DNA from: Ruminococcus callidus
Lineage (GTDB): Bacteria; Bacillota; Clostridia; Oscillospirales; Ruminococcaceae
NCBI RefSeq assembly: GCF_020709055.1
Contig: NZ_JAJFCK010000004.1
Location: 1 to 64,000, forward strand
Length of the DNA stretch: 64,000 nt
Reading direction: 5' to 3'
The translations under genes were made by a program, and so were the position numbers. Positions 1 to 64,000 of the stretch are shown here, in pieces. Numbering within the stretch: position 1 is the stretch's first letter; each line of letters opens with the position of its first letter. The notes beneath the pieces are model-generated. The model saw only the letters and a list, made by a program, of their open reading frames with translations. It did not search any database and was not told the origin of the DNA.

Positions 1-55
1 GGCACGTGCCCTCTAAGAACACCTCGCCAGCTGCGCTCAGCTGGAGCAGCCTTAT
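1..55 (+). repeat. Direct repeat, copy A (cut by the window start)
   Basis: The first 55 bases are identical to 8390-8444. They carry the right half of a GC-rich palindrome and the CCAGCTG/CAGCTGG hairpin of the array at 8168-8475. Because identity begins at base 1, the element probably extends to the left of the window. After base 55 the copies diverge, apart from a short shared ATGCTTTTT stretch. Confidence 0.9.
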
Positions 56-149
56 GAGGAAAGTGCATGGAAATTATTTTTGTGTTACCGCATGCTTTTT
101 CCCGTAGTCTGTTGATTTGTATCAAAGGGCACTCTGCCACAGCATCCAT

Positions 150-193
150 CAAAAAGCGGTGCAAAAGCTGCCAAAACCGCTTCCGCACCGCTG
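150..193 (-). terminator. Intrinsic terminator of the sugar transferase gene
   Basis: Read on the minus strand, AGCGGTGC (192-185) pairs with GCACCGCT (162-155), followed by a run of T. It lies just after the stop of the sugar transferase gene. The rest of bases 56-214 shows nothing else I can support. Confidence 0.75.
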
Positions 194-214
194 GTATCTC
201 TTTTTCTTTGCCGA

Positions 215-925
215 TTACTCTGCGCCGTCTCCCTGCAACACCGCACGAGCCGTTTTCCACAAAATCTTTACATCGGTTTTCAAGGACTGCTCCCGAATAT
301 ACCGGAGATCCAGCTCCACCCACTCGTCAAACATGATATTGCTTCTGCCGGAGCACTGCCAATAGCAGGTGAGACCGCCCTTCACATCCAGCCGGTGGTT
401 CTGATACGGCGTATACTGCTCCACCTCTCTGGGAATCGGCGGGCGTGGGCCGACCAGACTCATCGAACCGCCCAGCACGTTCAGAAACTGCGGCAGCTCG
501 TCCAGACTCATCTTTCGCAAAAACTTCCCCAGCTTCGTCACACGGGGATCATCCTTCATCTTAAACACCGGTCCGTCCGCCTCGTTGCGCTGCTTCAGCG
601 CATCCAGCTTCTGTTCGGCATCCACACACATAGTGCGGAACTTGTACATGTAGAAGTACCGCCCGTCCTTCGTCACACGAACCTGACGGAAAAACGGATT
701 GTGAAAGTCCTGCAAAAAGATCAGCAGGGCGATCACCAGCATGGGAACCGCCAGAACTGCAAGGGCGCACAGCGACCCTATAATGTCCATGCACCGTTTG
801 GCGAAATAGTAGCCTCTGGACGGCCGCATTCGCTCCGATGAGCGTGCACGAAACCGATGCCGTTCCCCATAGCTGACAGCATGCGGCAGATCTTCTTCCC
901 GGCTCAAATAGCCTAAATTTTCCAT
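215..925 (-). CDS. Bacterial sugar transferase (undecaprenyl-phosphate phosphosugar transferase)
   Basis: A 236-aa member of the bacterial sugar transferase family (PF02397, WbaP/EpsE type). The family moves a sugar-1-phosphate from a UDP-sugar to undecaprenyl phosphate at the inner membrane face, the first step of exopolysaccharide or capsule repeat synthesis. One hydrophobic segment (about residues 46-72) follows a basic stretch. Family landmarks YKFRTM, DELPQFLNVL and GPRPP are present. The ATG at 925 has AAAGGAGC in front. An in-frame TTG at 1021 has GGGAGG about 7 nt upstream, so a 32-residue longer product is possible. Its glycosyltransferase partners must lie elsewhere; a flippase (5555) and a Wzz-like protein (23598) are in the window. 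The substrate sugar is unknown. Confidence 0.9.
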   Translation of the reverse strand: MENLGYLSREEDLPHAVSYGERHRFRARSSERMRPSRGYYFAKRCMDIIGSLCALAVLAVPMLVIALLIFLQDFHNPFFRQVRVTKDGRYFYMYKFRTMCVDAEQKLDALKQRNEADGPVFKMKDDPRVTKLGKFLRKMSLDELPQFLNVLGGSMSLVGPRPPIPREVEQYTPYQNHRLDVKGGLTCYWQCSGRSNIMFDEWVELDLRYIREQSLKTDVKILWKTARAVLQGDGAE

Positions 926-1060
926 AAAAACCGCTCCTTTCCAAGTAGTCTTTCCCAGGGGGAAGCCCGGAACAGGCTCCCCCGCACCGAAGGCAGCCCG
1001 GCGCAGCAGCGCCAGAGCCAACAAAGTGCCTCCCTTTGCACTTTGCCCCGATATAAAAAA

Positions 1061-1090
1061 ATTATATCATTTTACGCCATTACATGTCAA
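1061..1090 (-). promoter_or_regulatory. SigA-type promoter of the sugar transferase gene, with structured leader
   Basis: On the minus strand TTGACA (1090-1085) is followed after 18 nt by TATAAT (1066-1061). The roughly 130-nt leader holds a CAAAGTGC/GCACTTTG hairpin (1040-1017 region) whose loop and arm include a GGGAGG motif. Apart from this and the terminator at 1228, bases 926-1275 hold nothing further I can name. Confidence 0.8.
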
Positions 1091-1227
1091 TATACTATTC
1101 ATACAAGAAACAGCTCCTTTTTTCAGTATTTTTAGACAATCCCATCAGAAAACCGCCGGAAACACAGGCAATTTTTCCGAAATCAAATACATTTGGCAAA
1201 GGAATTTTTCCCCAGCGCCAGAGCATG

Positions 1228-1267
1228 CAAAAAGCGCCTATGGAATCCTTTCCACAGGCGCTTTTCT
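1228..1267 (-). terminator. Intrinsic terminator after rqcP
   Basis: Minus-strand AAAGCGCCTGTGGA (1264-1251) pairs with TCCATAGGCGCTTT (1244-1231), with one G-T wobble, then a T run. It closes the trpS-mazG-rqcP direction of transcription. Confidence 0.8.
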
Positions 1268-1275
1268 TCGATTGT

Positions 1276-1518
1276 TTATGATAGCACGGTGTAGAGTGTC
1301 ACAGCGTCTTCCTTTGTGACGAACTCCGGCACCTTTTCCACCCGAACGGACAGTTCCTTCTGTCCCATCTGAATGGCGATCACATCGCCTACCTTGACAT
1401 CATAGGATGCACGGGCGATCTTTTCATTGACCAGCACTTTTCCGGCATCGCATGCCTCGTTGGCAACGGTGCGCCGTTTAATCAGGCGTGAAACTTTCAG
1501 GTATTTATCCAATCGCAT
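1276..1518 (-). CDS. rqcP: S4-domain RNA-binding protein, RqcP (YabO/Hsp15-like)
   Basis: An 80-aa protein made almost entirely of an S4 RNA-binding domain (MRLDKYLKVSRLIKRR start, then the VNEKIARASYDVKVGD core). Bacillus YabO, renamed RqcP, stabilises P-site tRNA on stalled 50S subunits while RqcH adds alanine tails. As in Bacillus the gene follows mazG. The start at 1518 has GAGGAGGAAG 6 nt upstream and lies inside the last codons of mazG (14-nt overlap), which suggests translational coupling. A start six codons further up is possible but has a poorer site. RqcH itself is not in the window. Confidence 0.8.
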   Translation of the reverse strand: MRLDKYLKVSRLIKRRTVANEACDAGKVLVNEKIARASYDVKVGDVIAIQMGQKELSVRVEKVPEFVTKEDAVTLYTVLS

Positions 1519-2329
1519 CGGCAGCTTCCTCCTCAAAAGATCGTTTGGTGCGGTTCCACATTTCGATCCACTCCCCGTGGGTCAGCGTGTCCAGTGAGCG
1601 TCCGCTGTCCAGACAGCGCTTTTCCACCGCAGCGAAGCACTGGATGAAGTGGTTCGTGGTATCGGTCAGCGCCTGTTCCGCCTGAATGCCGAAGTGCTGT
1701 GCAGCGCTGGCGCAGCAGAACAGCATCTCGCCCATGGCACGGGCCAGCTCGTCCTTGTCCTCCAGATACACCGCCTGTTCCAGCGTGTGCTTGCACTCCG
1801 TCACGCTGGCAAGCGCCGACTCCTTGCACAGGAAATGCCCCTTGCCCTTGGCAGCACGCTTGCTCACCTTTTGCGCACGCATCAGCGCCGGCAGTGTCTT
1901 GGCGACAGCTTCCAGCGTTTCTGTCCGTGTGGTCTGATGCTTGGTCTCCTCTTTGATGGTGTCCCAGTTTTTCAGGACATCCTCTGTGGTATCCGCCTGC
2001 ACCGTGCTGAACACATGGGGATGCCGGACGATCATTTTCTCGCAGATCTCTGTGCAGACATCCTCCAGCGTGAAGTGCGCCTGTTCCTGCTCGATCTGTG
2101 CGTGGAACACCACCTGCAAAAGCAGGTCGCCCAGCTCCTCCCGCAGCATCGCCGGATCTTTCTGGTCGATTGCCTCGATCACCTCATAAGTCTCCTCAAT
2201 CAGCTCGCTGCGGATGGACTCGTGGGTCTGTTCCCTATCCCATGGGCAGCCCTCTTTGCTGCGAAGGAGTGAGATGATCTCTGCCAGATCATCAACAGTG
2301 TAGCGTTCTTTGCGTTCATACGGTATCAT
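1505..2329 (-). CDS. mazG: Nucleoside triphosphate pyrophosphohydrolase MazG
   Basis: A 274-aa cytosolic enzyme that cleaves NTPs and dNTPs to the monophosphate and pyrophosphate, thought to clear aberrant nucleotides. The first MazG repeat carries the metal-binding motif EETYEVIEAID (around residues 45-55) and EELGDLL; a second, weaker repeat fills the C-terminal half, as in full-length MazG. The ATG at 2329 has GGAGG 6 nt upstream. It sits between a small ORF after trpS and rqcP, and overlaps rqcP by 14 nt. The MazG-RqcP order matches yabN-yabO of Bacillus; the N-terminal methylase domain of YabN is absent here. Confidence 0.93.
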   Translation of the reverse strand: MIPYERKERYTVDDLAEIISLLRSKEGCPWDREQTHESIRSELIEETYEVIEAIDQKDPAMLREELGDLLLQVVFHAQIEQEQAHFTLEDVCTEICEKMIVRHPHVFSTVQADTTEDVLKNWDTIKEETKHQTTRTETLEAVAKTLPALMRAQKVSKRAAKGKGHFLCKESALASVTECKHTLEQAVYLEDKDELARAMGEMLFCCASAAQHFGIQAEQALTDTTNHFIQCFAAVEKRCLDSGRSLDTLTHGEWIEMWNRTKRSFEEEAADAIG

Positions 2330-2359
2330 ACTGTGCCTCCGGTTTCATGAAATTGTGGT

Positions 2360-2494
2360 TTACTTTTCTTCCGCTGGCGCTGCAAATTCCAGGCGCTCTT
2401 TCTGAATCCGGCTGCAAACCGCCTGCTCCCGGGAAATTCCGGCAAATGCGTCCTCCGCAAAAGTTTTCAGCGCAGCGCCCAGATAGAATTGCAT
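2360..2494 (-). CDS. Hypothetical 44-aa protein directly after trpS
   Basis: The trpS stop codon TAA is followed with no gap by an ATG (2494) that opens a 44-codon frame ending in TAA at 2360. The product begins MQFYLGAALKTFAEDAF and ends AAPAEEK; it is charged, probably helical, and has no membrane segment. There is no ribosome binding site of its own, so it would depend on ribosomes ending trpS. Codon use resembles the neighbours, and the frame fills the otherwise unexplained 165-bp gap before mazG. I do not recognise the family. It could also be chance. Confidence 0.45.
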   Translation of the reverse strand: MQFYLGAALKTFAEDAFAGISREQAVCSRIQKERLEFAAPAEEK

Positions 2495-3502
2495 TTAAAG
2501 GGCATCCACAAAGCCGACCTTGCGGTATACCTTGCGGACAATGCGGGAGGAATACGCCAGCGCCTTGGCATCGGAAGCGGTGTAGCACTCCTTCAGATAT
2601 GCCTTGTCGCCGATGAGTTTTGCATAGGTCTCCCGCACCGGACGGAGATGGTCGGCAACTGCCTCGCCCACTGCCATCTTGAAGTCGCCGTAGCCCTTGC
2701 CCTCGAACTCCCGTTCAATTTCCGCATAGGTCTTTCCGGTAACGCTGGAATAAATGCTCATCAGGTTGTTGATGCCGTCCTTGCCCTCGGCATAGCGCAC
2801 CTGCGCCTCGCTGTCGGTCACAGCACGCTTGCACTTGCGGATGATGGTGTCCTTGTCGTCCAGAATCAGGATGCACGCATTGGGGTTGGTATCAGATTTC
2901 GACATCTTCTTGGCGGGATCCTGCAGGGACATGATCTTTGCGCCCACCGGCGGAATATACGGCTCCGGCAGCGTAAAGAACTCGCCGTAGCGCTGGTTGA
3001 AGCGCTGGGCAATGTTTCGTGTCAGCTCCAGGTGCTGCTTCTGGTCGATTCCCACCGGCACCAGATCGGCGTTGTACGCCAGGATATCCGCTGCCATGAG
3101 CACCGGATAGGTGAACAGACCGGCGTTGACATCATCCGGATGGCGCTGGCTCTTGTCTTTAAACTGTGTCATGCGGGAGAGCTCGCCGAACTGGGTGTTG
3201 CAGCTGAGAATCCAGCTCAGTTCCGCATGGGTTCTCACGTGGCTCTGGATGAACAGGATGGACTTGTCCAGATCAATGCCGCATGCCAGCAGCAGCGCAT
3301 ACGCCTGAAGGCTGTTCTGCCGCAGCTTTACCGGATCCTGCCGTACTGTGATGGCGTGCATATCCACCACGCAGTACACACAGCGGTACTCGTCCTGCAG
3401 CGGGCCCCAGTTCCGAATCGCACCGATATAATTGCCCAGTGTAAACGTGCCCGTGGGCTGGATGCCGCTGAAAATCAGTTTTTTGGTCTCTTGTTCTGCC
3501 AT
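2495..3502 (-). CDS. trpS: Tryptophanyl-tRNA synthetase
   Basis: A 335-aa class I aminoacyl-tRNA synthetase that charges tRNA-Trp. The Rossmann-fold signature is IQPTGTFTLGNYIG (about residues 14-27, HIGH-like) and the KMSKS loop is KKMSKSD near residue 195. Length is normal for bacterial TrpS. The ATG at 3502 is preceded by AAAGGA; an upstream in-frame extension encodes no conserved sequence. It lies 19 nt after the orphan 182-aa gene and runs into the 44-aa ORF. No T-box was seen directly upstream, so it is probably read from the promoter of an upstream gene. Confidence 0.97.
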   Translation of the reverse strand: MAEQETKKLIFSGIQPTGTFTLGNYIGAIRNWGPLQDEYRCVYCVVDMHAITVRQDPVKLRQNSLQAYALLLACGIDLDKSILFIQSHVRTHAELSWILSCNTQFGELSRMTQFKDKSQRHPDDVNAGLFTYPVLMAADILAYNADLVPVGIDQKQHLELTRNIAQRFNQRYGEFFTLPEPYIPPVGAKIMSLQDPAKKMSKSDTNPNACILILDDKDTIIRKCKRAVTDSEAQVRYAEGKDGINNLMSIYSSVTGKTYAEIEREFEGKGYGDFKMAVGEAVADHLRPVRETYAKLIGDKAYLKECYTASDAKALAYSSRIVRKVYRKVGFVDAL

Positions 3503-3521
3503 GTCCGGCACATCCTTTCGT

Positions 3522-4070
3522 TTACTGGTTCTTCTGTGCAGCCGCACGATCCTTCAGCTGTGCGGAATGCAGCTCCTGCATCACTCTCTGGTACAGGAAA
3601 TAAACGCTCTGTACTTCCTTGCTCTCATTAGAAACTTCTGTGGGCGAAACGGTTTTTTTATAGATGCCATTTCTGGTCAGCAGGAAGATGTTGTTGTTGC
3701 GTCCCATGGGCAGGTCAAACTGCTTGGTCTTCTGCGCATCGCCCAGCATCCGGCTTGCGTTGGTGACCAGAATCTGTCCGGCCTGTACCACAGACTGATA
3801 CCGCTGGGAAGCGCCGGTGTAGCAGCCCATGTGCTCGCCGTCATACATGTTGAAGTACAGGTTTGCTGCGCCGTTGATATAGACAACCAGCGTTGCCAGT
3901 GTGGTGGGGTTCATGGGGATGTCGATCACTACGCCATAGACGCTGTGCTCCGGAGTGATCAGCTTCGAGAACTGCTTTGCCGGAAAGTGCAGCGCTGCAC
4001 CACGTGTCATCAGGTAAGATTCGGTTGCGAGATAACGCACCAGCGGGGTATGATTTTTTGTATTTGCCAT
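3522..4070 (-). CDS. Uncharacterised 182-aa protein between aminotransferase and trpS
   Basis: I do not recognise this protein. It has no signal peptide, membrane segment or cysteine cluster. Its N-terminal half (TRGAALHFPAKQF, VVIDIPMNPTT, YINGAANLYFNMYDG) reads like a small alpha/beta fold, and the C-terminus is charged and helical. The ATG at 4070 has AGGAAGGA about 9 nt upstream. Spacing of 19 nt to trpS and 29 nt from the aminotransferase stop suggests one operon. The sequence looks truly coding: clean start, no frameshift, normal composition. Confidence 0.8.
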   Translation of the reverse strand: MANTKNHTPLVRYLATESYLMTRGAALHFPAKQFSKLITPEHSVYGVVIDIPMNPTTLATLVVYINGAANLYFNMYDGEHMGCYTGASQRYQSVVQAGQILVTNASRMLGDAQKTKQFDLPMGRNNNIFLLTRNGIYKKTVSPTEVSNESKEVQSVYFLYQRVMQELHSAQLKDRAAAQKNQ

Positions 4071-4099
4071 GATATATAAAGTCCTTCCTCTTTCAAAAA

Positions 4100-5296
4100 T
4101 TAATTGTCTAACATTTCTCTGGTCATGTCGCCCAGAATCCGGATGCCCTTGACGATCTGGTCATCCGGCGGTGTGGAGAAGTTCAGGCGGATGGACGAGC
4201 TGGGCTGTGTCTCATCCACCAGAAAAGCATTTCCCGGAACGACAGCGATCTTGTACTCCGAAACGGCACGCTTGCAGAATGCAGGCATGTCGCAGTCCTC
4301 CGGCAGTGTGCACCAGATGAACAGACCGCCCTCCGGTTCCTCCCAGCGGATCTTCTTGGAGAAATGCTGGCGCATTCCGCCGATCATCAGTTCGCACTTG
4401 TGGCGGTATACCTCCCGCAGTCCCTCCAAGTAGGCATCCATATCGGTTTCCTCCAGGAACTGTGCGCAGACTGCCTGTGCCCAGATGTTGGAGTGCACGT
4501 CCGACACCTGCTTGCAGACGGTGATCTTGGAAATGATCTCCGCCGGTGCGCTGACATAGCCCACACGGAGTCCCGGTGCCAGAATCTTGGAAAACGTGCC
4601 GCTGTAGATGACACGGTGTTCGGTGTCCATGCTCTTGATGGAGGGAACCGGCGTGCCGGCAAACCGCAGGTCGCCGTAGGGGTTGTCCTCCAGAATGACC
4701 ACGTTGTACCTGCACGCCAGTTCGTACAGCCCCTTCCGCTTTTCCAGAGACATCACACGGCCGGTAGGGTTCTGGAAATTGGGGATGACGTAGATCAGCT
4801 TGGGGTTGCGGCTGGTGCGGAGCGCCTCCTCCAGCGCATTCAGATCCATGCCGTCCTGTTCCATGGGAACGCCAACCAGATTGACGCCGTAGGAACGGAA
4901 CGCATTGAGCGAGCCGATGAAGCTGGGAGATTCGCACAGCATGGTGTCCCCACGGTTCAGCAGCACCTTGCAGGCAAGCTCGTTTGCCTGCTGTGCGCCG
5001 GAGGTGGTGATCAGATCATCTGCCGACGGGTCGAAGCACTGCTGTGCCTCCATCCGCTTTTTCAGCAGTTCCCGCAGCTTGGGATATCCCTCTGTGATAT
5101 TATATTGCAGCGCCAGAAGCGGATCCTTTTGCAGCAGATCCGCAGAGATCTGGCGGATATGATCCACCGGAAACGCCTCTGATGCCGGATTTCCGGCAGC
5201 AAACGAAATCACACCCGGCATACTGGTAAACTTCAGGATCTCCCGAATTGCAGAGGGCTGCAGGGATGACACATTGTCCGAAAATGCATATTGCAT
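4100..5296 (-). CDS. PLP-dependent aminotransferase, 2-aminoadipate/multiple-substrate type
   Basis: A 398-aa fold-type I aminotransferase resembling LysN/YdcR-like class I enzymes (MocR C-terminal domain without the DNA-binding part). It opens with PGVISFAAGNPASEAFP, has the NPTGRV and DNPYGDLRF motifs, and the PLP lysine in YSGTFSKILAPGLRVGYV near residue 234. Such enzymes transaminate 2-aminoadipate, aromatic or branched amino acids; the exact substrate cannot be read here. The ATG at 5296 has AGGAAG upstream. It heads the unit aminotransferase - orphan gene - trpS, so aromatic amino acid use is a reasonable but unproven guess. Confidence 0.9.
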   Translation of the reverse strand: MQYAFSDNVSSLQPSAIREILKFTSMPGVISFAAGNPASEAFPVDHIRQISADLLQKDPLLALQYNITEGYPKLRELLKKRMEAQQCFDPSADDLITTSGAQQANELACKVLLNRGDTMLCESPSFIGSLNAFRSYGVNLVGVPMEQDGMDLNALEEALRTSRNPKLIYVIPNFQNPTGRVMSLEKRKGLYELACRYNVVILEDNPYGDLRFAGTPVPSIKSMDTEHRVIYSGTFSKILAPGLRVGYVSAPAEIISKITVCKQVSDVHSNIWAQAVCAQFLEETDMDAYLEGLREVYRHKCELMIGGMRQHFSKKIRWEEPEGGLFIWCTLPEDCDMPAFCKRAVSEYKIAVVPGNAFLVDETQPSSSIRLNFSTPPDDQIVKGIRILGDMTREMLDN

Positions 5297-5367
5297 GTTG
5301 GTTTCTTCCTTTCTGAAAATTCTGAAAATAGAATCTGCCGGATCCTGCGCCAATTTCCCGCAGAATC

Positions 5368-5443
5368 CCGTTTCCGAAGCCGTGCAGCTTCAGAAACGGC
5401 GGCATTTCCTTTTTATTATAACACATATTTTCGATTTCGGCAA
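5368..5443 (-). promoter_or_regulatory. Promoter and leader hairpin of the aminotransferase operon
   Basis: Minus strand TTGCCG (5443-5438), 17 nt, TATAAT (5420-5415). The leader then forms a 13-bp hairpin, CCGTTTCTGAAGC (5399-5387) with GCTTCGGAAACGG (5380-5368), one G-T pair and a 6-nt loop. No T run follows, so it is not a normal terminator. Confidence 0.7.
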
Positions 5444-5554
5444 CATAAATTTTTCAGTAAATGGGACAATTTCATTTTTCTTTTGAAAGACCTGTCTAAT
5501 ATTTCGAAAAATTCGTGGAAAAAACGCATACTTTCAGCGAAAGGAGCTGCCGCT

Positions 5555-7195
5555 TTGAAACAACAGACATTTTGGAAAGGGTCTGCCATTCTGCTGATCT
5601 CTGCCATGCTCACCAAGGTTCTGGGGGCATGCTTCAAGATTCCCCTCACCAACGTGCTGGGCGGAACCGGCATGGGATATTTCAGCACCGCCTACGGGCT
5701 GCTGCTGCCGGTATACGCCCTCTCGGTCACCGGTCTTTCCGCCGCCGTATCCCAGACCGTCTCCCGTGCCGCCGCCCTCCGGCGGTGGAAAGAGGTGCGC
5801 TGCATCCGGCGTGCCGCCCTGCTGGCGTGCGGTGTTCTGGGACTCTTGCTGAGCTGCGGCATCCTGCTGCTGGCGGAACCGTTCACCGGTCAGGTCGCCA
5901 AGCAGCCCTATGCCGTTTTCTCCGTGCTCGCCATTGCGCCGGCAGCGCTGTTTGGCTGTCTGACGGCGGTAGAGCGGGGCTACTGGGAGGGTCTGCAAAC
6001 CATGACACCTACGGCAGTTTCGCAGGCGGCGGAGGCAGTGGCGAAGCTTGCACTGGGGCTACTGCTGTGCCGGTGGGTGCTGACCCATCCGGAACAGGTC
6101 TGTATGCTGGTTCCGGCAGACGTTCCGCTGGCAGCTCTCGCCGCAGCTGCTGCCGTACTGGGTGTCACACTGTCCACCGCCATTGGCTGGCTGTACTTCG
6201 TCCTGCGCAGTCTGTGCCAACGGAACCGGCTTCCTGCCGGAACGGATACGCCGGCATCTGCCCGCCAGATTCTCCAGCGTCTGCTGTACGTCATGATTCC
6301 CGTGGCGCTGGGATCGCTGGTGACCAACCTCACCTCTCTGCTGGATCTGGTCACCATGATGCGCTGTCTGGGACACGTGCAGTTCTACCATCTCCCCGCA
6401 CTCACCGCACGCTACGGCGATCTGGCAGCGAGTCAGGACTTTCCGGCATTTGTCTACGGCGCTTTCACCGGCATGGCGATCACCGTGTTTAATCTGGTGC
6501 CCTCCGTCACCAATATGCTGGGAAAGAGCGCCCTGCCCTGCGCCGCCGCCCTGTGGATTCGGCAGGACACCACGGCACTTGTGCAGCACACCCGTTCCGT
6601 TCTCACAGCATCCGCTGCCATGGCACTTCCGGCGGCATGCGGGCTGGGGCTTCTGGCGCAGCCGGTCATGCACATCCTCTACAGCAGCCGTCCGGCAGAG
6701 GCAGCTCTCGCTGCGCAGGCGCTTCAGGCACTGCTGGCAGGCATGGTCGGCCTGTGTCTGACCGTTCCTCTTTGCAGCATTTTGCAGGGCATCGGGCGTG
6801 CTGCTTTTCCGGTTCTGTGCATGCTGGCAGGAGTCGCCGTCAAGCTCGCCGGAAATCTCCTGCTGATTCCCCGTCCGGAATTTTGCATCATTGGCGCAGG
6901 AATCTCCACATCCGCCTGCTATCTGCTGCTGCTCCTGCTGATTCTGCTGGGACTGCGCCGTATTCTGGGGCAGCCCCTGCACCTGTGCGCTGCGCTCTTT
7001 CCCATTGTGCTGGCATCCGCCGGTTGCTGCGCCGCTGTCCTGGTCTGCCGGAACTGGCTGCTGCCCCACGGGAATCTGTGCACCGTTGCGGTGTGCACAC
7101 TGGCGGGCGGGACGGTCTATCTGGCGATATTACAGTTGTTTCGGCTGCTGCAGCCAAAAAAGGCGCACTGCGGAACACTCCGCAGCACGTCTTGA
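5555..7195 (+). CDS. Polysaccharide flippase, SpoVB/MurJ-like (MOP superfamily)
   Basis: A 546-aa integral membrane protein with about 14 hydrophobic segments, similar to stage V sporulation protein B and other lipid-linked oligosaccharide flippases of the MVF/MATE group. It starts KQQTFWKGSAILLISAMLTKVLGACFKIPL, which is the typical first helix of SpoVB-like proteins. The start is a TTG at 5555 with AAGGAG 8 nt upstream; no usable ATG exists near this point. It would flip lipid-linked peptidoglycan or polysaccharide precursors outward. It ends 5 bp from the convergent sortase gene. With no spore genes around, a role in envelope polysaccharide export is as likely as sporulation. Confidence 0.87.
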   Translation: MKQQTFWKGSAILLISAMLTKVLGACFKIPLTNVLGGTGMGYFSTAYGLLLPVYALSVTGLSAAVSQTVSRAAALRRWKEVRCIRRAALLACGVLGLLLSCGILLLAEPFTGQVAKQPYAVFSVLAIAPAALFGCLTAVERGYWEGLQTMTPTAVSQAAEAVAKLALGLLLCRWVLTHPEQVCMLVPADVPLAALAAAAAVLGVTLSTAIGWLYFVLRSLCQRNRLPAGTDTPASARQILQRLLYVMIPVALGSLVTNLTSLLDLVTMMRCLGHVQFYHLPALTARYGDLAASQDFPAFVYGAFTGMAITVFNLVPSVTNMLGKSALPCAAALWIRQDTTALVQHTRSVLTASAAMALPAACGLGLLAQPVMHILYSSRPAEAALAAQALQALLAGMVGLCLTVPLCSILQGIGRAAFPVLCMLAGVAVKLAGNLLLIPRPEFCIIGAGISTSACYLLLLLLILLGLRRILGQPLHLCAALFPIVLASAGCCAAVLVCRNWLLPHGNLCTVAVCTLAGGTVYLAILQLFRLLQPKKAHCGTLRSTS

Positions 7196-7200
7196 TGTGG

Positions 7201-8007
7201 TTAATATTCTCCAAGGCACTGGGCAAACAGCACGCAGCGAATGCCGTCATCCGCACCGGAATTGCAGGTTTGCAGGGCAATCATCTTGTCTCCAAACGCC
7301 GGCGGATCGTTCTCCGGCGCATACCAGACCATCGCCGTCTCCCGAATATCCTTGATGTACTTCTCAAACTCCGTCTTATTCAGTGTGATTTGATTCCAGT
7401 ACTCGAACTTCGCCCCCGTCTCTCCGTTCAGCACGGAACAAGCCACAATGCGGTACAGATAGCGCTTATCCAGCGACGCCACCTCAAAGTAGGGGTGTGC
7501 CTTTCCGAACTCCTCGCTCTGGAAGCTACGGATCGCAGCGAACATCGCACCGCTTGCCATGTTATGCCCATAGAACAGGGTGTTCTCCGTCTTTCCGATT
7601 TTGCCCCGGAAGTCCTCAAAAATCGAACCGGAGCTGCTGGGATTTTTCTGCCAGTCTTTGTCGATATAGAACGCATTGTCCTCACCCTGTACCACAGGAT
7701 AGTCCACAACGGTATCCGAAATGTAGATCCAGCCCACTACGTCGCTGTTGACCTCGTGATGCTGCTTAACCTTTGCCATATCCAGCTTCATCTGGTAATC
7801 ATATGTCACTGTGGTGGTTGTGGTAACTGTGGTGGTTGTCGTTGTGGCGGTTGTCGTTTCCGTTGTTGTCAGGATCGGAATCGCATCCGGCGCAGACACT
7901 TTATCCGCACCGGCGAATACGATCAGACAGATGATCACCACTACCGCAAGGGCAATGCCGATTCCGATCAGTACTTTTTCCAATTGTTTGATCCGTTTGA
8001 TTGCCAT
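7201..8007 (-). CDS. srtB: Class B sortase with threonine-rich stalk
   Basis: A 268-aa membrane-anchored transpeptidase. An N-terminal helix (about residues 10-35) is followed by a threonine-rich stretch (about 45-65), then the sortase B fold. The catalytic histidine is in FYGHNMAS (about 147), the cysteine in LQTCNSG (about 246) and the arginine in GIRCVLF (about 256). Class B sortases cut a sorting motif and join proteins to the wall or to pilins. The ATG at 8007 has GGGGAAG upstream. No substrate with an obvious sorting signal lies in the window. The Thr stalk resembles the linker of the lysozyme at 22080. Its promoter shares a motif with that of the Sel1 gene. Confidence 0.92.
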   Translation of the reverse strand: MAIKRIKQLEKVLIGIGIALAVVVIICLIVFAGADKVSAPDAIPILTTTETTTATTTTTTVTTTTTVTYDYQMKLDMAKVKQHHEVNSDVVGWIYISDTVVDYPVVQGEDNAFYIDKDWQKNPSSSGSIFEDFRGKIGKTENTLFYGHNMASGAMFAAIRSFQSEEFGKAHPYFEVASLDKRYLYRIVACSVLNGETGAKFEYWNQITLNKTEFEKYIKDIRETAMVWYAPENDPPAFGDKMIALQTCNSGADDGIRCVLFAQCLGEY

Positions 8008-8063
8008 GATACACTTCCCCAGAACAAAAATCCTCTGCCGGCGCACCGGCGCTTTGAGTCAGG

Positions 8064-8078
8064 ATAGACTCTGATACA
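8064..8078 (-). promoter_or_regulatory. 15-bp motif shared with the Sel1 promoter (site 1)
   Basis: The minus-strand sequence TGTATCAGAGTCTAT starts 4 nt after the -10 box of the sortase promoter. The identical 15 bases occur at 15643-15657, just downstream of the -10 box of the Sel1-repeat gene. Here it is flanked by GAGTC/GACTC half-sites (8056-8070). A shared operator or start-site element is likely. Confidence 0.5.
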
Positions 8079-8082
8079 TTTT

Positions 8083-8111
8083 AGTATAGCCTTTTTCTGA
8101 AACAATGTCAA
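8083..8111 (-). promoter_or_regulatory. SigA-type promoter of the sortase gene
   Basis: Minus strand TTGACA (8111-8106), 17-nt spacer, TATACT (8088-8083). The leader to the ATG at 8007 is about 70 nt. Confidence 0.85.
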
Positions 8112-8167
8112 GCTTTTTTCGAAATTCGGTTGCAATTGTGGCAGGGAACGACAGCGATGTATGGTTT

Positions 8168-8475
8168 GGCGGGACATGGTGCGCTGTGTCCCGCCAATTT
8201 CAGAAAAAGAAATTTCGTTGAAAACGTTCCACCGGAACGTTTTCAAAACACCAGTACAGCAAGCGGGACACAGGGCGGAGCGGTCTTGTTCGCTCCGCCC
8301 TCGAAAAGCTGTCGCTTTTCTCACCCACCTTCTCCGTGCGCCAGAACATGGCGCAGGGAATTTCGCTGTCTGCGGACAGCGACTTAGAGGGCACGTGCCC
8401 TCTAAGAACACCTCGCCAGCTGCGCTCAGCTGGAGCAGCCTTATAAGGTAACGATTCTGAAATCGTTCTGTTTTT
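8168..8475 (+). ncRNA. String of ten hairpins ending in a terminator-like hairpin; candidate structured RNA or repeat element
   Basis: This gap between sortase and enolase is filled with consecutive, mostly perfect hairpins: 8168-8195 (9 bp), 8196-8214 (6 bp), 8218-8246 (13 bp, 3-nt loop), 8273-8300 (10 bp), 8303-8320 (7 bp), 8337-8355 (6 bp), 8364-8381 (7 bp), a 24-nt perfect palindrome at 8383-8406, 8416-8433 (7 bp), and 8450-8467 (7 bp) followed by CTGTTTTT. The last one resembles an intrinsic terminator, which suggests plus-strand transcription. I found no convincing plus-strand promoter. No long frame or ribosome site fits a protein. The segment 8390-8444 is identical to bases 1-55. It matches no RNA family that I know. 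Confidence 0.6.
8390..8444 (+). repeat. Direct repeat, copy B
   Basis: This is the 55-bp exact copy of window bases 1-55, in the same orientation 8.4 kb away, forming the last part of the hairpin string. The two copies flank the block from the sugar transferase to the sortase. Confidence 0.9.
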
Positions 8476-8520
8476 GCACGATGCTTTTTGTTACAGCATT
8501 CCTCTCCGCACAAAGCAAAG

Positions 8521-8548
8521 CCCCCACGGCATCATCATACCGCAGGGG
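8521..8548 (-). terminator. Probable terminator of eno
   Basis: Minus strand CCCCTGCGG (8548-8540) pairs with CCGTGGGGG (8529-8521), with one wobble pair, followed by a broken T stretch. It sits 30 bp after the enolase stop. Confidence 0.55.
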
Positions 8549-8578
8549 TTTCTTCATCTGCTCTTTTTGACAGCTTTC

Positions 8579-10013
<1,435 letters not shown>

Positions 10014-10020
10014 TAAAAAC

Positions 10021-10050
10021 AGTATACCATACTCTGCCCCCGTCTGTCAA
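10021..10050 (-). promoter_or_regulatory. SigA-type promoter of eno
   Basis: Minus strand TTGACA (10050-10045), 18 nt, TATACT (10026-10021). Confidence 0.85.
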
Positions 10051-10098
10051 GCATTTTTTTCATGCCGAAGCAAAAGCCCCTTGAATTGAGGTACTTTC

Positions 10099-10127
10099 TT
10101 GACAGCCTGCACAAAATCTGATATAAT
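10099..10127 (+). promoter_or_regulatory. Consensus promoter of the LytTR two-component operon
   Basis: TTGACA (10099-10104), exactly 17 nt, TATAAT (10122-10127): a perfect SigA consensus. No LytTR-type direct repeat was found upstream, so autoregulation is not evident. Confidence 0.88.
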
Positions 10128-10197
10128 GTAGATGCGGAATCTGGCAAATATCCCCTGCCGCCGATTCCGCACAGACTCTCACGAGGAGGTGTCCCCC

Positions 10198-10941
10198 ATG
10201 TTTACGTTTGCTGTCTGCGACGACCAGCGAGAAGACGCAGAAAATCTGCGCTGCTGCATTTCCCTGTTTGCACAGACGCAGGAGATTCCGGTGCAAACCG
10301 ATGTTTTTTCCGACGGCGCTGCGCTGCTGAACGCATCCCAGCACTATGACCTGATCTTTCTGGATGTGGAAATGAGCCCCATGAGCGGCATTGAAACCGC
10401 AAAGGAACTGCGCAAACGGGAGGCATTCTTCAAGGTTCCCATTGTCTACGTCACCAGCTATCCGGACTACTGGCGCCATGCCTATCAGGTACACGCCTTT
10501 GACTTCATTGAAAAGCCCTTTCCGGAGACACGGGTTTTCCAGACGCTTCGGGATTTTCTCCGGCTCGTTCCGCCGCAGGATGCCAGGACGATTCCGCTTC
10601 AGGTGGAGGCGGGAGAGATCCAGCAGCGTGTGGATGAGATCTGTTATTTTCTCTGCACCGAAAAGCGGCGTGTCATTGTCCACACCACATCCGCACAGTA
10701 CGTGGTTAGAGACTCCCTGAACTCCATCTATGCGCAGCTGGATCCGGCGCAGTTCGACATGCCCCACCGCTGCTGCATCGTCAATTTCCGCTACGTTCAA
10801 AATATCGTGAACTATTATGATATCATCATGACAGACGGGGAATTTCTTCCCCTCGCACAGAAAAAGCGCACCCAATTCCGCAGAAAACTCAGCGACTACA
10901 TGCAGAGCCAAAACAACAGCATCCCCCATGCTCTGCTGTGA
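10198..10941 (+). CDS. LytTR-family response regulator
   Basis: A 247-aa two-component regulator. The receiver domain (about 1-120) has acidic residues in FAVCDD, the phospho-acceptor aspartate in LIFLDVEM (about 54) and the lysine in FIEKPF. The C-terminal LytTR DNA-binding domain (about 140-240) includes FRYVQNIV and the FLPLAQKKRTQFRRKL end. The ATG at 10198 has GAGGAGGT upstream. It overlaps the ribosome site of the GHKL kinase gene at 10955, so the two form a pair like AgrA/AgrC or VirR/VirS. Such systems often control virulence, bacteriocin or envelope genes. No AgrB/AgrD or short peptide gene is next to it. Confidence 0.93.
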   Translation: MFTFAVCDDQREDAENLRCCISLFAQTQEIPVQTDVFSDGAALLNASQHYDLIFLDVEMSPMSGIETAKELRKREAFFKVPIVYVTSYPDYWRHAYQVHAFDFIEKPFPETRVFQTLRDFLRLVPPQDARTIPLQVEAGEIQQRVDEICYFLCTEKRRVIVHTTSAQYVVRDSLNSIYAQLDPAQFDMPHRCCIVNFRYVQNIVNYYDIIMTDGEFLPLAQKKRTQFRRKLSDYMQSQNNSIPHALL

Positions 10942-10954
10942 GGAGGTCTTTCCC

Positions 10955-12280
10955 ATGACAATTTCCCCTGTTCTCATGTTTCTGCTGCAAAGCATCATTG
11001 CTGTTTCCATCTATCTGGTGGCATGGCACTATGACGCCCACTGCTTCACGCCACGCTTCCAGCATCAGTTCCTCTACCCTGCGGCATTTGTAAGCGCAAT
11101 GGTTCTCATGCGGGCGGTCAATCTGCTGGACATTCCGCTGTTAAATTTACTTTACACCACCGTTTCCCTCTTTGTGCTCTGTCTGGCGCTGTACCGCTGC
11201 AATTTTCAGCAGGCGTTCGTCCGAGTCATGCCATACGTGCTGGTCTGCCTGTTCTGCGACCCGTTTTCCATCCTGCTGCCGGCGATTCTCAGCCACCACA
11301 GCATCGCAGAAGTCCAGCAGTCCAACACCCTCTCCCTGCTTTGCTGCAGCATCAACGTCCTGCTCTTTCTCTTTGCCTACCAGATTTTCACCATGCTCAC
11401 CCTCCGATACAAAGCCGTCACGCTGAGTCTGCAAAAGATCTGTTTTCTCATCGGGCTGATCGTCGGCGAAGTCTTTGCGCTGGAGGCGATGATGCAGATG
11501 ATGGAGGATTCCACGGACACCATCTGGCTGCTTCTGGCGATAACAGGATTTCTATGCGTAGACATCTATGCTGCTTTCGTCATCTATCAGGATTCCCGCA
11601 TCCAGCAGGAGAAAACCGCATTGGAGCTGGCGAAAAAACAGAACAAGATCCAGCTGGACTATTACCGGACGCTGGGGAAGAATTATCAGGACTCCCGCAT
11701 CCTGCTCCACGACATGAAAAAGCATCTCGCCGTGGTGGAGGGGCTGCTTCAGCAGGAAAACGCCACTGCGGCACAGCCCTATTTTCAGGAGCTGTACCAG
11801 AACGTCAACAACCTGTTCCAGGGCTTTCACTGCACCAACCCCATTCTCAGCATTGTCATGGGGCAGAAAATCTCGGAGGCGGAGGAGGCGGACATTCACA
11901 TTTCCACGGACATCGAAGATCTTCCGCTGGAATTTCTGGAGGACTGTGATATCACGGCGATTTTCTCCAACCTCTGGGATAACGCCATTGCCGCAAACTG
12001 CACCGTTCCGCCGGAACAGCGGCGCATCCACATTCAGATGCATCAGATCAATCACTTTGTCACCATAGCCTTTGCCAACCAGTTCAATGGCATTCTCAAC
12101 CGCTGCGGCACAGAGCTGCACTCCACCAAACCCGACCACACCGGCATTGGACTCACCAGCATCCGCAGCACTGTGGAAAAATACGACGGCATCTTTCAGG
12201 TCAAGCCCCGTCCGGAGGCGCACACCTTTACGGCGCAAATCACGCTTCCCATTCCGGAACCGTGTCCGGTGCGGGCATAG
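10955..12280 (+). CDS. GHKL-type sensor histidine kinase (AgrC-like)
   Basis: A 441-aa membrane kinase partner of the LytTR regulator upstream. Residues 1 to about 205 hold six or seven hydrophobic helices. A dimerisation helix with the likely phospho-accepting histidine in LLHDMKKHLAVVEG (about 251) follows, then the GHKL ATPase domain with the N-box FSNLWDNAIAA and G-box GIGLTSIRSTVEKYDG. The ATG at 10955 has GAGGAGGT 7 nt upstream and lies 13 nt after the regulator stop. Membrane topology is that of peptide-sensing AgrC/ComD kinases, but the ligand is unknown. A strong terminator follows. Confidence 0.92.
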   Translation: MTISPVLMFLLQSIIAVSIYLVAWHYDAHCFTPRFQHQFLYPAAFVSAMVLMRAVNLLDIPLLNLLYTTVSLFVLCLALYRCNFQQAFVRVMPYVLVCLFCDPFSILLPAILSHHSIAEVQQSNTLSLLCCSINVLLFLFAYQIFTMLTLRYKAVTLSLQKICFLIGLIVGEVFALEAMMQMMEDSTDTIWLLLAITGFLCVDIYAAFVIYQDSRIQQEKTALELAKKQNKIQLDYYRTLGKNYQDSRILLHDMKKHLAVVEGLLQQENATAAQPYFQELYQNVNNLFQGFHCTNPILSIVMGQKISEAEEADIHISTDIEDLPLEFLEDCDITAIFSNLWDNAIAANCTVPPEQRRIHIQMHQINHFVTIAFANQFNGILNRCGTELHSTKPDHTGIGLTSIRSTVEKYDGIFQVKPRPEAHTFTAQITLPIPEPCPVRA

Positions 12281-12306
12281 TCAGTCAGGCGAAAGCAAAT
12301 GAAAAC

Positions 12307-12342
12307 AGTCTGGATTTTCTTGGAAAATCCAGACTTCTTTTT
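12307..12342 (+). terminator. Intrinsic terminator of the two-component operon
   Basis: AGTCTGGATTTTC (12307-12319) and GAAAATCCAGACT (12323-12335) form a perfect 13-bp stem with a 3-nt loop, then TCTTTTT. Confidence 0.92.
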
Positions 12343-12381
12343 GTCGTTCAGGCAGAATAATTGTCATTCGTGAAAAAGCCC

Positions 12382-12410
12382 TTGCAATTCCCCGCATTTT
12401 GAGATACAAT
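12382..12410 (+). promoter_or_regulatory. Promoter of the lipoprotein gene
   Basis: TTGCAA (12382-12387), 17 nt, TACAAT (12405-12410). The leader to 12539 is about 120 nt and contains no structure that I recognise. Confidence 0.7.
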
Positions 12411-12538
12411 AAACGGCAGAAAAACGATAGGCTTCTATTCCGCTTCGGCTTGGAACAGAGGCTTGTTGTCATCTTTGAACCCAAGAGCCTGTTTCACATT
12501 TTTGGGGACAGATTCTAAGCAGGAGGCACGTTATCTTT

Positions 12539-13390
12539 ATGCGTCAAAAAATCCATGTGTACTCAATTGTCGCAGCTCTGACCGCACTGACATTTCTGGC
12601 AGTCGGCTGCACCATGGCATCCACACAGGACATTTCTATAACAGCAACGGACACGACATCCCAGACCATGCAAACCGCCCCCGCAGCTTCCCCGCCGAAT
12701 TCCCTGACAGAATCCAGCCCTCTCTTGCTCACACCCATTTCGAAGGAAGAGCTGTATCATAAAATGCGGAACTCCGTGGACTATTTCAGCCAGATCTCCG
12801 GAAAAATCATCGACTCCAAAACCGGCGATGACCGCATCCAGACCGTGGAATTTTCCTGCGATCTGATGCAGGACTGTTCCTATGCGAAAATCTCCTTCCA
12901 CAACCCGACGGACTGGTCGGACTGCGGAAACCAAATTGTTTACGCCCAAGACGGCAAGGTGATCTGCACAGACATCGCCGACAAAACCGACCGGATTCAG
13001 CCCGCCAGTCAGCAGCAGGACGAGAAGGACATGCGCACCGATCCCATCCGGATTCCGGAAGTGAGCATCAGTCTTTTTCCGCAGTCGCTGGCAGTGCGGT
13101 ATCTCGCCGATTTTGAACAGTGGCAGATTCGGGAGACCAGAGCCTGCCAGAATCGTACCTGCGCCGTTGTCACTGGTACCATTCCGGCAACCGAACAGGA
13201 TGCCGTATCCCAGTTCGAAATTTTTGTCGATCAGGAAACAGGGATTTTAATGCAATATGAGGGATATGACAGCTCCCACAGCATCATCGATTACATTTAC
13301 ACGGAAAACATGCAGTTCGAAAAGGACGCTGCACCCGTGCCGGTTTTCTCCCAAAACGACATCTCCACCCACGATAAACGGGAGTCGTAA
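12539..13390 (+). CDS. Uncharacterised lipoprotein
   Basis: A 283-aa exported protein. A signal sequence ends in the lipobox LAVGC (cysteine about 24), so it should be lipid-anchored outside the membrane. A Ser/Thr/Pro-rich spacer follows (about 25-65), then a soluble domain with alternating beta-like strands, ending in SIIDYIYTENMQFE. The pattern (short repeats of measured strands, IFVDQETGILMQYEG) recalls LolA/LppX-like or MucB-type sigma regulator domains, but I cannot place it firmly. The ATG at 12539 has AGGAGG 12 nt upstream. It is transcribed alone, between its own promoter and terminator, next to the two-component system that might control it. Confidence 0.82.
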   Translation: MRQKIHVYSIVAALTALTFLAVGCTMASTQDISITATDTTSQTMQTAPAASPPNSLTESSPLLLTPISKEELYHKMRNSVDYFSQISGKIIDSKTGDDRIQTVEFSCDLMQDCSYAKISFHNPTDWSDCGNQIVYAQDGKVICTDIADKTDRIQPASQQQDEKDMRTDPIRIPEVSISLFPQSLAVRYLADFEQWQIRETRACQNRTCAVVTGTIPATEQDAVSQFEIFVDQETGILMQYEGYDSSHSIIDYIYTENMQFEKDAAPVPVFSQNDISTHDKRES

Positions 13391-13411
13391 ACAAAACATA
13401 TGACATAAGTT

Positions 13412-13450
13412 CAGCTCGTTCCGAAACGCATTCGGAGCGAGCTGTTTTTT
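13412..13450 (+). terminator. Intrinsic terminator of the lipoprotein gene
   Basis: CAGCTCGTTCCGAA (13412-13425) pairs with TTCGGAGCGAGCTG (13431-13444) with one wobble, followed by six T. Confidence 0.92.
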
Positions 13451-13489
13451 CTATCGATAAGTCATGCATCCTGTCTGATGCGGCGGCAA

Positions 13490-15595
13490 TTATTCCGGTT
13501 TGCCGGTATCATCGTCGTCGTCCTCATCGGCTTCTCCCAGCATATAATCCTCCAGCATTTGCTTGGCATCCTCATGTCCCTGCGCCGCCGCTAGGCGCAG
13601 CCAGTAGGCAGCCTCGTCCTCATCCGGATCGGTGCCGATGCCGTTGAAATAGCAGAAGCCCATCATATACTGCGCCTCATCATGCCCGTTATCCGCCGCT
13701 TTTTCGAACCAGTCCATGGCGATCTCGTCCTCTTCGCCGTCATCGCCTTTGAAGTGGCAGATCCCCACCATATACTGTCCGTTGGGATTTCCCAGATCTG
13801 CCGCTTTCTGAAACCACTCCAGTGCTTTTCCGTAGTTCTCCTCGGAATCGAAATAGTAGTAGCCCAGCTCACACTGGGCATCGGCGCTGCCCATATCCGC
13901 TGCACGTTTCAGATAGTCCAGCGCCTTGTCCGTATCTACCGGAACGCCGTCCCCGTTCTCGTAGCAGACACCGAGGGCATACAGCGCAGACGCATTGGGC
14001 GTGCACGGAATCTTCATGGACTCTCCTGCCGCAATACGCAGCAGACGCACAGCCTCCTCCAGATCGGTATCCACGCCAATGCCAAAGCGGTAGCAGCTGC
14101 CCAGCTGGAACGTCGCCTCCCGCTCGCCCACTGCCGATGCCGCTTCAAACAGCTCCACGGCTCTCTCCGGATCTTCCGGAATGCCGATGCCGTCCAGATA
14201 GCAGATCCCCAGCTGTGTCTGGGCGTGGGCGTGCCCCTGATCTGCCGCTTTCTGAAGCCAGGCAGCTGCCTCGGCATCGTCTGCCGGCACGGGATTGCCC
14301 TGATTCAAAAGGCACATGCCCAAGGCATACTGCGCCTTGGCGTTACCGGTTTCCTCCGCCGCTCTCCGCAGGAACTGCTGCACCCGTTTTTTCGATGTGT
14401 CCGAGATGCCGTCCATCACGTGACACTCGTTGATGAGAATGTTATCGATGGGCAGGCTCTTTCGGATCTCCCGATACCACTGCAATGCAAACGCCTCGTC
14501 CTTTTCCACACCAGAGCCGGACAGATAGCACTCCGCCACGTGAAACCGTGCGCTCATCTCGTCGGAGGATGCCTCCTGAAACATGGCGAACGCCTTTTCG
14601 GGATCCTTCGGCACACAGATGCCGTCCTGATAGAAGCATGCCAGCAGCGTCATACACATATGATCGCCGCGTTCTGTGCCGAGCTGCAAGACACGGGCAG
14701 CCTTTTTCAGGCTGGAGCGTGCTGTCTGTCCCTCCAGATACAGGTACGCCAGCGATGCGCAGGATTCCATATCTCCGCCCTCTACGGCACGTGTCAGCCA
14801 CTTTTCCGCCTCGGAGAAATTGACCTCAATGTCGCCGTTATACAGATATCCGCAGCCCAGCTCCCGCTGCGCCGAGAGGCTCCCCTCTTCGGCGGCCTTG
14901 GTCAGCCAGTACACGCCCTGTTTCCGTACGTTCTCCGCTTTTTCGACGTTCGTATGAATCAAAAAGGTTCCCAGCACCTCCTGCGCCACCGAGATGCCGG
15001 CTTCCGCCGCCTGCCGCAATTTTTCCAGCCCCTGCTTTTGATTTGCCGGTGTTCCCACGCCGTAAAGCAGACAGCAGCCCACCTCACAAAGCGCATCCGG
15101 ATTTCCGGCGCTCTCCGCCTTTTGGAGCAACGCAAAGCCACGCTGCTGCTGTTCCGGTCTGCCGTCGTTCTGTTCCACCAGCCAGCGCCCCAGAATCAGC
15201 ATGGCATCCGCATTTTCCTGCAATACCGCCTGTTCCAGAAGCTGTATGCCATGCGTCACATCCTGCGGAAGCACATTTTCGATACCCTCCAGCAGATAGC
15301 TGCCCAGATAGGTCTGCGCATTGCTGTCGCCGTCCCGCACTGCCCGCTGAATCCACAGGACAAAACGGCTGTCATTGCGCACCGTCCCGATTCCCGAGCG
15401 ATAGCAGAGGGCGACGACGCTCTCCGCACTTGAAACGCCCTCATCTGCCTTGGCAAGAAACCACTGAAACGCAAGCTTGCGCACCATTTCATTGGCATTG
15501 CCCAGCATATGGATATAGCAGGACTCCGTTTCTGATGTCAGCGGCACATTTTTTTCCACCAGCTCTGAAGTCCGGTCAAAATCTTTTTTTCTCAT
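13490..15595 (-). CDS. Sel1-repeat (TPR-like) protein with acidic tail
   Basis: A 701-aa protein built of about 17 Sel1-like repeats of 36-44 residues (pattern A..G...A...LG..Y..G.GV), for example WLQKAADQGHAHAQTQLG and WFEKAADNGHDEAQYMMG. Such alpha-solenoids are protein-binding scaffolds. No signal peptide or membrane segment is visible, so it should be cytosolic. The C-terminus is strongly acidic (EADEDDDDD). The ATG at 15595 has AAGGAGGG 7 nt upstream. Its promoter carries the same 15-bp downstream motif as the sortase promoter, the only hint of its partner genes. Near-identical repeat units could recombine, but the frame is intact. Confidence 0.93.
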   Translation of the reverse strand: MRKKDFDRTSELVEKNVPLTSETESCYIHMLGNANEMVRKLAFQWFLAKADEGVSSAESVVALCYRSGIGTVRNDSRFVLWIQRAVRDGDSNAQTYLGSYLLEGIENVLPQDVTHGIQLLEQAVLQENADAMLILGRWLVEQNDGRPEQQQRGFALLQKAESAGNPDALCEVGCCLLYGVGTPANQKQGLEKLRQAAEAGISVAQEVLGTFLIHTNVEKAENVRKQGVYWLTKAAEEGSLSAQRELGCGYLYNGDIEVNFSEAEKWLTRAVEGGDMESCASLAYLYLEGQTARSSLKKAARVLQLGTERGDHMCMTLLACFYQDGICVPKDPEKAFAMFQEASSDEMSARFHVAECYLSGSGVEKDEAFALQWYREIRKSLPIDNILINECHVMDGISDTSKKRVQQFLRRAAEETGNAKAQYALGMCLLNQGNPVPADDAEAAAWLQKAADQGHAHAQTQLGICYLDGIGIPEDPERAVELFEAASAVGEREATFQLGSCYRFGIGVDTDLEEAVRLLRIAAGESMKIPCTPNASALYALGVCYENGDGVPVDTDKALDYLKRAADMGSADAQCELGYYYFDSEENYGKALEWFQKAADLGNPNGQYMVGICHFKGDDGEEDEIAMDWFEKAADNGHDEAQYMMGFCYFNGIGTDPDEDEAAYWLRLAAAQGHEDAKQMLEDYMLGEADEDDDDDTGKPE

Positions 15596-15642
15596 GCAAT
15601 GCCCTCCTTCCGGCATATGGTGCTCCTGTTCCTTTTGTCAAA

Positions 15643-15657
15643 ATAGACTCTGATACA
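15643..15657 (-). promoter_or_regulatory. 15-bp motif shared with the sortase promoter (site 2)
   Basis: Minus-strand TGTATCAGAGTCTAT, identical to 8064-8078, begins about 9 nt after the -10 box of the Sel1 promoter, against 4 nt at the sortase gene. Confidence 0.5.
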
Positions 15658-15666
15658 CTGAATTCT

Positions 15667-15695
15667 ATTATAATGCAAAACCAAGGGGTTGTCAA
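15667..15695 (-). promoter_or_regulatory. Consensus promoter of the Sel1-repeat gene
   Basis: Minus strand TTGACA (15695-15690), 17 nt, TATAAT (15672-15667). It lies back to back with the rubrerythrin promoter; the 15596-15923 gap holds only these two promoters, their leaders and the shared motif. Confidence 0.88.
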
Positions 15696-15791
15696 GCTGC
15701 GCAGTTGGAGCTTCTGTAGGGACACGCTTCATGCCAATTTGTCATGTTCAGATTTCAATGTGAATTTTTCGTTAACTATTGAGAATACGTA

Positions 15792-15820
15792 TTGACAAGA
15801 GAGAACCCATCTGCTATAAT
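15792..15820 (+). promoter_or_regulatory. Consensus promoter of rubrerythrin
   Basis: TTGACA (15792-15797), 17 nt, TATAAT (15815-15820), a perfect SigA consensus. No PerR-type box (TTATAAT.ATTATAA) was found around it. Confidence 0.88.
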
Positions 15821-15923
15821 AGAGTCAGAAAAACAAAGCGCCCGGCTCCAAGCGGCAGCGCACAAAACTGTTTTTTGGAAACAATCAAAATCATAGATGA
15901 AAAAATCACAGGAGGAAATTATC

Positions 15924-16472
15924 ATGAAAAAGTTTGTATGTTCTGTTTGCGGTTATGTATACGAAGGCGAAACTGCACCGGCAGTCTGTCCCATCTGCGG
16001 TGCTCCCGCTGAAAAGTTCAACGAGCAGAAAGCAGACGCTACCGAATGGGCAGATCAGCATGTAGTTGGCGTGGCACAGGGCGTAGACGAGGAGATCGTA
16101 CAGGGTCTGCGGGAGAACTTCAACGGCGAGTGCTCCGAGGTCGGCATGTATCTGGCAATGGCACGTGTCGCATTCCGTGAGGGCTATCCGGAAATCGGTC
16201 TGTACTGGGAAAAGGCTGCTTACGAAGAGGCTGAGCACGCTGCAAAGTTCGCAGAACTGCTGGGCGAAGTGGTTACCGACTCCACCAAGAAGAATCTGGA
16301 GATGCGGGTTGCTGCGGAGAGCGGCGCATGTGCCGGAAAGAAGGCACTGGCTGCCAAGGCAAAGCAGCTGAATCTGGACGCAATTCACGACACTGTACAC
16401 GAGATGGCAAAGGACGAGGCTCGTCACGGCTGTGCATTTGAGGGCTTCCTGAAGCGGTACTTCAACAACTAA
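15924..16472 (+). CDS. rbr: Reverse rubrerythrin (rubredoxin domain first)
   Basis: A 182-aa cytosolic di-iron peroxidase of the oxidative stress defence of anaerobes, reducing hydrogen peroxide with electrons from NADH via rubredoxin reductases. The rubredoxin-like iron site is at the N-terminus (CSVCGY about residues 6-11 and CPICGAP about 22-28), followed by the four-helix di-iron domain with EEAEHA and DEARHG. This order is the reverse of classical rubrerythrin, as in Clostridium revRbr. The ATG at 15924 has AGGAGGAA upstream; a start 9 codons earlier is less likely. It is monocistronic with a strong promoter and terminator, so probably abundant. Confidence 0.95.
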
Positions 16473-16510
16473 TGCCGTTTTCATAAGATCGGATTCTACC
16501 CCATAAAAAG

Positions 16511-16543
16511 CGGAGGGCACGGGAAACTGTGCCCTCCGTTTTT
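16511..16543 (+). terminator. Intrinsic terminator of rubrerythrin
   Basis: CGGAGGGCAC (16511-16520) pairs perfectly with GTGCCCTCCG (16529-16538), followed by TTTTTG. Confidence 0.93.
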
Positions 16544-16615
16544 GTTTCTGATTCTAACACATGTTTACAAAAAACACTGGTATAGGCTCTTAGAAAATTC
16601 TGCGTAGCCAACCCA

Positions 16616-16652
16616 AAAAGCGTGCAGAAGCTTTTCCGCTTCCGCACGCTTT
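16616..16652 (-). terminator. Intrinsic terminator after the small membrane protein gene
   Basis: Minus strand AGCGTGCGGAAGC (16650-16638) pairs with GCTTCTGCACGCT (16631-16619) and then TTTTT. One pair is G-T on this strand but a mismatch on the other, which favours the minus direction (pheS-pheT and the 102-aa gene). Confidence 0.85.
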
Positions 16653-16681
16653 TCATTTTTCCGATTTTCTGAAAAATATGC

Positions 16682-16990
16682 CTACTGCATCTTCGAAACC
16701 ACAATGGCAGCCAGCAGGTTGAGGAAACCGGCAGCGATTCCGACCAGCGCCGGAAGCAGACCGCCCTTTCCGAACATCAGGCTGGCAAAACCGGCGATCA
16801 CTGCTGCAATTCCCAGGACTGCACCCACCAGTACCGGCAGGAAATATCCCGATGCAATGGCGAGAATCGCCAGCACCAGTGCCACAACGCCCAGCATCAG
16901 CGCTGTCGCCTCCTTGGGCGTGCGCTCTTTTTTCGGCTTTTTCGGCTTGGGTTCCTTTTTCTTCGGCACAGTCTTTTCTCTCTGTTTCAT
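16682..16990 (-). CDS. Small membrane protein with lysine-rich N-terminus
   Basis: A 102-aa protein. Residues 1-27 are very basic (alternating KK, KP and KE), and the rest forms three hydrophobic helices separated by glycine-rich turns (IASGYFLPVLVGAVLG, GGLLPALVGIAAGF). The pattern is that of DUF4190-like short membrane proteins. The basic tail should stay in the cytoplasm, perhaps touching nucleic acid or lipid head groups. The ATG at 16990 has GGAGGG 8 nt upstream. It follows pheT by 18 nt, so it is read from the T-box-controlled transcript, although no link to phenylalanine is apparent. Confidence 0.8.
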   Translation of the reverse strand: MKQREKTVPKKKEPKPKKPKKERTPKEATALMLGVVALVLAILAIASGYFLPVLVGAVLGIAAVIAGFASLMFGKGGLLPALVGIAAGFLNLLAAIVVSKMQ

Positions 16991-17008
16991 GGAAAAGCCC
17001 TCCGAAAA

Positions 17009-19405
17009 TTAGTCACGCAGGGTGACATCCTTGGCAGCCAGTGCTTTCAGCACACGCTTCATAGCGGCATCTGCCTGCTCATCGGTCAGTGTGCCCTCGT
17101 GAGAGCGCAGACGCAGGGAGAAGGACACACTCTTCTTGCCGTCGGCAATCTGGTCGCCCTTGTAAACGTCAAACAGTGTCACCTGCTCCAGCAGCTTTCC
17201 GGCTGCCTGCTGGATGGTTTCCTCCAGACTGCCAACCGGTACGGCATCATCGCAGAGCAGACTCAGGTCACGGGTAATTGCCGGGAACTTGGGCAGCGGC
17301 TGGTAGGTGATCTCCGGTTCTGCCAGAGCAGCCATCTCCTGTACCAGCAGCTTTGCCACATAGGTTCTCGCCCCAATGCCGTAGGTCTTCTGCACAGTGG
17401 GGTGCAGCTCGCCCAGATAGCCGATGGGATTCTCACCGCAGAAGATCACTGCGCTTCTGCCCGGATGGAGTGCGCAGCACTCTTCGAATACACCCTCTGC
17501 CTCGGCGGGACGCACATAGGTGCACTTCGGCAGACGCAGTTCTTTCAGCAGCGCATCCACCGCACCCTTCAGGGCAAAGAAATCTGCGCTGTCGCCGTAC
17601 ATGCCAATGGTCATACGGTTCGGCTCTTCCGGCAGAGTGTCCGGTCCGGTGGGCAGATACTCCTTGCCGATCTCATACAGGGAAACAGCAGCGTTCCGGT
17701 TCTTGTAGTTGGTTGCCAGAACGTCCAGCATGCAGGGCAGTGTGGTGGTGCGCATGATGCTGGTGTCCTCGCCCAGCGGGTTGGTGATGGTAATGGTCTT
17801 GCGCAGCTTACTGTCTGCCGGCAGACCAATGCGGTCGAAGCACTTGGGGGAAGTGAACGAATAGGTCAGCGTGCCGTAATAGCCCAATCCCACCATGGTC
17901 TGTTCTGCCTTGCGCAAGAACTGCTGCTGCGGTGTCAACTGTGCCTCTGCCACACCACGGATGACCGTGGACGGAATGTTATTGTAGCCGTAGATTCGTG
18001 CCACTTCCTCGGCAATGTCTGCCGGACGCTCCAGGTCGATGCGGAAGCTGGGCGAAATGCAGACATCGCCGTCCACATGAATTTCCAGCGACTCAAGTGT
18101 CTTAACCATCTCCTCACGGGAGATATCCGTGCCAAGGAACCCGTTGATCCAATCCGGATCGAAGGGAATCTGTGCCGGCTTTGCAGTGCGGTTGTCCACC
18201 TCAATGAACTCTGCCACCGGCTCGCCAGCGCCCAGCTGTTCTACCAGCTCCATGGCACGCTTCAGAGTGCGGGGGCATCCGTCCGGATCCAGCCCCTTTT
18301 CGTAACGTGCAGAAGCATCGGTGCGCATGCCCAGCTTCTTGGCAGTCCGGCGAACCTGTACCGGTTCGAAATAAGCGGACTCGAACACAACAGTGGCGGT
18401 GTCATCCATGATACCGCTGTACTCGCCGCCCATAACGCCGGCAACTGCAATCGGCTTTTCCGCATCGGCAATGATCAGCATTTCCGGAGAAAGCTGACGC
18501 TCCTGACCGTCCAGTGTGGTGATGGTCTCGCCGTTCTTGGCGTTGCGGACAACGATCTTGCCGTCCTTGACATAGCGCAGGTCAAAAGCGTGCATGGGCT
18601 GGCCGTATTCCAGCATGACATAGTTGGTGATGTCTACCAGATTGTTGATGGGACGCACGCCGCTGGCACGAAGCCGCTCCCGCATCCAGCGAGGCGACGG
18701 GCCGATCTTCACATTCTTTACCATGCCGGCAATATAACGGGGGCAGAGAGTGGGATTCTCCACAGCAACGGAAAGGGTGTCGCTGAGCTTCTCCGCAGAG
18801 CCGTGGAATTCCGGTGTTTTGATGTTCAGGGGCTTGCCGAAGGTCACGGCAGCCTCTCTCGCCAAACCGACCACAGACAGGCAGTCCGGACGGTTGGAGG
18901 TGATCTCAAATTCCACAGAGGTGTCGTTCAGACCGATTGCCTCGTGGATGTCCTGTCCCGGCTTGCAGTCCTCCTCGATGAGGAAGATGCCGTCCTCGAT
19001 GGCATAGGGGAAGTCGTGCTTGGTCAGACCCAGCTCGCCCAGAGAGCACAGCATGCCGTTGCTCTCCACGCCACGGAGCTTGCCCTTTTTAATGTGAACA
19101 CCGCCGGGCAGGTCAGCGCCGATCATTGCCACCGGCACCAGTGCGCCCTCGACAATGTTCTGTGCGCCGGTGACGATCTGGATGGGAGCGCCGCTGCCCA
19201 CGTCTACCTGACACACCTGCAAGTGGTCGGAGTTTTCATGGGGTGTGATGGACAGCAGCTTGCCGACGATGACATTCTTGACTTCCGCACCCTCTGTTTC
19301 ATAGGTTTCAACCTTGGAGCCGCTCATGGTCATACCGGCGCAGAAATCCTTTGCGGAAACGCCGCAGTCCACGTAGTCAGCCAGCCATTTCAACGATAAA
19401 TTCAT
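17009..19405 (-). CDS. pheT: Phenylalanyl-tRNA synthetase beta subunit
   Basis: A 798-aa subunit of the alpha2-beta2 enzyme that charges tRNA-Phe. In order: N-terminal segment MNLSLKWLADYVD, an EMAP-II-like tRNA-binding domain (about 40-150, VGKLLSITPHENSDHLQVCQ), the B3/B4 editing domain, B5, the pseudo-catalytic core, and the C-terminal ferredoxin-fold anticodon-binding domain (about 705-798, PLPKFPAITRDLSLL). Length matches bacterial PheT. The ATG at 19405 has AGGAGGAG upstream and is 17 nt after the pheS stop. Confidence 0.98.
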   Translation of the reverse strand: MNLSLKWLADYVDCGVSAKDFCAGMTMSGSKVETYETEGAEVKNVIVGKLLSITPHENSDHLQVCQVDVGSGAPIQIVTGAQNIVEGALVPVAMIGADLPGGVHIKKGKLRGVESNGMLCSLGELGLTKHDFPYAIEDGIFLIEEDCKPGQDIHEAIGLNDTSVEFEITSNRPDCLSVVGLAREAAVTFGKPLNIKTPEFHGSAEKLSDTLSVAVENPTLCPRYIAGMVKNVKIGPSPRWMRERLRASGVRPINNLVDITNYVMLEYGQPMHAFDLRYVKDGKIVVRNAKNGETITTLDGQERQLSPEMLIIADAEKPIAVAGVMGGEYSGIMDDTATVVFESAYFEPVQVRRTAKKLGMRTDASARYEKGLDPDGCPRTLKRAMELVEQLGAGEPVAEFIEVDNRTAKPAQIPFDPDWINGFLGTDISREEMVKTLESLEIHVDGDVCISPSFRIDLERPADIAEEVARIYGYNNIPSTVIRGVAEAQLTPQQQFLRKAEQTMVGLGYYGTLTYSFTSPKCFDRIGLPADSKLRKTITITNPLGEDTSIMRTTTLPCMLDVLATNYKNRNAAVSLYEIGKEYLPTGPDTLPEEPNRMTIGMYGDSADFFALKGAVDALLKELRLPKCTYVRPAEAEGVFEECCALHPGRSAVIFCGENPIGYLGELHPTVQKTYGIGARTYVAKLLVQEMAALAEPEITYQPLPKFPAITRDLSLLCDDAVPVGSLEETIQQAAGKLLEQVTLFDVYKGDQIADGKKSVSFSLRLRSHEGTLTDEQADAAMKRVLKALAAKDVTLRD

Positions 19406-19422
19406 CTGAAATTCTCCTCCTC

Positions 19423-20442
19423 TTAGAACTGTTCCAGGAACCGATAGTCATTCTCGTAGAGCAGACGCATGTCGCCGATGTTATAGCGGCGCATTGCGAT
19501 ACGCTCCAGACCCAGACCGAAGGCAAATCCGGAATAAACGCTGCTGTCAATGCCGCAGCCCTCCAGCACCTTGGGGTGCACCATGCCGGCACCCAGCAGT
19601 TCGATGTAGCCCTCGCCCTTGCACATGCGGCAGCCCTTGCCGTGGCACTGGAAGCACATCACGTCAACCTCTGCGCTGGGCTCTGTGAACGGGAAGTGGT
19701 GGGGACGGAGACGGATCTTGCAGTCATCGCCGTACAGGCGCTGCATCAGCAGTTCCAGGGTACCCTTGAGATCTGCCATGGTGATGCCCTTGTCTACCAC
19801 CAGTCCCTCGATCTGATGGAACAGCGGGGAGTGTGTCGCATCGACGGCATCCGAACGGTAAACCCGTCCCGGAGAGATCACACGGATGGGCGGCTTCTGG
19901 TTCTCCATGACGTGCACCTGTACCGAGGAGGTCTGGGTGCGGAGCAGAATGTTGTCAGTGATATAGAAGGTATCCTGTGTATCCCGTGCCGGATGGTCGG
20001 GCGGCAGGTTCAGTGCCTCAAAGTTATAGTAATCGTATTCAACCTCCGGGCCGTCTGCCACAGAAAAGCCCATGCCCAGAAAGATCTCCCGAATTTCGTT
20101 TTCCACGATGGTCAGCGGGTGCATGCTGCCCACCTTCTGCGCCTTGCCCGGCAGCGTGATGTCCACGGTTTCTGCCGCCAGCTTATGCGCCAGCGCAGCC
20201 TCCGCCAGACGCTGCTGTTTGTCTGCCAGCAGCTTTTCGATGTCCGAGCGCACCTGATTGGCGAGCTGCCCCATTGCCGGACGCTCCTCCGCCGAGAGCT
20301 TTCCCATTTGCTTCAGGATTGCCGTCAGCTCTCCTTTTTTTCCCAGATACTGCACACGCAGATTTTCCAGCAGTTTCGAATCCGCACAGTCAGCCAGCGC
20401 CTGCTTGGCAGCACTGCGGATTGCTTCCAGTTGTTCTTTCAT
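19423..20442 (-). CDS. pheS: Phenylalanyl-tRNA synthetase alpha subunit
   Basis: A 339-aa catalytic subunit, a class II synthetase. An N-terminal coiled coil (about 1-85) binds the tRNA. The catalytic core has the motif around [12 protein letters not shown] (about 205) and motif 3 GLGLERIAM (about 310). The ATG at 20442 has AAGGAAAG upstream; sequence further up is not conserved. It is the first gene of pheS-pheT-102-aa ORF, under a T-box leader that should switch transcription on when uncharged tRNA-Phe accumulates. Confidence 0.98.
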
Positions 20443-20540
20443 ACCCAATTCTTTCCTTTCCGAAGCCGCCGGCACACGGCACAGCTTCTCTTTTTCCCGC
20501 ACGGGGACGTTCGAGCGTCAGCGCTCACGGCTCTAGGGAC

Positions 20541-20855
20541 AAAAAAAGGCCTGCCCTGAAAACAGGACAAGTCCGAACGCTTGCATAACCACCCATTTTC
20601 AAAGAGCCATCACTCTCCTGTTCTTTATGCGAACATCACATCTGAACCTACTTTGCCCTGCGTTTTCACACCGGCGGTTCTGCCCAGCCACTCAGAAGGG
20701 AACTTCAAGGCAGCGCTGCATCCGGATTCTCAGCCAATGCTCCGGTTCTCTGTCATGCAGCTCTCTGCCCCTACTCGCTTCGTCATTGTGTTTCTGCCGT
20801 AACCTGCTGAAAATTCGAAAGGAATCCGCCAAATCCGGCAAGTTCAAACGGTCTG
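20541..20855 (-). promoter_or_regulatory. T-box riboswitch (tRNA-Phe) upstream of pheS
   Basis: Read on the minus strand, the leader contains, in order: an AGTA motif (in GCGAGTAGG, about 20785), the distal stem I loop (AGAGAACCGG, TTGGCTGAGAATCCGG, about 20750-20715), a specifier region GAAGTTCCCTTCTGAGTGG whose TTC (about 20703-20701) would pair with the GAA anticodon of tRNA-Phe, and the T-box itself TGGGTGGTTATGC (20595-20583). A terminator follows: GACTTGTCCTG (20573-20563) with CAGGGCAGGCC (20558-20548) and seven T. Binding of uncharged tRNA should favour the antiterminator. The element order and downstream gene agree fully with the family. Confidence 0.9.
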
Positions 20856-20861
20856 ATATTT

Positions 20862-20890
20862 ATTATACCTTGTCTTTCAAAAAAAATCAA
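20862..20890 (-). promoter_or_regulatory. Promoter of the pheST T-box leader
   Basis: Minus strand TTGATT (20890-20885), 17 nt, TATAAT (20867-20862). It is back to back with the plus-strand promoter at 20911. Confidence 0.8.
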
Positions 20891-20910
20891 GAGGATTTTC
20901 AATTTTTTTC

Positions 20911-20939
20911 TTGAAATTTCCCCGGAGTTGTGCTAAAAT
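20911..20939 (+). promoter_or_regulatory. Promoter of the 169-aa membrane protein gene
   Basis: TTGAAA (20911-20916), 17 nt, TAAAAT (20934-20939). The leader to 21131 is about 185 nt; I see no known element in it. Confidence 0.65.
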
Positions 20940-21130
20940 AAGAAGTGGAGTGCAAAATTCACGGATATCGCATTGGGAAAGTGCAAAAAATATGGCAAAT
21001 TACCCAATTTCAAAAGGAACTTTTTTCACAAATTCCCCAAATTTTCAGAAAGCGCTCCAACCCTGCCGGAAAATTCGTGCACGAAGCTGCACCGGAAGCT
21101 GTCCGGCACGTCACGGAAGGAGTCATCAAC

Positions 21131-21640
21131 ATGGATAATTTCGCAGAGTACATGGTCAAGAAACGGCCGGATTCCTCTGACAACCTGAAAAAGATCGGCA
21201 TCATCGCTCTGGCAGCAATTCTTTGCATCGTCACCACCGTACTCGCCTTTCTCATCAAGATCCCCTTTATTCTCATCATCACCTGCGCACTGATCTACGG
21301 CGCTTACTTTCTGCTGAGCAATCTCTCGGTGGAATATGAGTACGCCGTCACCAACGGCGAGGTGGACGTGGACAAGATCATCGCACGGCGCAAGCGGGTG
21401 CACCTCATCACCGTTCAGACGGCAGATTTCGAGGCATTCGGCCCGCTGACGGACGACGTTCCCGACGACGATTCCCGCACGCTGGTGCTCTGTGCCGACA
21501 ACACCGGCGAGGGCGAGTACTACGCCGACCTCACCACCGAGGACTACGGTGAGACCCGCATCATCTTCACCCCGAACCAAGCGGTTTTGGAGGCGATTCA
21601 GGCAGCCCTGCCCCGCAAGCTGCGCAGGACGCAGCAGTAA
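21131..21640 (+). CDS. Uncharacterised membrane protein, possible PH-like fold
   Basis: A 169-aa protein with two adjacent hydrophobic helices (about residues 20-65) after a charged N-terminus, followed by a cytosolic domain of strands (VEYEYAVTNGEVDVDKIIARRKR, ADLTTEDYGETRIIFTPNQAV) that ends in a helix (VLEAIQAAL). The double-helix-then-beta layout resembles bacterial PH-domain proteins of the YdbS/YdbT kind and DUF6106-like proteins, but the match is by eye only. The ATG at 21131 has GAAGGAGT 8 nt upstream. The DUF1294 gene follows after 18 nt, so they are probably co-transcribed. Confidence 0.78.
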   Translation: MDNFAEYMVKKRPDSSDNLKKIGIIALAAILCIVTTVLAFLIKIPFILIITCALIYGAYFLLSNLSVEYEYAVTNGEVDVDKIIARRKRVHLITVQTADFEAFGPLTDDVPDDDSRTLVLCADNTGEGEYYADLTTEDYGETRIIFTPNQAVLEAIQAALPRKLRRTQQ

Positions 21641-21658
21641 CCCGGCGGAGGCAGTCAC

Positions 21659-21952
21659 ATGGCACCATGGATCTCCAATCTTCTAGCAGGCTATCTGCTT
21701 CTCATGTGTGTGATCGCATTCTGCGCCATGGGCATTGACAAACGGCGTTCCATTCGCCGTGCGTGGCGCATTCCGGAAAAGTGGCTGTTCCTCTGGGCGC
21801 TGCTGGGCGGCGGTGTCGGCGGTACGCTGGGCATGTTCGTCTTTCACCACAAGACACGGCACTGGTATTTCCGCTACGGCTTCCCGCTGATCGCAATTGC
21901 ACAGCTGGCACTGGCTGCATGGCTTTTCTCCAAGAGCCAGATCCTGCACTAA
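21659..21952 (+). CDS. DUF1294 family membrane protein
   Basis: A 97-aa protein with three hydrophobic helices. It matches the DUF1294 pattern: MGIDKRRSIRRAWRIPE, then LLGGGVGGTLGMFVFHHKTRHWYFRYGFP. Function is unknown; in some proteins this domain is fused to a cold-shock domain, which is absent here. The ATG at 21659 has GGAGG 7 nt upstream. A TCACAC/GTGTGA hairpin and a GTTCTGC/GCAGAAC hairpin follow (21968-22020) but lack a T run. Confidence 0.88.
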   Translation: MAPWISNLLAGYLLLMCVIAFCAMGIDKRRSIRRAWRIPEKWLFLWALLGGGVGGTLGMFVFHHKTRHWYFRYGFPLIAIAQLALAAWLFSKSQILH

Positions 21953-22079
21953 CTTTGCATATCATTCACACTGCCCTTGTGTGAGCTTCGTTTCGTTCTG
22001 CACCGCAGAACACACCCATTCACTTTCATATTTGACAGAATTTACTTCTGTCCTCTCTACCCATAGGAGGTATTTTTTC

Positions 22080-23489
22080 ATGGCATATTCCCTTCGCAAA
22101 CGATGGCTGAGCGTTCTCACGGCAGCTACCCTCTCCCTCTCCTGCTTTCCCATCGGTGCTGCATCCCTTTCGGCATCGGCAGCAGGCTCCGGTGCAGACG
22201 CACTGAACGGCCAGTGCAGCAGCACGAAGAAAGACGACTTCTCCAACTTGGCATTTCTGGCGCTGGAAGCGTACTCTTTCAGCTGTGCCGGCATTGAAAC
22301 CAATCTCTCAGACACCAACTGTTCCCTGCTGGATGCCGACGAATCCGGCAGCATCAGCATGGATGACTCCATGAAGTTCCTGCAATGGTCTTCCTACCTC
22401 GCTGCCAACAAGAGCCACGCTCCGGAGGCAGAGCAGTTCCTCCAGAAGTGGAATACTACCACCACAACAGAAGTTTCCGAGGAAACCACGGAGACCACGG
22501 AAAGCACCACAGTGACGGAAGAAACCACGACGGCAGCGGAAGAAACCACCACCAGTGAAGAAATAACGATGACCTCTGAAACCACGACTGAGGAAACCAC
22601 AACCACGGAAACTACAACAGAAGAGGTAACGACAACCACAACAGAGGCGCTCACAACGACGGCGGAAGCGACAACGGAGACAACCGCCGTTACCAGTGCA
22701 GCAGGAACCGCTACAGAAGCTGCAACTACTACTACAGAGAGCACGACCACACCGGAATCCGCCACCACCACCTCTGCTACCACAACCAGCAGGATGACCA
22801 CGGCAAAGACGACCACAACGCCTGTTGTCACCACCACCGAGGGCATTGGCGCATGGGCAAACAAAGACCTCTACCGGGGCATTGACGTATCCATGTACCA
22901 GCAGAATGTGGACTGGAAAGCGGTCAAGAATTCCGGCGTAGATTACGCCATCATCCGTGCGGGATATGGCAGATATGCCAGTCAGAAAGACCCCTACTTC
23001 GACCAGAACATGCGCAACGCCAAGGCTGCCGGACTCGCCTGCGGTGCCTACTGGTTCAGCTATGCCGACAGCGTCGCTGCTGCCAAGCAGGAGGCAGAGG
23101 TATTCCTTCAGGTCATCGACGGCTATCAGTTCGAATATCCACTGGTCTTTGACATCGAGGATCAGGTACATGTGAACATGACCAAGGAACAGGTTTCCGC
23201 CATCATCGAGGCATTCTGCCAGACTGTAGAGGCAAAGGGCTATTACGTTTCCGTTTACAGCTACGCCTCGTTCCTGAACACCAAAGTCTATCAGTCTGTG
23301 CTGGATCGGTACGATATCTGGGTGGCACATTTTAATACCAGCGCACCGGCATACTCTCTCTCCAGTTACGGCATGTGGCAGTATTCCTCCACTGGTTCAG
23401 TCCCGGGAATCGCCGGCGATGTGGATCTGGACTACGGCTATTACCGCTACCCCAACATCATGTCACAGGCACACCTGAACGGCTTCTAA
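22080..23489 (+). CDS. Secreted GH25 lysozyme with EF-hand (half-dockerin-like) segment and Thr/Glu-rich linker
   Basis: A 469-aa exported muramidase. A signal peptide (about 1-36) is followed by a short segment (about 50-123) with one calcium-loop motif, DADESGSISMDDSMKF, like a half dockerin. A linker of about 130 residues, almost all Thr, Glu, Ser and Ala, leads to the GH25 catalytic domain (about 258-469): YRGIDVSMYQ start, FDIEDQ with the catalytic acids (about 357), and MWQYSS near the end. GH25 enzymes cut the MurNAc-GlcNAc bond. The ATG at 22080 has AGGAGG upstream. Likely roles are wall remodelling or killing of other bacteria; docking to a cohesin partner is a guess. Confidence 0.93.
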   Translation: MAYSLRKRWLSVLTAATLSLSCFPIGAASLSASAAGSGADALNGQCSSTKKDDFSNLAFLALEAYSFSCAGIETNLSDTNCSLLDADESGSISMDDSMKFLQWSSYLAANKSHAPEAEQFLQKWNTTTTTEVSEETTETTESTTVTEETTTAAEETTTSEEITMTSETTTEETTTTETTTEEVTTTTTEALTTTAEATTETTAVTSAAGTATEAATTTTESTTTPESATTTSATTTSRMTTAKTTTTPVVTTTEGIGAWANKDLYRGIDVSMYQQNVDWKAVKNSGVDYAIIRAGYGRYASQKDPYFDQNMRNAKAAGLACGAYWFSYADSVAAAKQEAEVFLQVIDGYQFEYPLVFDIEDQVHVNMTKEQVSAIIEAFCQTVEAKGYYVSVYSYASFLNTKVYQSVLDRYDIWVAHFNTSAPAYSLSSYGMWQYSSTGSVPGIAGDVDLDYGYYRYPNIMSQAHLNGF

Positions 23490-23522
23490 CGGCAAACAGC
23501 CGGAACGCATTCTCATAACAAA

Positions 23523-23562
23523 ACGGGCAGCCATGGAGTTTCTTCCGCGGCTGCCCGTTTTT
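23523..23562 (+). terminator. Bidirectional terminator between lysozyme and Wzz-like genes
   Basis: ACGGGCAGCC (23523-23532) pairs with GGCTGCCCGT (23549-23558), followed by TTTTT on the plus strand; on the minus strand TTTTG follows, so it can also end the convergent gene. Confidence 0.9.
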
Positions 23563-23597
23563 CGGCATGTGTCTATTTCGGTATCAATTTCTCTTGG

Positions 23598-25094
23598 TTA
23601 TTCCTTGGTTTCCTCTTCCCCGGACTCTTCTGTTTCTACTGCGCATTCTTCTGCCGATTTCTGACGGTAAGAGAGCACAAATGCACGAATCACAGAGAAG
23701 CAGAGGTAGACAGCGAAGAGCAGAGCTTCTGCCACCAGCATCGGACGCATCATTGCGGAAATTGCTGTGGAGATCACGCTGGAAGTGCTGCCGCTTGCCG
23801 GAACCAGCACATTATAAGCGTTGGCATAGGAAACGGTTTCGAAGTAATCGTCTGCGGTCTTATTGACCAGTTCAATGGTGGAGTTGATCTTGTCGCTCAG
23901 TTCCTGAAGCTGCTGATCGGCACGTTCTTTTTCCGCATCGCTTGCGGTTGACTTGGACTTCAGCGCTTTCAGGCGCTCGTTGTAAGCGTTGATCTTCTGC
24001 TGCAGAGTAGAAACATTCTCCTGACAGGTGAGCTTCTGATCGATCAGCTTGTCATACGCCTCCGACGGCTGCGTCAGTGTGGTCGCCTGACTATCAGCGC
24101 CGGCGAGAATGACTGTGGAATCCTTCTTATAATTCTCGATGGACTCCGTCACCGATGCCAGCTGTTCCTTGGCAGCGTTCATGCTCCGTGTCAGTGTGTC
24201 GATACGGTACTGATAGTAGGTGGTAAGTTTGTCCTTGTCCTTGGTGATGTTCTTTCCGATGATGTAGGCAGTGAGGGAATCATAGTCCACATCCTGCAAA
24301 CTCTTAACGGCCTCCTGCAAGTCCGCAAAAGTGTAGCCCGTTTCTGTGGAGCGGAAGCGGGTGGTATCGTTCTGCGCCAGATTCCGCACATAGACTTCCA
24401 GCGAATCCAGCGACGAGTTCATCACATCGACTGCTTCCGGATAGTCATAGTTGCCGTAATCCACAGAAGTCAGCGCCGTTCCCAGTGCCTCATTATAGCC
24501 GTACTTGCCGACAAAATAGATCTTATAGTCGTTCAGCAGGGCGTTTAGCAGCTCTGCTGCCTGTGCACGGGTAAGCCCTGTTCCGGCATAGCTGAACTCC
24601 ACCTCAAACCGTGTGGGGTAGTAAGAGGTATCCATGATCTTCTGCGCAGCATCCATAGAATGATTGCTCTCGAAGATGCTCTGATAAGCGGTCAGCTTGT
24701 CAATGGTATCGCTGGGCACGACACCGGAAACGGTAATTCCGCTGCGCACCGAATCCACCAGATTGCTGCTCAGATCCAGATCGGTCAGTGCCTGCTGAAT
24801 GACGGTAGGCGATTTGATCTCGTTGGCGTTGAACTTGTTGCCGTTGGGATCCAGTCCGGACTCAATTCCGTCAAAGCTAAAGCCGACCATTGCCCGCAGC
24901 GGTACGGTGTGGGCGGTGGACAGCGCCAGCGAACCGCCGAAAATCAGAGCTGCGCCGACTACGGCAATCAAAACCCAAATCAGCAGGTATTTTTTCATCT
25001 GCCGGAAAATTTCCACAACAGGAATCATGATTTCCCCTTTTTCGGCTGCGTTTTCCGTTTGTGCTTTCTCATGTGTTGCTTTTTTTGTACTCAT
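23598..25094 (-). CDS. Wzz-like polysaccharide chain-length determinant / co-polymerase
   Basis: A 498-aa inner-membrane protein with the layout of polysaccharide co-polymerases: a cytosolic basic N-terminus, a first helix (about 37-60), a long extracytoplasmic region rich in coiled coil (for example SKSTASDAEKERADQQLQEL), a second helix (about 435-460) and an acidic cytosolic tail. Such proteins set the chain length of capsule or exopolysaccharide made by a Wzy polymerase. No kinase (CpsD/YwqD) partner follows. The ATG at 25094 has AAGGA close upstream. It is transcribed alone from a clear promoter. An alternative is a sensor or other function with the same topology. Confidence 0.75.
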   Translation of the reverse strand: MSTKKATHEKAQTENAAEKGEIMIPVVEIFRQMKKYLLIWVLIAVVGAALIFGGSLALSTAHTVPLRAMVGFSFDGIESGLDPNGNKFNANEIKSPTVIQQALTDLDLSSNLVDSVRSGITVSGVVPSDTIDKLTAYQSIFESNHSMDAAQKIMDTSYYPTRFEVEFSYAGTGLTRAQAAELLNALLNDYKIYFVGKYGYNEALGTALTSVDYGNYDYPEAVDVMNSSLDSLEVYVRNLAQNDTTRFRSTETGYTFADLQEAVKSLQDVDYDSLTAYIIGKNITKDKDKLTTYYQYRIDTLTRSMNAAKEQLASVTESIENYKKDSTVILAGADSQATTLTQPSEAYDKLIDQKLTCQENVSTLQQKINAYNERLKALKSKSTASDAEKERADQQLQELSDKINSTIELVNKTADDYFETVSYANAYNVLVPASGSTSSVISTAISAMMRPMLVAEALLFAVYLCFSVIRAFVLSYRQKSAEECAVETEESGEEETKE

Positions 25095-25173
25095 TTTTCC
25101 TTGGCACCTCATAAAATCAATGGTTTTTCAACTGCTTTCCCCCAGATTCCGCAAAAGAACCCAGATGTTTTTT

Positions 25174-25202
25174 ATTATAGCACATTTTCAGGGCATTGTA
25201 AA
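25174..25202 (-). promoter_or_regulatory. Promoter of the Wzz-like gene
   Basis: Minus strand TTTACA (25202-25197), 17 nt, TATAAT (25179-25174). Confidence 0.75.
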
Positions 25203-25255
25203 TAAGCGGTGCTGCTTTTTTTGTAAAAAAGCGTATTTTTCCGGATGAGAATTTA

Positions 25256-25418
25256 AGAGCTTGTGTTCATAGGAAATATATGCGGATTTTCGAGCAAATT
25301 TTTTTTGCAGACAAGGCAAAAATTTGCAGGCATACTTTCGTATGACAAGAATTTTTAACGCAGTATGCAACAAAATTTACCGAAAAGACGTAGATAGACG
25401 CCTATGAACACGAGCTCT
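25256..25418. repeat. 163-bp palindromic element, copy 1
   Basis: The ends are inverted repeats (AGAGCTTGTGTTCATAGG at 25256-25273 and CCTATGAACACGAGCTCT at 25401-25418, one mismatch). The arms remain complementary through most of the length down to a CATAC-TTTC-GTATG centre, so the whole element can fold into one long hairpin. It is about 95% identical to copy 2 (42935-43096) and related to copy 3 (59430-59592). It encodes nothing. It lies between divergent promoters, in the 25095-25502 gap. Confidence 0.9.
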
Positions 25419-25439
25419 GAAACCCGCATCCAAATGCAA

Positions 25440-25469
25440 TTGACACAGTGCCGTTTTCTATGCTATGAT
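25440..25469 (+). promoter_or_regulatory. Promoter of the GIY-YIG gene
   Basis: TTGACA (25440-25445), 18 nt, TATGAT (25464-25469). Confidence 0.75.
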
Positions 25470-25502
25470 GGTACTGGAAATTTGGAGGAAAGGACGGCTC
25501 GT

Positions 25503-25844
25503 ATGGCAGCGTATATCTATATTCTGGAGTGTCAGGACGGCTCTCTCTACACTGGCATCACCACAGACCCCGTCAAACGCATGCGCCAGCACTGCGGAAC
25601 GCTCGCCGGCGGCGCCAAGTACACGAGAAGCCATCCGCCACGGCAGCTCCGTGCCCTGTGGGAAACCGGCAGCTATCGGGATGCCGCACGGTTTGAGGCG
25701 TGCTGCAAACGGCTCTCCCGCAAGGAAAAGCTCCGGCTGCTGGAATCGCCGGCATGCTGGACGCAGCTTCTGCCAGCGCTCGCCGAACTGGAATTTACAC
25801 CAGTTCCCACATTTCCGCTGGAACTGCGCCCCGATTCCCCCTGA
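25503..25844 (+). CDS. GIY-YIG endonuclease-like protein (UPF0213/SLX1-like)
   Basis: A 113-aa protein. A GIY-YIG nuclease domain occupies residues 3-90: YIYILECQDGSLYTGITTDP holds the two tyrosine motifs, followed by RMRQH and GGAKYTRSHPP, as in the YhbQ/YazA family. A proline-rich tail follows. These stand-alone proteins are thought to act in DNA repair; their substrates are poorly known. The ATG at 25503 follows GGAGGAAAGGA. It starts 85 bp after palindromic copy 1 and ends at a strong terminator. Confidence 0.93.
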   Translation: MAAYIYILECQDGSLYTGITTDPVKRMRQHCGTLAGGAKYTRSHPPRQLRALWETGSYRDAARFEACCKRLSRKEKLRLLESPACWTQLLPALAELEFTPVPTFPLELRPDSP

Positions 25845-25873
25845 GAGCCTGTTCTTTTGCCGGCAGATACAGA

Positions 25874-25911
25874 AAAAAAGGCGGCTGCCTCGCCTTGCAG
25901 CCGCCTTTTTC
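25874..25911. terminator. Bidirectional terminator between GIY-YIG and hsp20 genes
   Basis: AGGCGGCTGC (25879-25888) and GCAGCCGCCT (25897-25906) form a perfect stem with T runs on both strands (TTTTTCT forward, TTTTTTTCT reverse). Confidence 0.93.
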
Positions 25912-25984
25912 TATTTGCAAAAATCATCAGCATTCGGGGGATGCGTTCGATTTGCTGCGTCTGCCGGTCAAGCCGGCATTCCGC

Positions 25985-26422
25985 TTATTTCACTGTGATC
26001 TGACGGACTTCCGGAACAGCCGGCTGTTTCTTCGGCATCTTCAGCGTCAGCACGCCGTTTTCATAAGATGCTTCCATCTGGTCAGCGTCGATGTTGCTGA
26101 TGTCCAGCTTCTGCTGATACGAACAGAATGTCCGTTCCCGCCGCAGGTAGGTGCTCTTCTCGTCGTTTTCCTTTTCCTCCGGTGTCTTTTCTTTGTGCTC
26201 TGCCGTGATCGTCAGTGTGTCGCCCTGTACATCCAGATGAATTTCATCCTTCTGGAAGCCTGCCATTTCTGCCTCGAGGACGTAGCTGTCGCCGGTATCA
26301 CGGATATCGGTCTTACAGTTTCCAACAGACGCCTTGCCGCCAAAGAATTCATTCTCCCAGTCCCGCATGGAGCGGAACAGATCATAACCAGTACGTTCAA
26401 ACGGTGTCAAATATGTCATCAT
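25985..26422 (-). CDS. Small heat-shock protein, Hsp20/alpha-crystallin family
   Basis: A 145-aa ATP-independent holdase. The alpha-crystallin domain (about 38-130) contains the core VLEAEMAGFQKDEIHLDV, the loop DTLTITAEH and the closing ENGVLTLKMPKK motif; the C-terminal extension has the PEVRQITVK tail (I-x-I/V-like anchor). The ATG at 26422 has AGGAGGAA 7 nt upstream. A CIRCE-type inverted repeat 185 bp upstream suggests control by the HrcA repressor, so induction by heat or unfolded protein is expected. Confidence 0.96.
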   Translation of the reverse strand: MMTYLTPFERTGYDLFRSMRDWENEFFGGKASVGNCKTDIRDTGDSYVLEAEMAGFQKDEIHLDVQGDTLTITAEHKEKTPEEKENDEKSTYLRRERTFCSYQQKLDISNIDADQMEASYENGVLTLKMPKKQPAVPEVRQITVK

Positions 26423-26606
26423 AAAGCATTCCTCCTATGAGCCAGCAGGCTCGGTTTTGGTGGAGCATCCGGCTTTTCGGACACCCCGTTGTGGGCTTTG
26501 CGGAACCGGAGCGGTTTCTCTTTTCCGCTCCCTTTCCGTTTACAAGTATTATGATACCCCTGCTTTCTGATAGCCTGATGAAAGAATTGTGAAAACTAAA
26601 TGAAAA

Positions 26607-26656
26607 TTAGCACTTGCTATATGCAAGTGCTAATTGCTGAGATATCAGAGTGCTAA
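26607..26656 (-). promoter_or_regulatory. CIRCE-like HrcA operator plus extra half-site upstream of hsp20
   Basis: TTAGCACTT-9 nt-AAGTGCTAA (26607-26633) matches the CIRCE pattern TTAGCACTC-N9-GAGTGCTAA with one symmetric change per arm. A further consensus half-site GAGTGCTAA is at 26648-26656. The site lies between the hisC stop and the hsp20 start. The same hairpin followed by TTTTCATTT could act as a terminator for hisC. A -10-like TATCATAAT lies near 26550, but no clear -35 is paired with it. Confidence 0.82.
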
Positions 26657-26664
26657 TTCAGAAC

Positions 26665-27723
26665 TCACTTTTTGAGATACTGCCGCAGGAACTGGTACAG
26701 TGCTTCCATCTGTTCCTCTGTGCCGATGGAGATGCGCAGGTAATTCCGAATCCGGGGGGAATCGAACCAGCGGACAAAGATGTGCGCCTCCCGCAGCGCC
26801 AGAAACAGTTCGTGTGCGTCGCAGTCCGGATGGGTCACGAACAGGAAGTTGCTCTTGGAATCCGGAAACTGAAAGCCCAGCTCGGCGAGCACCTGCTTGG
26901 CGTGTTCCCGTGTGGCGATGATCTTCGCCGTCTGCTGTTCCAGATAGGGGCGGTCTTTCACGGAGGCAACACCGGCTGACAGCGAGGTGCGGTTCAGCGT
27001 GTAGGAGTTGAAGGAGTACTTCACATCGTGCAGCGCACGAATCAGCGTGGGGTGACCGATGGCGAACCCGATGCGCATGCCTGCCATTGCACGGGACTTG
27101 GAGAATGTCTGTACCACCATGAGATTTTCATAGCGATCCAGCAGCGGCAGAACCGATTCGCCGCCAAAGTCCACATACGCCTCATCCACAACCACCAGCG
27201 ATTCCGGATTGTGCTGCAAAATGCGCTCGATCTCTGACGTGGGCATGGCGATGCCGGTGGGGGCATTGGGGTTGGGGAATACAATACCGCCATTCTCCCG
27301 GAAATAGTCCTCCGGCACAATCTCCAGCTTGTCGTTCAGCGGCTGCACCTCGTAGGGAATTCGGAACAGATCGCACCACACGGGATAGAATGCATAGGTG
27401 ATGTCCGGAAACAAAATGGGCAGATCAGACTGGAAAAAGGTCTGAAAGATCATGGCAAGAACATCGTCCGAGCCAACGCCGGTGAACACCTGCGATTCCT
27501 GCACATGATAGAAGTCGGCAATGGCTGCGTTCAGCTCGTGGGAAGTGGGATCCGGATAGAGCCGCAGCTGGTCAGCATGGCTCATCTTCAGGATCTCCTG
27601 TACCTCCGGTGCCGGCGGATAGGGGTTTTCATTGGTGTTCAGCTTGATCATATCCGGAAAATTCGGCTGATCTCCCGGCACATACGGAACAACTTTTCGA
27701 ATGGCTTCTAAGTAGCGTTTCAT
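26665..27723 (-). CDS. hisC: Histidinol-phosphate aminotransferase
   Basis: A 352-aa PLP enzyme (fold type I) of histidine synthesis, converting imidazole acetol phosphate to histidinol phosphate. Landmarks: LNTNENPYPPAPEV, the PNPNAPTG loop, VVDEAYVDFGG, and the PLP lysine in FSKSRAMAGMRIG (about 209). The C-terminal small domain ends IRNYLRISIGTEEQM. The ATG at 27723 has only a weak AGGA about 13 nt upstream and lies 21 nt after the zinc-ribbon gene, so translation may depend on its neighbour. No other his gene is present; such stand-alone copies can also serve aromatic amino acids. Confidence 0.93.
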   Translation of the reverse strand: MKRYLEAIRKVVPYVPGDQPNFPDMIKLNTNENPYPPAPEVQEILKMSHADQLRLYPDPTSHELNAAIADFYHVQESQVFTGVGSDDVLAMIFQTFFQSDLPILFPDITYAFYPVWCDLFRIPYEVQPLNDKLEIVPEDYFRENGGIVFPNPNAPTGIAMPTSEIERILQHNPESLVVVDEAYVDFGGESVLPLLDRYENLMVVQTFSKSRAMAGMRIGFAIGHPTLIRALHDVKYSFNSYTLNRTSLSAGVASVKDRPYLEQQTAKIIATREHAKQVLAELGFQFPDSKSNFLFVTHPDCDAHELFLALREAHIFVRWFDSPRIRNYLRISIGTEEQMEALYQFLRQYLKK

Positions 27724-27744
27724 TTGACATCACATTCCTGACTT

Positions 27745-28863
27745 CTAAAATTTATAACCGCAGCCGCCGCAGAATTTTCCGCCCGGTACAATTTCTGCAC
27801 CGCATTTCGGGCAGTGCGTCGGCGTTGGCTTTTGATTCGAATCTTCCGGCAGCTCGGTATAGTGGAACTCCGGCTTCTCAGCAGCCGGCTTCTCAGCCGG
27901 TTCACTGGGCTGCGCTTTTTTCCGGGTTTTCTCCCCCTTGGCACGAACCACAGCGTTGGTGGCAATGCCGATGGAGGCGAAGATCGCACCGTACAGCGTC
28001 CCCGCAAGCCCCGCCCAGACTGCCGACAGCAGCAGCACCGGCATGGACTTCTGAGCAAAGGAGAGCGGCGAAATCGCATCCATTGCCGTGGTCAGCAGCA
28101 GGAAAACGCCGCATCCCAACAGGAGCAGCAGGCTTGGAATTGCCACGGCAAAGCCAAAGCCCTTGAACATCTTTCCCTTTCGCCACTTTTTCCCGATGGC
28201 AAAAATGAGCCACACCACAAAGTCCGCATTCAACAGAACGCAGACGGTAATCATGCCGGCCCTGGTCATGAAAAAGCGCAGCATCACCTTGTTGAATCCG
28301 TGCCCCATGATCTGCTCCATGGTGCCGTTCCATGCGGAGAGGTCGCTCTGCATATTCTTCACCAGCGCAATGCGGTCTGCCTCGGAAAAGATGATACCGG
28401 TTTCATGTTCCATGTAGCTCGCCATCTTCTCCTGCATCAGATCGGCAAAGTCGTCTGCCTCCACCTTGGGCATCGTCTCGGTTTTGCGGGTCAGATAGTC
28501 ACAGTATTCTGTGGCATACTGTGCCAGAAGGTCGTTCATCTCCGGCTGCGCCACGGCAAGCCCGGCGTATTCCGGCGTCAGATTGACAGAGTTGTACAAG
28601 TACTTTTCATAGACCCACTGTCCCAGCGGCTGGGAGGTGCCGTTTTCCTCCACGGTGATCTCGGAGAGCTGCACCTTGGAGACCGCCTCGGAGAGCTGCC
28701 CTTTGGACAGCATGTGGTGCCCGATGGCACTGCCCAGCAAGAGCAGCGTCAGCAGCACAGTCAGAATAAAAAACAGGATCGAGCCGAACACAGCTCCTGC
28801 CCTGGATGGTTTCTTTTTGGTCTGAATGGGTTTTTCGGATGATTGCGTCTTTGTTTCTGCCAT
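27745..28863 (-). CDS. Membrane protein with C-terminal zinc ribbon
   Basis: A 372-aa protein of unknown function. After a basic N-terminus comes a helix (about 25-45), then an extracytoplasmic region of about 140 residues with helical, acidic sequence (ADDFADLMQEKMASYMEHETG), then a cluster of three more helices (about 195-310), a lysine-rich cytosolic stretch, and a terminal zinc ribbon CPKCGAEIVPGGKFCGGCGYKF-like (two CxxC pairs). The ATG at 28863 has GGAGGT upstream. It heads a two-gene unit with hisC under a consensus promoter; no functional link is evident. Confidence 0.8.
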   Translation of the reverse strand: MAETKTQSSEKPIQTKKKPSRAGAVFGSILFFILTVLLTLLLLGSAIGHHMLSKGQLSEAVSKVQLSEITVEENGTSQPLGQWVYEKYLYNSVNLTPEYAGLAVAQPEMNDLLAQYATEYCDYLTRKTETMPKVEADDFADLMQEKMASYMEHETGIIFSEADRIALVKNMQSDLSAWNGTMEQIMGHGFNKVMLRFFMTRAGMITVCVLLNADFVVWLIFAIGKKWRKGKMFKGFGFAVAIPSLLLLLGCGVFLLLTTAMDAISPLSFAQKSMPVLLLSAVWAGLAGTLYGAIFASIGIATNAVVRAKGEKTRKKAQPSEPAEKPAAEKPEFHYTELPEDSNQKPTPTHCPKCGAEIVPGGKFCGGCGYKF

Positions 28864-28921
28864 AGAAATACCTCCGTTCTGTGTTGTTTTCCCTGGTCGG
28901 GATTGCTTCTGGATTGCCTTT

Positions 28922-28950
28922 ATTATAGCATCTTGCTGAAACTCTGTCAA
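28922..28950 (-). promoter_or_regulatory. Consensus promoter of the zinc-ribbon gene and hisC
   Basis: Minus strand TTGACA (28950-28945), 17 nt, TATAAT (28927-28922). Confidence 0.88.
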
Positions 28951-28983
28951 GGCGTGCACCGCCCCCATATTGCACAGCACACG

Positions 28984-29016
28984 GAAAAGAGGGCACCTCT
29001 TTCCAGGTGCCCTCTT
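28984..29016 (-). terminator. Terminator of the ABC-2 operon
   Basis: Minus strand AAGAGGGCACCT (29016-29005) pairs with AGGTGCCCTCTT (28998-28987), then TTCC. Confidence 0.85.
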
Positions 29017-29063
29017 CCTATATTTTGGAGAAAAATCAATTGTCGAAATAAATCGGAGCGACG

Positions 29064-31217
29064 TTATCCCGCCATATCGTCTGTTGCGTCGTCCTCATAT
29101 ACCTGATAGGTGTTGTAATCGAAGCACGACTTCACCTGCGCATCCTCGAAAAACGCCGGATCCAGCGGCAGTTCTACGACATAAGAGCTGTCACCATCCC
29201 CGTCATAGTTGCCGACATAGACCCACATTTGCACGTAGGCATCGCCGATTTTTCTGGGACGGTCCTGCATATATTTCAGCACCAGTGCGCACGCCTCCTT
29301 GTCCTGAAATCGGACATCATTTCCATAGGCGTTGGCATGGGCACTCCCATCTGCGCTATAGGCATCGATGCCGTAGCTTCCCACAGTATCACTCTCAAAA
29401 AGCTCCCTGACCTTCGAGATGTCGTCCCCGCTTGCATCGTAGTAGAGATTGTAGAACATCTGGATGGTTTCCGGCATCAGCTCCTGATAAACGGGACAGC
29501 TGATGACGCACTGTTTTCCGTTTACCATGGTGGCGTACTCAAATTCCAGTCCGCTGTAGGTGCACATTTCGCTGGCATTGCAAAGCTGGTCGAAGCTGCA
29601 CTTTTTCCGTTCTTTCTGATACTGCTCGAACAGTTTCTGTGTCTGCGCCTTGTCGATCGTCACGTTTGAAGTGTCAGAATCGTAGCTATAGAATGACAGA
29701 CTGTCCTCCAGCACCTCCGGAAGCTCCGTCCACGCACGCACAAAGTCCGCATTGGTTTTCAGCGCCTCTGTCATGACATCACGCTTGGTTCTGGGAATCC
29801 AGATCATCCGGCGGAACGTGCCGTCCTCGGTTCGAATCGTCACATAAAAAGAGGTATACGTAGTATTCAAGTTCTCATAGTTATAGTATTTGTCGTAATA
29901 TGCACCCATTCCCTCTTCCCAGGTCTGGATGTTCTCGTTCAGGTAGTAGGACACCAGCGCCAGCGCCGAGGGGTCCTGAATCTCAATGTTTTTGCTGATC
30001 TGATCTACATAGTAATCGTAGTCCATTTCGGCGCCTTGTCCGTCGTTGATCTCATTTCCCTCATAATTCTGAATGGAGATGCTCTCGATCTCCTGCACAG
30101 AGGGACGATTGTTCACGATCTTGTTGCTTACCATGTGCATCCCCAGCAGGATCCCCACATTCAGGACAGCAACCACGCCCAGCAGCGGCAGAGCGCTCAG
30201 CAGATTCCTCCACTTCTTCGTGGTGAGCAACTCATAGAGGCAGTAGATGAGTACCGCACCCAGATAGAGCACCACAAACATAAATATCGTTTCCCCGTCC
30301 ATTCCGTCCCGCAAAACGCCGAACAGCGCACCCGTGACGAAAATGCAGTAGGTCATGGTCACCACAATGCGGTAGATGTGCTGGATGATGCGGTTCGGTG
30401 CGGGCTGTCCGGCTGCCTCGCTTCGGCGGATGCAGAACATCCAGCCGCCCACGGCAAAATAGAGCACACTCAGCAGCGCCGTATACACATATGCCTGCCA
30501 GCTGGGCGAGAACACATCCGATCCGGCGTAGCCGGCCAATGCCGCAATGAACGAGAATAGAATGTTGCTGGTATCCGAGAAAAATCCGCCGCTGTTCATC
30601 GGCACATAGAACGGCAGGTCATTGGTCAGGAAACTCCGCAGAAACAGCAGGCAGGCACGAGGCAGAAATAACAGGATCAGCGCCAGCAGAATGTTGGTAA
30701 AGACCGTGCCGCTGATGCTCATGGCGAGAAGCGTGCCGCACATCAGCAGCAGGCTCAGCATGAAAATCACGCCAAAATACGAGAAAAATGTGCTGTACAG
30801 TACTGTGATGTACTTGTGCACGGCAGCACATGCGATGAGTGAGGAAACTGTTCCCACAACAAGCAGCAGCAGCACCCACGCCAGAATCGACGCCGCATAG
30901 CTCAGATACAGCGTGATGCGCTTATGGGGCAGAGCGTGGTATAGATCCGATGCCGCACGGCTATTCAAGAAGTGGAACAGCACCAGCGTCATCAGCGGAG
31001 CAGCCGGTGCCGCCAAAAAGAGCACCGGATTGACGGCATAGACTTTCAGCACCTGTCGGATAAAATAGGGGTCGCCGGCAGCGTTGATCGCATATCCCGC
31101 CGGTGTCAGCACAGCGCCCAGCACGACCAGCACCAGCGCAAAGATTCCGATCATCTGGCACTGGCGAAATCCCTCCCACATCAGGGAAAAGGAAAAAAGC
31201 GAATGTTTCTGTTTCAT
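29064..31217 (-). CDS. ABC-2 type permease with large C-terminal extracytoplasmic domain
   Basis: A 717-aa membrane protein downstream of an ABC ATPase. Residues 1 to about 370 contain ten or so hydrophobic helices arranged like ABC-2/YtrC-type permeases, including LFHFLNSRAASDLYHALPHKR, a motif typical of this permease group after the second helix. The C-terminal 340 residues are soluble, acidic and tyrosine-rich (DYDYYVDQISKN, YYDKYYNYENLN) and should face outside. The ATG at 31217 has GAGGAGG upstream and shares four bases with the stop of the 53-aa ORF. Substrate unknown; the GntR partner suggests response to wall-active compounds. Confidence 0.85.
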   Translation of the reverse strand: MKQKHSLFSFSLMWEGFRQCQMIGIFALVLVVLGAVLTPAGYAINAAGDPYFIRQVLKVYAVNPVLFLAAPAAPLMTLVLFHFLNSRAASDLYHALPHKRITLYLSYAASILAWVLLLLVVGTVSSLIACAAVHKYITVLYSTFFSYFGVIFMLSLLLMCGTLLAMSISGTVFTNILLALILLFLPRACLLFLRSFLTNDLPFYVPMNSGGFFSDTSNILFSFIAALAGYAGSDVFSPSWQAYVYTALLSVLYFAVGGWMFCIRRSEAAGQPAPNRIIQHIYRIVVTMTYCIFVTGALFGVLRDGMDGETIFMFVVLYLGAVLIYCLYELLTTKKWRNLLSALPLLGVVAVLNVGILLGMHMVSNKIVNNRPSVQEIESISIQNYEGNEINDGQGAEMDYDYYVDQISKNIEIQDPSALALVSYYLNENIQTWEEGMGAYYDKYYNYENLNTTYTSFYVTIRTEDGTFRRMIWIPRTKRDVMTEALKTNADFVRAWTELPEVLEDSLSFYSYDSDTSNVTIDKAQTQKLFEQYQKERKKCSFDQLCNASEMCTYSGLEFEYATMVNGKQCVISCPVYQELMPETIQMFYNLYYDASGDDISKVRELFESDTVGSYGIDAYSADGSAHANAYGNDVRFQDKEACALVLKYMQDRPRKIGDAYVQMWVYVGNYDGDGDSSYVVELPLDPAFFEDAQVKSCFDYNTYQVYEDDATDDMAG

Positions 31218-31375
31218 CTTCCAAGTCCTCCTCTCGCATGACAGTAGGCGGCAATACAAATTGCGCCCAGAATCAGAACGACCAGAAGCATGGCAATATT
31301 CCCCGCCATCTGCCGGCGTTCCTCCCGCTTTCGTTCCGGATTCAGATAAACATCCCGTTTTTCAAGCTCCTGCAT
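31214..31375 (-). CDS. 53-aa single-pass membrane protein inside the ABC operon
   Basis: This frame starts with ATG at 31375, preceded by GGAGGAGAAG at the right distance, and ends with a TGA that overlaps the permease ATG (ATGA). It also overlaps the 3' end of the ATPase gene by 14 nt. The product begins MQELEKRDVYLNPERKREE (highly charged), then one hydrophobic helix (NIAMLLVVLILGAICIAAY), and ends in CHARGGLGR. Overlaps on both sides and a strong ribosome site argue that it is real. It may be a small subunit or assembly factor of the transporter. I do not recognise the family. Confidence 0.75.
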   Translation of the reverse strand: MQELEKRDVYLNPERKREERRQMAGNIAMLLVVLILGAICIAAYCHARGGLGR

Positions 31376-32288
31376 GGTTCTTCTCCTCCTGCAATTCGTC
31401 GATATGGAAGGTATATCCCAATGTCTCCATCTCGTACGTAAAGACTTCCTCCAGTGTCAGCGGCAGCACATCCAGCAGAATCGGCTGCATCTCCTGCAGC
31501 TTCTGAACAATCTTCTCCCGATCGCCGCTGACAATCATATTGCACACGCTGCCGCTCTTCTCAAAGTGGGAGATCCGGATGCCCTCGAACTTCGAGCGGT
31601 CGTATTCCTCATGGAATGCGATCTGAATCTTAAACTGCGAGGTCTTCAGGTGCTCGATGTCGCTCTCCAGCACCAGTCCGCCCTTGTGCAGCAGTGCCAG
31701 CTGGTCGCACACGTCCTCCAGCTCCCGCAGCGAGTGGGAGGTGATGATCGCCGAAGCGCCACGGTCCAGCACTTCCTCGCAAATCAGACTCTTGACATAG
31801 TTCCGCATCACCGGATCCAGTCCGTCAAACGTCTCGTCAAAGAACAGGTAGTCCGGATGTGTGGCGAGGGCGAGAATCGTGGCTGCCTGCCGGCGCATAC
31901 CCTTGGAGAACTGCCCCAGGGACTTGTTCTTCGGTAGCTGTAATTTGTCGCAGAGCTTCCAGAAATGATCTGCATCAAAGTCCGGATAGAGCGCACGGTA
32001 CATGCGGGCCATCCGCTTCAGGCTGGCACCGCTCAAGAAGTACAGCTCATCCGGCACGTAGGCAATGCGCCGTTTTACCGCAGGATTGTCCCAGACCGGC
32101 TGACCGTCGATCAGCACCTCGCCCCCGTCCGGCTGGTAAACACCGGTCAGCGTCCGCAAAAACGTGGACTTTCCGGCACCGTTAGAGCCAACCATGCCGT
32201 AGATGCACCCTGTGCCAATGGTACAGGTGACATTTTGCAGCGCCGTAAAATCCTGAAACCGCTTGGTCAGATTCTGAATCTTAATCAT
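31362..32288 (-). CDS. ABC transporter ATPase (YtrB/YxlF-like)
   Basis: A 308-aa ATP-binding subunit. Walker A is GSNGAGKST (about 36-44), the signature region LGQFSKGMRRQ deviates from the usual LSGGQ, and Walker B is YLFFDETFDGLD with the catalytic glutamate kept; the switch histidine is in ITSHS. The C-terminal 90 residues form a regulatory extension. The ATG at 32288 has GGGAGGTG upstream and overlaps the end of the GntR gene by 8 nt. With the 53-aa protein and the permease it should form an exporter or a sensing complex in the membrane. Confidence 0.94.
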   Translation of the reverse strand: MIKIQNLTKRFQDFTALQNVTCTIGTGCIYGMVGSNGAGKSTFLRTLTGVYQPDGGEVLIDGQPVWDNPAVKRRIAYVPDELYFLSGASLKRMARMYRALYPDFDADHFWKLCDKLQLPKNKSLGQFSKGMRRQAATILALATHPDYLFFDETFDGLDPVMRNYVKSLICEEVLDRGASAIITSHSLRELEDVCDQLALLHKGGLVLESDIEHLKTSQFKIQIAFHEEYDRSKFEGIRISHFEKSGSVCNMIVSGDREKIVQKLQEMQPILLDVLPLTLEEVFTYEMETLGYTFHIDELQEEKNHAGA

Positions 32289-32694
32289 GTGACACACCTC
32301 CCTCGCCGCCGGACGCAATCTCCTGCGCCGCATCGAAAAACGCCTGTTCCACGCAGGCACTGATCTCCTCCTTGGTCACACCGGCAATCGCCAGTTCCGT
32401 CAGAAGCTCGGTCAAATCCTTCATTCTGGCACGTCCTTTCTGGAGCAAATGTTCTTTTGCCTCTGCACAAACAAAGTACCCTTTTCCCGGCACCGACTGG
32501 ATCAGCCCCCGGCTGTCCAGATCGGTATACGCTTTCAGGATCGTACGGGGATTGATGGAATGCATCATGGAAACGCCGCGCACCGAGGGAATCTGGCTTC
32601 CTGCCGGCAGAACATCCGTCAGGATAAACCGTTCCACCTGTGCGATGATCTGTTCGTATACCGGTTCCCGTGACATCGGATCGATTTGAAACAT
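32281..32694 (-). CDS. GntR-family regulator, YtrA-like
   Basis: A 137-aa repressor-like protein: a GntR winged helix-turn-helix (residues about 5-75: PVYEQIIAQVERFI, QIPSVRGVSMMHSINPRTILKAYTDL, GKGYFV) plus a short helical tail, the YtrA subfamily layout that usually controls its own ABC operon. The start is the second ATG (32694), because GGAGGT lies 6 nt before it but directly abuts the first ATG (32700). The inverted repeat GTATGT/ACATAC next to the -10 box is a likely operator. Confidence 0.92.
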   Translation of the reverse strand: MFQIDPMSREPVYEQIIAQVERFILTDVLPAGSQIPSVRGVSMMHSINPRTILKAYTDLDSRGLIQSVPGKGYFVCAEAKEHLLQKGRARMKDLTELLTELAIAGVTKEEISACVEQAFFDAAQEIASGGEGGVSHD

Positions 32695-32751
32695 CTGCAT
32701 ACCTCCATTTCTCTTTCATTTCGCCTCTGCAACAGTCTGTTATAACTGTTG

Positions 32752-32803
32752 TATGTATCATGCAACACATACAGTATAGCATACTTTCGGCAGCCTTGTC
32801 AAG
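32752..32803 (-). promoter_or_regulatory. Promoter and probable GntR operator of the ABC-2 operon
   Basis: Minus strand TTGACA (32803-32798), 18 nt, TATACT (32779-32774). Directly after the -10 box lies an inverted repeat GTATGT-10 nt-ACATAC (32773-32752), positioned to block transcription start when bound. Confidence 0.78.
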
Positions 32804-32828
32804 GGGGACTGCAAAATTTTTTCCAAAT

Positions 32829-32857
32829 TTGACGAAGTCCGGCGGATGTGCTATAAT
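32829..32857 (+). promoter_or_regulatory. Promoter of the YdcF-like gene
   Basis: TTGACG (32829-32834), 17 nt, TATAAT (32852-32857). Confidence 0.82.
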
Positions 32858-32895
32858 AATTCATATGAAATGTCACAGTTCGAAAGGAGAACACC

Positions 32896-33660
32896 ATGCG
32901 CATTCGCTACCTCTTCCTGCTTCCGGAGCTCGTCCTGCTCTTTTTCTTTGTCGCACCCATCTTCAAACGCATCATCAACGCCGGAAATTTCTGCGGCGCA
33001 TTTGCCTGCGTGGTGCTCCTCGTTGCCACGTGGTTCTGTCATCCTCTGTGGCAGGCGATTCGCCGGCTCTGGACGCACCTCGCCGGAAAAATCGGCATCT
33101 GTGCGGTTTCACTGGTGCTCCTTGCCGGCGTGCTCTTCTGCGGTGCCATGTCAGTGCAGATGGTTCGTGCCATCTCCAGCGTCCCGCAGACTGCACAGAC
33201 TGCTGTGGTACTGGGATGCCATGTGTACGGCACAGAGCCAAGCCCTATGCTGAAGCGCCGGCTGGAAGCAGCACGGGACTACCTCAACCAGTATCCGGAG
33301 ACGGTCTGCATCGTCACCGGCGGAAAGGGCTTCGGCGAAGACATCACCGAGGCAGAGGCAATGAAAACGTGGCTGGTGGAACACGGCATCGCCGCCTCCC
33401 GCATTCTCACGGAGGACAAGTCCACGGATACGCAGGAGAATCTCCAGAATACCGCAGCGATTCTCGCTGAGAACAACATGGATACACACATCACCGTCAT
33501 CTCCGACGGCTTCCACCTCTACCGTGCCACCATTCTGGCAAAGCGTGCCGGACTCACTGCCGACACATGGAGCGCCTACACCAAACCGCTATACGTCCCC
33601 ACCTACTGGGTGCGGGAGTGGATGGCACTGTTCCAGCTGCTGGTGCTGGGGCACGGTTAA
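32896..33660 (+). CDS. YdcF/SanA-like membrane protein (DUF218)
   Basis: A 254-aa protein with three hydrophobic helices (about 1-95) followed by the DUF218 domain: AVVLGCHVYGTEPSPMLKRRLEAA, IVTGGKGFGEDITEAEAM, EDKSTDTQENL and VISDGFHLYRA. These conserved motifs match YdcF and SanA proteins, linked to envelope integrity and possibly to lipid carrier metabolism; the reaction is not established. The ATG at 32896 has AAAGGAGAA upstream. The metallo-hydrolase gene follows after 28 nt in the same operon. Confidence 0.92.
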   Translation: MRIRYLFLLPELVLLFFFVAPIFKRIINAGNFCGAFACVVLLVATWFCHPLWQAIRRLWTHLAGKIGICAVSLVLLAGVLFCGAMSVQMVRAISSVPQTAQTAVVLGCHVYGTEPSPMLKRRLEAARDYLNQYPETVCIVTGGKGFGEDITEAEAMKTWLVEHGIAASRILTEDKSTDTQENLQNTAAILAENNMDTHITVISDGFHLYRATILAKRAGLTADTWSAYTKPLYVPTYWVREWMALFQLLVLGHG

Positions 33661-33688
33661 TTTGCCCATGGAAAGGAACTGACAGGAT

Positions 33689-34417
33689 ATGCTGGAACAA
33701 CTGACGCCACGTGTCTTTTATCTGCCCTTCTCGAAAACAGAGGGCAGTCCCTCGCTGGGCTACATCCGTGGCGACCGGTTTTCTCTCATGGTGGATGCCG
33801 GCACCTGTCCCGCCCACGTGAGAGAATACCAGAACGCTGTGACAGCAGCAGGATTCCGTCCGCCGGATTTCGTGGCGCTGACGCACTCCCACTGGGACCA
33901 CTGCTTCGGACTGGGCGCACTCGCCATTCCCTCCATCGCCTGCATTCAAACTCGGCAGTCTCTGGAACTGGTATCCACCCTTTCGTGGACACCGGATGGC
34001 ATTCAGGAGAGCATCCGCCGCAGGATCCTCCCCCGCTCCTGTGCGCCGGTGATTCAGAAGCACTTCCCCGATCCGGCATCCATCCGCATCGTTCTGCCCA
34101 CAGTGGTATTTTCCGGTGCTATGACCCTCGATCTCGGCAACTGCACCTGCCGCATCCAGCACGTCACCAGTCCCCACGCACGGGACACCACCATTGTGTT
34201 TGTGCCGGAGGAACACATGGTGTTTCTGGGCGATGCGGTCTATCAGGAGCTGCGGAACGAGGTATGGACGGAGCATCCGGACAAGCTGCGGGCGCTGGTG
34301 CAGGAGCTGGAACCGCTGGACTTTTCCGTGTGTCTGCCGGGACACCAGCCGCCCATGAACAAACAGGATCTGCTGGACTGGTTTGCAAGACGCATCCAAA
34401 AAGCAGATCGGAAATAG
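33689..34417 (+). CDS. Metallo-beta-lactamase fold hydrolase
   Basis: A 242-aa cytosolic hydrolase of the metallo-beta-lactamase superfamily. The metal motif is THSHWDH (about 69-75), a further histidine is in VTSPHARDT, the bridging aspartate in VFLGDAVY, and a last histidine in LPGHQPP. The family includes glyoxalase II-like and lactonase-like enzymes; the substrate is not evident. The ATG at 33689 has AAGGAACTGACAGGAT upstream. It is second in the operon with the YdcF-like gene and ends in a strong terminator. Confidence 0.92.
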   Translation: MLEQLTPRVFYLPFSKTEGSPSLGYIRGDRFSLMVDAGTCPAHVREYQNAVTAAGFRPPDFVALTHSHWDHCFGLGALAIPSIACIQTRQSLELVSTLSWTPDGIQESIRRRILPRSCAPVIQKHFPDPASIRIVLPTVVFSGAMTLDLGNCTCRIQHVTSPHARDTTIVFVPEEHMVFLGDAVYQELRNEVWTEHPDKLRALVQELEPLDFSVCLPGHQPPMNKQDLLDWFARRIQKADRK

Positions 34418-34418
34418 A

Positions 34419-34471
34419 AACAGCGGACGCTGCCACTTCTCGAACGAAGTCGGCAGCGTCCGCTGTTTTTC
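34419..34471 (+). terminator. Intrinsic terminator of the YdcF/hydrolase operon
   Basis: AACAGCGGACGCTGCC (34419-34434) pairs perfectly with GGCAGCGTCCGCTGTT (34452-34467), followed by TTTC. Confidence 0.93.
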
Positions 34472-34489
34472 TTGGTATATTTCACGCAA

Positions 34490-36322
34490 TTATGCAGTCT
34501 GCGCAAACTGGGAGCGATACAGATCCGCATAGAAGCCGTTCTTTTCCAGCAGTTCCTCGTGGGAACCCTGCTCGATGATATCGCCGTCTTTCATCACCAG
34601 AATCAGATCCGCATTCCGGATGGTGGACAGCCGGTGGGCGATGACAAAGCTGGTTCTGCCCTCCATGAGGTGATCCATTGCCTTCTGAATCTGCTGCTCT
34701 GTCCGGGTATCCACGGAGGAGGTCGCCTCGTCCAGAATCATGACCTTATTGTCCGCCAGAATGGCACGTGCAATGGTGAGCAGCTGCTTCTGTCCCTGGG
34801 AAACATTGCTGGCGTCCTCGTTCAGTTCCATCTGATAACCGCCGGGGAGCTGGCGAATGAAGCTGTCCGCATGGGCAGCCTTTGCCGCTGCAATGACCTC
34901 TTCGTCTGTGGCGTCCAGTCTGCCGTAACGGATGTTCTCCATAATCGTCCCCTGAAACAGCCACGTGTCCTGAAGCACCATGCCAAAGGATTCCCGCAGC
35001 TGACGGCGGTCAAAGTCCCTGATGTCGTGGCCGTCCAGCAGAATTGTACCGCTGTTCACATCGTAAAACCGCATGAGCAGTTTTACCATGGTAGTCTTGC
35101 CGGCACCGGTTGGGCCAACAATGGCGATCTTCTGTCCCGGCTGTACCTGTGCGCTGAAATCGTGGATGATGCACTGCTCCGGCTTATAGCCAAAGGAAAC
35201 GTGTTCGAAATCCACACTGCCTCTTACCTGTTCCAGCTGCACCGGATGCTCTGCCGTCTGCACTTCCTCTTTCTCTTCAAGGAACTCAAAGACACGCTCC
35301 GAGGCAGCTGCCATGGACTGCACCTGATTGATGACCTGTGCGATCTGCTGCATGGGCTGGGTGAAGTTTCTGACGTACTGAATGAACGCCTGAATCTCAC
35401 CGATGGTGATCGTGCCACGAATTGCCAGCAGGCTGCCGGACAGCGCCACAGCCACATAGCCCAGATTGCCCACGAACATCATGATCGGCTGCATCAGGCC
35501 GGAGAGAAACTGCGACTTCCATGCGGAGTGATACAGGGTGTCATTGGTCTTCTGGAACTGGGCAATGGTATCCTGCTCCTTGTTGTACGCCTTGATGACG
35601 GTGTGTCCGGCGTAGGTTTCCTCCACCTGTCCGTTGATGTGTCCCAGATATTCCTGCTGCTGTTTGAAGTACTTCTGTGACTTCTTTACCACAAAGGAGA
35701 GGAGCACCGCAGAGACTGGCAGAATGACCAGCGCAATCAGCGTCATCAGCGGTGAGATCTTCAGCATCATCACCAGCACGCCCACGATGGTTGCCACAGA
35801 GGTGATGATCTGGGTGATGCTCTGGTTCAGGCTCTGTCCCAGGGTGTCCACATCGTTGGTGATGCGGGAGAGCACCTCGCCGTAGGTACGGCTTTCGAAA
35901 TAGGACATGGGCATCCGGTTGATTTTCTCCGAGATGTCCTTCCGCATCCGGTAGCACACCTTTTGAGTGACGCCAGTCATCAGCCAGCCCTGAATGAAGC
36001 TGAACAGGGCACTGAACAGATACAGTCCCAGTACGAACAGCAGAATCTTTCCGATATAGACAAAGTCAATGCCGCCTGTTCCCTGAATCTTCTCCATCAG
36101 ACCGCTTGCCAGCGAGGTGGTTGCCTTGCCCATGATATCCGGCCCGATGACGCTGAACACAGTGGATGCCACCGCACACAGCATTACGACCACAATTGCC
36201 CCGTGAAACCGCTTCATATAGGAAAACAGCTTTCCGATGGAGCCTTTGAAATCCTTCGCCTTTTCCACTGGCATCTGACCGCCTCTCGGGCCGCCCATGC
36301 CATGCCGTCTTTCATTCGCCAT
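34490..36322 (-). CDS. ABC exporter half-transporter, consensus subunit
   Basis: A 610-aa protein with a type I exporter membrane domain (six helices, about 35-345) fused to an ATPase. Walker A is GPTGAGKTT (about 405), signature VSQGQKQ, Walker B VMILDEATSSVD with the catalytic glutamate, and the histidine switch is in IAHRLS. The N-terminus MANERRHGMGGPRGGQ is glycine-rich. The ATG at 36322 has AAAGGAGC upstream and overlaps the end of the partner gene by 11 nt. With that partner it should form a heterodimeric multidrug- or lipid-type exporter, as TM287/288 or BmrCD. Confidence 0.95.
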   Translation of the reverse strand: MANERRHGMGGPRGGQMPVEKAKDFKGSIGKLFSYMKRFHGAIVVVMLCAVASTVFSVIGPDIMGKATTSLASGLMEKIQGTGGIDFVYIGKILLFVLGLYLFSALFSFIQGWLMTGVTQKVCYRMRKDISEKINRMPMSYFESRTYGEVLSRITNDVDTLGQSLNQSITQIITSVATIVGVLVMMLKISPLMTLIALVILPVSAVLLSFVVKKSQKYFKQQQEYLGHINGQVEETYAGHTVIKAYNKEQDTIAQFQKTNDTLYHSAWKSQFLSGLMQPIMMFVGNLGYVAVALSGSLLAIRGTITIGEIQAFIQYVRNFTQPMQQIAQVINQVQSMAAASERVFEFLEEKEEVQTAEHPVQLEQVRGSVDFEHVSFGYKPEQCIIHDFSAQVQPGQKIAIVGPTGAGKTTMVKLLMRFYDVNSGTILLDGHDIRDFDRRQLRESFGMVLQDTWLFQGTIMENIRYGRLDATDEEVIAAAKAAHADSFIRQLPGGYQMELNEDASNVSQGQKQLLTIARAILADNKVMILDEATSSVDTRTEQQIQKAMDHLMEGRTSFVIAHRLSTIRNADLILVMKDGDIIEQGSHEELLEKNGFYADLYRSQFAQTA

Positions 36323-38651
36323 CTGTCACCGCTCCTTTCTCTTCCCCGGACACACCCAGCTCTTCTGCGGAGAGCTGCGAGTTTGCGATCTGGCGATATA
36401 CCTCGCAGGAGGCCATCAGCTCCTCGTGCGTGCCCTTTCCGACGATTTTTCCCTCTTCCAGCACCAGGATCTGGTCAGCGTGAAGAATGGTACTAATGCG
36501 CTGCGCAACGATCAGCAGCGTACTCTCCCGCACATTGTCGTGGAGCGCCTGCCGCAGTGCTGCATCGGTTTTCAGATCCAGTGCCGAGAAGCTATCGTCA
36601 AAGACAAAGAGCTTCGGGTGTTTGGCAACGGCTCTGGCAATGGTCAGACGCTGCTTCTGTCCGCCGGAAACATTGGTGCCGCCCTGTGCAATGGTGCTGT
36701 CGTAACCGTCCGGTTTCTCGTCAATAAACTCTGTCGCCTGTGCAATTTCCGCCGCCTTCTGCATTTCTGCATCCGAGGCATCGGGGTTGCCGAACCGCAG
36801 GTTGCTGGCAATGGTACCGGAGAACAGCACACCCTTTTGTGGGACAAAGCCTACCTGCTGCCGCAGGTATTCCAGGGATATCTCCCGAATATCCACGCCG
36901 TCCAGTGTGATCTTTCCACCGGTCACATCGTATAGACGGGGAATCAGATTGACCAGCGTGGATTTTCCGCAGCCTGTGCTGCCGATGATTGCCGTGGTCT
37001 GTCCCGGCTTTGCCGTGAAGGAGATATCCGTCAGGGCATTTTCCTCCGCCGACGGGTACCGGAAATTCACGTGGTCGAATTGCAGCACGCCGGTGCAGAC
37101 CGCAGGATTCTGCGGTGCGCTGACCTCTTCAATGGAGGGCTTGGTCTGCAATACCTCGTCAATTCTGCCGGCAGCCACAGAGGCACGGGGCAGCATGACG
37201 GACATCATCGAGATCATCAGGAACGACATGACGATCATCATCGCATAGGTGATAAACGCCGTCATCGAGCCGACCTGCATCAGACCGTCATCCACACGGT
37301 GGGAAGCCACCCAGACAATGAGAATGGTCAGGCCGTTCATCAGGAGCATCATCAGCGGCATCATAAAGGTCATGACACGGTTGACAAAGAGATTGGTTTT
37401 CGTCAGGTCACAGTTGGCAACGTCAAACCGCTCCTCCTCGGTACGCTCTCTGCCGAACGCACGGATGACCGGCAATCCGGTCAGAATCTCACGGGAGACC
37501 AGATTAACCCGATCCACCAGCTGCTGCATTTTCTTGAACTTCGGCATTGCCACCGACATCAAAAGTCCCACAATGCCCAGGATCAGAATCACGGCGAGCG
37601 CAATGACCCAGCCCATGCCTGCCTTGGTTCTGGTGACTTTCAGCACACCGCCAATTCCCAGAATCGGCGCATAGAGCAGCATCCGCAGGAAAATCGCTGT
37701 AACCATCTGCACCTGCTGGATGTCGTTGGTGCTTCTGGTGATGAGCGAGGCGGTGGAGAACTGATCCATCTCTGTGCCGGAGAACTGCACCACCCGGCGG
37801 AACACCTTGCCACGCAAGTCACGGCCCACGCCAGCGCCCACACGGGAGGCAAGATAGCTGACCACAATGGTAGCTGCCATCATTGCCAGCGCCATGGCAA
37901 GCATTTTTCCGCCGGTCTGCCAGAGGTACGAGGTCTGGAGATGATCTACGTCCAGTCCGGCATTCTCATCGCACTGCACTGCATAGGCAATGCCCATGGA
38001 CTGCACCAGCGAATCCCCCATGGTGTCCAGCATCTTCTCCAGCTGTTCCCGGCTTTGAGTCAGCACCGTTTCATCGAGCTGTCCGTTCTTCTGCATGGCA
38101 ACAAACAGCGGGCGCACATCCACGCAGGTGACAGCGGTCTTATTGCCGTCGTCATCCTCCTCCGTGCGCTGGAACGGTTTCAGCTCCACGCCCATGGATG
38201 CGCCGATGTCCTCGATGCTCATCTGTTCCATCTGCTTGGCAGCCTCGCTGTCCTGCTGCTGGGACTCCAGCATCTGGCGGAAGCTGTCCTCACTCATCAT
38301 GGACATCTGGTAATTCATCAGCACTGGCACCAGCAGATCGCTGTCCAGCTCCTCCCGCTTTTTCTCGGTGACCGAGTCCTTCTGCCGGTATTGATCGCCG
38401 GACTTCTCATAGACCTCCTGCCACTTCTGCTGTTCTGTTTCCGTCATAAAAATCTGCACGGTGTCATATTCCTCCGCAGTGACCTGCTCCGGCAGGATAT
38501 GTTCCACACCCTTGTTCTGAATGCCCACATCAATGATGTTCGATGTGTACTGAGGCAGCGACAGGTCGCAAAACGCCTGCACCACCAGCAACAGCACAAT
38601 GAGAAGCACCGATTTCCAGTAGGGCTTCAGGTTCTTAAACAGCTTTCCCAT
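36312..38651 (-). CDS. ABC exporter half-transporter, degenerate-site subunit with large extracytoplasmic insert
   Basis: A 779-aa partner of the exporter. Helix 1 (about 12-32) is followed by an inserted, mostly acidic and helical region of about 190 residues (about 48-240) that should project outside, then the remaining helices and the ATPase. Walker A is GSTGCGKST (about 560), signature VSGGQKQ, but Walker B reads LFVFDDSFSALD with aspartate in place of the catalytic glutamate and IVAQRIS in place of the switch histidine. One degenerate site is the norm for heterodimeric exporters. The ATG at 38651 overlaps the marR gene by 17 nt. Confidence 0.95.
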   Translation of the reverse strand: MGKLFKNLKPYWKSVLLIVLLLVVQAFCDLSLPQYTSNIIDVGIQNKGVEHILPEQVTAEEYDTVQIFMTETEQQKWQEVYEKSGDQYRQKDSVTEKKREELDSDLLVPVLMNYQMSMMSEDSFRQMLESQQQDSEAAKQMEQMSIEDIGASMGVELKPFQRTEEDDDGNKTAVTCVDVRPLFVAMQKNGQLDETVLTQSREQLEKMLDTMGDSLVQSMGIAYAVQCDENAGLDVDHLQTSYLWQTGGKMLAMALAMMAATIVVSYLASRVGAGVGRDLRGKVFRRVVQFSGTEMDQFSTASLITRSTNDIQQVQMVTAIFLRMLLYAPILGIGGVLKVTRTKAGMGWVIALAVILILGIVGLLMSVAMPKFKKMQQLVDRVNLVSREILTGLPVIRAFGRERTEEERFDVANCDLTKTNLFVNRVMTFMMPLMMLLMNGLTILIVWVASHRVDDGLMQVGSMTAFITYAMMIVMSFLMISMMSVMLPRASVAAGRIDEVLQTKPSIEEVSAPQNPAVCTGVLQFDHVNFRYPSAEENALTDISFTAKPGQTTAIIGSTGCGKSTLVNLIPRLYDVTGGKITLDGVDIREISLEYLRQQVGFVPQKGVLFSGTIASNLRFGNPDASDAEMQKAAEIAQATEFIDEKPDGYDSTIAQGGTNVSGGQKQRLTIARAVAKHPKLFVFDDSFSALDLKTDAALRQALHDNVRESTLLIVAQRISTILHADQILVLEEGKIVGKGTHEELMASCEVYRQIANSQLSAEELGVSGEEKGAVTDGE

Positions 38652-39108
38652 GCTTTTGCTTTGCTCCTTTCTTCATCTCTGCCAGTTCTTCCTCAGCTGC
38701 CGTATGGAGCCGCCGGAGCAGCTTCATCAGCTGTTTTGCCTCTTCTTGAGTAAACCGCCTCTGAATCCCTGCATGGAATTCCTCCAGCAGCTTTCCCGCC
38801 TCCGCTACCGCCGATTTGCCGGATTCTGTCAGTATGACATACGTATTCCGCCGATCCGACCGGCAAACCTCACGCCGCACATAGCCGTCGTTTTCCAAGC
38901 CGCGCAGGGTGCGGGAAACCGCCGGCTGCGGCACATGCATCTCCTGCGTCATCATGGACACCGTGCAGCCCTCCGGATGTTTCTTTTGCAGGCAGGAGAT
39001 GGCGCACATCGCCATGTAGTCCTGCCGTGCCAGGGGCAGCAGGGAGAACAGATTCAGGCTTCGAAACTGATTGACCAGCTCGAAAAAGGTATCCGTTTCA
39101 CAGTTCAA
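38635..39108 (-). CDS. MarR-family transcriptional regulator
   Basis: A 157-aa winged-helix repressor. The DNA-binding part (about 45-105) includes MTQEMHVPQPAVSRTLRGLENDGYVRREVCRSDRRN, broken here only by its wing; flanking helices form the dimer. The start is TTG at 39108 with GAGGTG 7 nt upstream; no ATG is available before the conserved region. It leads the exporter operon and overlaps its first transporter gene, so it very likely represses the operon and releases it when a transported compound binds. Confidence 0.93.
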   Translation of the reverse strand: MNCETDTFFELVNQFRSLNLFSLLPLARQDYMAMCAISCLQKKHPEGCTVSMMTQEMHVPQPAVSRTLRGLENDGYVRREVCRSDRRNTYVILTESGKSAVAEAGKLLEEFHAGIQRRFTQEEAKQLMKLLRRLHTAAEEELAEMKKGAKQKHGKAV

Positions 39109-39144
39109 TCAAAACACCTCGCATTCCGCTAAATTAGATAACAT

Positions 39145-39195
39145 AGTTATAAAATAACTTTGTTCTATTATAACGCATGTTATTCATCCTGTCAA
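39145..39195 (-). promoter_or_regulatory. Promoter and probable MarR operator of the exporter operon
   Basis: Minus strand TTGACA (39195-39190), 17 nt, TATAAT (39172-39167). Eight bases downstream is the palindrome AGTTAT-TTT-ATAACT (39159-39145), a likely operator. Confidence 0.8.
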
Positions 39196-39227
39196 CCAGT
39201 CCAAAAAAATTTTCAGAAAACCATCAC

Positions 39228-39265
39228 AAAAAAGTGCACTCCACCCAATCATGGGCAAAGTGCAC
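39228..39265 (-). terminator. Terminator after the PF06541 gene's upstream neighbour region (reads into 39290 end)
   Basis: Minus strand GTGCACT (39265-39259) pairs with AGTGCAC (39240-39234) around an inner GCCCA/TGGGT stem, followed by TTTTTTG. It lies just after the stop at 39290 and ends the HD/PF06541 transcript. Confidence 0.85.
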
Positions 39266-39289
39266 CAATTATTTTGTGGGATATGTAGA

Positions 39290-39880
39290 TCATCCAAACC
39301 GCTTCATGATCTTCTCACGAACCCGCCGTGAGATCTCGGCGGTGTGATCTGCCTCCCCCTCCGGAAGAGAGAGCCCGTGCAGCACGGAAACAGAGACCAG
39401 CAGATCGATCAGTGTCATCAGCACCAGTCCGATGACGATCTTGCGGGAAATGCTGTACGGCACAGTGTGATAAAGCTGTAGGAAAAACGGATTGACACGA
39501 TACAGCGCATAGCATCCCAGCAGACCAAAGGGCAGCATCGTCTCCATGCAGACCCGGCCGTGAATGTTGAATTTCATATCGTTGTAATCCCACCAGCGTG
39601 TGTGAAAGAAGTGCTCCATCACCACACTGGCAGCGTACTCCAGCGCCGTGCAGAACACAATGATCATCACAAAAACAGCGGCGAAGCCAAATCTTGCGTG
39701 CTGAAACAGCACGGTGATCGTCACCATTCCCACGCCGTAAATCGGACAGCAGGGACCCAGCAAAAACCCGCGGTTTACCAGACGATGCTCCCGAATCCCG
39801 CAATACACCATTTCCATGCACCACCCCAGCAGGGAATAGACATAGAACAGCACAAGATATTCTGTGAGATTGGATGCCAT
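39290..39880 (-). CDS. PF06541 (CmpB-like) putative ABC transporter permease
   Basis: A 196-aa membrane protein with five or so helices. It matches the PF06541 pattern: FYVYSLLGWCMEMVYCGIREHRLVNRGFL, GPCCPIYGVG, then TRWWDYNDMKFNIHGRVCMETM. The family is labelled a putative ABC permease but no ATPase is close by, so transport is not shown. The ATG at 39880 has AGGAGGAA about 9 nt upstream, inside the last codons of the HD gene, whose stop is one base away. The two genes form a tight operon. Confidence 0.88.
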   Translation of the reverse strand: MASNLTEYLVLFYVYSLLGWCMEMVYCGIREHRLVNRGFLLGPCCPIYGVGMVTITVLFQHARFGFAAVFVMIIVFCTALEYAASVVMEHFFHTRWWDYNDMKFNIHGRVCMETMLPFGLLGCYALYRVNPFFLQLYHTVPYSISRKIVIGLVLMTLIDLLVSVSVLHGLSLPEGEADHTAEISRRVREKIMKRFG

Positions 39881-39881
39881 A

Positions 39882-40400
39882 TTATATCTTCCTCCTGATA
39901 TAGCGGATCTGGAATTGATACCAGAATCCAGCCAATGTTTCTAACGTCGAACAGTACTTGTCCACCATGCAGACGATGACTGCCTCCCGGGAATGAGGCA
40001 CATGGCGGAATGTCAGCGGCCACATATGGCAGCGAATGATGTGCTGCACTTTCCGGTTGATCTGAAAATGCCGCTTGGCGTTGCGGCAGGCCGTATACGG
40101 ATGAGAAAAGCCATGCAGCGAACCCTTCTTCTCCTGATGATGATGCCAGTCATACAAATAAAAGTCGTGCAGCAACGCCCCCACTGCCAGATCACGATAA
40201 TTCACACGCAGGTGCAGCCGTGAGGCAAAAGCACAGCTGGCGTACATCACAGACAAGCAGTGCTGCAATGTCGTCGTGGTTCCATGCTGAATGTGGTCGT
40301 TCATGGAACAGACCAGATCATCTTCCAAATACGGGAGCAGATATGCCTGAAGTTCTTTTAACTCTGTCTTTTCTTCCACAGATTGTTCAATCCCTTTCAT
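39882..40400 (-). CDS. HD-domain protein
   Basis: A 172-aa cytosolic protein of the HD phosphohydrolase superfamily. The metal ligands appear as HCLSVMYAS (histidine about 47), GALLHDFYLYDWHH (HD about 78-79), then HGFSHP and a later aspartate in CMVDKYCS. HD proteins hydrolyse phosphomono- or diesters, often nucleotides; the substrate here is unknown. The ATG at 40400 has CGGAG 7 nt upstream. It is first in an operon with the PF06541 membrane protein, from a consensus promoter. Confidence 0.87.
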   Translation of the reverse strand: MKGIEQSVEEKTELKELQAYLLPYLEDDLVCSMNDHIQHGTTTTLQHCLSVMYASCAFASRLHLRVNYRDLAVGALLHDFYLYDWHHHQEKKGSLHGFSHPYTACRNAKRHFQINRKVQHIIRCHMWPLTFRHVPHSREAVIVCMVDKYCSTLETLAGFWYQFQIRYIRRKI

Positions 40401-40484
40401 CGTTCGGCTCCGGCGGAGCCTGTTTCGTTGCTTTCACGCAATCCTGCCTGCAATGTCCTCGTACCTCTCGCCCAATTCATCTAC

Positions 40485-40513
40485 ATTATATCCCATTCCC
40501 GTTTGATTGTCAA
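40485..40513 (-). promoter_or_regulatory. Consensus promoter of the HD/PF06541 operon
   Basis: Minus strand TTGACA (40513-40508), 17 nt, TATAAT (40490-40485). Confidence 0.88.
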
Positions 40514-40648
40514 CAAATTCAACGTTATTTTTCTCTCCTCCCCGCCAAAAATACAGCGATTTCGTCTGATTTTTTTCGACAATCTGCCGAATTTCGAAAT
40601 GTTTTCCGAAAAGCCCCCTCGTTCCTTCATGGATTTTCTCAAAAAATC

Positions 40649-40677
40649 TTGAAATTTTCTAGCAAGTCTGTTATAAT
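40649..40677 (+). promoter_or_regulatory. Promoter of the cell-wall amidase gene
   Basis: TTGAAA (40649-40654), 17 nt, TATAAT (40672-40677). The 40401-40755 gap holds this promoter and the divergent one at 40485, with A/T-rich sequence between. Confidence 0.8.
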
Positions 40678-40755
40678 TAAGTTGCACACACTCAGCACAG
40701 TGCAGAGGACAGTCATCAGCATCCATGAAACCGCATTTCCCAAGGAGGGAATCTT

Positions 40756-42870
40756 TTGAAAATACGCATTTTTCTCGCATCCGCCGCAATGCTTTGCAGC
40801 GCAGTCATGTTAAGCCATATCCACGCCGCCGCTGAGAACATCCGGCGCACCCCCGTTTTCTCCGGCATCGAACAATTCGAGTTGCCAATGGGCACGCCGG
40901 AAAGCTGGGAGAATCCGGAAGAGGGCGTCTTTTATTACTATGACATCGACGGCATTGCCGTCACCGGAGAAGTCATGATCGGCGACACGCCCTATCTCTT
41001 TGCGCCGGACGGACAGCAGTGCACCGGCTGGCAGACCGTTTTCGGCAAGCGGTATTTCTACGACGTTCTCACGGGACAGCCCCAGTTCGGCTGGATCTCC
41101 TATCTGGACCGCTATTATTATGTGGACGCAGCAAATGGCAAGCAGTCCGATACACAGGCAGCGCTGCCCAGCCTGCAGGGGAACAGCGATACCCCTTATT
41201 ATGCGCTGGACGAATACGGCATTTTGCAAACCGGATTTTTCACGGAGTCCGACGGTTCCCGCTATTACGCCGACCCTGCCACCGGTGAAATGGCATTCGG
41301 CACGGTGGACATTGACGGTGTGCCCTATCGCTTCGACAAGGACGGCAAACAGCTCACCGGCTGGCAAAACTGCAACGCCAATCTCTATTACTTCGATCCG
41401 GAGACCGGAGAGAGCCAGCTTGGCTGGATGGAATGGAACGGCAGCCGGTACTACATCACGCCGGAGGGCGGAAAACAGATCGGCGAGATCGTTGTGGATG
41501 GAATCCCCTATGTGCTGGACAATTTCGGCAGACAAAAGACTGGATTCCGCACCCTCTCCGACGGCACCGTCCACTGCTATGACACAGACGGCACAGCACT
41601 GTGCGGACTGCAAACCGTACAGGGAAGCACCTACCTCTTCTCGGAGGATGGCGCAATGGAAACCGGCTGGCAGACCGTCGGCACAGATACCTACTATTTC
41701 CAGACAAGTAGCGGCGCTGCAACTGTGGGCGCTGCACAAATTGACGGCAGCAGCTACCACTTCAGCGCATCTGGTGCGCTGGAATACGGGCTGATTCAGG
41801 ACGGCGGCAGCACCTATTACGCTGGCGAGAACGGCGTGCTCCATACCGGATGGATCACACTGGACAGCCAGCGGTATTACTTCCATCCGGAGAGCTATCT
41901 CGCTGTCACCGGCATCGCCTTCATTGACAACACACCGTACTGCTTCTCTGCATCCGGCGAAATGCAGTACGGTCTTGCCGACGCTGGCACAGGTTTGTGC
42001 TATGCCGGAACAGACGGCGCACTGCAAACCGGCTGGATTCGTGTGGGACAGGAACAGTACTACTTCCAGCCCAAGACCTACCTCGCAGCGCAGGGCTTCA
42101 CCGCCATTGACGGCAAGAAGTACTACTTCCAGAGCAGCGGATGCATGGCACGGGGCTGGATTCAGAACGGCACAGAGTACGCCTATGCCGACGAATTCGG
42201 CGTGATTCAGGACGACCTCTACAAGCAGTCCACTGCGCCCTACAATCCCATGGCAGTTCTCAAGGCGGACAGCGTCACCAATCTCAACGGCGTCACCACC
42301 TATCAGTATTTTATCCGCAACCACAACGTTTATAACATCGATCTGCCCAACTACCGCATGACCGATGTCATCGGTGTCACAGTGCACAACACCCCTCGTG
42401 TCACCGCCAATACAGGAACGACACAGGCAGAGCAGTATACCCGTGCCACAATCAATGGCAACATGAATGATGTGCGTGTCCACTACTATGTGGACGAGAA
42501 CTGCGCATGGCAAAATTCCAGCCACGCCTTCACCGGCTGGCACGCTGCGGACGGCGCCGGCAACGGCAACCGCAAGACCATCTCCATCGAGTGCATCATG
42601 GCAAGTTCCACCGATGCCACCAGCCTCAAAGCAGAGGACAACTGCGCACGTCTTGCTGCTTACCTGCTTTTCCTCTATCACAAGGATGTCAGCAGTTTGT
42701 ACACCCACACCCATTGGCTGAATGTTCGGGACGGCAAAACCGGCAGCACAGATTACCTCAACACCGCATCGCACCCCTATAAGATGTGCCCCTACTACAT
42801 TCTCCCCCACTGGAACAGCTTCAAGGCAAAAGTCCAACAGTACATCGACATCCTGAACGCCAAGGGATAA
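40756..42870 (+). CDS. Secreted N-acetylmuramoyl-L-alanine amidase with cell-wall-binding repeats
   Basis: A 704-aa exported wall hydrolase. A signal peptide (about 1-26) is followed by roughly twenty aromatic repeats of about 20 residues (about 55-490), such as CTGWQTVFGKRYFYDVLTG, of the choline/cell-wall-binding type. The C-terminal domain (about 535-704) is an amidase_2: zinc ligand in GVTVHNTP, then RVHYYVDE, GWHAADGAGNGN, ISIEC, HTHW and MCPYYI. It should cut the bond between muramic acid and the peptide stem. The start is TTG at 40756 with AAGGAGGG upstream. Such a module order is seen in phage lysins and autolysins; no phage genes are nearby. Confidence 0.92.
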   Translation: MKIRIFLASAAMLCSAVMLSHIHAAAENIRRTPVFSGIEQFELPMGTPESWENPEEGVFYYYDIDGIAVTGEVMIGDTPYLFAPDGQQCTGWQTVFGKRYFYDVLTGQPQFGWISYLDRYYYVDAANGKQSDTQAALPSLQGNSDTPYYALDEYGILQTGFFTESDGSRYYADPATGEMAFGTVDIDGVPYRFDKDGKQLTGWQNCNANLYYFDPETGESQLGWMEWNGSRYYITPEGGKQIGEIVVDGIPYVLDNFGRQKTGFRTLSDGTVHCYDTDGTALCGLQTVQGSTYLFSEDGAMETGWQTVGTDTYYFQTSSGAATVGAAQIDGSSYHFSASGALEYGLIQDGGSTYYAGENGVLHTGWITLDSQRYYFHPESYLAVTGIAFIDNTPYCFSASGEMQYGLADAGTGLCYAGTDGALQTGWIRVGQEQYYFQPKTYLAAQGFTAIDGKKYYFQSSGCMARGWIQNGTEYAYADEFGVIQDDLYKQSTAPYNPMAVLKADSVTNLNGVTTYQYFIRNHNVYNIDLPNYRMTDVIGVTVHNTPRVTANTGTTQAEQYTRATINGNMNDVRVHYYVDENCAWQNSSHAFTGWHAADGAGNGNRKTISIECIMASSTDATSLKAEDNCARLAAYLLFLYHKDVSSLYTHTHWLNVRDGKTGSTDYLNTASHPYKMCPYYILPHWNSFKAKVQQYIDILNAKG

Positions 42871-42889
42871 CCAAATAAAGTTACAGCAA

Positions 42890-42929
42890 AAACCGGCTGC
42901 CCCAAAATCCCACGGGACAGCCGGTTTTT
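42890..42929. terminator. Bidirectional terminator after the amidase gene
   Basis: AAACCGGCTG (42890-42899) pairs with CAGCCGGTTT (42918-42927), with runs of T on both strands. Confidence 0.88.
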
Positions 42930-42934
42930 CTATG

Positions 42935-43096
42935 AGAGCTTGTGTTCGTAGGAAATATATGCGGATTTTCGAGCAAATTTTTTTGCAGACAAGGCAAAAA
43001 TTTGCAGGCATACTTTCGTATGGCAAGAATTTTTCACGCAGTATGCAACAAAATTTGCCGAAAAGATGTAGATAGACGCCTATGAACACGAGCTCT
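42935..43096. repeat. 162-bp palindromic element, copy 2
   Basis: Nearly identical to copy 1 at 25256, with the same inverted ends (AGAGCTTGTGTTCGTAGG and CCTATGAACACGAGCTCT) and the CATAC-TTTC-GTATG centre. One T fewer in the poly-T tract and a few substitutions. It lies between convergent genes, after the terminator at 42929 and 5 bp from the znuB stop. Confidence 0.9.
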
Positions 43097-43101
43097 AAAA
43101 T

Positions 43102-43944
43102 TTATCGGCGGGAAACGGCACCGATTCCACAGCACAGGAGAAAAACTGCCAGATCTGCCGCAACCACCGTTGCCCCCACTGGCGTGGATGCCAGAATGGA
43201 GATGAGAATACCGCCCACGGCGCAGACCACGGAGATCACCGCTGCACTGAGAATCACCCCACGGAAGCTGCGGAAAATGCGCATGGCAGAGAGCGCCGGA
43301 AAGACGATCAGCGCAGAGGTCAGCAGAGAGCCGACCAGATTCATAGCGAGCACAATAATCACCGCCGTGATCACGGCAATCAGGAAGTTATACACACCGG
43401 CACGGATGCCCGTTGCACTGGCGAAGGTTTCGTCGAATGTCACGGCGAAAATCTTGTGGTAGCACAGGAAAAATACCGCCATGACGATGACGGACATACC
43501 CACGCAAATCCAGACATCCAGCTTGGAAAGCGTCAGGATGGAGGACGAGCCGAACAGCGTGCTGCAAACGTCCCCCGACACATTGGCGGACTGGGAGAAC
43601 AGGTTTTGAATCAGATAGCCCAGCGCCAGCGCACTCACAGACAGCATGGCAATCGCTGCATCACCCTTGATCTTGGCATTCTGGTTGGCGCACAGCAGCA
43701 GCACAGCACACAGCACCGTCACCGGCATTACCAGAATCATGTTATTTTGCAAATGCAAAACCGTGGCAATTGCCAGCGCACCAAACGCCACGTGGGAAAG
43801 CCCGTCTCCGATGACGGAGAAGCGTTTCAGCACCAGCGTCACACCCAGCAGCGAGGAGCAGAGCGCAATCAGCACGCCGGCGATCAATGCATACCGGACA
43901 AAAGAAAACGACAGATAGCCGGACAGCTGTTCAAAGATTCCCAT
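43102..43944 (-). CDS. znuB: Zinc/manganese ABC transporter permease (ZnuB-like)
   Basis: A 280-aa membrane subunit of the ABC-3 family with eight or nine helices (PF00950 pattern: LVLKRFSVIGDGLSHVAFGALAI, GDAAIAMLSVSALALGYLI, LLTSALIVFPALSAM). It carries zinc or manganese across the membrane. The ATG at 43944 has GGGGAGAAT upstream and overlaps the ATPase gene by 14 nt. The gene is last in the operon and ends 5 bp before palindromic copy 2. Confidence 0.94.
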   Translation of the reverse strand: MGIFEQLSGYLSFSFVRYALIAGVLIALCSSLLGVTLVLKRFSVIGDGLSHVAFGALAIATVLHLQNNMILVMPVTVLCAVLLLCANQNAKIKGDAAIAMLSVSALALGYLIQNLFSQSANVSGDVCSTLFGSSSILTLSKLDVWICVGMSVIVMAVFFLCYHKIFAVTFDETFASATGIRAGVYNFLIAVITAVIIVLAMNLVGSLLTSALIVFPALSAMRIFRSFRGVILSAAVISVVCAVGGILISILASTPVGATVVAADLAVFLLCCGIGAVSRR

Positions 43945-44656
43945 GGATATTCTCCCCTTTCTCCCCCAGAAAAGCCTGCGCAATGCCGCTCTTCCGGTAC
44001 GCCTCTCTGGTTCCGAAAAACAGCGGTGTCTTATGGATGTGCAGGATGTGGGAGGCATACTGCAACGCTGCCTCCAGATCGTGGGACACCATCAGAATGG
44101 TGATGCCATCCTCCCGATTCAGCCGTGCGATCAGCTCGTACATCTCCGCCTGCGCTTTGGGGTCTAAGCCAGTCACCGGTTCATCCAGCAGCAGCATCTT
44201 CTGGGTGGCACAGAGGGCACGTGCCAGAAGGACACGCTGCTGCTGTCCGCCGGACAGCTCCCGATAGCACCGCTTGGCGAGATGGGTGATGTCCAGGCGC
44301 TCCATGTTTTTCTGCGCCAGCTGTTTTTCCGCCCGATTGTAAAACGGCCGAAATCCGCAGCGGTTCAGGCAGCCCGAACGGACGATCTCCTGCACTGATG
44401 CCGGAAAGTCCCGCTGCACAGCGGTCTGCTGGGGCAGGTAGCCGATTTCATCCGCCTGAAGTCCATCACCTGTTTCAATGGTTCCTGCCATAGGAGATTT
44501 CAGACGCAGCAGCGCTTTCATAAGCGTGCTCTTTCCGGAGCCGTTCTCCCCCACAATATAGAGGTAATCTCCGGCATTCACGGAGAACGACAGGTGTTCG
44601 ATCACCGGATTTCCCTCATAGCCCAATGTCAGATCCCGACAAGTCAACTGTGCCAT
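43931..44656 (-). CDS. znuC: Zinc/manganese ABC transporter ATPase (ZnuC-like)
   Basis: A 241-aa ATPase: Walker A GENGSGKST (about 37-45), Q-loop YLPQQTAV, signature ELSGGQQQRVLLARAL, Walker B MLLLDEPVTGLD and the histidine in VSHD. It matches the metal-uptake subgroup by length and by its neighbours. The ATG at 44656 has AAAGGAGT upstream, 15 nt after the binding protein stop. Confidence 0.95.
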   Translation of the reverse strand: MAQLTCRDLTLGYEGNPVIEHLSFSVNAGDYLYIVGENGSGKSTLMKALLRLKSPMAGTIETGDGLQADEIGYLPQQTAVQRDFPASVQEIVRSGCLNRCGFRPFYNRAEKQLAQKNMERLDITHLAKRCYRELSGGQQQRVLLARALCATQKMLLLDEPVTGLDPKAQAEMYELIARLNREDGITILMVSHDLEAALQYASHILHIHKTPLFFGTREAYRKSGIAQAFLGEKGENIHGNL

Positions 44657-44671
44657 CGTGATACACTCCTT

Positions 44672-45667
44672 TCAGCGCACTTCGGTCAGTGCCGTGCGCA
44701 AAACATCCAGATTTTTCTGCATCTCCGAGAGATACGTTACGCCGTCGTCAATGTCCGTCTGCGTCACAGATTGCAGCGAATCCAGCGTCAGAATCTCGCC
44801 GTCCCGATTGCCGGCATTCTCCCAGACGGTCTTTGCCAATGCCTTGCTGCCGTTTTCCACGGTCAGCACACAGGGCAGCCGGAGCGCCTCCACCTTTTCC
44901 GAGAGGAATGCAATGGTGGCAAAGCTCGCCTCTGTCTCCGCAGAACATCCGGCAAAAGCTGCGTAATATTGCAGCCCGTAGTCCTGCGCCAGATACCGGA
45001 ACGGGAAGCGGTCTGCCACCAGAAAGGTGTCCCGCACTGCCTCCTGTTCCACCATGTCGGTATACTGCGCATCCAGCGCCTGTAACTGCTTCTGATAAGC
45101 TGCGGTGTTCGCCCGATAGGTGTCGGCATTCGCCGGATCCGCCTCACACAGCGCATCGGAGATCGCCTGGCAGATCAGCTGCGCCCGCCGCAGAGAGAGC
45201 CAGACGTGTTCGTCCAGTTCCTGCGCTTCCTCCTCGTCATGGTGCTCGTCTTCGTCGTGGTGGTGATGCTTTTCCTCCTGCATACCCTCCACGGTAACCT
45301 CTTCCTCGGCATCCGCCGCCTCCAGCATGGGCACAGCAATGGCATCGGGATTCTCCGCCATATCCAGCACTTCCGTCACCCAGGAGTCTGACGTTCCGCC
45401 CACATAGCAAAAGACATCCGCCTGCGCAATCTTGGCGATATCTTTCACCGAGGGCTGGTAGCTGTGCAGGTCGGTTCCGCCCTTTACCAGCAGCGTTACC
45501 TCCACGCCCTCAGCATCGCCAACGATCTGGCGCACCCAGTCGTATTCCGGAAAAATCGTGCAGACCACTTGAATCCGTCCCGTCTTCTGCGGCTGCATCC
45601 GGCAGCCGGTCAACCCCATCACCAGACAGCACAGGACGGCTAAAACACTTCTCCATCGATGTTTCAC
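44672..45667 (-). CDS. znuA: Zinc-binding lipoprotein of the ABC importer (ZnuA/AdcA-like)
   Basis: A 331-aa cluster A-I solute-binding protein (PF01297). The signal peptide ends in the lipobox LTGC (about 22). Metal ligands are expected in DLHSYQPSVKD, in HVWLSL and at a late acidic position; a His/Asp/Glu-rich loop (EEKHHHHDEDEHHDEEE, about 128-145) is typical of zinc-specific members. The start is GTG at 45667 with GAGGAGGAG 8 nt upstream; an ATG further up lacks such a site and would cross the leader hairpin. The first gene of the znuA-znuC-znuB operon, under a Fur-family box. Confidence 0.94.
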   Translation of the reverse strand: MKHRWRSVLAVLCCLVMGLTGCRMQPQKTGRIQVVCTIFPEYDWVRQIVGDAEGVEVTLLVKGGTDLHSYQPSVKDIAKIAQADVFCYVGGTSDSWVTEVLDMAENPDAIAVPMLEAADAEEEVTVEGMQEEKHHHHDEDEHHDEEEAQELDEHVWLSLRRAQLICQAISDALCEADPANADTYRANTAAYQKQLQALDAQYTDMVEQEAVRDTFLVADRFPFRYLAQDYGLQYYAAFAGCSAETEASFATIAFLSEKVEALRLPCVLTVENGSKALAKTVWENAGNRDGEILTLDSLQSVTQTDIDDGVTYLSEMQKNLDVLRTALTEVR

Positions 45668-45686
45668 GGTACACTCCTCCTCATAG

Positions 45687-45712
45687 AAAAAGCAAGGACA
45701 TCTGTCCTCGCT
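45687..45712 (-). promoter_or_regulatory. Terminator-like hairpin in the znuA leader
   Basis: Between the promoter and the GTG start, minus-strand AGCGAGGAC (45712-45704) pairs with GTCCTTGCT (45699-45691), one wobble pair, 4-nt loop, and is followed by TTTTTCT. This looks like an intrinsic terminator or attenuator only about 20 nt before the start codon. Confidence 0.6.
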
Positions 45713-45727
45713 CGCCACATTTTAAAA

Positions 45728-45742
45728 TGAAAATGATTTTCA
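45728..45742. promoter_or_regulatory. Fur-family (Zur-like) operator
   Basis: TGAAAAT-G-ATTTTCA is a perfect 7-1-7 inverted repeat, the form bound by Fur, Zur and Mur regulators. It begins 8 nt after the -10 box of the znuA promoter. Given the zinc genes, Zur is the best guess. Confidence 0.82.
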
Positions 45743-45749
45743 TATTCAC

Positions 45750-45778
45750 ATTATAGCAGATTTTCCTGCAGCTGTCAA
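45750..45778 (-). promoter_or_regulatory. Consensus promoter of znuACB
   Basis: Minus strand TTGACA (45778-45773), 17 nt, TATAAT (45755-45750), with the Fur-family box immediately downstream. Confidence 0.9.
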
Positions 45779-45791
45779 GAGGAAATTTTCA

Positions 45792-45855
45792 AAAAATCTT
45801 AGAACCAGTCTTCACAAGCGGATATATGTGTCTTGTGAAGACTGGTTCTTATTTT
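45792..45855. terminator. Strong bidirectional terminator downstream of the luxS-FAD-membrane protein unit
   Basis: An 18-bp perfect stem, AGAACCAGTCTTCACAAG (45801-45818) with CTTGTGAAGACTGGTTCT (45832-45849). On the minus strand AAGATTTTTT follows. On the plus strand TATTTTT follows. Confidence 0.9.
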
Positions 45856-45921
45856 TCATCCGGCAGCAAAAAGGACTGCTCCCATGCAGGAACAGTCCTC
45901 TGATGATACGTCTTGCGGTTC

Positions 45922-47751
45922 TCAGAAAATATTCTGATCGAATACCAGGACGTGATAGGTTGCATTGTTGCTGTCCTGAATCTCCAGGGTGCGGGACGCA
46001 GTTGTCAGCAGTGCATTTGCGCCCTGCGTCATGGAGTCGAACTCACCCTGCGTCAGCAGCAGGAAGTAGTTGTCCTGTCCCTCCTGCGCCTTGTACCAGC
46101 TGCGCTCCGTCTGATAGTAGTACGGTGTCACCTCGCCGGTATCGCTTACCGATACGCTGCGCACCAGCACATCTGAGTTGGAGATGACGGTCATAGCGTT
46201 GGCGTACCAGAATGTCGCATAGCCGTAGTTCAGCCCCTCGTCCTCCAGAAAATCCACCAATTCATACTTGGCGTTTTTCTTGTAGCTGTCACGGGGCATC
46301 TGGAACACGGTCACGGTGTTCAGCGCACAAACCAGCGCCATGGGAATCAACAGAATGCCGGACAGGCGCATCATGGGTGTGCGGTCGTGGATTGCCCACT
46401 GGAGGAATGCCAGCGAGATCACCATAGAGGTACCGACCACCGGACTCAGCCGCCAGTTGGCAGCGGAGAGCAGACCGCAGATATAGCCCACCATGACCAG
46501 TGCCGTCGAAGCCCAGTGCGACCAGATCAGAATCCGCATCTTGTGCCCGTGTGCACCCTGATACTTGGGGTAGCAGACGGTTGCAGCAATGGGGAGCACG
46601 ATCAGGAGAATGCCCACCATCATTCGCAGCAGGTTCTTGATGCTGTCCGCCTCCATCATGTTTTTACCGGCGATGTCCTCCACGCCCAGCAGAGTCAGCC
46701 ATGCCAGCGGGAACTTCTGCGCATTGGCAAGCCATTCGGACTGTGCCACATAGTTGGAGTAAGCACCCTCATAGCCGGCAACGATATCGCCAGCCCAGAA
46801 CGCATTCAGCTTCATGCCAAGGAAGAGCATCACTGCCAGCGCTACCAGCAGTCCGCACGTCCAGCGATTCCGCTTGGCGAGCAGCTTGGTCTTGGAGTCC
46901 ATCAGGCGCTCCAGGAAGATACCAGCCATAAACGGCAGCGCAAAAATGGAGATTGCCGAAATGCCGTCGGTGCAGGTGAGCATAAAGAAGAGCAGCAGCA
47001 CAGCAAGAGTCACCCACTGGTGAATTCGCACTTTCTTGATGTCACCGCCGGCCGTTTCCAGTTCTTTCCGTTTCGCCGTCAGATTGCTCAGACGGAACAG
47101 CAGGAACATTCCGATAAACAGGAACAGAATGCTCAAGCTATAGTAGATCGTGTGATCCCAGAAGATCTCCCGCAGCTTTTTGCTGGAGTTGAGCAGCAGC
47201 AGGAGAATGGTTGCGCCGTAGCAAGTCCAGCGGTAATTCCAGCCCAGTTCATGCACCATGAGGCAGAAAAATCCGGTAAACAGACCGAGGAACATCAGCA
47301 TGCCCAGCGTCTGCGTGGTCATGGACAGTCCAAACAGCGGCATAAAGAGCTGCATCAGCAGACTCGTGCCGAACGGCAGCAGACAGGCATAGTCAAAGTC
47401 CTCGTTCAGCATGTGTCCGCTGTCGTGGGATGCCTTTGCCCAGTAGATGGTATCCGTGCAGTCCGAGTGAAACTCGCCCTTGCTGCCGAACACAATATAG
47501 TGCACGACCACCGTCACTGCCACCAGGAGCAGCAGGATCGGCAGCACTGCACTGATAATATGACCGATTTTTTTCCACGGAATGGATTTCAGTCCTGTTA
47601 CAGCAGGCTTTTCCGCCGGCTGCCGGGCTGTCTCCGCAGCAGGAGATTTCTGCTCTGCCAGACGGTCAGATTCCGGCGCAGTGTCCTCCGCCGGTTCCTG
47701 TTCCGGCTGGGACTGCTCCTGTTCCAATTCCTGATTCTGATCTTCCATCAT
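45922..47751 (-). CDS. Large multi-spanning membrane protein, GT-C glycosyltransferase-like
   Basis: A 609-aa protein. The first 60 residues are an acidic, Glu/Gln/Pro-rich cytosolic tail. About twelve hydrophobic helices follow, with a first outside loop containing [19 protein letters not shown], an acidic pair typical of GT-C lipid-linked sugar transferases. The C-terminal 120 residues form an outside domain ([18 protein letters not shown]). A GT-C or polymer-transferase role is an inference from topology. The ATG at 47751 overlaps the stop of the FAD enzyme (ATGA), so the two are translationally coupled. Confidence 0.75.
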
Positions 47752-49316
47752 GACTCTTTCTTTTCCTCGTGGTATTCCTTTTCGGTGTTTACATTCCAAA
47801 CGTTCTTCTTATCGGTCTTGCCGGCACAGATGTTGTCCACAGCCTCGAACGCCGTTGCCATGGAGTGATCCATATTGTTGTAGCGGTGCTGACCGTTTCT
47901 GCCGATGCAGAACAGGTTCTCGAACCGGTTCAGATAGGCGATCAGATCGTCGATCTGCGCATAGGTGTCGAAATATGCCGGATATGCCTTCCTGATGCGC
48001 TCCCGATGGGAATCCTTGACATCCGACGGCGAAGAGATGACGCCCATGGAAACCAGTTCCTTGACGGCAAAGTTGATGCACTCCTGATCGGACATATTCC
48101 AGAACTTGTCGCCCTCGGCACAGAAATACTCCAGACCGATCCAGACGGTGTGCTCCGGATCCTGTACCATGTACGGCGACCAGTTGTTGAAGATCTGGAT
48201 ACGTCCCAGCTTAACACCCACATCCTGCACATAGATCCAGCAGTCCGGAACAATGTTGCCCAGTGTGGGGATATCAGTTTCGTTTTTCAGGTTCAGCTTG
48301 TCCAGCAGCAGACCAACGGTGACGAAATCACGGTACGGCAGACCAGCGGCAATCTTTGCCATCTCTGCCGGCACATCGTTCATTCCGGCAACCAGATCCT
48401 TTACCGGCATGGAGGACAGGAAAATATCGCCCTCGATGGTCTCCGGCTTGCCGTCCTTCTCGTAGGTCAGGCTCAGCACCTTGCCCTTGGCATCGGTGTG
48501 AATCTGTGTCACCTTGCTGTGCATCTGGATGGTACCGCCCATCTTTCTGACTTCCTCGGCAGCAGTTTCCCACAGCTGACCGGGGCCGTACTTCGGGTAG
48601 TAGAACTCCTCGATCAGCGAAGTCTCAACGTGCTTCTGATCCTTTTTCTTCGGGCCAATCTTGGAGAACATATCTTTCAGCACGGCACGAATGGACAGAC
48701 CCTTGACACGCTGCGAGCCCCAGTCTGCGGAGATCTCCCGGGGATGTCTGCCCCAGAGCTTTTCGGTGTAGCCCTCAAAGAACATGGAGTACAGCTTTCT
48801 GCCGAACCGGTTGATATAGAAGTTTTCCAGCGAATCCTCCGGCAGCTTGTGCACGCTTGCTTTCAGGTAGCTGCATCCGGCAGCGATGGTAGTTGCAGCG
48901 CCCATATTCTTGATGGTCTGGGGCTTCATGGTAACCGGATAATCGAAGAACTTCCGCTTATAGTAGATACGGGAAACACGGCGGCGCACCAGCATGACAC
49001 GATCGGTCTCTGCCGGATCGGGGCCGTCTTTTGCCAGCTGCTTTTCCCGATGCAGTTTGATGTCATCAAAGGACGGCTTGCCCTGACGGGGCATGATGTC
49101 CTGCCACCACTGCATCACACGGTCGTCCTTGGAGAAGAACCGGTGTCCGCCGATGTCCATGCGGTTTCCGCCGTGGCGCACGGTCTGAGAGATACCGCCG
49201 ATCACGCCGGTCTCCTCCAGAATCGTCACCTGATACTCCTTTGCATCTCTCTTCAGCAATTCAAAGGCAGCGGTCAGACCAGCCGGACCTGCGCCAATGA
49301 TTACAATTTTTTTCAT
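47748..49316 (-). CDS. NAD(P)/FAD-dependent oxidoreductase (UDP-galactopyranose mutase/amine oxidase-like)
   Basis: A 522-aa flavoprotein. The dinucleotide fold is at the N-terminus ([18 protein letters not shown]) with a second FAD contact [12 protein letters not shown], and the C-terminus has [19 protein letters not shown] closing the FAD site. It belongs to a set of protoporphyrinogen-oxidase/mutase-like enzymes common in polysaccharide clusters. The substrate is unknown; a sugar-nucleotide or lipid-linked sugar is plausible from the coupled membrane protein. The ATG at 49316 has AGGAGGAA upstream. The gap of 57 nt to luxS holds only a 7-bp hairpin (49352-49369). Confidence 0.87.
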
Positions 49317-49373
49317 AACTGTTCCTCCTGTTGTAATGTTTTCTCAAATATCGTTTTCTCCGGAAAACGGCGA

Positions 49374-49865
49374 TTACTCTGCATGGGGCTGAAGTACTTC
49401 TGCCGGATAGGGGAGCTGCGCTGCTGTCCAGTTTTGCATCACCGGCAGCATCTCCCGTGCGATCTGCTTTGCACCCTCCAGATCATGGGCAAGATAATTG
49501 CCGCACTCCCACCGCTTTCCGCCGGGGATCTCTCCGGTGAAGTCGATGACGAACTGCAGCGTTTCCTGTACCAGACGAATGGCATCTGCACCGGACAGGG
49601 AATCCCGTGTCAAAAAATAAAAGCCGGTGCGGCATCCCATGGGGCCAACGTAGATGATCTGATCCGAAGCGGGGGTATTCCGTACATAGGTTGCAAACAG
49701 ATGTTCCAAGGTATGCAGTGCAAAATCCTCCAGATAATCCCCCTCCGCATTGTTCGGCAGCTTCATCCGGATGTCATATGTGATGACATCCCCGTCCACA
49801 CGGGAAATATACATGCCACGCTTCAGAAAATCATGATTGATGGTAAAACTGGTAATCTGTTTCAT
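49374..49865 (-). CDS. luxS: S-ribosylhomocysteine lyase LuxS
   Basis: A 163-aa metalloenzyme that cleaves S-ribosylhomocysteine to homocysteine and DPD, the precursor of autoinducer-2, as part of the activated methyl cycle. The metal motif is HTLEH (about 51-55), the catalytic cysteine lies in GPMGCRTGFY (about 82), and a late histidine in LAHDLEGAK. The ATG at 49865 has AAGGAG upstream. It has its own consensus promoter and may be read on into the FAD enzyme. No pfs (nucleosidase) gene is adjacent. Confidence 0.97.
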   Translation of the reverse strand: MKQITSFTINHDFLKRGMYISRVDGDVITYDIRMKLPNNAEGDYLEDFALHTLEHLFATYVRNTPASDQIIYVGPMGCRTGFYFLTRDSLSGADAIRLVQETLQFVIDFTGEIPGGKRWECGNYLAHDLEGAKQIAREMLPVMQNWTAAQLPYPAEVLQPHAE

Positions 49866-49896
49866 ACCGATGCTCCTTCACACAAATATCCCTTTT

Positions 49897-49925
49897 ATTA
49901 TATCAAAATTTCATGGATATGTCAA
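49897..49925 (-). promoter_or_regulatory. Consensus promoter of luxS
   Basis: Minus strand TTGACA (49925-49920), 17 nt, TATAAT (49902-49897). The leader is only about 30 nt. Confidence 0.9.
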
Positions 49926-50001
49926 CCCCTTTTTGCAACATGCCGTTCCCCGAAAAAAACTCGAAAATCGACGGAATTTCCGTACAAAACCGGATTTTCC
50001 G

Positions 50002-50040
50002 CAAAAAGAAGAAACCGGATTTTTTGTGAAATCCGATTTC
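50002..50040 (-). terminator. Intrinsic terminator of ftsH
   Basis: Minus strand GAAATCGGATT (50040-50030) pairs with AATCCGGTTTC (50021-50011), one wobble, then TTCTTTTT. It separates the ftsH string from the luxS promoter. Confidence 0.85.
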
Positions 50041-50048
50041 TTTTTTGG

Positions 50049-51992
50049 TTATTCTGCCGATGCCGGAGCATCCGGTGTTTCGTTTTCCGATGGTGCGGAT
50101 TCCTGCTGCTGCGGTGCGGGATCCTCCGCCACAGCGGACGATTCCTCCAGCATTGCCGGATCCATCTCGCCGCGCATCAGCTTCGCAAAATCGTCCCGCT
50201 CGATCTTCTCGTGAATCATCAGGTACTTTGCCAGCAGATGCAGCTGGTCGGTGTGTTCCCGCAGAATGGATTCTGCCTTGCCGTATGCCGTTTCAATGAT
50301 GGAGCGAACCTCATCGTCAATCTCTCCGGCCACACGGTCGGAGTAATCCCGGGAGGAGCCCAGATCCCGTCCCAGAAAGACCTCGCTCTGGTCGTTGCCG
50401 TAAACCACCGGTCCCAGCTTCTTGCTGAAGCCATAGCGTGTCACCATGCTACGTGCTGTAGAAGTCGCACGCTCCAGGTCGTTGGAAGCACCGGTGGAGA
50501 TATCGTCCAGAATCAGCTGCTCTGCCACACGTCCGCCCAGCAGCGTGATGATGTTTTCCTCCATCTCCCGTTTGCTGACGAAGCTCTTATCCTGTTCCGG
50601 CAGGGACATGGTATAGCCGCCTGCCATACCGCGGGGGATGATGGAAACCTGATGCACCTGATCCTGATGGTCACAGTAGTAGGTACAAACGGCGTGGCCG
50701 GATTCGTGGTATGCCGTCAAGCGCTTCTCCTCCGGTGTCACCTTGTGGGACTTCTTTTCCGGTCCGGCGATCACCTTGATGGTCGCCTCCTGAATCTCCT
50801 CCATGGTGATTGCCCTTTTATTCTTCCGTGCTGCCAGCAGACACGCCTCGTTGACCAGATTTTCCAGATCTGCGCCGGTGAAGCCGACGGTAGACTTGGC
50901 GATGGTGGAAAGATCCACATCCGGCCCGATGTTCTTGCTCTTGGTGTGCACCTTCAGGATGGCTTCCCGTCCCTTGACATCCGGATAGCCCACCACGATC
51001 TGCCGGTCGAACCGTCCCGGACGCATCAGCGCAGGGTCGAGAATATCCCGGCGGTTGGTGGCTGCGATGACAATGACGTTATCCTTGCCGGTGAAGCCGT
51101 CCATCTCTACCAGCAGCTGGTTCAGGGTCTGTTCCCGTTCATCATGTCCGCCGCCGATGCCGGTGCCGCGGTGGCGGCCTACGGCGTCAATCTCATCGAT
51201 GAAGATAATGGAGGGCGCATTTTTCTTTGCCTGTTCGAACAGGTCACGGACACGGGAGGCACCCACGCCCACGAACATCTCCACGAAATCCGAACCGGAG
51301 ATGGAGAAGAACGGACAGCCTGCCTCGCCGGCAACGGCTCTCGCCAGCAGGGTCTTACCGGTTCCGGGAGGGCCCATGAGCAGAACGCCTTTCGGGATGC
51401 GTGCGCCGATCTCGCTGTACTTCCGCGGATTTTTCAGGAAGTCAACGATCTCCTCCAGCTCGTGCTTCTCCTCGTCGGCACCTGCCACATCGGCAAACGT
51501 CGCCTTTCGGGTGTTCATCTGGTTCTTGATGTTCGCCTTTCCGAAGGAGGTGTACTTGCCGCCGCCGTTTGCCTGCCGCATCATAAAGATAAACAGCACG
51601 ACCATCATCACGATCAGCAGCAGCGTGGGGATGAGAGTCAGCAGCCACGACGAATCCGTCACCTTATAATAGTCCTGCTTCAGCGGTGTCTGGTTTCTGG
51701 TGTTGTACTCCTGCCGATAGTCCTCGGTATCCTGTAAAAACAGGCTGACGTTGGGGACATCGTAGGTGATCTTCTCCCCGTCCTTCAGCACCATTTTCAG
51801 TTCTCCGGAGCCGAGATCCAAGGTGTATTCCTTGACGTTGTAATCATCGAAATACTGGATGATCTCCGAATACTGCGGCCCTTTGGAATCGCCTTTCAGC
51901 TGCGGCAGGAAAAAGACCAGCGCCACGATCACCAGTACCGCAATAATCAGATACGTGCCAATTCCACGGCCTTGCCCTTTTTTCGGTGTCAA
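50049..51992 (-). CDS. ftsH: ATP-dependent zinc metalloprotease FtsH
   Basis: A 647-aa membrane protease that degrades misfolded and regulatory membrane or cytosolic proteins. Two helices (about 12-30 and 115-138) flank a small outside domain; the AAA module has Walker A GPPGTGKT (about 207), Walker [12 protein letters not shown] and the SRH region; the zinc site is HESGH (about 430). The tail is acidic and Pro/Gln-rich. The start is TTG at 51992, with GGAGTG 7 nt upstream; no ATG occurs before the first helix. It follows tilS by 28 nt and is last in the operon. Confidence 0.97.
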
Positions 51993-52020
51993 ATGCGTTC
52001 ACTCCATTCTGTTCTGTGTC

Positions 52021-53400
52021 TCAAGCATCGCTGCCCGTCTCCGGTATCACCCGCACCACGAGCAGCCGCCTGGTAGTTTCATCCGGGCGCACCCGTTCGG
52101 CGATACCGATATACTCGGCATAAATCGTCCCCTCATCATCGGCGATGGTGTGCAGGGTGCTCCGGCGTTCTGACGGGACACACTCCTGAATCAGCTTTTT
52201 CAGAGAGGAGGTGAACGTCCTGCCGGCACGCTGCATGCGGTCGCCGTATTTTCGGGGGCACAAACAGGTGCTACCCTTTATTTTATCATAATCGAAACAG
52301 TTGTTTGCAAATTTTCTATGAACATTTTCGATTCCTCCGAAATTTTTGACGGACAGCAGCATGGCATCCAGCGAATATCCGGCATAAAGCCGATTTCGTC
52401 CCAGGTGCAGCGGGACAGGCGCTTTGGATTCGCTGTGATGCGGCGGCAGATACACCAGCCGCAGACAGTCTTCATCCGCCTCCGCATAGAGATGATCGTT
52501 CAAAGAACACCTGCCGCTGCCATTTTTCGCCAGTGCCAGAAGGCGCTCCAGCAGTTCCCCGCAGCAAGGCACGCCGTGCTCTTGCAGCAGCATCGCCAGA
52601 CAGCGCATCCAGTCCGATTCCGTCTGAATGCCGCCGGTTCGAAGCAGGACGTTCTTGGAGATGTGACAGCTGCGGTACAGCGCCTCTGCACGGGCAGTGA
52701 GCAGCGCATCGTCCCGCCGCAGCGCCCGAAGTTCCCGTGAAACGGTCTGCTCTATGCTGGGATTCAGCTGTTTCAGCACCGGAACGATCTGATGCCGGAT
52801 GCGGTTTCTGGTATAGAGGTCGGAGGCGTTGGTGCTGTCCGTCACATAAGACTGCCCCAGCTGCGCCAGATACGCCTCCGCCTGTTCCCGTGTGACCTGC
52901 AAAAGCGGCCGGATCACCCTGCCATTTCGTGGCGGAATGGCGGTCAGCCCATGCAGACTGCACCCACGCACCAGCCGGTGCAGCATAGTTTCCAGATTGT
53001 CGGAGGCAGTGTGTGCCGTTGCGATCCAAGACGCACGTTCCAGCTCCTGTTCAAACGCCCGATAGCGGCAGTCACGGGCGGCAAGCTCCAGCGACTGCTT
53101 CCGTTCCTGCGCCAGCTTCGGCACATCAAAGGTGTACACTGCCAGCGGAACGCCCAGCGCACGGCAGAGTTCCCGGCAGAACTGCTCGTCCCCGTCGCTC
53201 TCCGCCCCGCGAATCTGATGGTTGACGTGGACGGCGCTCACCTGAATGCCAAGGGTCTGCCGCAGTTCCAGCAGGCAGCGCAGTAAACAAACACTGTCCG
53301 CACCGCCGGAGAGGGCGCAGCAGACCGTGTTCCCCGCCGAGATCCAACCGTAGGGCTCCAAATCCCACAGCACCTGCTGCGGCAGCGACTCATCCTTCAT
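52021..53400 (-). CDS. tilS: tRNA(Ile)-lysidine synthase
   Basis: A 459-aa enzyme that turns C34 of tRNA-Ile2 into lysidine, so that the tRNA reads AUA. The PP-loop ATPase motif is SGGADS (about 31-36), followed by AVHVNHQIRG and TAHTASDNLETML. A C-terminal TilS domain ends the protein. The ATG at 53400 lies within the last codons of dnaB (11-nt overlap) with GGAG 7 nt upstream. The usual next gene in many Firmicutes, hpt, is absent, and ftsH follows directly. Confidence 0.95.
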   Translation of the reverse strand: MKDESLPQQVLWDLEPYGWISAGNTVCCALSGGADSVCLLRCLLELRQTLGIQVSAVHVNHQIRGAESDGDEQFCRELCRALGVPLAVYTFDVPKLAQERKQSLELAARDCRYRAFEQELERASWIATAHTASDNLETMLHRLVRGCSLHGLTAIPPRNGRVIRPLLQVTREQAEAYLAQLGQSYVTDSTNASDLYTRNRIRHQIVPVLKQLNPSIEQTVSRELRALRRDDALLTARAEALYRSCHISKNVLLRTGGIQTESDWMRCLAMLLQEHGVPCCGELLERLLALAKNGSGRCSLNDHLYAEADEDCLRLVYLPPHHSESKAPVPLHLGRNRLYAGYSLDAMLLSVKNFGGIENVHRKFANNCFDYDKIKGSTCLCPRKYGDRMQRAGRTFTSSLKKLIQECVPSERRSTLHTIADDEGTIYAEYIGIAERVRPDETTRRLLVVRVIPETGSDA

Positions 53401-54739
53401 CGTTCATCTCCGCATTGGAGAAGCGTGTGAACTGACCGTCCCATATCAGCTTGATCGTGCCGATTCCGCCGTGGCGGTTCTTGGCGACAATGCACTCGGA
53501 GACATTGGGCGTCTGGCTCTCCTTATTATAATAGGCATCCCGATAGAGAAACATGACGATATCCGCATCCTGCTCGATGGAGCCGGATTCACGCAGGTCT
53601 GACATCATCGGACGCTTGTCGTTTCGTCCTTCCGGCCCTCGGGAAAGCTGGGAGAGCACGACCACCGGCACATCCAGTTCCTTTGCCATAATCTTCAGCT
53701 GCCGGGTGATTTCGGTGACAATGGTCACACGGTTGTCCGTCCGCAGGGTGGAGCTCATCAGCTGGAGGTAGTCGATGACCACCAGTCCCAGATTTTTCAG
53801 CCGGCGGAGCTTCGCCTTGATCTGCTGCACGGTGATGCTTGCCGTGTCGTCAATGTACATTTGCAGTCCGCTGAGGACACCGGCACCCGATGCCAGACGC
53901 ACCCAGTCCTCACTGGTGAGCATGCCGTTTCGCAGCTTCTGGGAGTCCACCAGCGACTCGGTGGAGAGCATCCGGCTGGCAAGCTCCTCCTTGGACATTT
54001 CCAGCGAGAATACCGCTACCTCCTTGTCGCTGCGCCGTGCCACATTGGTGGCGATGTTCAGCGCAAAGGAGGTCTTTCCCATACCCGGACGGGCTGCGAT
54101 CAGAATCAGCTCGGATTTGTTCAGACCGGAAATGGTGGTGTCCAGATACTTGAAGCCGGTCTTGGCGCCCAGATACTTTTCCCGATCCGGCCCCGCCATT
54201 TTGCCGATATGGTCGTATGCCTCACAGACGGCATCGCCGATCTTGGTCAGTCCCCGCACATCCTTGCCCTGCCGGATGTCGAAAATACGCTGTTCTGCCG
54301 CATCCATCAGTGCCTGCGCACTCTGTTCGCCGGACTGGATGTCCTGCAAAATGCCCCGTGCGGTGAGTGCCAGACAGCGGATGTAGTACTTCTCCGCCAC
54401 AATGCGGCAGTAGCTGTCCACATTCTCCAGTGACGGCACGGAATTGACCAGCGCCGCCAGATACTTTCTGCCCTCCGCTGCCGTTTCGAAGATGCCACGT
54501 TCTACGGCAGCATTCAGAACGGTGATGATATCCGCCTTTTCACCGGAGGTGAACATCTGCAAGATGATCTGGAACAGTGCCCGGTGCTGCTCGTTGAAAA
54601 AGCTCTCCGCTTTGACAAACTCCAGCACGGTAGAAAGCATCGTGGAATCCGTCAGCACGGCACCCAGAATGGTCTGTTCCGCCTCCAGACTATACGGCAT
54701 CTCTGCGGACTCATTGGAAACATAGGGTGTTTCAGCCAT
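53390..54739 (-). CDS. dnaB: Replicative DNA helicase DnaB
   Basis: A 449-aa hexameric helicase (DnaC in Bacillus naming). The N-terminal collar domain (about 12-115, MPYSLEAEQTILGAVL) binds primase; the RecA-like motor has Walker A ARPGMGKTS (about 217-225), Walker B LVVIDYLQLM and the arginine finger region near the C-terminus. The ATG at 54739 has GGAGGG upstream. The gap of 85 nt to rplI contains a GTGCGGG/CCCGCAT hairpin. Confidence 0.97.
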   Translation of the reverse strand: MAETPYVSNESAEMPYSLEAEQTILGAVLTDSTMLSTVLEFVKAESFFNEQHRALFQIILQMFTSGEKADIITVLNAAVERGIFETAAEGRKYLAALVNSVPSLENVDSYCRIVAEKYYIRCLALTARGILQDIQSGEQSAQALMDAAEQRIFDIRQGKDVRGLTKIGDAVCEAYDHIGKMAGPDREKYLGAKTGFKYLDTTISGLNKSELILIAARPGMGKTSFALNIATNVARRSDKEVAVFSLEMSKEELASRMLSTESLVDSQKLRNGMLTSEDWVRLASGAGVLSGLQMYIDDTASITVQQIKAKLRRLKNLGLVVIDYLQLMSSTLRTDNRVTIVTEITRQLKIMAKELDVPVVVLSQLSRGPEGRNDKRPMMSDLRESGSIEQDADIVMFLYRDAYYNKESQTPNVSECIVAKNRHGGIGTIKLIWDGQFTRFSNAEMNDEG

Positions 54740-54824
54740 AAAAATCCCTCCTACTTATATAGAACAAAACATGCGGGACGCAAAAACACGTACCCGCACG
54801 TTCTCCTCTGCACGCAAAAGCGGC

Positions 54825-55271
54825 TCAGCCCTCTTCCACCTCAACGGTCACCTTGACAGAAATTCCAGCGTACAGCCGAATCTCTGCCTCATAGGTTCCG
54901 AAGTTCTTGATGTCTGTTTTCAGGCTGATCTTCTTCTTGTCGATCTTGCAGTCATACTGGGCTGCGATGCACTCGGCGATCTGTGCAGCCGTTACCGCAC
55001 CAAACAGTCTTCCGCCATTGCCAGCCTTTGCCACGGCATGTACGGTCTTGCCCTTGAGCTTGTCGGCAATTTCCTGTGCGTGCTGCTTCTCCACGTCGAT
55101 CTTGTGGGCAGCCGAGGACTGTCTGCCGGAGAGCTCCGACAGATTCTTTGCCGTTGCCTCAATTGCCAGCCCTTTTTTCAGCAGCATGTTGCGGGCATAG
55201 CCGTCTGCCACATTCTTTACCTCGCCCTTTTTTCCAGAGCCTTTGACATCCTGTACAAAAATAACCTTCAT
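54825..55271 (-). CDS. rplI: 50S ribosomal protein L9
   Basis: A 148-aa ribosomal protein with the N-terminal domain [21 protein letters not shown] and [13 protein letters not shown], a long connecting helix, and the C-terminal RNA-binding domain ([14 protein letters not shown]). Length is standard. The ATG at 55271 has AAGGATGAGAG upstream and is 6 nt after the gdpP stop. The gdpP-rplI-dnaB order is common in Firmicutes. Confidence 0.98.
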
Positions 55272-55277
55272 GTTCTC

Positions 55278-57245
55278 TCATCCTTTCTGCATTTCCTGTG
55301 CTTCCAGCGTCATCAGCAGGCGTTCCTTCGCCTCCTGAATGGTACAGTCCGGCAGCTGCGCCGCCGCCATGGTCTGGTGACCGCCGCCGCCCAGCTGTTC
55401 CATAATGACCTGTACATTGACGTTGCCCATGGAACGTGCCGAAATACTCACGCCCTTTTCTGCCAGGTAGATGACGAAGGAGGCCTCTACGCCCTGAATG
55501 CTGAGCAGTTCGTCTGCCGCCTGCGATGCCAGTACCCGCACATCCGGCTGGGAGATTTTCACCACCGAGATGGCATTGTTCTTATACAGCTCCGCATGGG
55601 ACACGATCTGGGAACGCATGGAATACATGGAAATGGTATTGGAAAACAGCGACTTTACCTCAATGGTATCGGCGCCGATCTTCCGCAGATATGCCGCCGC
55701 CTCAAAGGTGCGCACGCCAGTTCGCATGACGAAATTTTTGGTGTCCAGCATAATGCCGGACAGCAATGCGTCCGCATAGGCGGCAGAAATTTCTGTATCC
55801 AAACGAAAATACTGGACGATCTCCGTCACCATCTCCGAAGCCGAGGAGGCGTACGGTTCGTGGTGGAAAATCACCGCATTTTCGATAAAGTTGACGTTTT
55901 TCCGGTGGTGGTCGATGACAATGACATAGCGTGCCGCCTGATACAGCTCCGCACTCTCTAAGATATCCTTGTTGTGCGTGTCTACGATAATCAGCAGGCT
56001 GTTGTCCGTGATCTGCCCCAGCGCCTCCCGTGGTTCCATGAACCTCGGGCCGTCCTCGAACTGCTCCATCCGGTCGATGAGCTGCGTTGCCAGACAGCTC
56101 TGGCGGCTGACCACCACATATGCCGGCTTGCGCATCAGGCGCACTGCGCCGGCGAGTCCGCAGGCAGAGCCAATGGAATCCAGATCGCCGAACCGGTGTC
56201 CCATGAGAAAGACCTGATCGGAATTCTCGATGAGTTCCTGCATGGCGAGAGCAATGGAGCGGATCTTGGTTTTGGATTTCTTTTCCACGCCTTTGGAAGC
56301 GCCGCCAAAGAAGCAGAAGCCGTTTTCCGTCTTGACTGCCGCCTGATCACCGCCCCGCCCCAGCGCCATATCCAGGGACTGCCGTGCAAACTTTTCACTC
56401 TCCGCCAGCGAAGAAGCGCCGTCTCCCACGCCAATGGAAAACGTGATGTGCATGCGGTCGTTGACCCGAATCTGCCGTGCCTCGTCCAGCACGTGGAACC
56501 GGTTGTTCATGATCTGGTGGAGATGGCGGGATTCCATGACCGCATAGAACAGGTCGTTTTCCACCTTGCGGATCACGCCGTCCGTCCCCTGCATAAAGCG
56601 CTCCAGCACACGCTCCACCTCGGCGGAAACCTGTGCCTTTTCGCTCTCTCTGGCGTATTGCAGCAGGTCGTCGTAGCTGTCGATGACCAGAAGCATGACG
56701 CAGGGACGGGAATTGGTGTTCTCGTTTTGCAGCCGGAGAATGTCTGTGATCTCCGTGAACTGCACTGCCACCACTTCCCGCTGATTCTGAACGCTGGAGG
56801 TGGCGTGCACCCGATAGCTCAGCCCGTTGTGCTCCATCAGCAGATCACGGCTGTGATCCAGTGCTGCCAGATTCAAATGGATGACATCCTGCACATACTG
56901 TCCCAGCACATTGCGGCTGGGGGTAAAGCGCATGCGGAACGTCTCGTTATACCAGAGAATCTCGCCGCTGTGCGCAGCCAGAAGCACCGGTGCTGTCATA
57001 TGCTGCAGCGCCGTCATTCCGGCTGCCTCGATCTCCCCGTGAAAGTTCTCCATGTGCTGCCGTTCCGACCGCCGCAGAAATACCCACTGGAACAAAACCG
57101 CCAGACTCAGCAGCATCGTCACCAGAAGCAGCAGCGTCATCCACCGTCTGGGGATGCTTTTCAGCGCTGAATAGAGCAGCGGAATCAGAATGCTCGCAAA
57201 CCAGAGAATCCATGTGGCAATCAGCAGACCGTATTTTTGTTTCAT
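55278..57245 (-). CDS. gdpP: Cyclic-di-AMP phosphodiesterase GdpP
   Basis: A 655-aa membrane phosphodiesterase that lowers c-di-AMP, controlling potassium balance and wall stress. Two N-terminal helices (about 5-55), a PAS domain (about 75-170), a degenerate GGDEF domain (about 175-300, with HITFSIGVGDG), then the DHH domain with GDLDSIGSA and VIDHHRKN (about 445) and the DHHA1 domain with GGGGHQTMAA (about 620). The ATG at 57245 has AAGGAGG 8 nt upstream. It lies 55 nt after the RNase J gene. Confidence 0.97.
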   Translation of the reverse strand: MKQKYGLLIATWILWFASILIPLLYSALKSIPRRWMTLLLLVTMLLSLAVLFQWVFLRRSERQHMENFHGEIEAAGMTALQHMTAPVLLAAHSGEILWYNETFRMRFTPSRNVLGQYVQDVIHLNLAALDHSRDLLMEHNGLSYRVHATSSVQNQREVVAVQFTEITDILRLQNENTNSRPCVMLLVIDSYDDLLQYARESEKAQVSAEVERVLERFMQGTDGVIRKVENDLFYAVMESRHLHQIMNNRFHVLDEARQIRVNDRMHITFSIGVGDGASSLAESEKFARQSLDMALGRGGDQAAVKTENGFCFFGGASKGVEKKSKTKIRSIALAMQELIENSDQVFLMGHRFGDLDSIGSACGLAGAVRLMRKPAYVVVSRQSCLATQLIDRMEQFEDGPRFMEPREALGQITDNSLLIIVDTHNKDILESAELYQAARYVIVIDHHRKNVNFIENAVIFHHEPYASSASEMVTEIVQYFRLDTEISAAYADALLSGIMLDTKNFVMRTGVRTFEAAAYLRKIGADTIEVKSLFSNTISMYSMRSQIVSHAELYKNNAISVVKISQPDVRVLASQAADELLSIQGVEASFVIYLAEKGVSISARSMGNVNVQVIMEQLGGGGHQTMAAAQLPDCTIQEAKERLLMTLEAQEMQKG

Positions 57246-57300
57246 GCTGCATCCTCCTTGAACCATGATGCAGGCAGACTGCATACGTGCGTGTCCGCCG

Positions 57301-59160
57301 TTATACTTCCATGATAATCGGGAGAATCATCGGGCTGCGCTTGGTCTTTTCGTAGATATAATCCGACAGCACATCCCGCAGCTTTGTTTTCAGCGTTCCC
57401 CATTCCTTAAAGTCATGCGACGAGCAGTTGTCCAGAACCCGAACCAGCACACGCCGTGACTCTTCGATCAGTTCCTCCGACTCCCGCACGTAAACGAATC
57501 CTCTTGAAATAATATCTGGTCCGGAAACCAGCGAATTGGTTGCCCGCTCAATACCGATGACAACGATGATCAAACCGTCCTGCGCCAGATGCTTCCGGTC
57601 ACGGAGCACGATGGAGCCGACATCGCCAACACCCAGTCCGTCTACCATGACACGGCCAGCCGGCACCTGCGATACAATGCGCATGTTCTGTCCGTCGGTT
57701 TCGATGACATCGCCGATGCTGGCGATCAGAATCCGATCCTCCGGCATGCCCATGGACTTGGCAAGCTCCGCATGCTTCACCAGATGCTTATATTCGCCGT
57801 GCACCGGCAGGAAGAAGCGGGGCTTGGTCAGTGCCTGAATCAGCTTCAGCTCCTCCTGACAAGCGTGGCCGGAAACGTGCACCTCGTACATGGACTCGTA
57901 GATGACCTCTGCGCCGGAGCGCATCAGCTCATTGACCACACGGGTGACAAACTTTTCGTTGCCCGGAATCGGCTTTGCCGAGATGATGATAAAGTCGTTG
58001 GGGGTGATGGTCACCTTTTTGTGTCCGTTCATCGCCATTCTGGTCAGTGCGGACATGGGCTCGCCCTGACTGCCGGTGGTAATCAGAACGATCTTCTCGT
58101 CGGGATACCGGTTCATCTCCTCAATGTCGATGATCATGCCCTTGGGCACAGTGAGGTAGCCCAATTCTATCGCCGTATTGATGACGTGAATCATACTGCG
58201 GCCAAAGACGGCGACCTTTCTGCCGTAGTGCTCCGCCTGATCGATGATCTGCTGCACACGGTGGACGTTGGAGGAGAATGTGGCGATGATGATGCGCCGT
58301 CCCTCTGCCCGCTTGAACAGCTTGTCGAACGAACCGCCGACGGTACGTTCCGAACAGGTGAAACCGCTTCTCTCGGCGTTGGTGGAATCTGCCATCAGTG
58401 CCAGAACGCCGCGGCTGCCCAGTTCGCCGAACCGTGCGAGGTCGATGATCTCGCCGTCAATGGGAGTGTAATCCACCTTGAAGTCGCCGGTGTGCACGAT
58501 GATGCCCGCCGGCGTGTGGATTGCCATGCCCACTGCACCGGGAATGGAGTGGTTCACCTTGATGAATTCCACCGCCATGCATCCCATTTTCACGGTCTTT
58601 CTCGGCTCGATCTCAATGAGTTTTGCCTGCTTGAGGATGCCGTGCTCCTCCAGCTTGCCGCGAATCAGACCCAGCGTCATCCGTGTGCCATATACCGGCA
58701 CATTGACCTTCTTCAGCAGATATGCCAGACCGCCGATGTGATCCTCGTGTCCGTGGGTGATGACGATACCGCGCACCTTGTCCTTGTTGCCCTCCACATA
58801 GGTGAAATCCGGCAGAACGATGTCAACGCCCGGCATGTCGGCATCCGGAAACGCCATACCGCAGTCCAGAATGAACATATCATTACTGCACTCGAACACG
58901 GTCATGTTCTTGCCGATCTCGTTCAGACCGCCCAGCGGAATGATACGCACCGGTGTGCGGCGGTTGTTTTCCCGTTTGCCGCCGCTGCGGGGTGCAGACT
59001 GGGGCGCAGCTCCGCCATTGCTGTTATTGTGATGCGAGCTGTGCCGGCGGGAGGAGGGTCTATGCTCTCCGCCCTGAGAACGGGTCCGTCCGCTGTAATT
59101 TCTCTTTCTGGGCTGGGAATTATTGCGGGATTCCCGTCCCTGTTCCTTTTCTGTAGCCAA
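57301..59160 (-). CDS. rnj: Ribonuclease J with basic disordered N-terminal tail
   Basis: A 619-aa metallo-beta-lactamase/beta-CASP nuclease with endo- and 5'-exonuclease activity in mRNA decay. The metal motif is HGHEDH (about 137-142), the beta-CASP domain spans about 275-430, and the C-terminal part ends ILPIIMEV. The first 70 residues (RESRNNSQPRKRN, HSSHHNNSNGG) are Arg, Asn and Ser-rich, not found in the basic family, and probably bind RNA. The start is TTG at 59160 with GAGGA 7 nt upstream. It is the first protein gene after a very long leader, and heads rnj-gdpP-rplI-dnaB-tilS-ftsH. Confidence 0.96.
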   Translation of the reverse strand: MATEKEQGRESRNNSQPRKRNYSGRTRSQGGEHRPSSRRHSSHHNNSNGGAAPQSAPRSGGKRENNRRTPVRIIPLGGLNEIGKNMTVFECSNDMFILDCGMAFPDADMPGVDIVLPDFTYVEGNKDKVRGIVITHGHEDHIGGLAYLLKKVNVPVYGTRMTLGLIRGKLEEHGILKQAKLIEIEPRKTVKMGCMAVEFIKVNHSIPGAVGMAIHTPAGIIVHTGDFKVDYTPIDGEIIDLARFGELGSRGVLALMADSTNAERSGFTCSERTVGGSFDKLFKRAEGRRIIIATFSSNVHRVQQIIDQAEHYGRKVAVFGRSMIHVINTAIELGYLTVPKGMIIDIEEMNRYPDEKIVLITTGSQGEPMSALTRMAMNGHKKVTITPNDFIIISAKPIPGNEKFVTRVVNELMRSGAEVIYESMYEVHVSGHACQEELKLIQALTKPRFFLPVHGEYKHLVKHAELAKSMGMPEDRILIASIGDVIETDGQNMRIVSQVPAGRVMVDGLGVGDVGSIVLRDRKHLAQDGLIIVVIGIERATNSLVSGPDIISRGFVYVRESEELIEESRRVLVRVLDNCSSHDFKEWGTLKTKLRDVLSDYIYEKTKRSPMILPIIMEV

Positions 59161-59928
59161 TCAAGTATCCTCACTTTCTATTGGCTGGCTGGGCAGCATA
59201 CAGCAGCATTCCGGCACTGCCAGAGGGCAGCGCTGATCTTCATCATTTTTCTGGTGCGATCGCAGCGGCTTTTCCAAGCGCATGGGTACGATCTTTGTCC
59301 TCCATTGCCCAAGCCGTCTTGTTCCACAACATATGCCCAGTTCCAGCGATTCTTCACATTCCCCACCGATTCCAAGCGCACCCTACCACAGGGTCACACC
59401 GTTCTAAACCGCATGGAGAAATTCATCTTAGAGTTTGTTCCGTATCTTTTTATGTGCGGATTTTTGCGCATGATTTTGTCGGTGACAAGGAAAAAATCCG
59501 CAGGCATACTGTCGTATGGCAAGGATTTTTGACGCAGTCACCGGCAAAATCTGCCGAAAAGACGTGCGGAAAAAGATGCGAAACAGGCTCTTAATGCCTG
59601 CCGGTGCATCCGGATGTGCGCAGACTGCGCGCGCTCGGGAAAGATGCACGAAAAGGCTTTTATAACATCGAGTCAGTCCGGCGATATCCTTGCCGCCCGC
59701 TCGTATGATCCATCATTTTTTGCGGCGGTTCCGGCCGCAGAGAATACAAAACCGGACGGAACCACTGTGGGTTACCAGCAGCCGTTCCGCCGTGTTTTCC
59801 GTTCCAAATTTTATCTGTTTGGAAAAAATGGCGGTCTGATCGTTCCGCCTTTTTCAAAAGCAGCACCGTGCAAAGCCATCCGGCAGGCTTCATGCGGGGC
59901 TGCCAAAAGCAACGCACAACAAATACAT
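59161..59928 (-). other. Unusually long (about 770 nt) transcribed region ahead of rnj
   Basis: From the consensus promoter at 59935 to the TTG of rnj no convincing gene is seen. It holds, in transcription order: a GTGC/GCAC stem enclosing GGCAG/CTGCC (59912-59860), a GGCGG/CCGCC hairpin followed by six T (59850-59825, terminator-like), imperfect GC-rich hairpins around 59700-59800, palindromic copy 3, and an ACCCT/AGGGT hairpin near 59390. It may contain a small RNA, an attenuator, or a regulatory leader of RNase J. Confidence 0.5.
59430..59592. repeat. 163-bp palindromic element, copy 3 (diverged)
   Basis: Shares with copies 1 and 2 the centre GCAGGCATACT.TCGTATG, the flanks GACAAGG and ACGCAGT, and CCGAAAAGACGT. 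Its ends are AGAGTTTGTTCCGTATC and the complement of AGAGCCTGTTTCGCATC. Arm changes are compensated: GTCGGTGAC pairs with GTCACCGGC here where the other copies pair TTGCAGAC with GTATGCAA, and AAAAATCC pairs with GGATTTTT where they pair AAAAATT with AATTTTT. Confidence 0.85.
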
Positions 59929-59934
59929 AGTTTT

Positions 59935-59963
59935 ATTATACGATTTTCTGGATTCTTTGTCAA
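59935..59963 (-). promoter_or_regulatory. Consensus promoter upstream of rnj
   Basis: Minus strand TTGACA (59963-59958), 17 nt, TATAAT (59940-59935). It is the only good promoter found ahead of rnj and its five downstream genes. Confidence 0.88.
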
Positions 59964-60042
59964 TGCCATTTCTGAAAAATTTGCTTTTTTCACAACGAAC
60001 CGATAGAAAAGCGGAAGCGTCCTAGAAACTTTGCACGGATGC

Positions 60043-61524
60043 TCATCCGGCAAGTTCCGCCACGATTCGCCGTGCAGCCGCCTCCGGCAGCGCCGTCAGC
60101 TTATACCGTTCCTGCCGTGTGCCGTTGCACACCAAAAACAGATGGCAGACGTGATTCTTCTTTTGAAACACCGTCTGCACCATCTCGATACGCACGATGC
60201 GTTCCCGGCTGACTGTAATGGTATGAAAGGTGAAGCCACGGCTGAAGTGAAACCGCACCGCCCGCTCATCCATGGCGATGTACTGCGACCGCAGGGAAAC
60301 CGCCCGCACCAGCAGCATCCAGAGTGCCGGAATCACCAGCATCACCGCAAAAAAGCGGATGATGGCGTGAAATTTCGGAAACAGCAGCAGCGCCAGAACA
60401 CGTGCCGCCAGAACGCCAGCCAGCCAGAACAGCGGCTGCCACAAAAACGACCAGAAAAACCGCAGACGGGAGGATGCTTTCAGATACGGTTCTTTCATGT
60501 TCTCCACCGCACGCACCTCTTGCAGGAACTCCTGCGCCACAGGCTTCCGCATCAGGGGAATGAGCACCGGCAGCGTATCCCAGCGGTTTCCGTAGCCGGG
60601 ACACCGAATGTGCAGCGACACCATCCCAAAAATCTTCATCACCAGATTCTGCCGGAGGTCGGAGAAGATCATGGCACTGTTCTGGAGGTGATACCGCCGT
60701 CTGGTCAGGATGCCGGAGTGCACCGACACATACTCGCTGCCGATGCGGATGCGGAATCTGCCGTACCGCAGCAGGTTCTGCACAAAAGAGATCAGCCACA
60801 GGGCGAGAATCAGAATACCGATGGTAATGGCGACTCGCGGCACACCACGGAACACCGCCGCCGCACGGTCTGTGGCATCCTCCAAAAGCTTCTGCGCCCG
60901 AAACTGCTCCAGCAGGTCGGAACAGATCCGTCCGCCCTGGACGAACAGCATGCCGATGTAAACTGCACCGGAAAAGCTGCTGGAAAACAGGGCGGAGAAC
61001 AGCATCACCCGCCAGGGCGAGGTATGATAGGCGACGGTGTCCTGACTGTCATTTTGCAGCAAGGGCACGTTTTTGCGCAGCTGGTGCAGATCCCGCACCC
61101 GCAGCATCAGGCGCATATCCGCCTCCGGAATCGCCCCTGCTGCCGTATCCACCTGAAGCCGTACCGCATGGAACGGGCGGAGGTAAAAGGGGTGTTCCTC
61201 CACCGTTGCGGTGATGCGTGCGCAGGGAATCACGGTTTCCTGCCGGACAAACACACCGCTGTAGGCACGGATAGAGACCGCATCGAAGCGGTAGCTGCAG
61301 CAGTACCAGCGCAGCGCACCAAACCCCAGAATCAGCAGCGCCACCAGCAGGTCAAACCATGCGCCGGCACCCCACTCCACAAAGTTTTGCAGGGAGAACG
61401 GGTAGAACCGCAGACTGCGCAGCAGCAGAAAGATCAGAAGCCAGAGGTTCTTGGCACTGTACCGCAGAATCTTGATGGGGTGTTCATGATAAGCCGTTTT
61501 TTCCGGCAGGTCGTGTATGAGCAT
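60043..61524 (-). CDS. Bacterial PH-domain membrane protein (YdbT-like)
   Basis: A 493-aa membrane protein with about six helices in three pairs (near residues 25-75, 180-260 and 390-430), each followed by a beta-rich bacterial PH (bPH2) domain, such as RFDAVSIRAYSGVFVRQETVIP, IRIGSEYVSVHSGILTRRRYHL and AMDERAVRFHFSRGF. This is the YdbT arrangement; YdbS/YdbT are linked to resistance against some bacteriocins. The ATG at 61524 has GAGGAGGG 6 nt upstream and is 10 nt after the smaller PH protein gene. Confidence 0.9.
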   Translation of the reverse strand: MLIHDLPEKTAYHEHPIKILRYSAKNLWLLIFLLLRSLRFYPFSLQNFVEWGAGAWFDLLVALLILGFGALRWYCCSYRFDAVSIRAYSGVFVRQETVIPCARITATVEEHPFYLRPFHAVRLQVDTAAGAIPEADMRLMLRVRDLHQLRKNVPLLQNDSQDTVAYHTSPWRVMLFSALFSSSFSGAVYIGMLFVQGGRICSDLLEQFRAQKLLEDATDRAAAVFRGVPRVAITIGILILALWLISFVQNLLRYGRFRIRIGSEYVSVHSGILTRRRYHLQNSAMIFSDLRQNLVMKIFGMVSLHIRCPGYGNRWDTLPVLIPLMRKPVAQEFLQEVRAVENMKEPYLKASSRLRFFWSFLWQPLFWLAGVLAARVLALLLFPKFHAIIRFFAVMLVIPALWMLLVRAVSLRSQYIAMDERAVRFHFSRGFTFHTITVSRERIVRIEMVQTVFQKKNHVCHLFLVCNGTRQERYKLTALPEAAARRIVAELAG

Positions 61525-61534
61525 GCGTCCCTCC

Positions 61535-62002
61535 TCATTCCGATGCCTGCACAGACTGCGGGCGGTTGTACACCGTATTTTGCAGGAACACCTGAATCTC
61601 CTCCGCATCCTCCCGCCGCAAAAACGACAGCAGGATCGTTCCGCCATAGGCGTGGAGCGGAATGAAGTTCAGCCCCGTCTTCTGGGAGAACGGCACACGC
61701 AGAATGGTACAGTATTGCAGCGCCTGTGTCCGCATGGTCTGCTCCCGCAGGAATATGATCCCGCAGCGTTTGGTGATATGCGTGGCAGACACCGTGTAGG
61801 AAACGGTATTGAACCACATGGGAATCAGCAGCACTGCCATCAGAATCGCAGCCAGCAGCAGGAGCACGGTCAGCGTCCACAAGAGCCAATCCGGCAGGAT
61901 CGCCAGAAAATACCAGATGAGAAAGAGCAGAATCGCCGCCGCCATCGGTGTTGCAGCCTGCAGCACACGCTGTGCCTGACGGTCTGCGGTATATTGTTTC
62001 AT
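61535..62002 (-). CDS. Bacterial PH-domain membrane protein (YdbS-like)
   Basis: A 155-aa protein with two helices (about 18-62) and a single bPH2 domain (SYTVSATHITKRCGIIFLREQTM, then YCTILRVPFSQKTGLNFIPLHAYGG). It is the usual small partner of the YdbT-like protein and lies first in the operon. The ATG at 62002 has GGGAGG upstream. The function of the pair is not settled. Confidence 0.9.
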   Translation of the reverse strand: MKQYTADRQAQRVLQAATPMAAAILLFLIWYFLAILPDWLLWTLTVLLLLAAILMAVLLIPMWFNTVSYTVSATHITKRCGIIFLREQTMRTQALQYCTILRVPFSQKTGLNFIPLHAYGGTILLSFLRREDAEEIQVFLQNTVYNRPQSVQASE

Positions 62003-62060
62003 CGCAATCCTCCCTCCCGAAAAAGCCTGTCATATTCCTTCCCTATGTATGATATAGATT

Positions 62061-62089
62061 ATTATACCCGCAGAAGCTGGATGCGTCAA
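62061..62089 (-). promoter_or_regulatory. Promoter of the PH-domain operon
   Basis: Minus strand TTGACG (62089-62084), 17 nt, TATAAT (62066-62061). Confidence 0.82.
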
Positions 62090-62148
62090 GAGCGAACGCC
62101 ATATCTTATGCAGAAGTCCTGCCGGAAATGCCCGAATTTCGACAAGGG

Positions 62149-62814
62149 CTAGATGACTGCAACTTCATCGTACAGAATCTGTACCTTTTCCCGCACCAGC
62201 CGGTTCACGTGAAAGTGTCCGGCGTACCACATGCGGAACGAGAGCGTTTCATACAGCCATTCCAGATATCCCGTCAGCTCCGCATCGTGGGCATCCGGCA
62301 CCAGACCAAGGCAATGGATGACCGACTGCGGAACGGTGTGCGTCAGCACGTAGTCCACGGCGTATCCGCAGGACTCCAGCGTTTGTCTGGCTGTCCGGTA
62401 GTCCTCGCTGCCGGGAATTTCCTGATGCCACCAGCCCCGCCCCTCCGCACGGAACGCCTTGTCCACAGAGTATGCACCGCCAAAGGTGAAAAATATCTTT
62501 CCCTCGATGGTAAAGCACTGTCCCCGCATGAGGTGGAAGATATTGCCGGCAATGCGGTGTGCGTTCCCGCCGTTCCATGAAACAACGGGATACATCTCCA
62601 AAAGGTCGAAGTTCTCATGGTTGCCATCCACAAAAGCGATGGAAAACGGCATTTCCGCCAGCTTCGACAAAAGCTCTCCCTCCTGCGGTTCCTCCCAAAC
62701 AAAGCCGAAATCACCGCACACGATCACCGTATCCCCGCTGCCCACAGGGAGGGAGCGCAGACGGTACTGAAAGTCATCGTAATCCCCATGGGTATCACCC
62801 GTTATGTAAATCAA
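62149..62814 (-). CDS. Calcineurin-like metallophosphoesterase
   Basis: A 221-aa cytosolic phosphoesterase. The metal motifs are all present: GDTHGD at the N-terminus, VCGDFG, DGNHEN, a histidine in LTHTVP and GHFH. These enzymes hydrolyse phosphoesters such as diadenosine polyphosphates, phosphoproteins or nucleotides; the substrate cannot be read. The best start is TTG at 62814, since GAGGTG lies 7 nt before it and conserved sequence begins at once; a longer frame would be antisense to the symporter gene. Its own promoter must lie inside that gene. Confidence 0.9.
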   Translation of the reverse strand: MIYITGDTHGDYDDFQYRLRSLPVGSGDTVIVCGDFGFVWEEPQEGELLSKLAEMPFSIAFVDGNHENFDLLEMYPVVSWNGGNAHRIAGNIFHLMRGQCFTIEGKIFFTFGGAYSVDKAFRAEGRGWWHQEIPGSEDYRTARQTLESCGYAVDYVLTHTVPQSVIHCLGLVPDAHDAELTGYLEWLYETLSFRMWYAGHFHVNRLVREKVQILYDEVAVI

Positions 62815-62850
62815 ATTTTCACACCTCGTTTCACCAGACCAGGAGGCATT

Positions 62851-64000
62851 ATGCAGCAGTTTCTCTCTCACGTGCAAAATTTCCTCTGGGGCCCCGGCAT
62901 GCTGGTGCTGCTTCTGGGCACCGGGCTGTGGCTCAGCTGGAAGAGCCGGTTCTTCCAGCTGCATGGCTGGCGCACCATTCTGCGGCGCACATTTGGCAGC
63001 CTGCGCAAATCCGCAGCATCCGCCGATTCGGCGGGCAGTGCCCCAGCCCTGACACAGTTCCAGACCTTTTCCGCAGCCCTCGCCGCTGCCATGGGCACGG
63101 GAAACATCATCGGCGTTGCCGGTGCGCTCTGTTTGGGCGGTGCCGGCGCCATCTTTTGGATGTGGATCTCGGCGCTGCTGGGCATGATGCTGACCTATGC
63201 GGAGAATGTCCTCGCCGTGCAGTACGCCGGCACACGTCCCGACGGCTCGGCAGTGCGTGGCCCTATGGCATACCTGCGCTTCGGGCTGGGCAGCCGGGTT
63301 CTGCCGTTTCTCTACGCCGTCTTTTGCATCCTCGCCTCATTCGGCATGGGGAATATGACCCAGAGCAGCGCCATCTCCACCCTGTTGCAGGGTGCCTTTC
63401 CCCTGCCGGTGTGGGGCATTGCCGCCGGAATCGCCGTTCTGCTGGGCTGCATCCTGCTCCGTGGGGTGCGTGGCGCAGGCAGTGTGCTCCAGTGGCTCAT
63501 GCCGCTGCTGGCAGCCGGATACATGCTGGCAGCGCTCGCCGTCATCCTCCGCCACAGTGCAGCGCTGCCGGAGGCATTCCGTGCCATTTTTCGTGGTGCC
63601 TTTGGCATGCGTGCCGTGGGCGGCGGCATCTCCGGCGCCATGCTCCGCAGCACCATTGAAACCGGACTCCGGCGGGGCATCTTCTCCAACGAGGCCGGAC
63701 TCGGCAGCAGTGCGCTGGTACACGCCGGCAGCGACTCCAAGGATGCCTCTCTGCAGGGACTGTGGAGCATGACCGAAGTGGCGCTCGACACGCTGGTCTG
63801 CTGTACCCTCACCGCCCTTGCCCTGCTCACCAGCGGTGCTGCCCAGACCGGTTTGAGCGACACGGAACAAATCGTCGCCGCATTCTCCGGCATCTTCGGC
63901 AGCTTTGCACCGCAGATCATAGCAGTAGTCACAGCGCTCTTCGCCTTTTGCACCATGATCGGCTGGTGCTGCTGCGGAGAACAGGCGGTGCACTATCTTC
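62851..64000 (+). CDS. Sodium:alanine symporter family protein (AGCS), cut by window end
   Basis: At least 383 residues, still open at base 64000. The first helix FLWGPGMLVLLLGTGLWLSW, the substrate region FSAALAAAMGTGNIIGVAGA and the family motif GLRRGIFSNEAGLGSSALVH (about 268-287, cut here to its core) identify a secondary transporter taking up alanine or glycine with sodium. The ATG at 62851 has AGGAGG 4 nt upstream. Only 36 bp separate it from the start of the divergent phosphoesterase gene. Confidence 0.93.
   Translation, partial: MQQFLSHVQNFLWGPGMLVLLLGTGLWLSWKSRFFQLHGWRTILRRTFGSLRKSAASADSAGSAPALTQFQTFSAALAAAMGTGNIIGVAGALCLGGAGAIFWMWISALLGMMLTYAENVLAVQYAGTRPDGSAVRGPMAYLRFGLGSRVLPFLYAVFCILASFGMGNMTQSSAISTLLQGAFPLPVWGIAAGIAVLLGCILLRGVRGAGSVLQWLMPLLAAGYMLAALAVILRHSAALPEAFRAIFRGAFGMRAVGGGISGAMLRSTIETGLRRGIFSNEAGLGSSALVHAGSDSKDASLQGLWSMTEVALDTLVCCTLTALALLTSGAAQTGLSDTEQIVAAFSGIFGSFAPQIIAVVTALFAFCTMIGWCCCGEQAVHYL

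What the first reader, a model, noticed from the sequence alone, without database searches (positions are those of the whole stretch)
8168..8475. String of ten consecutive hairpins, ending like an intrinsic terminator
Over 308 bp almost every base belongs to a short, mostly perfect stem-loop (stems 6-13 bp, including a 24-nt perfect palindrome). The last hairpin has a trailing T run, so the unit reads as a plus-strand RNA. It is unlike ordinary intergenic DNA and matches no RNA class or repeat family I know. It may be a modular repeat element, a protein-binding array or a new structured RNA.
Basis: seen in the sequence. Interest (0 to 1): 0.75.

Follow-up and report, generated by a model that had tools for sequence, protein, structure and literature searches.

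The report
Mobile hairpin-array DNA element
The string of hairpins is most likely one copy of a short, gene-free, jumping DNA element repeated in many Ruminococcus-like genomes; relatives insert at the stem-loops that end genes and duplicate the whole stem-loop, and nothing found here shows that it is an RNA gene.

Summary
In detail: window 8166-8467 is a run of nearly perfect hairpins (fold z -12; most hairpin-dense 300 nt of the window). It is not a lone locus. A conserved core (8216-8450, seven hairpins) recurs, with a partial copy at window 1-62; a covariance model matches 111 of 396 genomes of one family. 25 of 50 pairs covary. Stems are almost purely Watson-Crick and the reverse strand folds as well, so the structure looks kept at DNA level rather than as plus-strand RNA. 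In relatives the core lies in gene-free units of about 320-450 bp with ends CAGYYTGTCGAAAAA that abut terminator hairpins; in 8 of 14 readable insertions in one genus the hairpin stands on both sides, and one genome has the same gene pair with a single hairpin and no element. Best reading: a new family of MITE-like elements with structure-directed insertion, as reported for IS1630. No mobilising transposase was found; IS30 transposases occur in 2 of 29 genomes tested. The window copy shows no clear end repeats or duplication, so its own mobility is inferred from relatives.

The parts
8216..8450 (+). conserved core of the element, seven hairpins H1-H7
   Evidence: dispersed homologous copies; covariance-model match 8216-8414, 181 bits (the window was one of the 16 model sequences); 3' limit from the second copy
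8218..8246 (+). H1, 13-bp stem, loop ACC
8272..8301 (+). H2, 11-bp stem, loop GTCTTGTT
8303..8320 (+). H3, 7-bp stem, loop TGTC
8333..8359 (+). H4, interrupted stem
8363..8382 (+). H5, 8-bp stem; two central pairs covary (CG/UA/GC and GC/CG/AU)
8383..8406 (+). H6, 24-nt perfect palindrome
8416..8433 (+). H7, 7-bp stem; in relatives a hairpin followed by CCAAAAAACTTTTAT or similar
8166..8197 (+). extra 5' hairpin, 11-bp stem; not seen at this place in the relatives aligned
8450..8475 (+). tail hairpin and T run outside the core, not shared by the second window copy
1..62 (+). 3' part of a second copy (60 of 62 nt identical to 8390-8451), cut by the window edge

Best explanation
A copy of a dispersed, non-autonomous, gene-free mobile element (MITE-like) whose core is an array of near-perfect hairpins. 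Shown here: a homologous multi-copy family with covarying stems; in relatives, end repeats that abut terminator hairpins, the hairpin on both sides of the insert, and one empty site with a single hairpin. Inferred: a transposase supplied in trans joins the element's ends to the two sides of the base of an extruded terminator hairpin, so that gap repair copies the whole hairpin and the duplication is as long as the hairpin; the core hairpins act as folded DNA (single strand or cruciform) recognised in transposition. Insertion at gene ends spares genes, which would let copies build up. The window copy, between the 3' end of an enolase gene and the start of a sortase gene, is probably an old insertion with worn ends.
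For: Dispersed copies, second copy in the window, 111 of 396 genomes. Covariation 25 of 50 pairs against 11.0 +/- 2.1 shuffled. Stems: 4516 Watson-Crick pairs to 4 G.T, 12 A.C, 30 other mismatches in 89 copies. End repeat: 59 exact copies in G009, present in 9 of 10 genomes, reversed control 1 hit in all. Hairpin abuts the end in 38 of 60 sites against 139 of 2000 random positions. Hairpin on both sides in 8 of 14 readable copies; flank similarity above the control 99th percentile in 10 of 60 copies of another set, about 0.6 expected. Empty site in G416. Convergent-gene excess, p 0.005.
Against: The window copy itself has no significant inverted ends (p 0.31 and 0.52) and I saw no flank duplication. 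6 of 14 readable relatives lack the duplication, as do most of the 60. Only one clear empty site; a second try failed. No autonomous parent recognised. IS30 transposases in 2 of 29 genomes. Loops are not more conserved than stems. With RNAalifold pairs G-U exceeds A-C (35 to 9; 14 to 9 after two exclusions).
Confidence: 0.8

Rival explanations
1. A new structured non-coding RNA present in many copies, read from the plus or the minus strand, with the hairpins selected as RNA.
For: Very stable fold, covariation over 25 pairs, invariant positions such as the H3 and H5 loops.
Against: G-U share 4.0% (plus) and 6.3% (minus) against 11.5% in RNase P RNA of the same genomes; plus strand the more stable in 20 of 89, RNase P in 17 of 20; no Rfam match; no fixed orientation to genes. 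A minus-strand RNA is not excluded.
Confidence: 0.1
2. A mosaic of palindromic units (BIME/REP-like) or selfish palindromes whose arms are kept perfect by template-switch correction in replication, without any use of the fold.
For: Watson-Crick-only stems, hairpin modules gained inside loops in G009 and G010 copies, stems and loops equally conserved.
Against: Fixed order of seven different hairpins across genomes, variation confined to some pairs while others never change, precise ends and flank duplication.
Confidence: 0.07
3. An ordinary cluster of terminator hairpins at the end of the enolase gene.
For: It lies 3' of enolase; copies of the family favour convergent gene ends.
Against: The scanner sees no terminator in the core and places one for enolase at 8548-8521; the same unit recurs beside unrelated genes.
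Confidence: 0.03

Closest known systems
Bacterial MITEs such as RUP, BOX, SPRITE, ERIC (review PMC10969869, passages seen)
   Same: Short, gene-free, multi-copy, intergenic, inverted ends, palindromic; clustering and insertion of such repeats into one another is described there for the pneumococcal ones
   Different: Seven-hairpin conserved core, whole-hairpin flank duplication at terminators, no parent IS found
IS1630 of Mycoplasma fermentans, IS30 family (title in the reference list of PMC3317919; passages of that paper seen; the original paper not held)
   Same: [quoted passage not shown] 16-26-bp duplications
   Different: IS1630 encodes an IS30 transposase; here no gene, and IS30 transposases in only 2 of 29 genomes tested
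BIME / REP palindromes (PMC2817692, search listing only)
   Same: Mosaic of palindromic units between genes in many copies
   Different: Fixed order of different hairpins and defined ends; link to a Y1 transposase not tested

Membership tests
MITE | short, without a transposase gene, many dispersed copies | tested here: met
   frames over the window copy have no Pfam match
MITE | terminal inverted repeats | tested here: inconclusive
   met in relatives; not detectable in the window copy (p 0.31)
MITE | target-site duplication | tested here: inconclusive
   met in 8 of 14 readable relatives and with one empty site; not seen for the window copy
MITE | parent insertion sequence with the same ends | tested here: inconclusive
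   none recognised among loci around exact ends in 10 genomes; loci were capped at 30 and many contigs break inside copies
[quoted passage not shown]
   in relatives only
IS30 family | IS30 transposase (NF033563) present | tested here: not met
   2 of 29 genomes; so not filed as IS30-mobilised
Known structured RNA (Rfam 15) | match above gathering score | tested here: not met
   none in the window; only two tRNAs in 19 relatives' loci
Strand-specific functional RNA | G-U tolerant pairing and a fold better on one strand | tested here: not met
   weaker contrast
BIME / REP | REP-associated Y1 transposase | not tested
   no search made

The most novel reading that the evidence does not exclude
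A widespread mobile element of gut Clostridia whose unknown, non-IS30 transposase reads DNA structure rather than sequence: it joins the element's ends to the base of extruded terminator hairpins, copying the hairpin whole, and the element's own hairpin array is the folded-DNA substrate, which grows by gaining hairpins inside its loops.
Probability: 0.3. Interest if true: 0.82.

Novelty: new variant of a known kind. Interest (0 to 1): 0.6.

Why it matters
It gives what looks like an undescribed repeat family, with a covariance model and, in relatives, precise ends, matched in 111 of 396 genomes of one bacterial family. Insertion at terminators with duplication of the whole hairpin is, in the papers I saw, reported only for IS1630; a family with many copies makes structure-directed insertion testable. 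It is also a warning: strong covariation can come from palindromes kept at DNA level and need not mean an RNA gene; strand symmetry and scarcity of G-U pairs help to tell the two apart.

Tried and rejected
Rejected: a unique locus. Protein coding: the frames 8161-8451 (+) and 7968-8513 (-) have no Pfam match and copies differ by indels. Known Rfam RNA. Plasmid or phage origin: the L160 core matched no plasmid or phage record; the L230 element matched no plasmid and, in part, 4 unannotated human faecal 'Bacteriophage sp.' records; two exact core patterns gave 0 viral contigs. IS30 mobilisation.

My own idea that loops are more conserved than stems was tested and is wrong (0.82 and 0.81 over 16 copies, 0.77 and 0.78 with one per source). 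The flank test missed the duplication at L286, which is plain in the sequence. The exact end pattern gave 82 viral stretches, with abutting hairpins near background (6 of 65 scanned), taken as mostly chance. A second empty-site search, with L338, found no genome with both flanks together.

Papers: eight searches listed no description of this family in the held open-access library; I saw passages of PMC3317919 and PMC10969869, all others as search listings only. That the G010 ends (GGGCAAY..., 11-bp direct repeats read by eye) resemble IS231/IS4 ends is recalled, not tested.

Full report
Observation. Window 8166-8467 is a run of short, nearly perfect hairpins. The plus strand of 8160-8480 folds at -159 kcal/mol (100 shuffles -100.8 +/- 4.8, z -12.0), the minus strand at -155.7 (z -10.1). 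The 300 nt starting at 8151 have the highest hairpin coverage of the window, 66% against a median of 8%. I count nine clear hairpins. No Rfam family reaches its gathering score anywhere in the window; the weak hits in 8100-8580 are all below their cut-offs. Neighbours: enolase (8579-9877, minus) and a sortase (7201-8046, minus). The scanner places a promoter-like site of the sortase side at 8111-8083 and a terminator-like site of the enolase side at 8548-8521, both outside the hairpin run.

Not a single locus. No whole genome is held for the window. The nearest enolases led to genome handles. In 16 genomes of one genus the query window 7201-9877 brought, besides enolase and sortase, many matches to window 8211-8402. 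Searches with 8128-8500 gave 34 matching pieces in G009, 9 each in G010 and G011, 3 each in G007 and G112, 1 in G128, the long ones at about 75-84% identity. A wider blastn search, with only 2 candidates scored per genome, found matches in 19 of 247 genomes. In the window itself 8390-8451 recurs at 1-62, 60 of 62 identical, beside a different gene. Several copies sit at contig ends, as expected of repeats.

Structure and covariation. Sixteen copies, from the window and six genomes, align over 210 columns. RNAalifold gives 50 pairs, 25 of them with changes on both sides. Counted on that structure 97.6% of 793 cells pair; 25 pairs have two-sided changes against 11.0 +/- 2.1 in 500 shuffles; the covariation score is 0.317 against 0.124 shuffled and 0.060-0.097 with partners slid. 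In the helices of H1, H3 and H5 I count 49 two-sided and 1 one-sided cells from that table. Copies are related, so cells are not independent events.

DNA or RNA. In 494 hairpins of 89 copies there are 4516 Watson-Crick pairs, 4 G.T, 12 A.C and 30 other internal mismatches; the same finder on 20 RNase P RNAs gives 49 hairpins with 356 Watson-Crick pairs, 4 G.T, 2 A.C and 6 other, a small control. By folding, G-U makes 4.0% of pairs on the plus and 6.3% on the minus strand, and the plus strand is the more stable in 20 of 89. RNase P RNA (20 of the 23 loci used) has 11.5% G-U (10.9% on its minus strand) and is the more stable on its own strand in 17 of 20; pairing spans allowed differed, 80 nt for the element and 400 for RNase P. 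Sixty random window segments have 9.8% and 14.0%. On the RNAalifold pairs the contrast is weaker: 35 G-U to 9 A-C, or 14 to 9 after leaving out one constant G-U pair and one misaligned helix. I conclude that the stems are kept mostly at DNA level; a minus-strand RNA is not excluded. Stems and loops are equally conserved (0.81 and 0.82, linkers 0.63).

Spread. A covariance model of H1-H6 (R1, 195 positions) matches 111 of 396 genomes of the family at E <= 0.001, with strict filters and at most 6 candidates scored per genome. Thirteen of the 396 have a best match of 1e-37 or better, all over the full model; four of these (G007, G009, G112, G128) gave sequences to the model, nine did not. Weaker matches include shorter and rearranged relatives: copies fetched from other genomes show subtypes in which the first hairpins differ or are reordered while the 3' half stays. 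In 80 named loci around enolase genes R1 finds nothing.

Mobility in relatives. G009 holds 59 exact copies of CAGYYTGTCGAAAAA; 9 of 10 genomes hold some; the reversed control pattern gave one hit in all ten. These ends bound several cargos: the hairpin core, a long palindrome and a third short type. L230 1940-2271 (332 bp, G345) is a complete core copy; nine copies in G345, G415 and G416 end within 2 nt of the same boundaries. Its flanks on both sides are the same 27-nt hairpin AGACGCAGCATGAAATAAGCTGCGTCT. Of L230 and 18 further copies fetched from that genus, 14 have both flanks in hand: by eye 8 show the same or a closely similar hairpin on both sides (L230, L324, L325, L327, L328, L329, L332, L338) and 6 do not (L326, L330, L331, L334, L335, L341); 5 are cut by contig ends. 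A hairpin of at least 6 bp abuts the end repeat in 38 of 60 sites against 139 of 2000 random positions. Over 56 sites the 18 nt left of the repeat recur downstream exactly in 7 and with at most 2 mismatches in 13; two of the 13 (L192, L197) match the palindromic cargo itself. In a further set, 60 of 63 copies usable, 10 have left-right direct similarity above the 99th percentile of 1200 mixed pairs, about 0.6 expected, and 7 inverted similarity above theirs; four of the ten are clear hairpins (L201, L230, L281, L284), L224 is a changed one, L266 a 19-nt repeat without hairpin, and L253, L256, L269 look like other local repeats. The other 50 show no direct duplication by this test.

Empty site. 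G416 contig C210 has the two genes that flank L230 with 176 bp between the matched parts against 373 in L230. The gap holds a single hairpin, GAGACGCAGC-acataaagcg-GCTGCGTCT, followed by the same TAAATTTTAAG, and no core; it holds another palindromic insert upstream. G415 has the same gene order with a different single hairpin. A second attempt, with L338, found no genome with both flanks together.

Context. Of 87 copies 79 could be classed with crude ORF calls: convergent 23, codirectional 47 (19 same, 28 opposite), divergent 9. In 355 gaps of 60-800 nt in the named loci the figures are 53, 238 and 64; convergent excess p 0.005, divergent shortage p 0.18, not significant. There is no fixed orientation, as a cis-acting RNA would need.

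Window copy. The two window copies share the core end and, weakly, the tail (p 0.04); inverted ends could not be shown (p 0.31 and 0.52), nor did I see a duplication. It is assigned to the family by its core, and its mobility is inferred.

Mechanism. A duplication whose length follows the hairpin (about 19-39 bp among the cases read by eye) is simply explained if strand transfer occurs at the two sides of the base of an extruded hairpin; repair then copies the hairpin. This is inference. IS1630 is reported to target and duplicate inverted repeats of variable length (title in the reference list of PMC3317919, whose text gives 16-, 23-, 25- and 26-bp duplications), but IS30 transposases occur in 2 of 29 genomes here. 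No autonomous parent was recognised. G010 copies seem to have other ends and 11-bp direct repeats (by eye), so the core may be carried by more than one kind of end.

Verdict. Real and repeated; most likely a new family of MITE-like elements with an unusual insertion mode. The role of the core hairpins and the enzyme that moves the element remain open.

Noticed in passing
   Followed up: partly
   Followed up: partly
G009 and G010 copies (for example L145, L157, L167): Extra hairpin modules are inserted in the loops of H2, H5, H6 and H7; the same H2 module occurs in both genomes.
   Followed up: no
window 16511-16538 and 28987-29016: Two other hairpins share the GAGGGCAC / GTGCCCTC arm of the palindrome at 8383-8406; may be chance.
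   Followed up: no
window 45801-45901: Two strong neighbouring hairpins, the second most hairpin-dense place of the window; look like terminators.
   Followed up: no
L322 200-460 (G416): The empty site carries another palindromic insert with ends ATACTAATAACCAATT and near-inverse, upstream of the single terminator hairpin.
   Followed up: no
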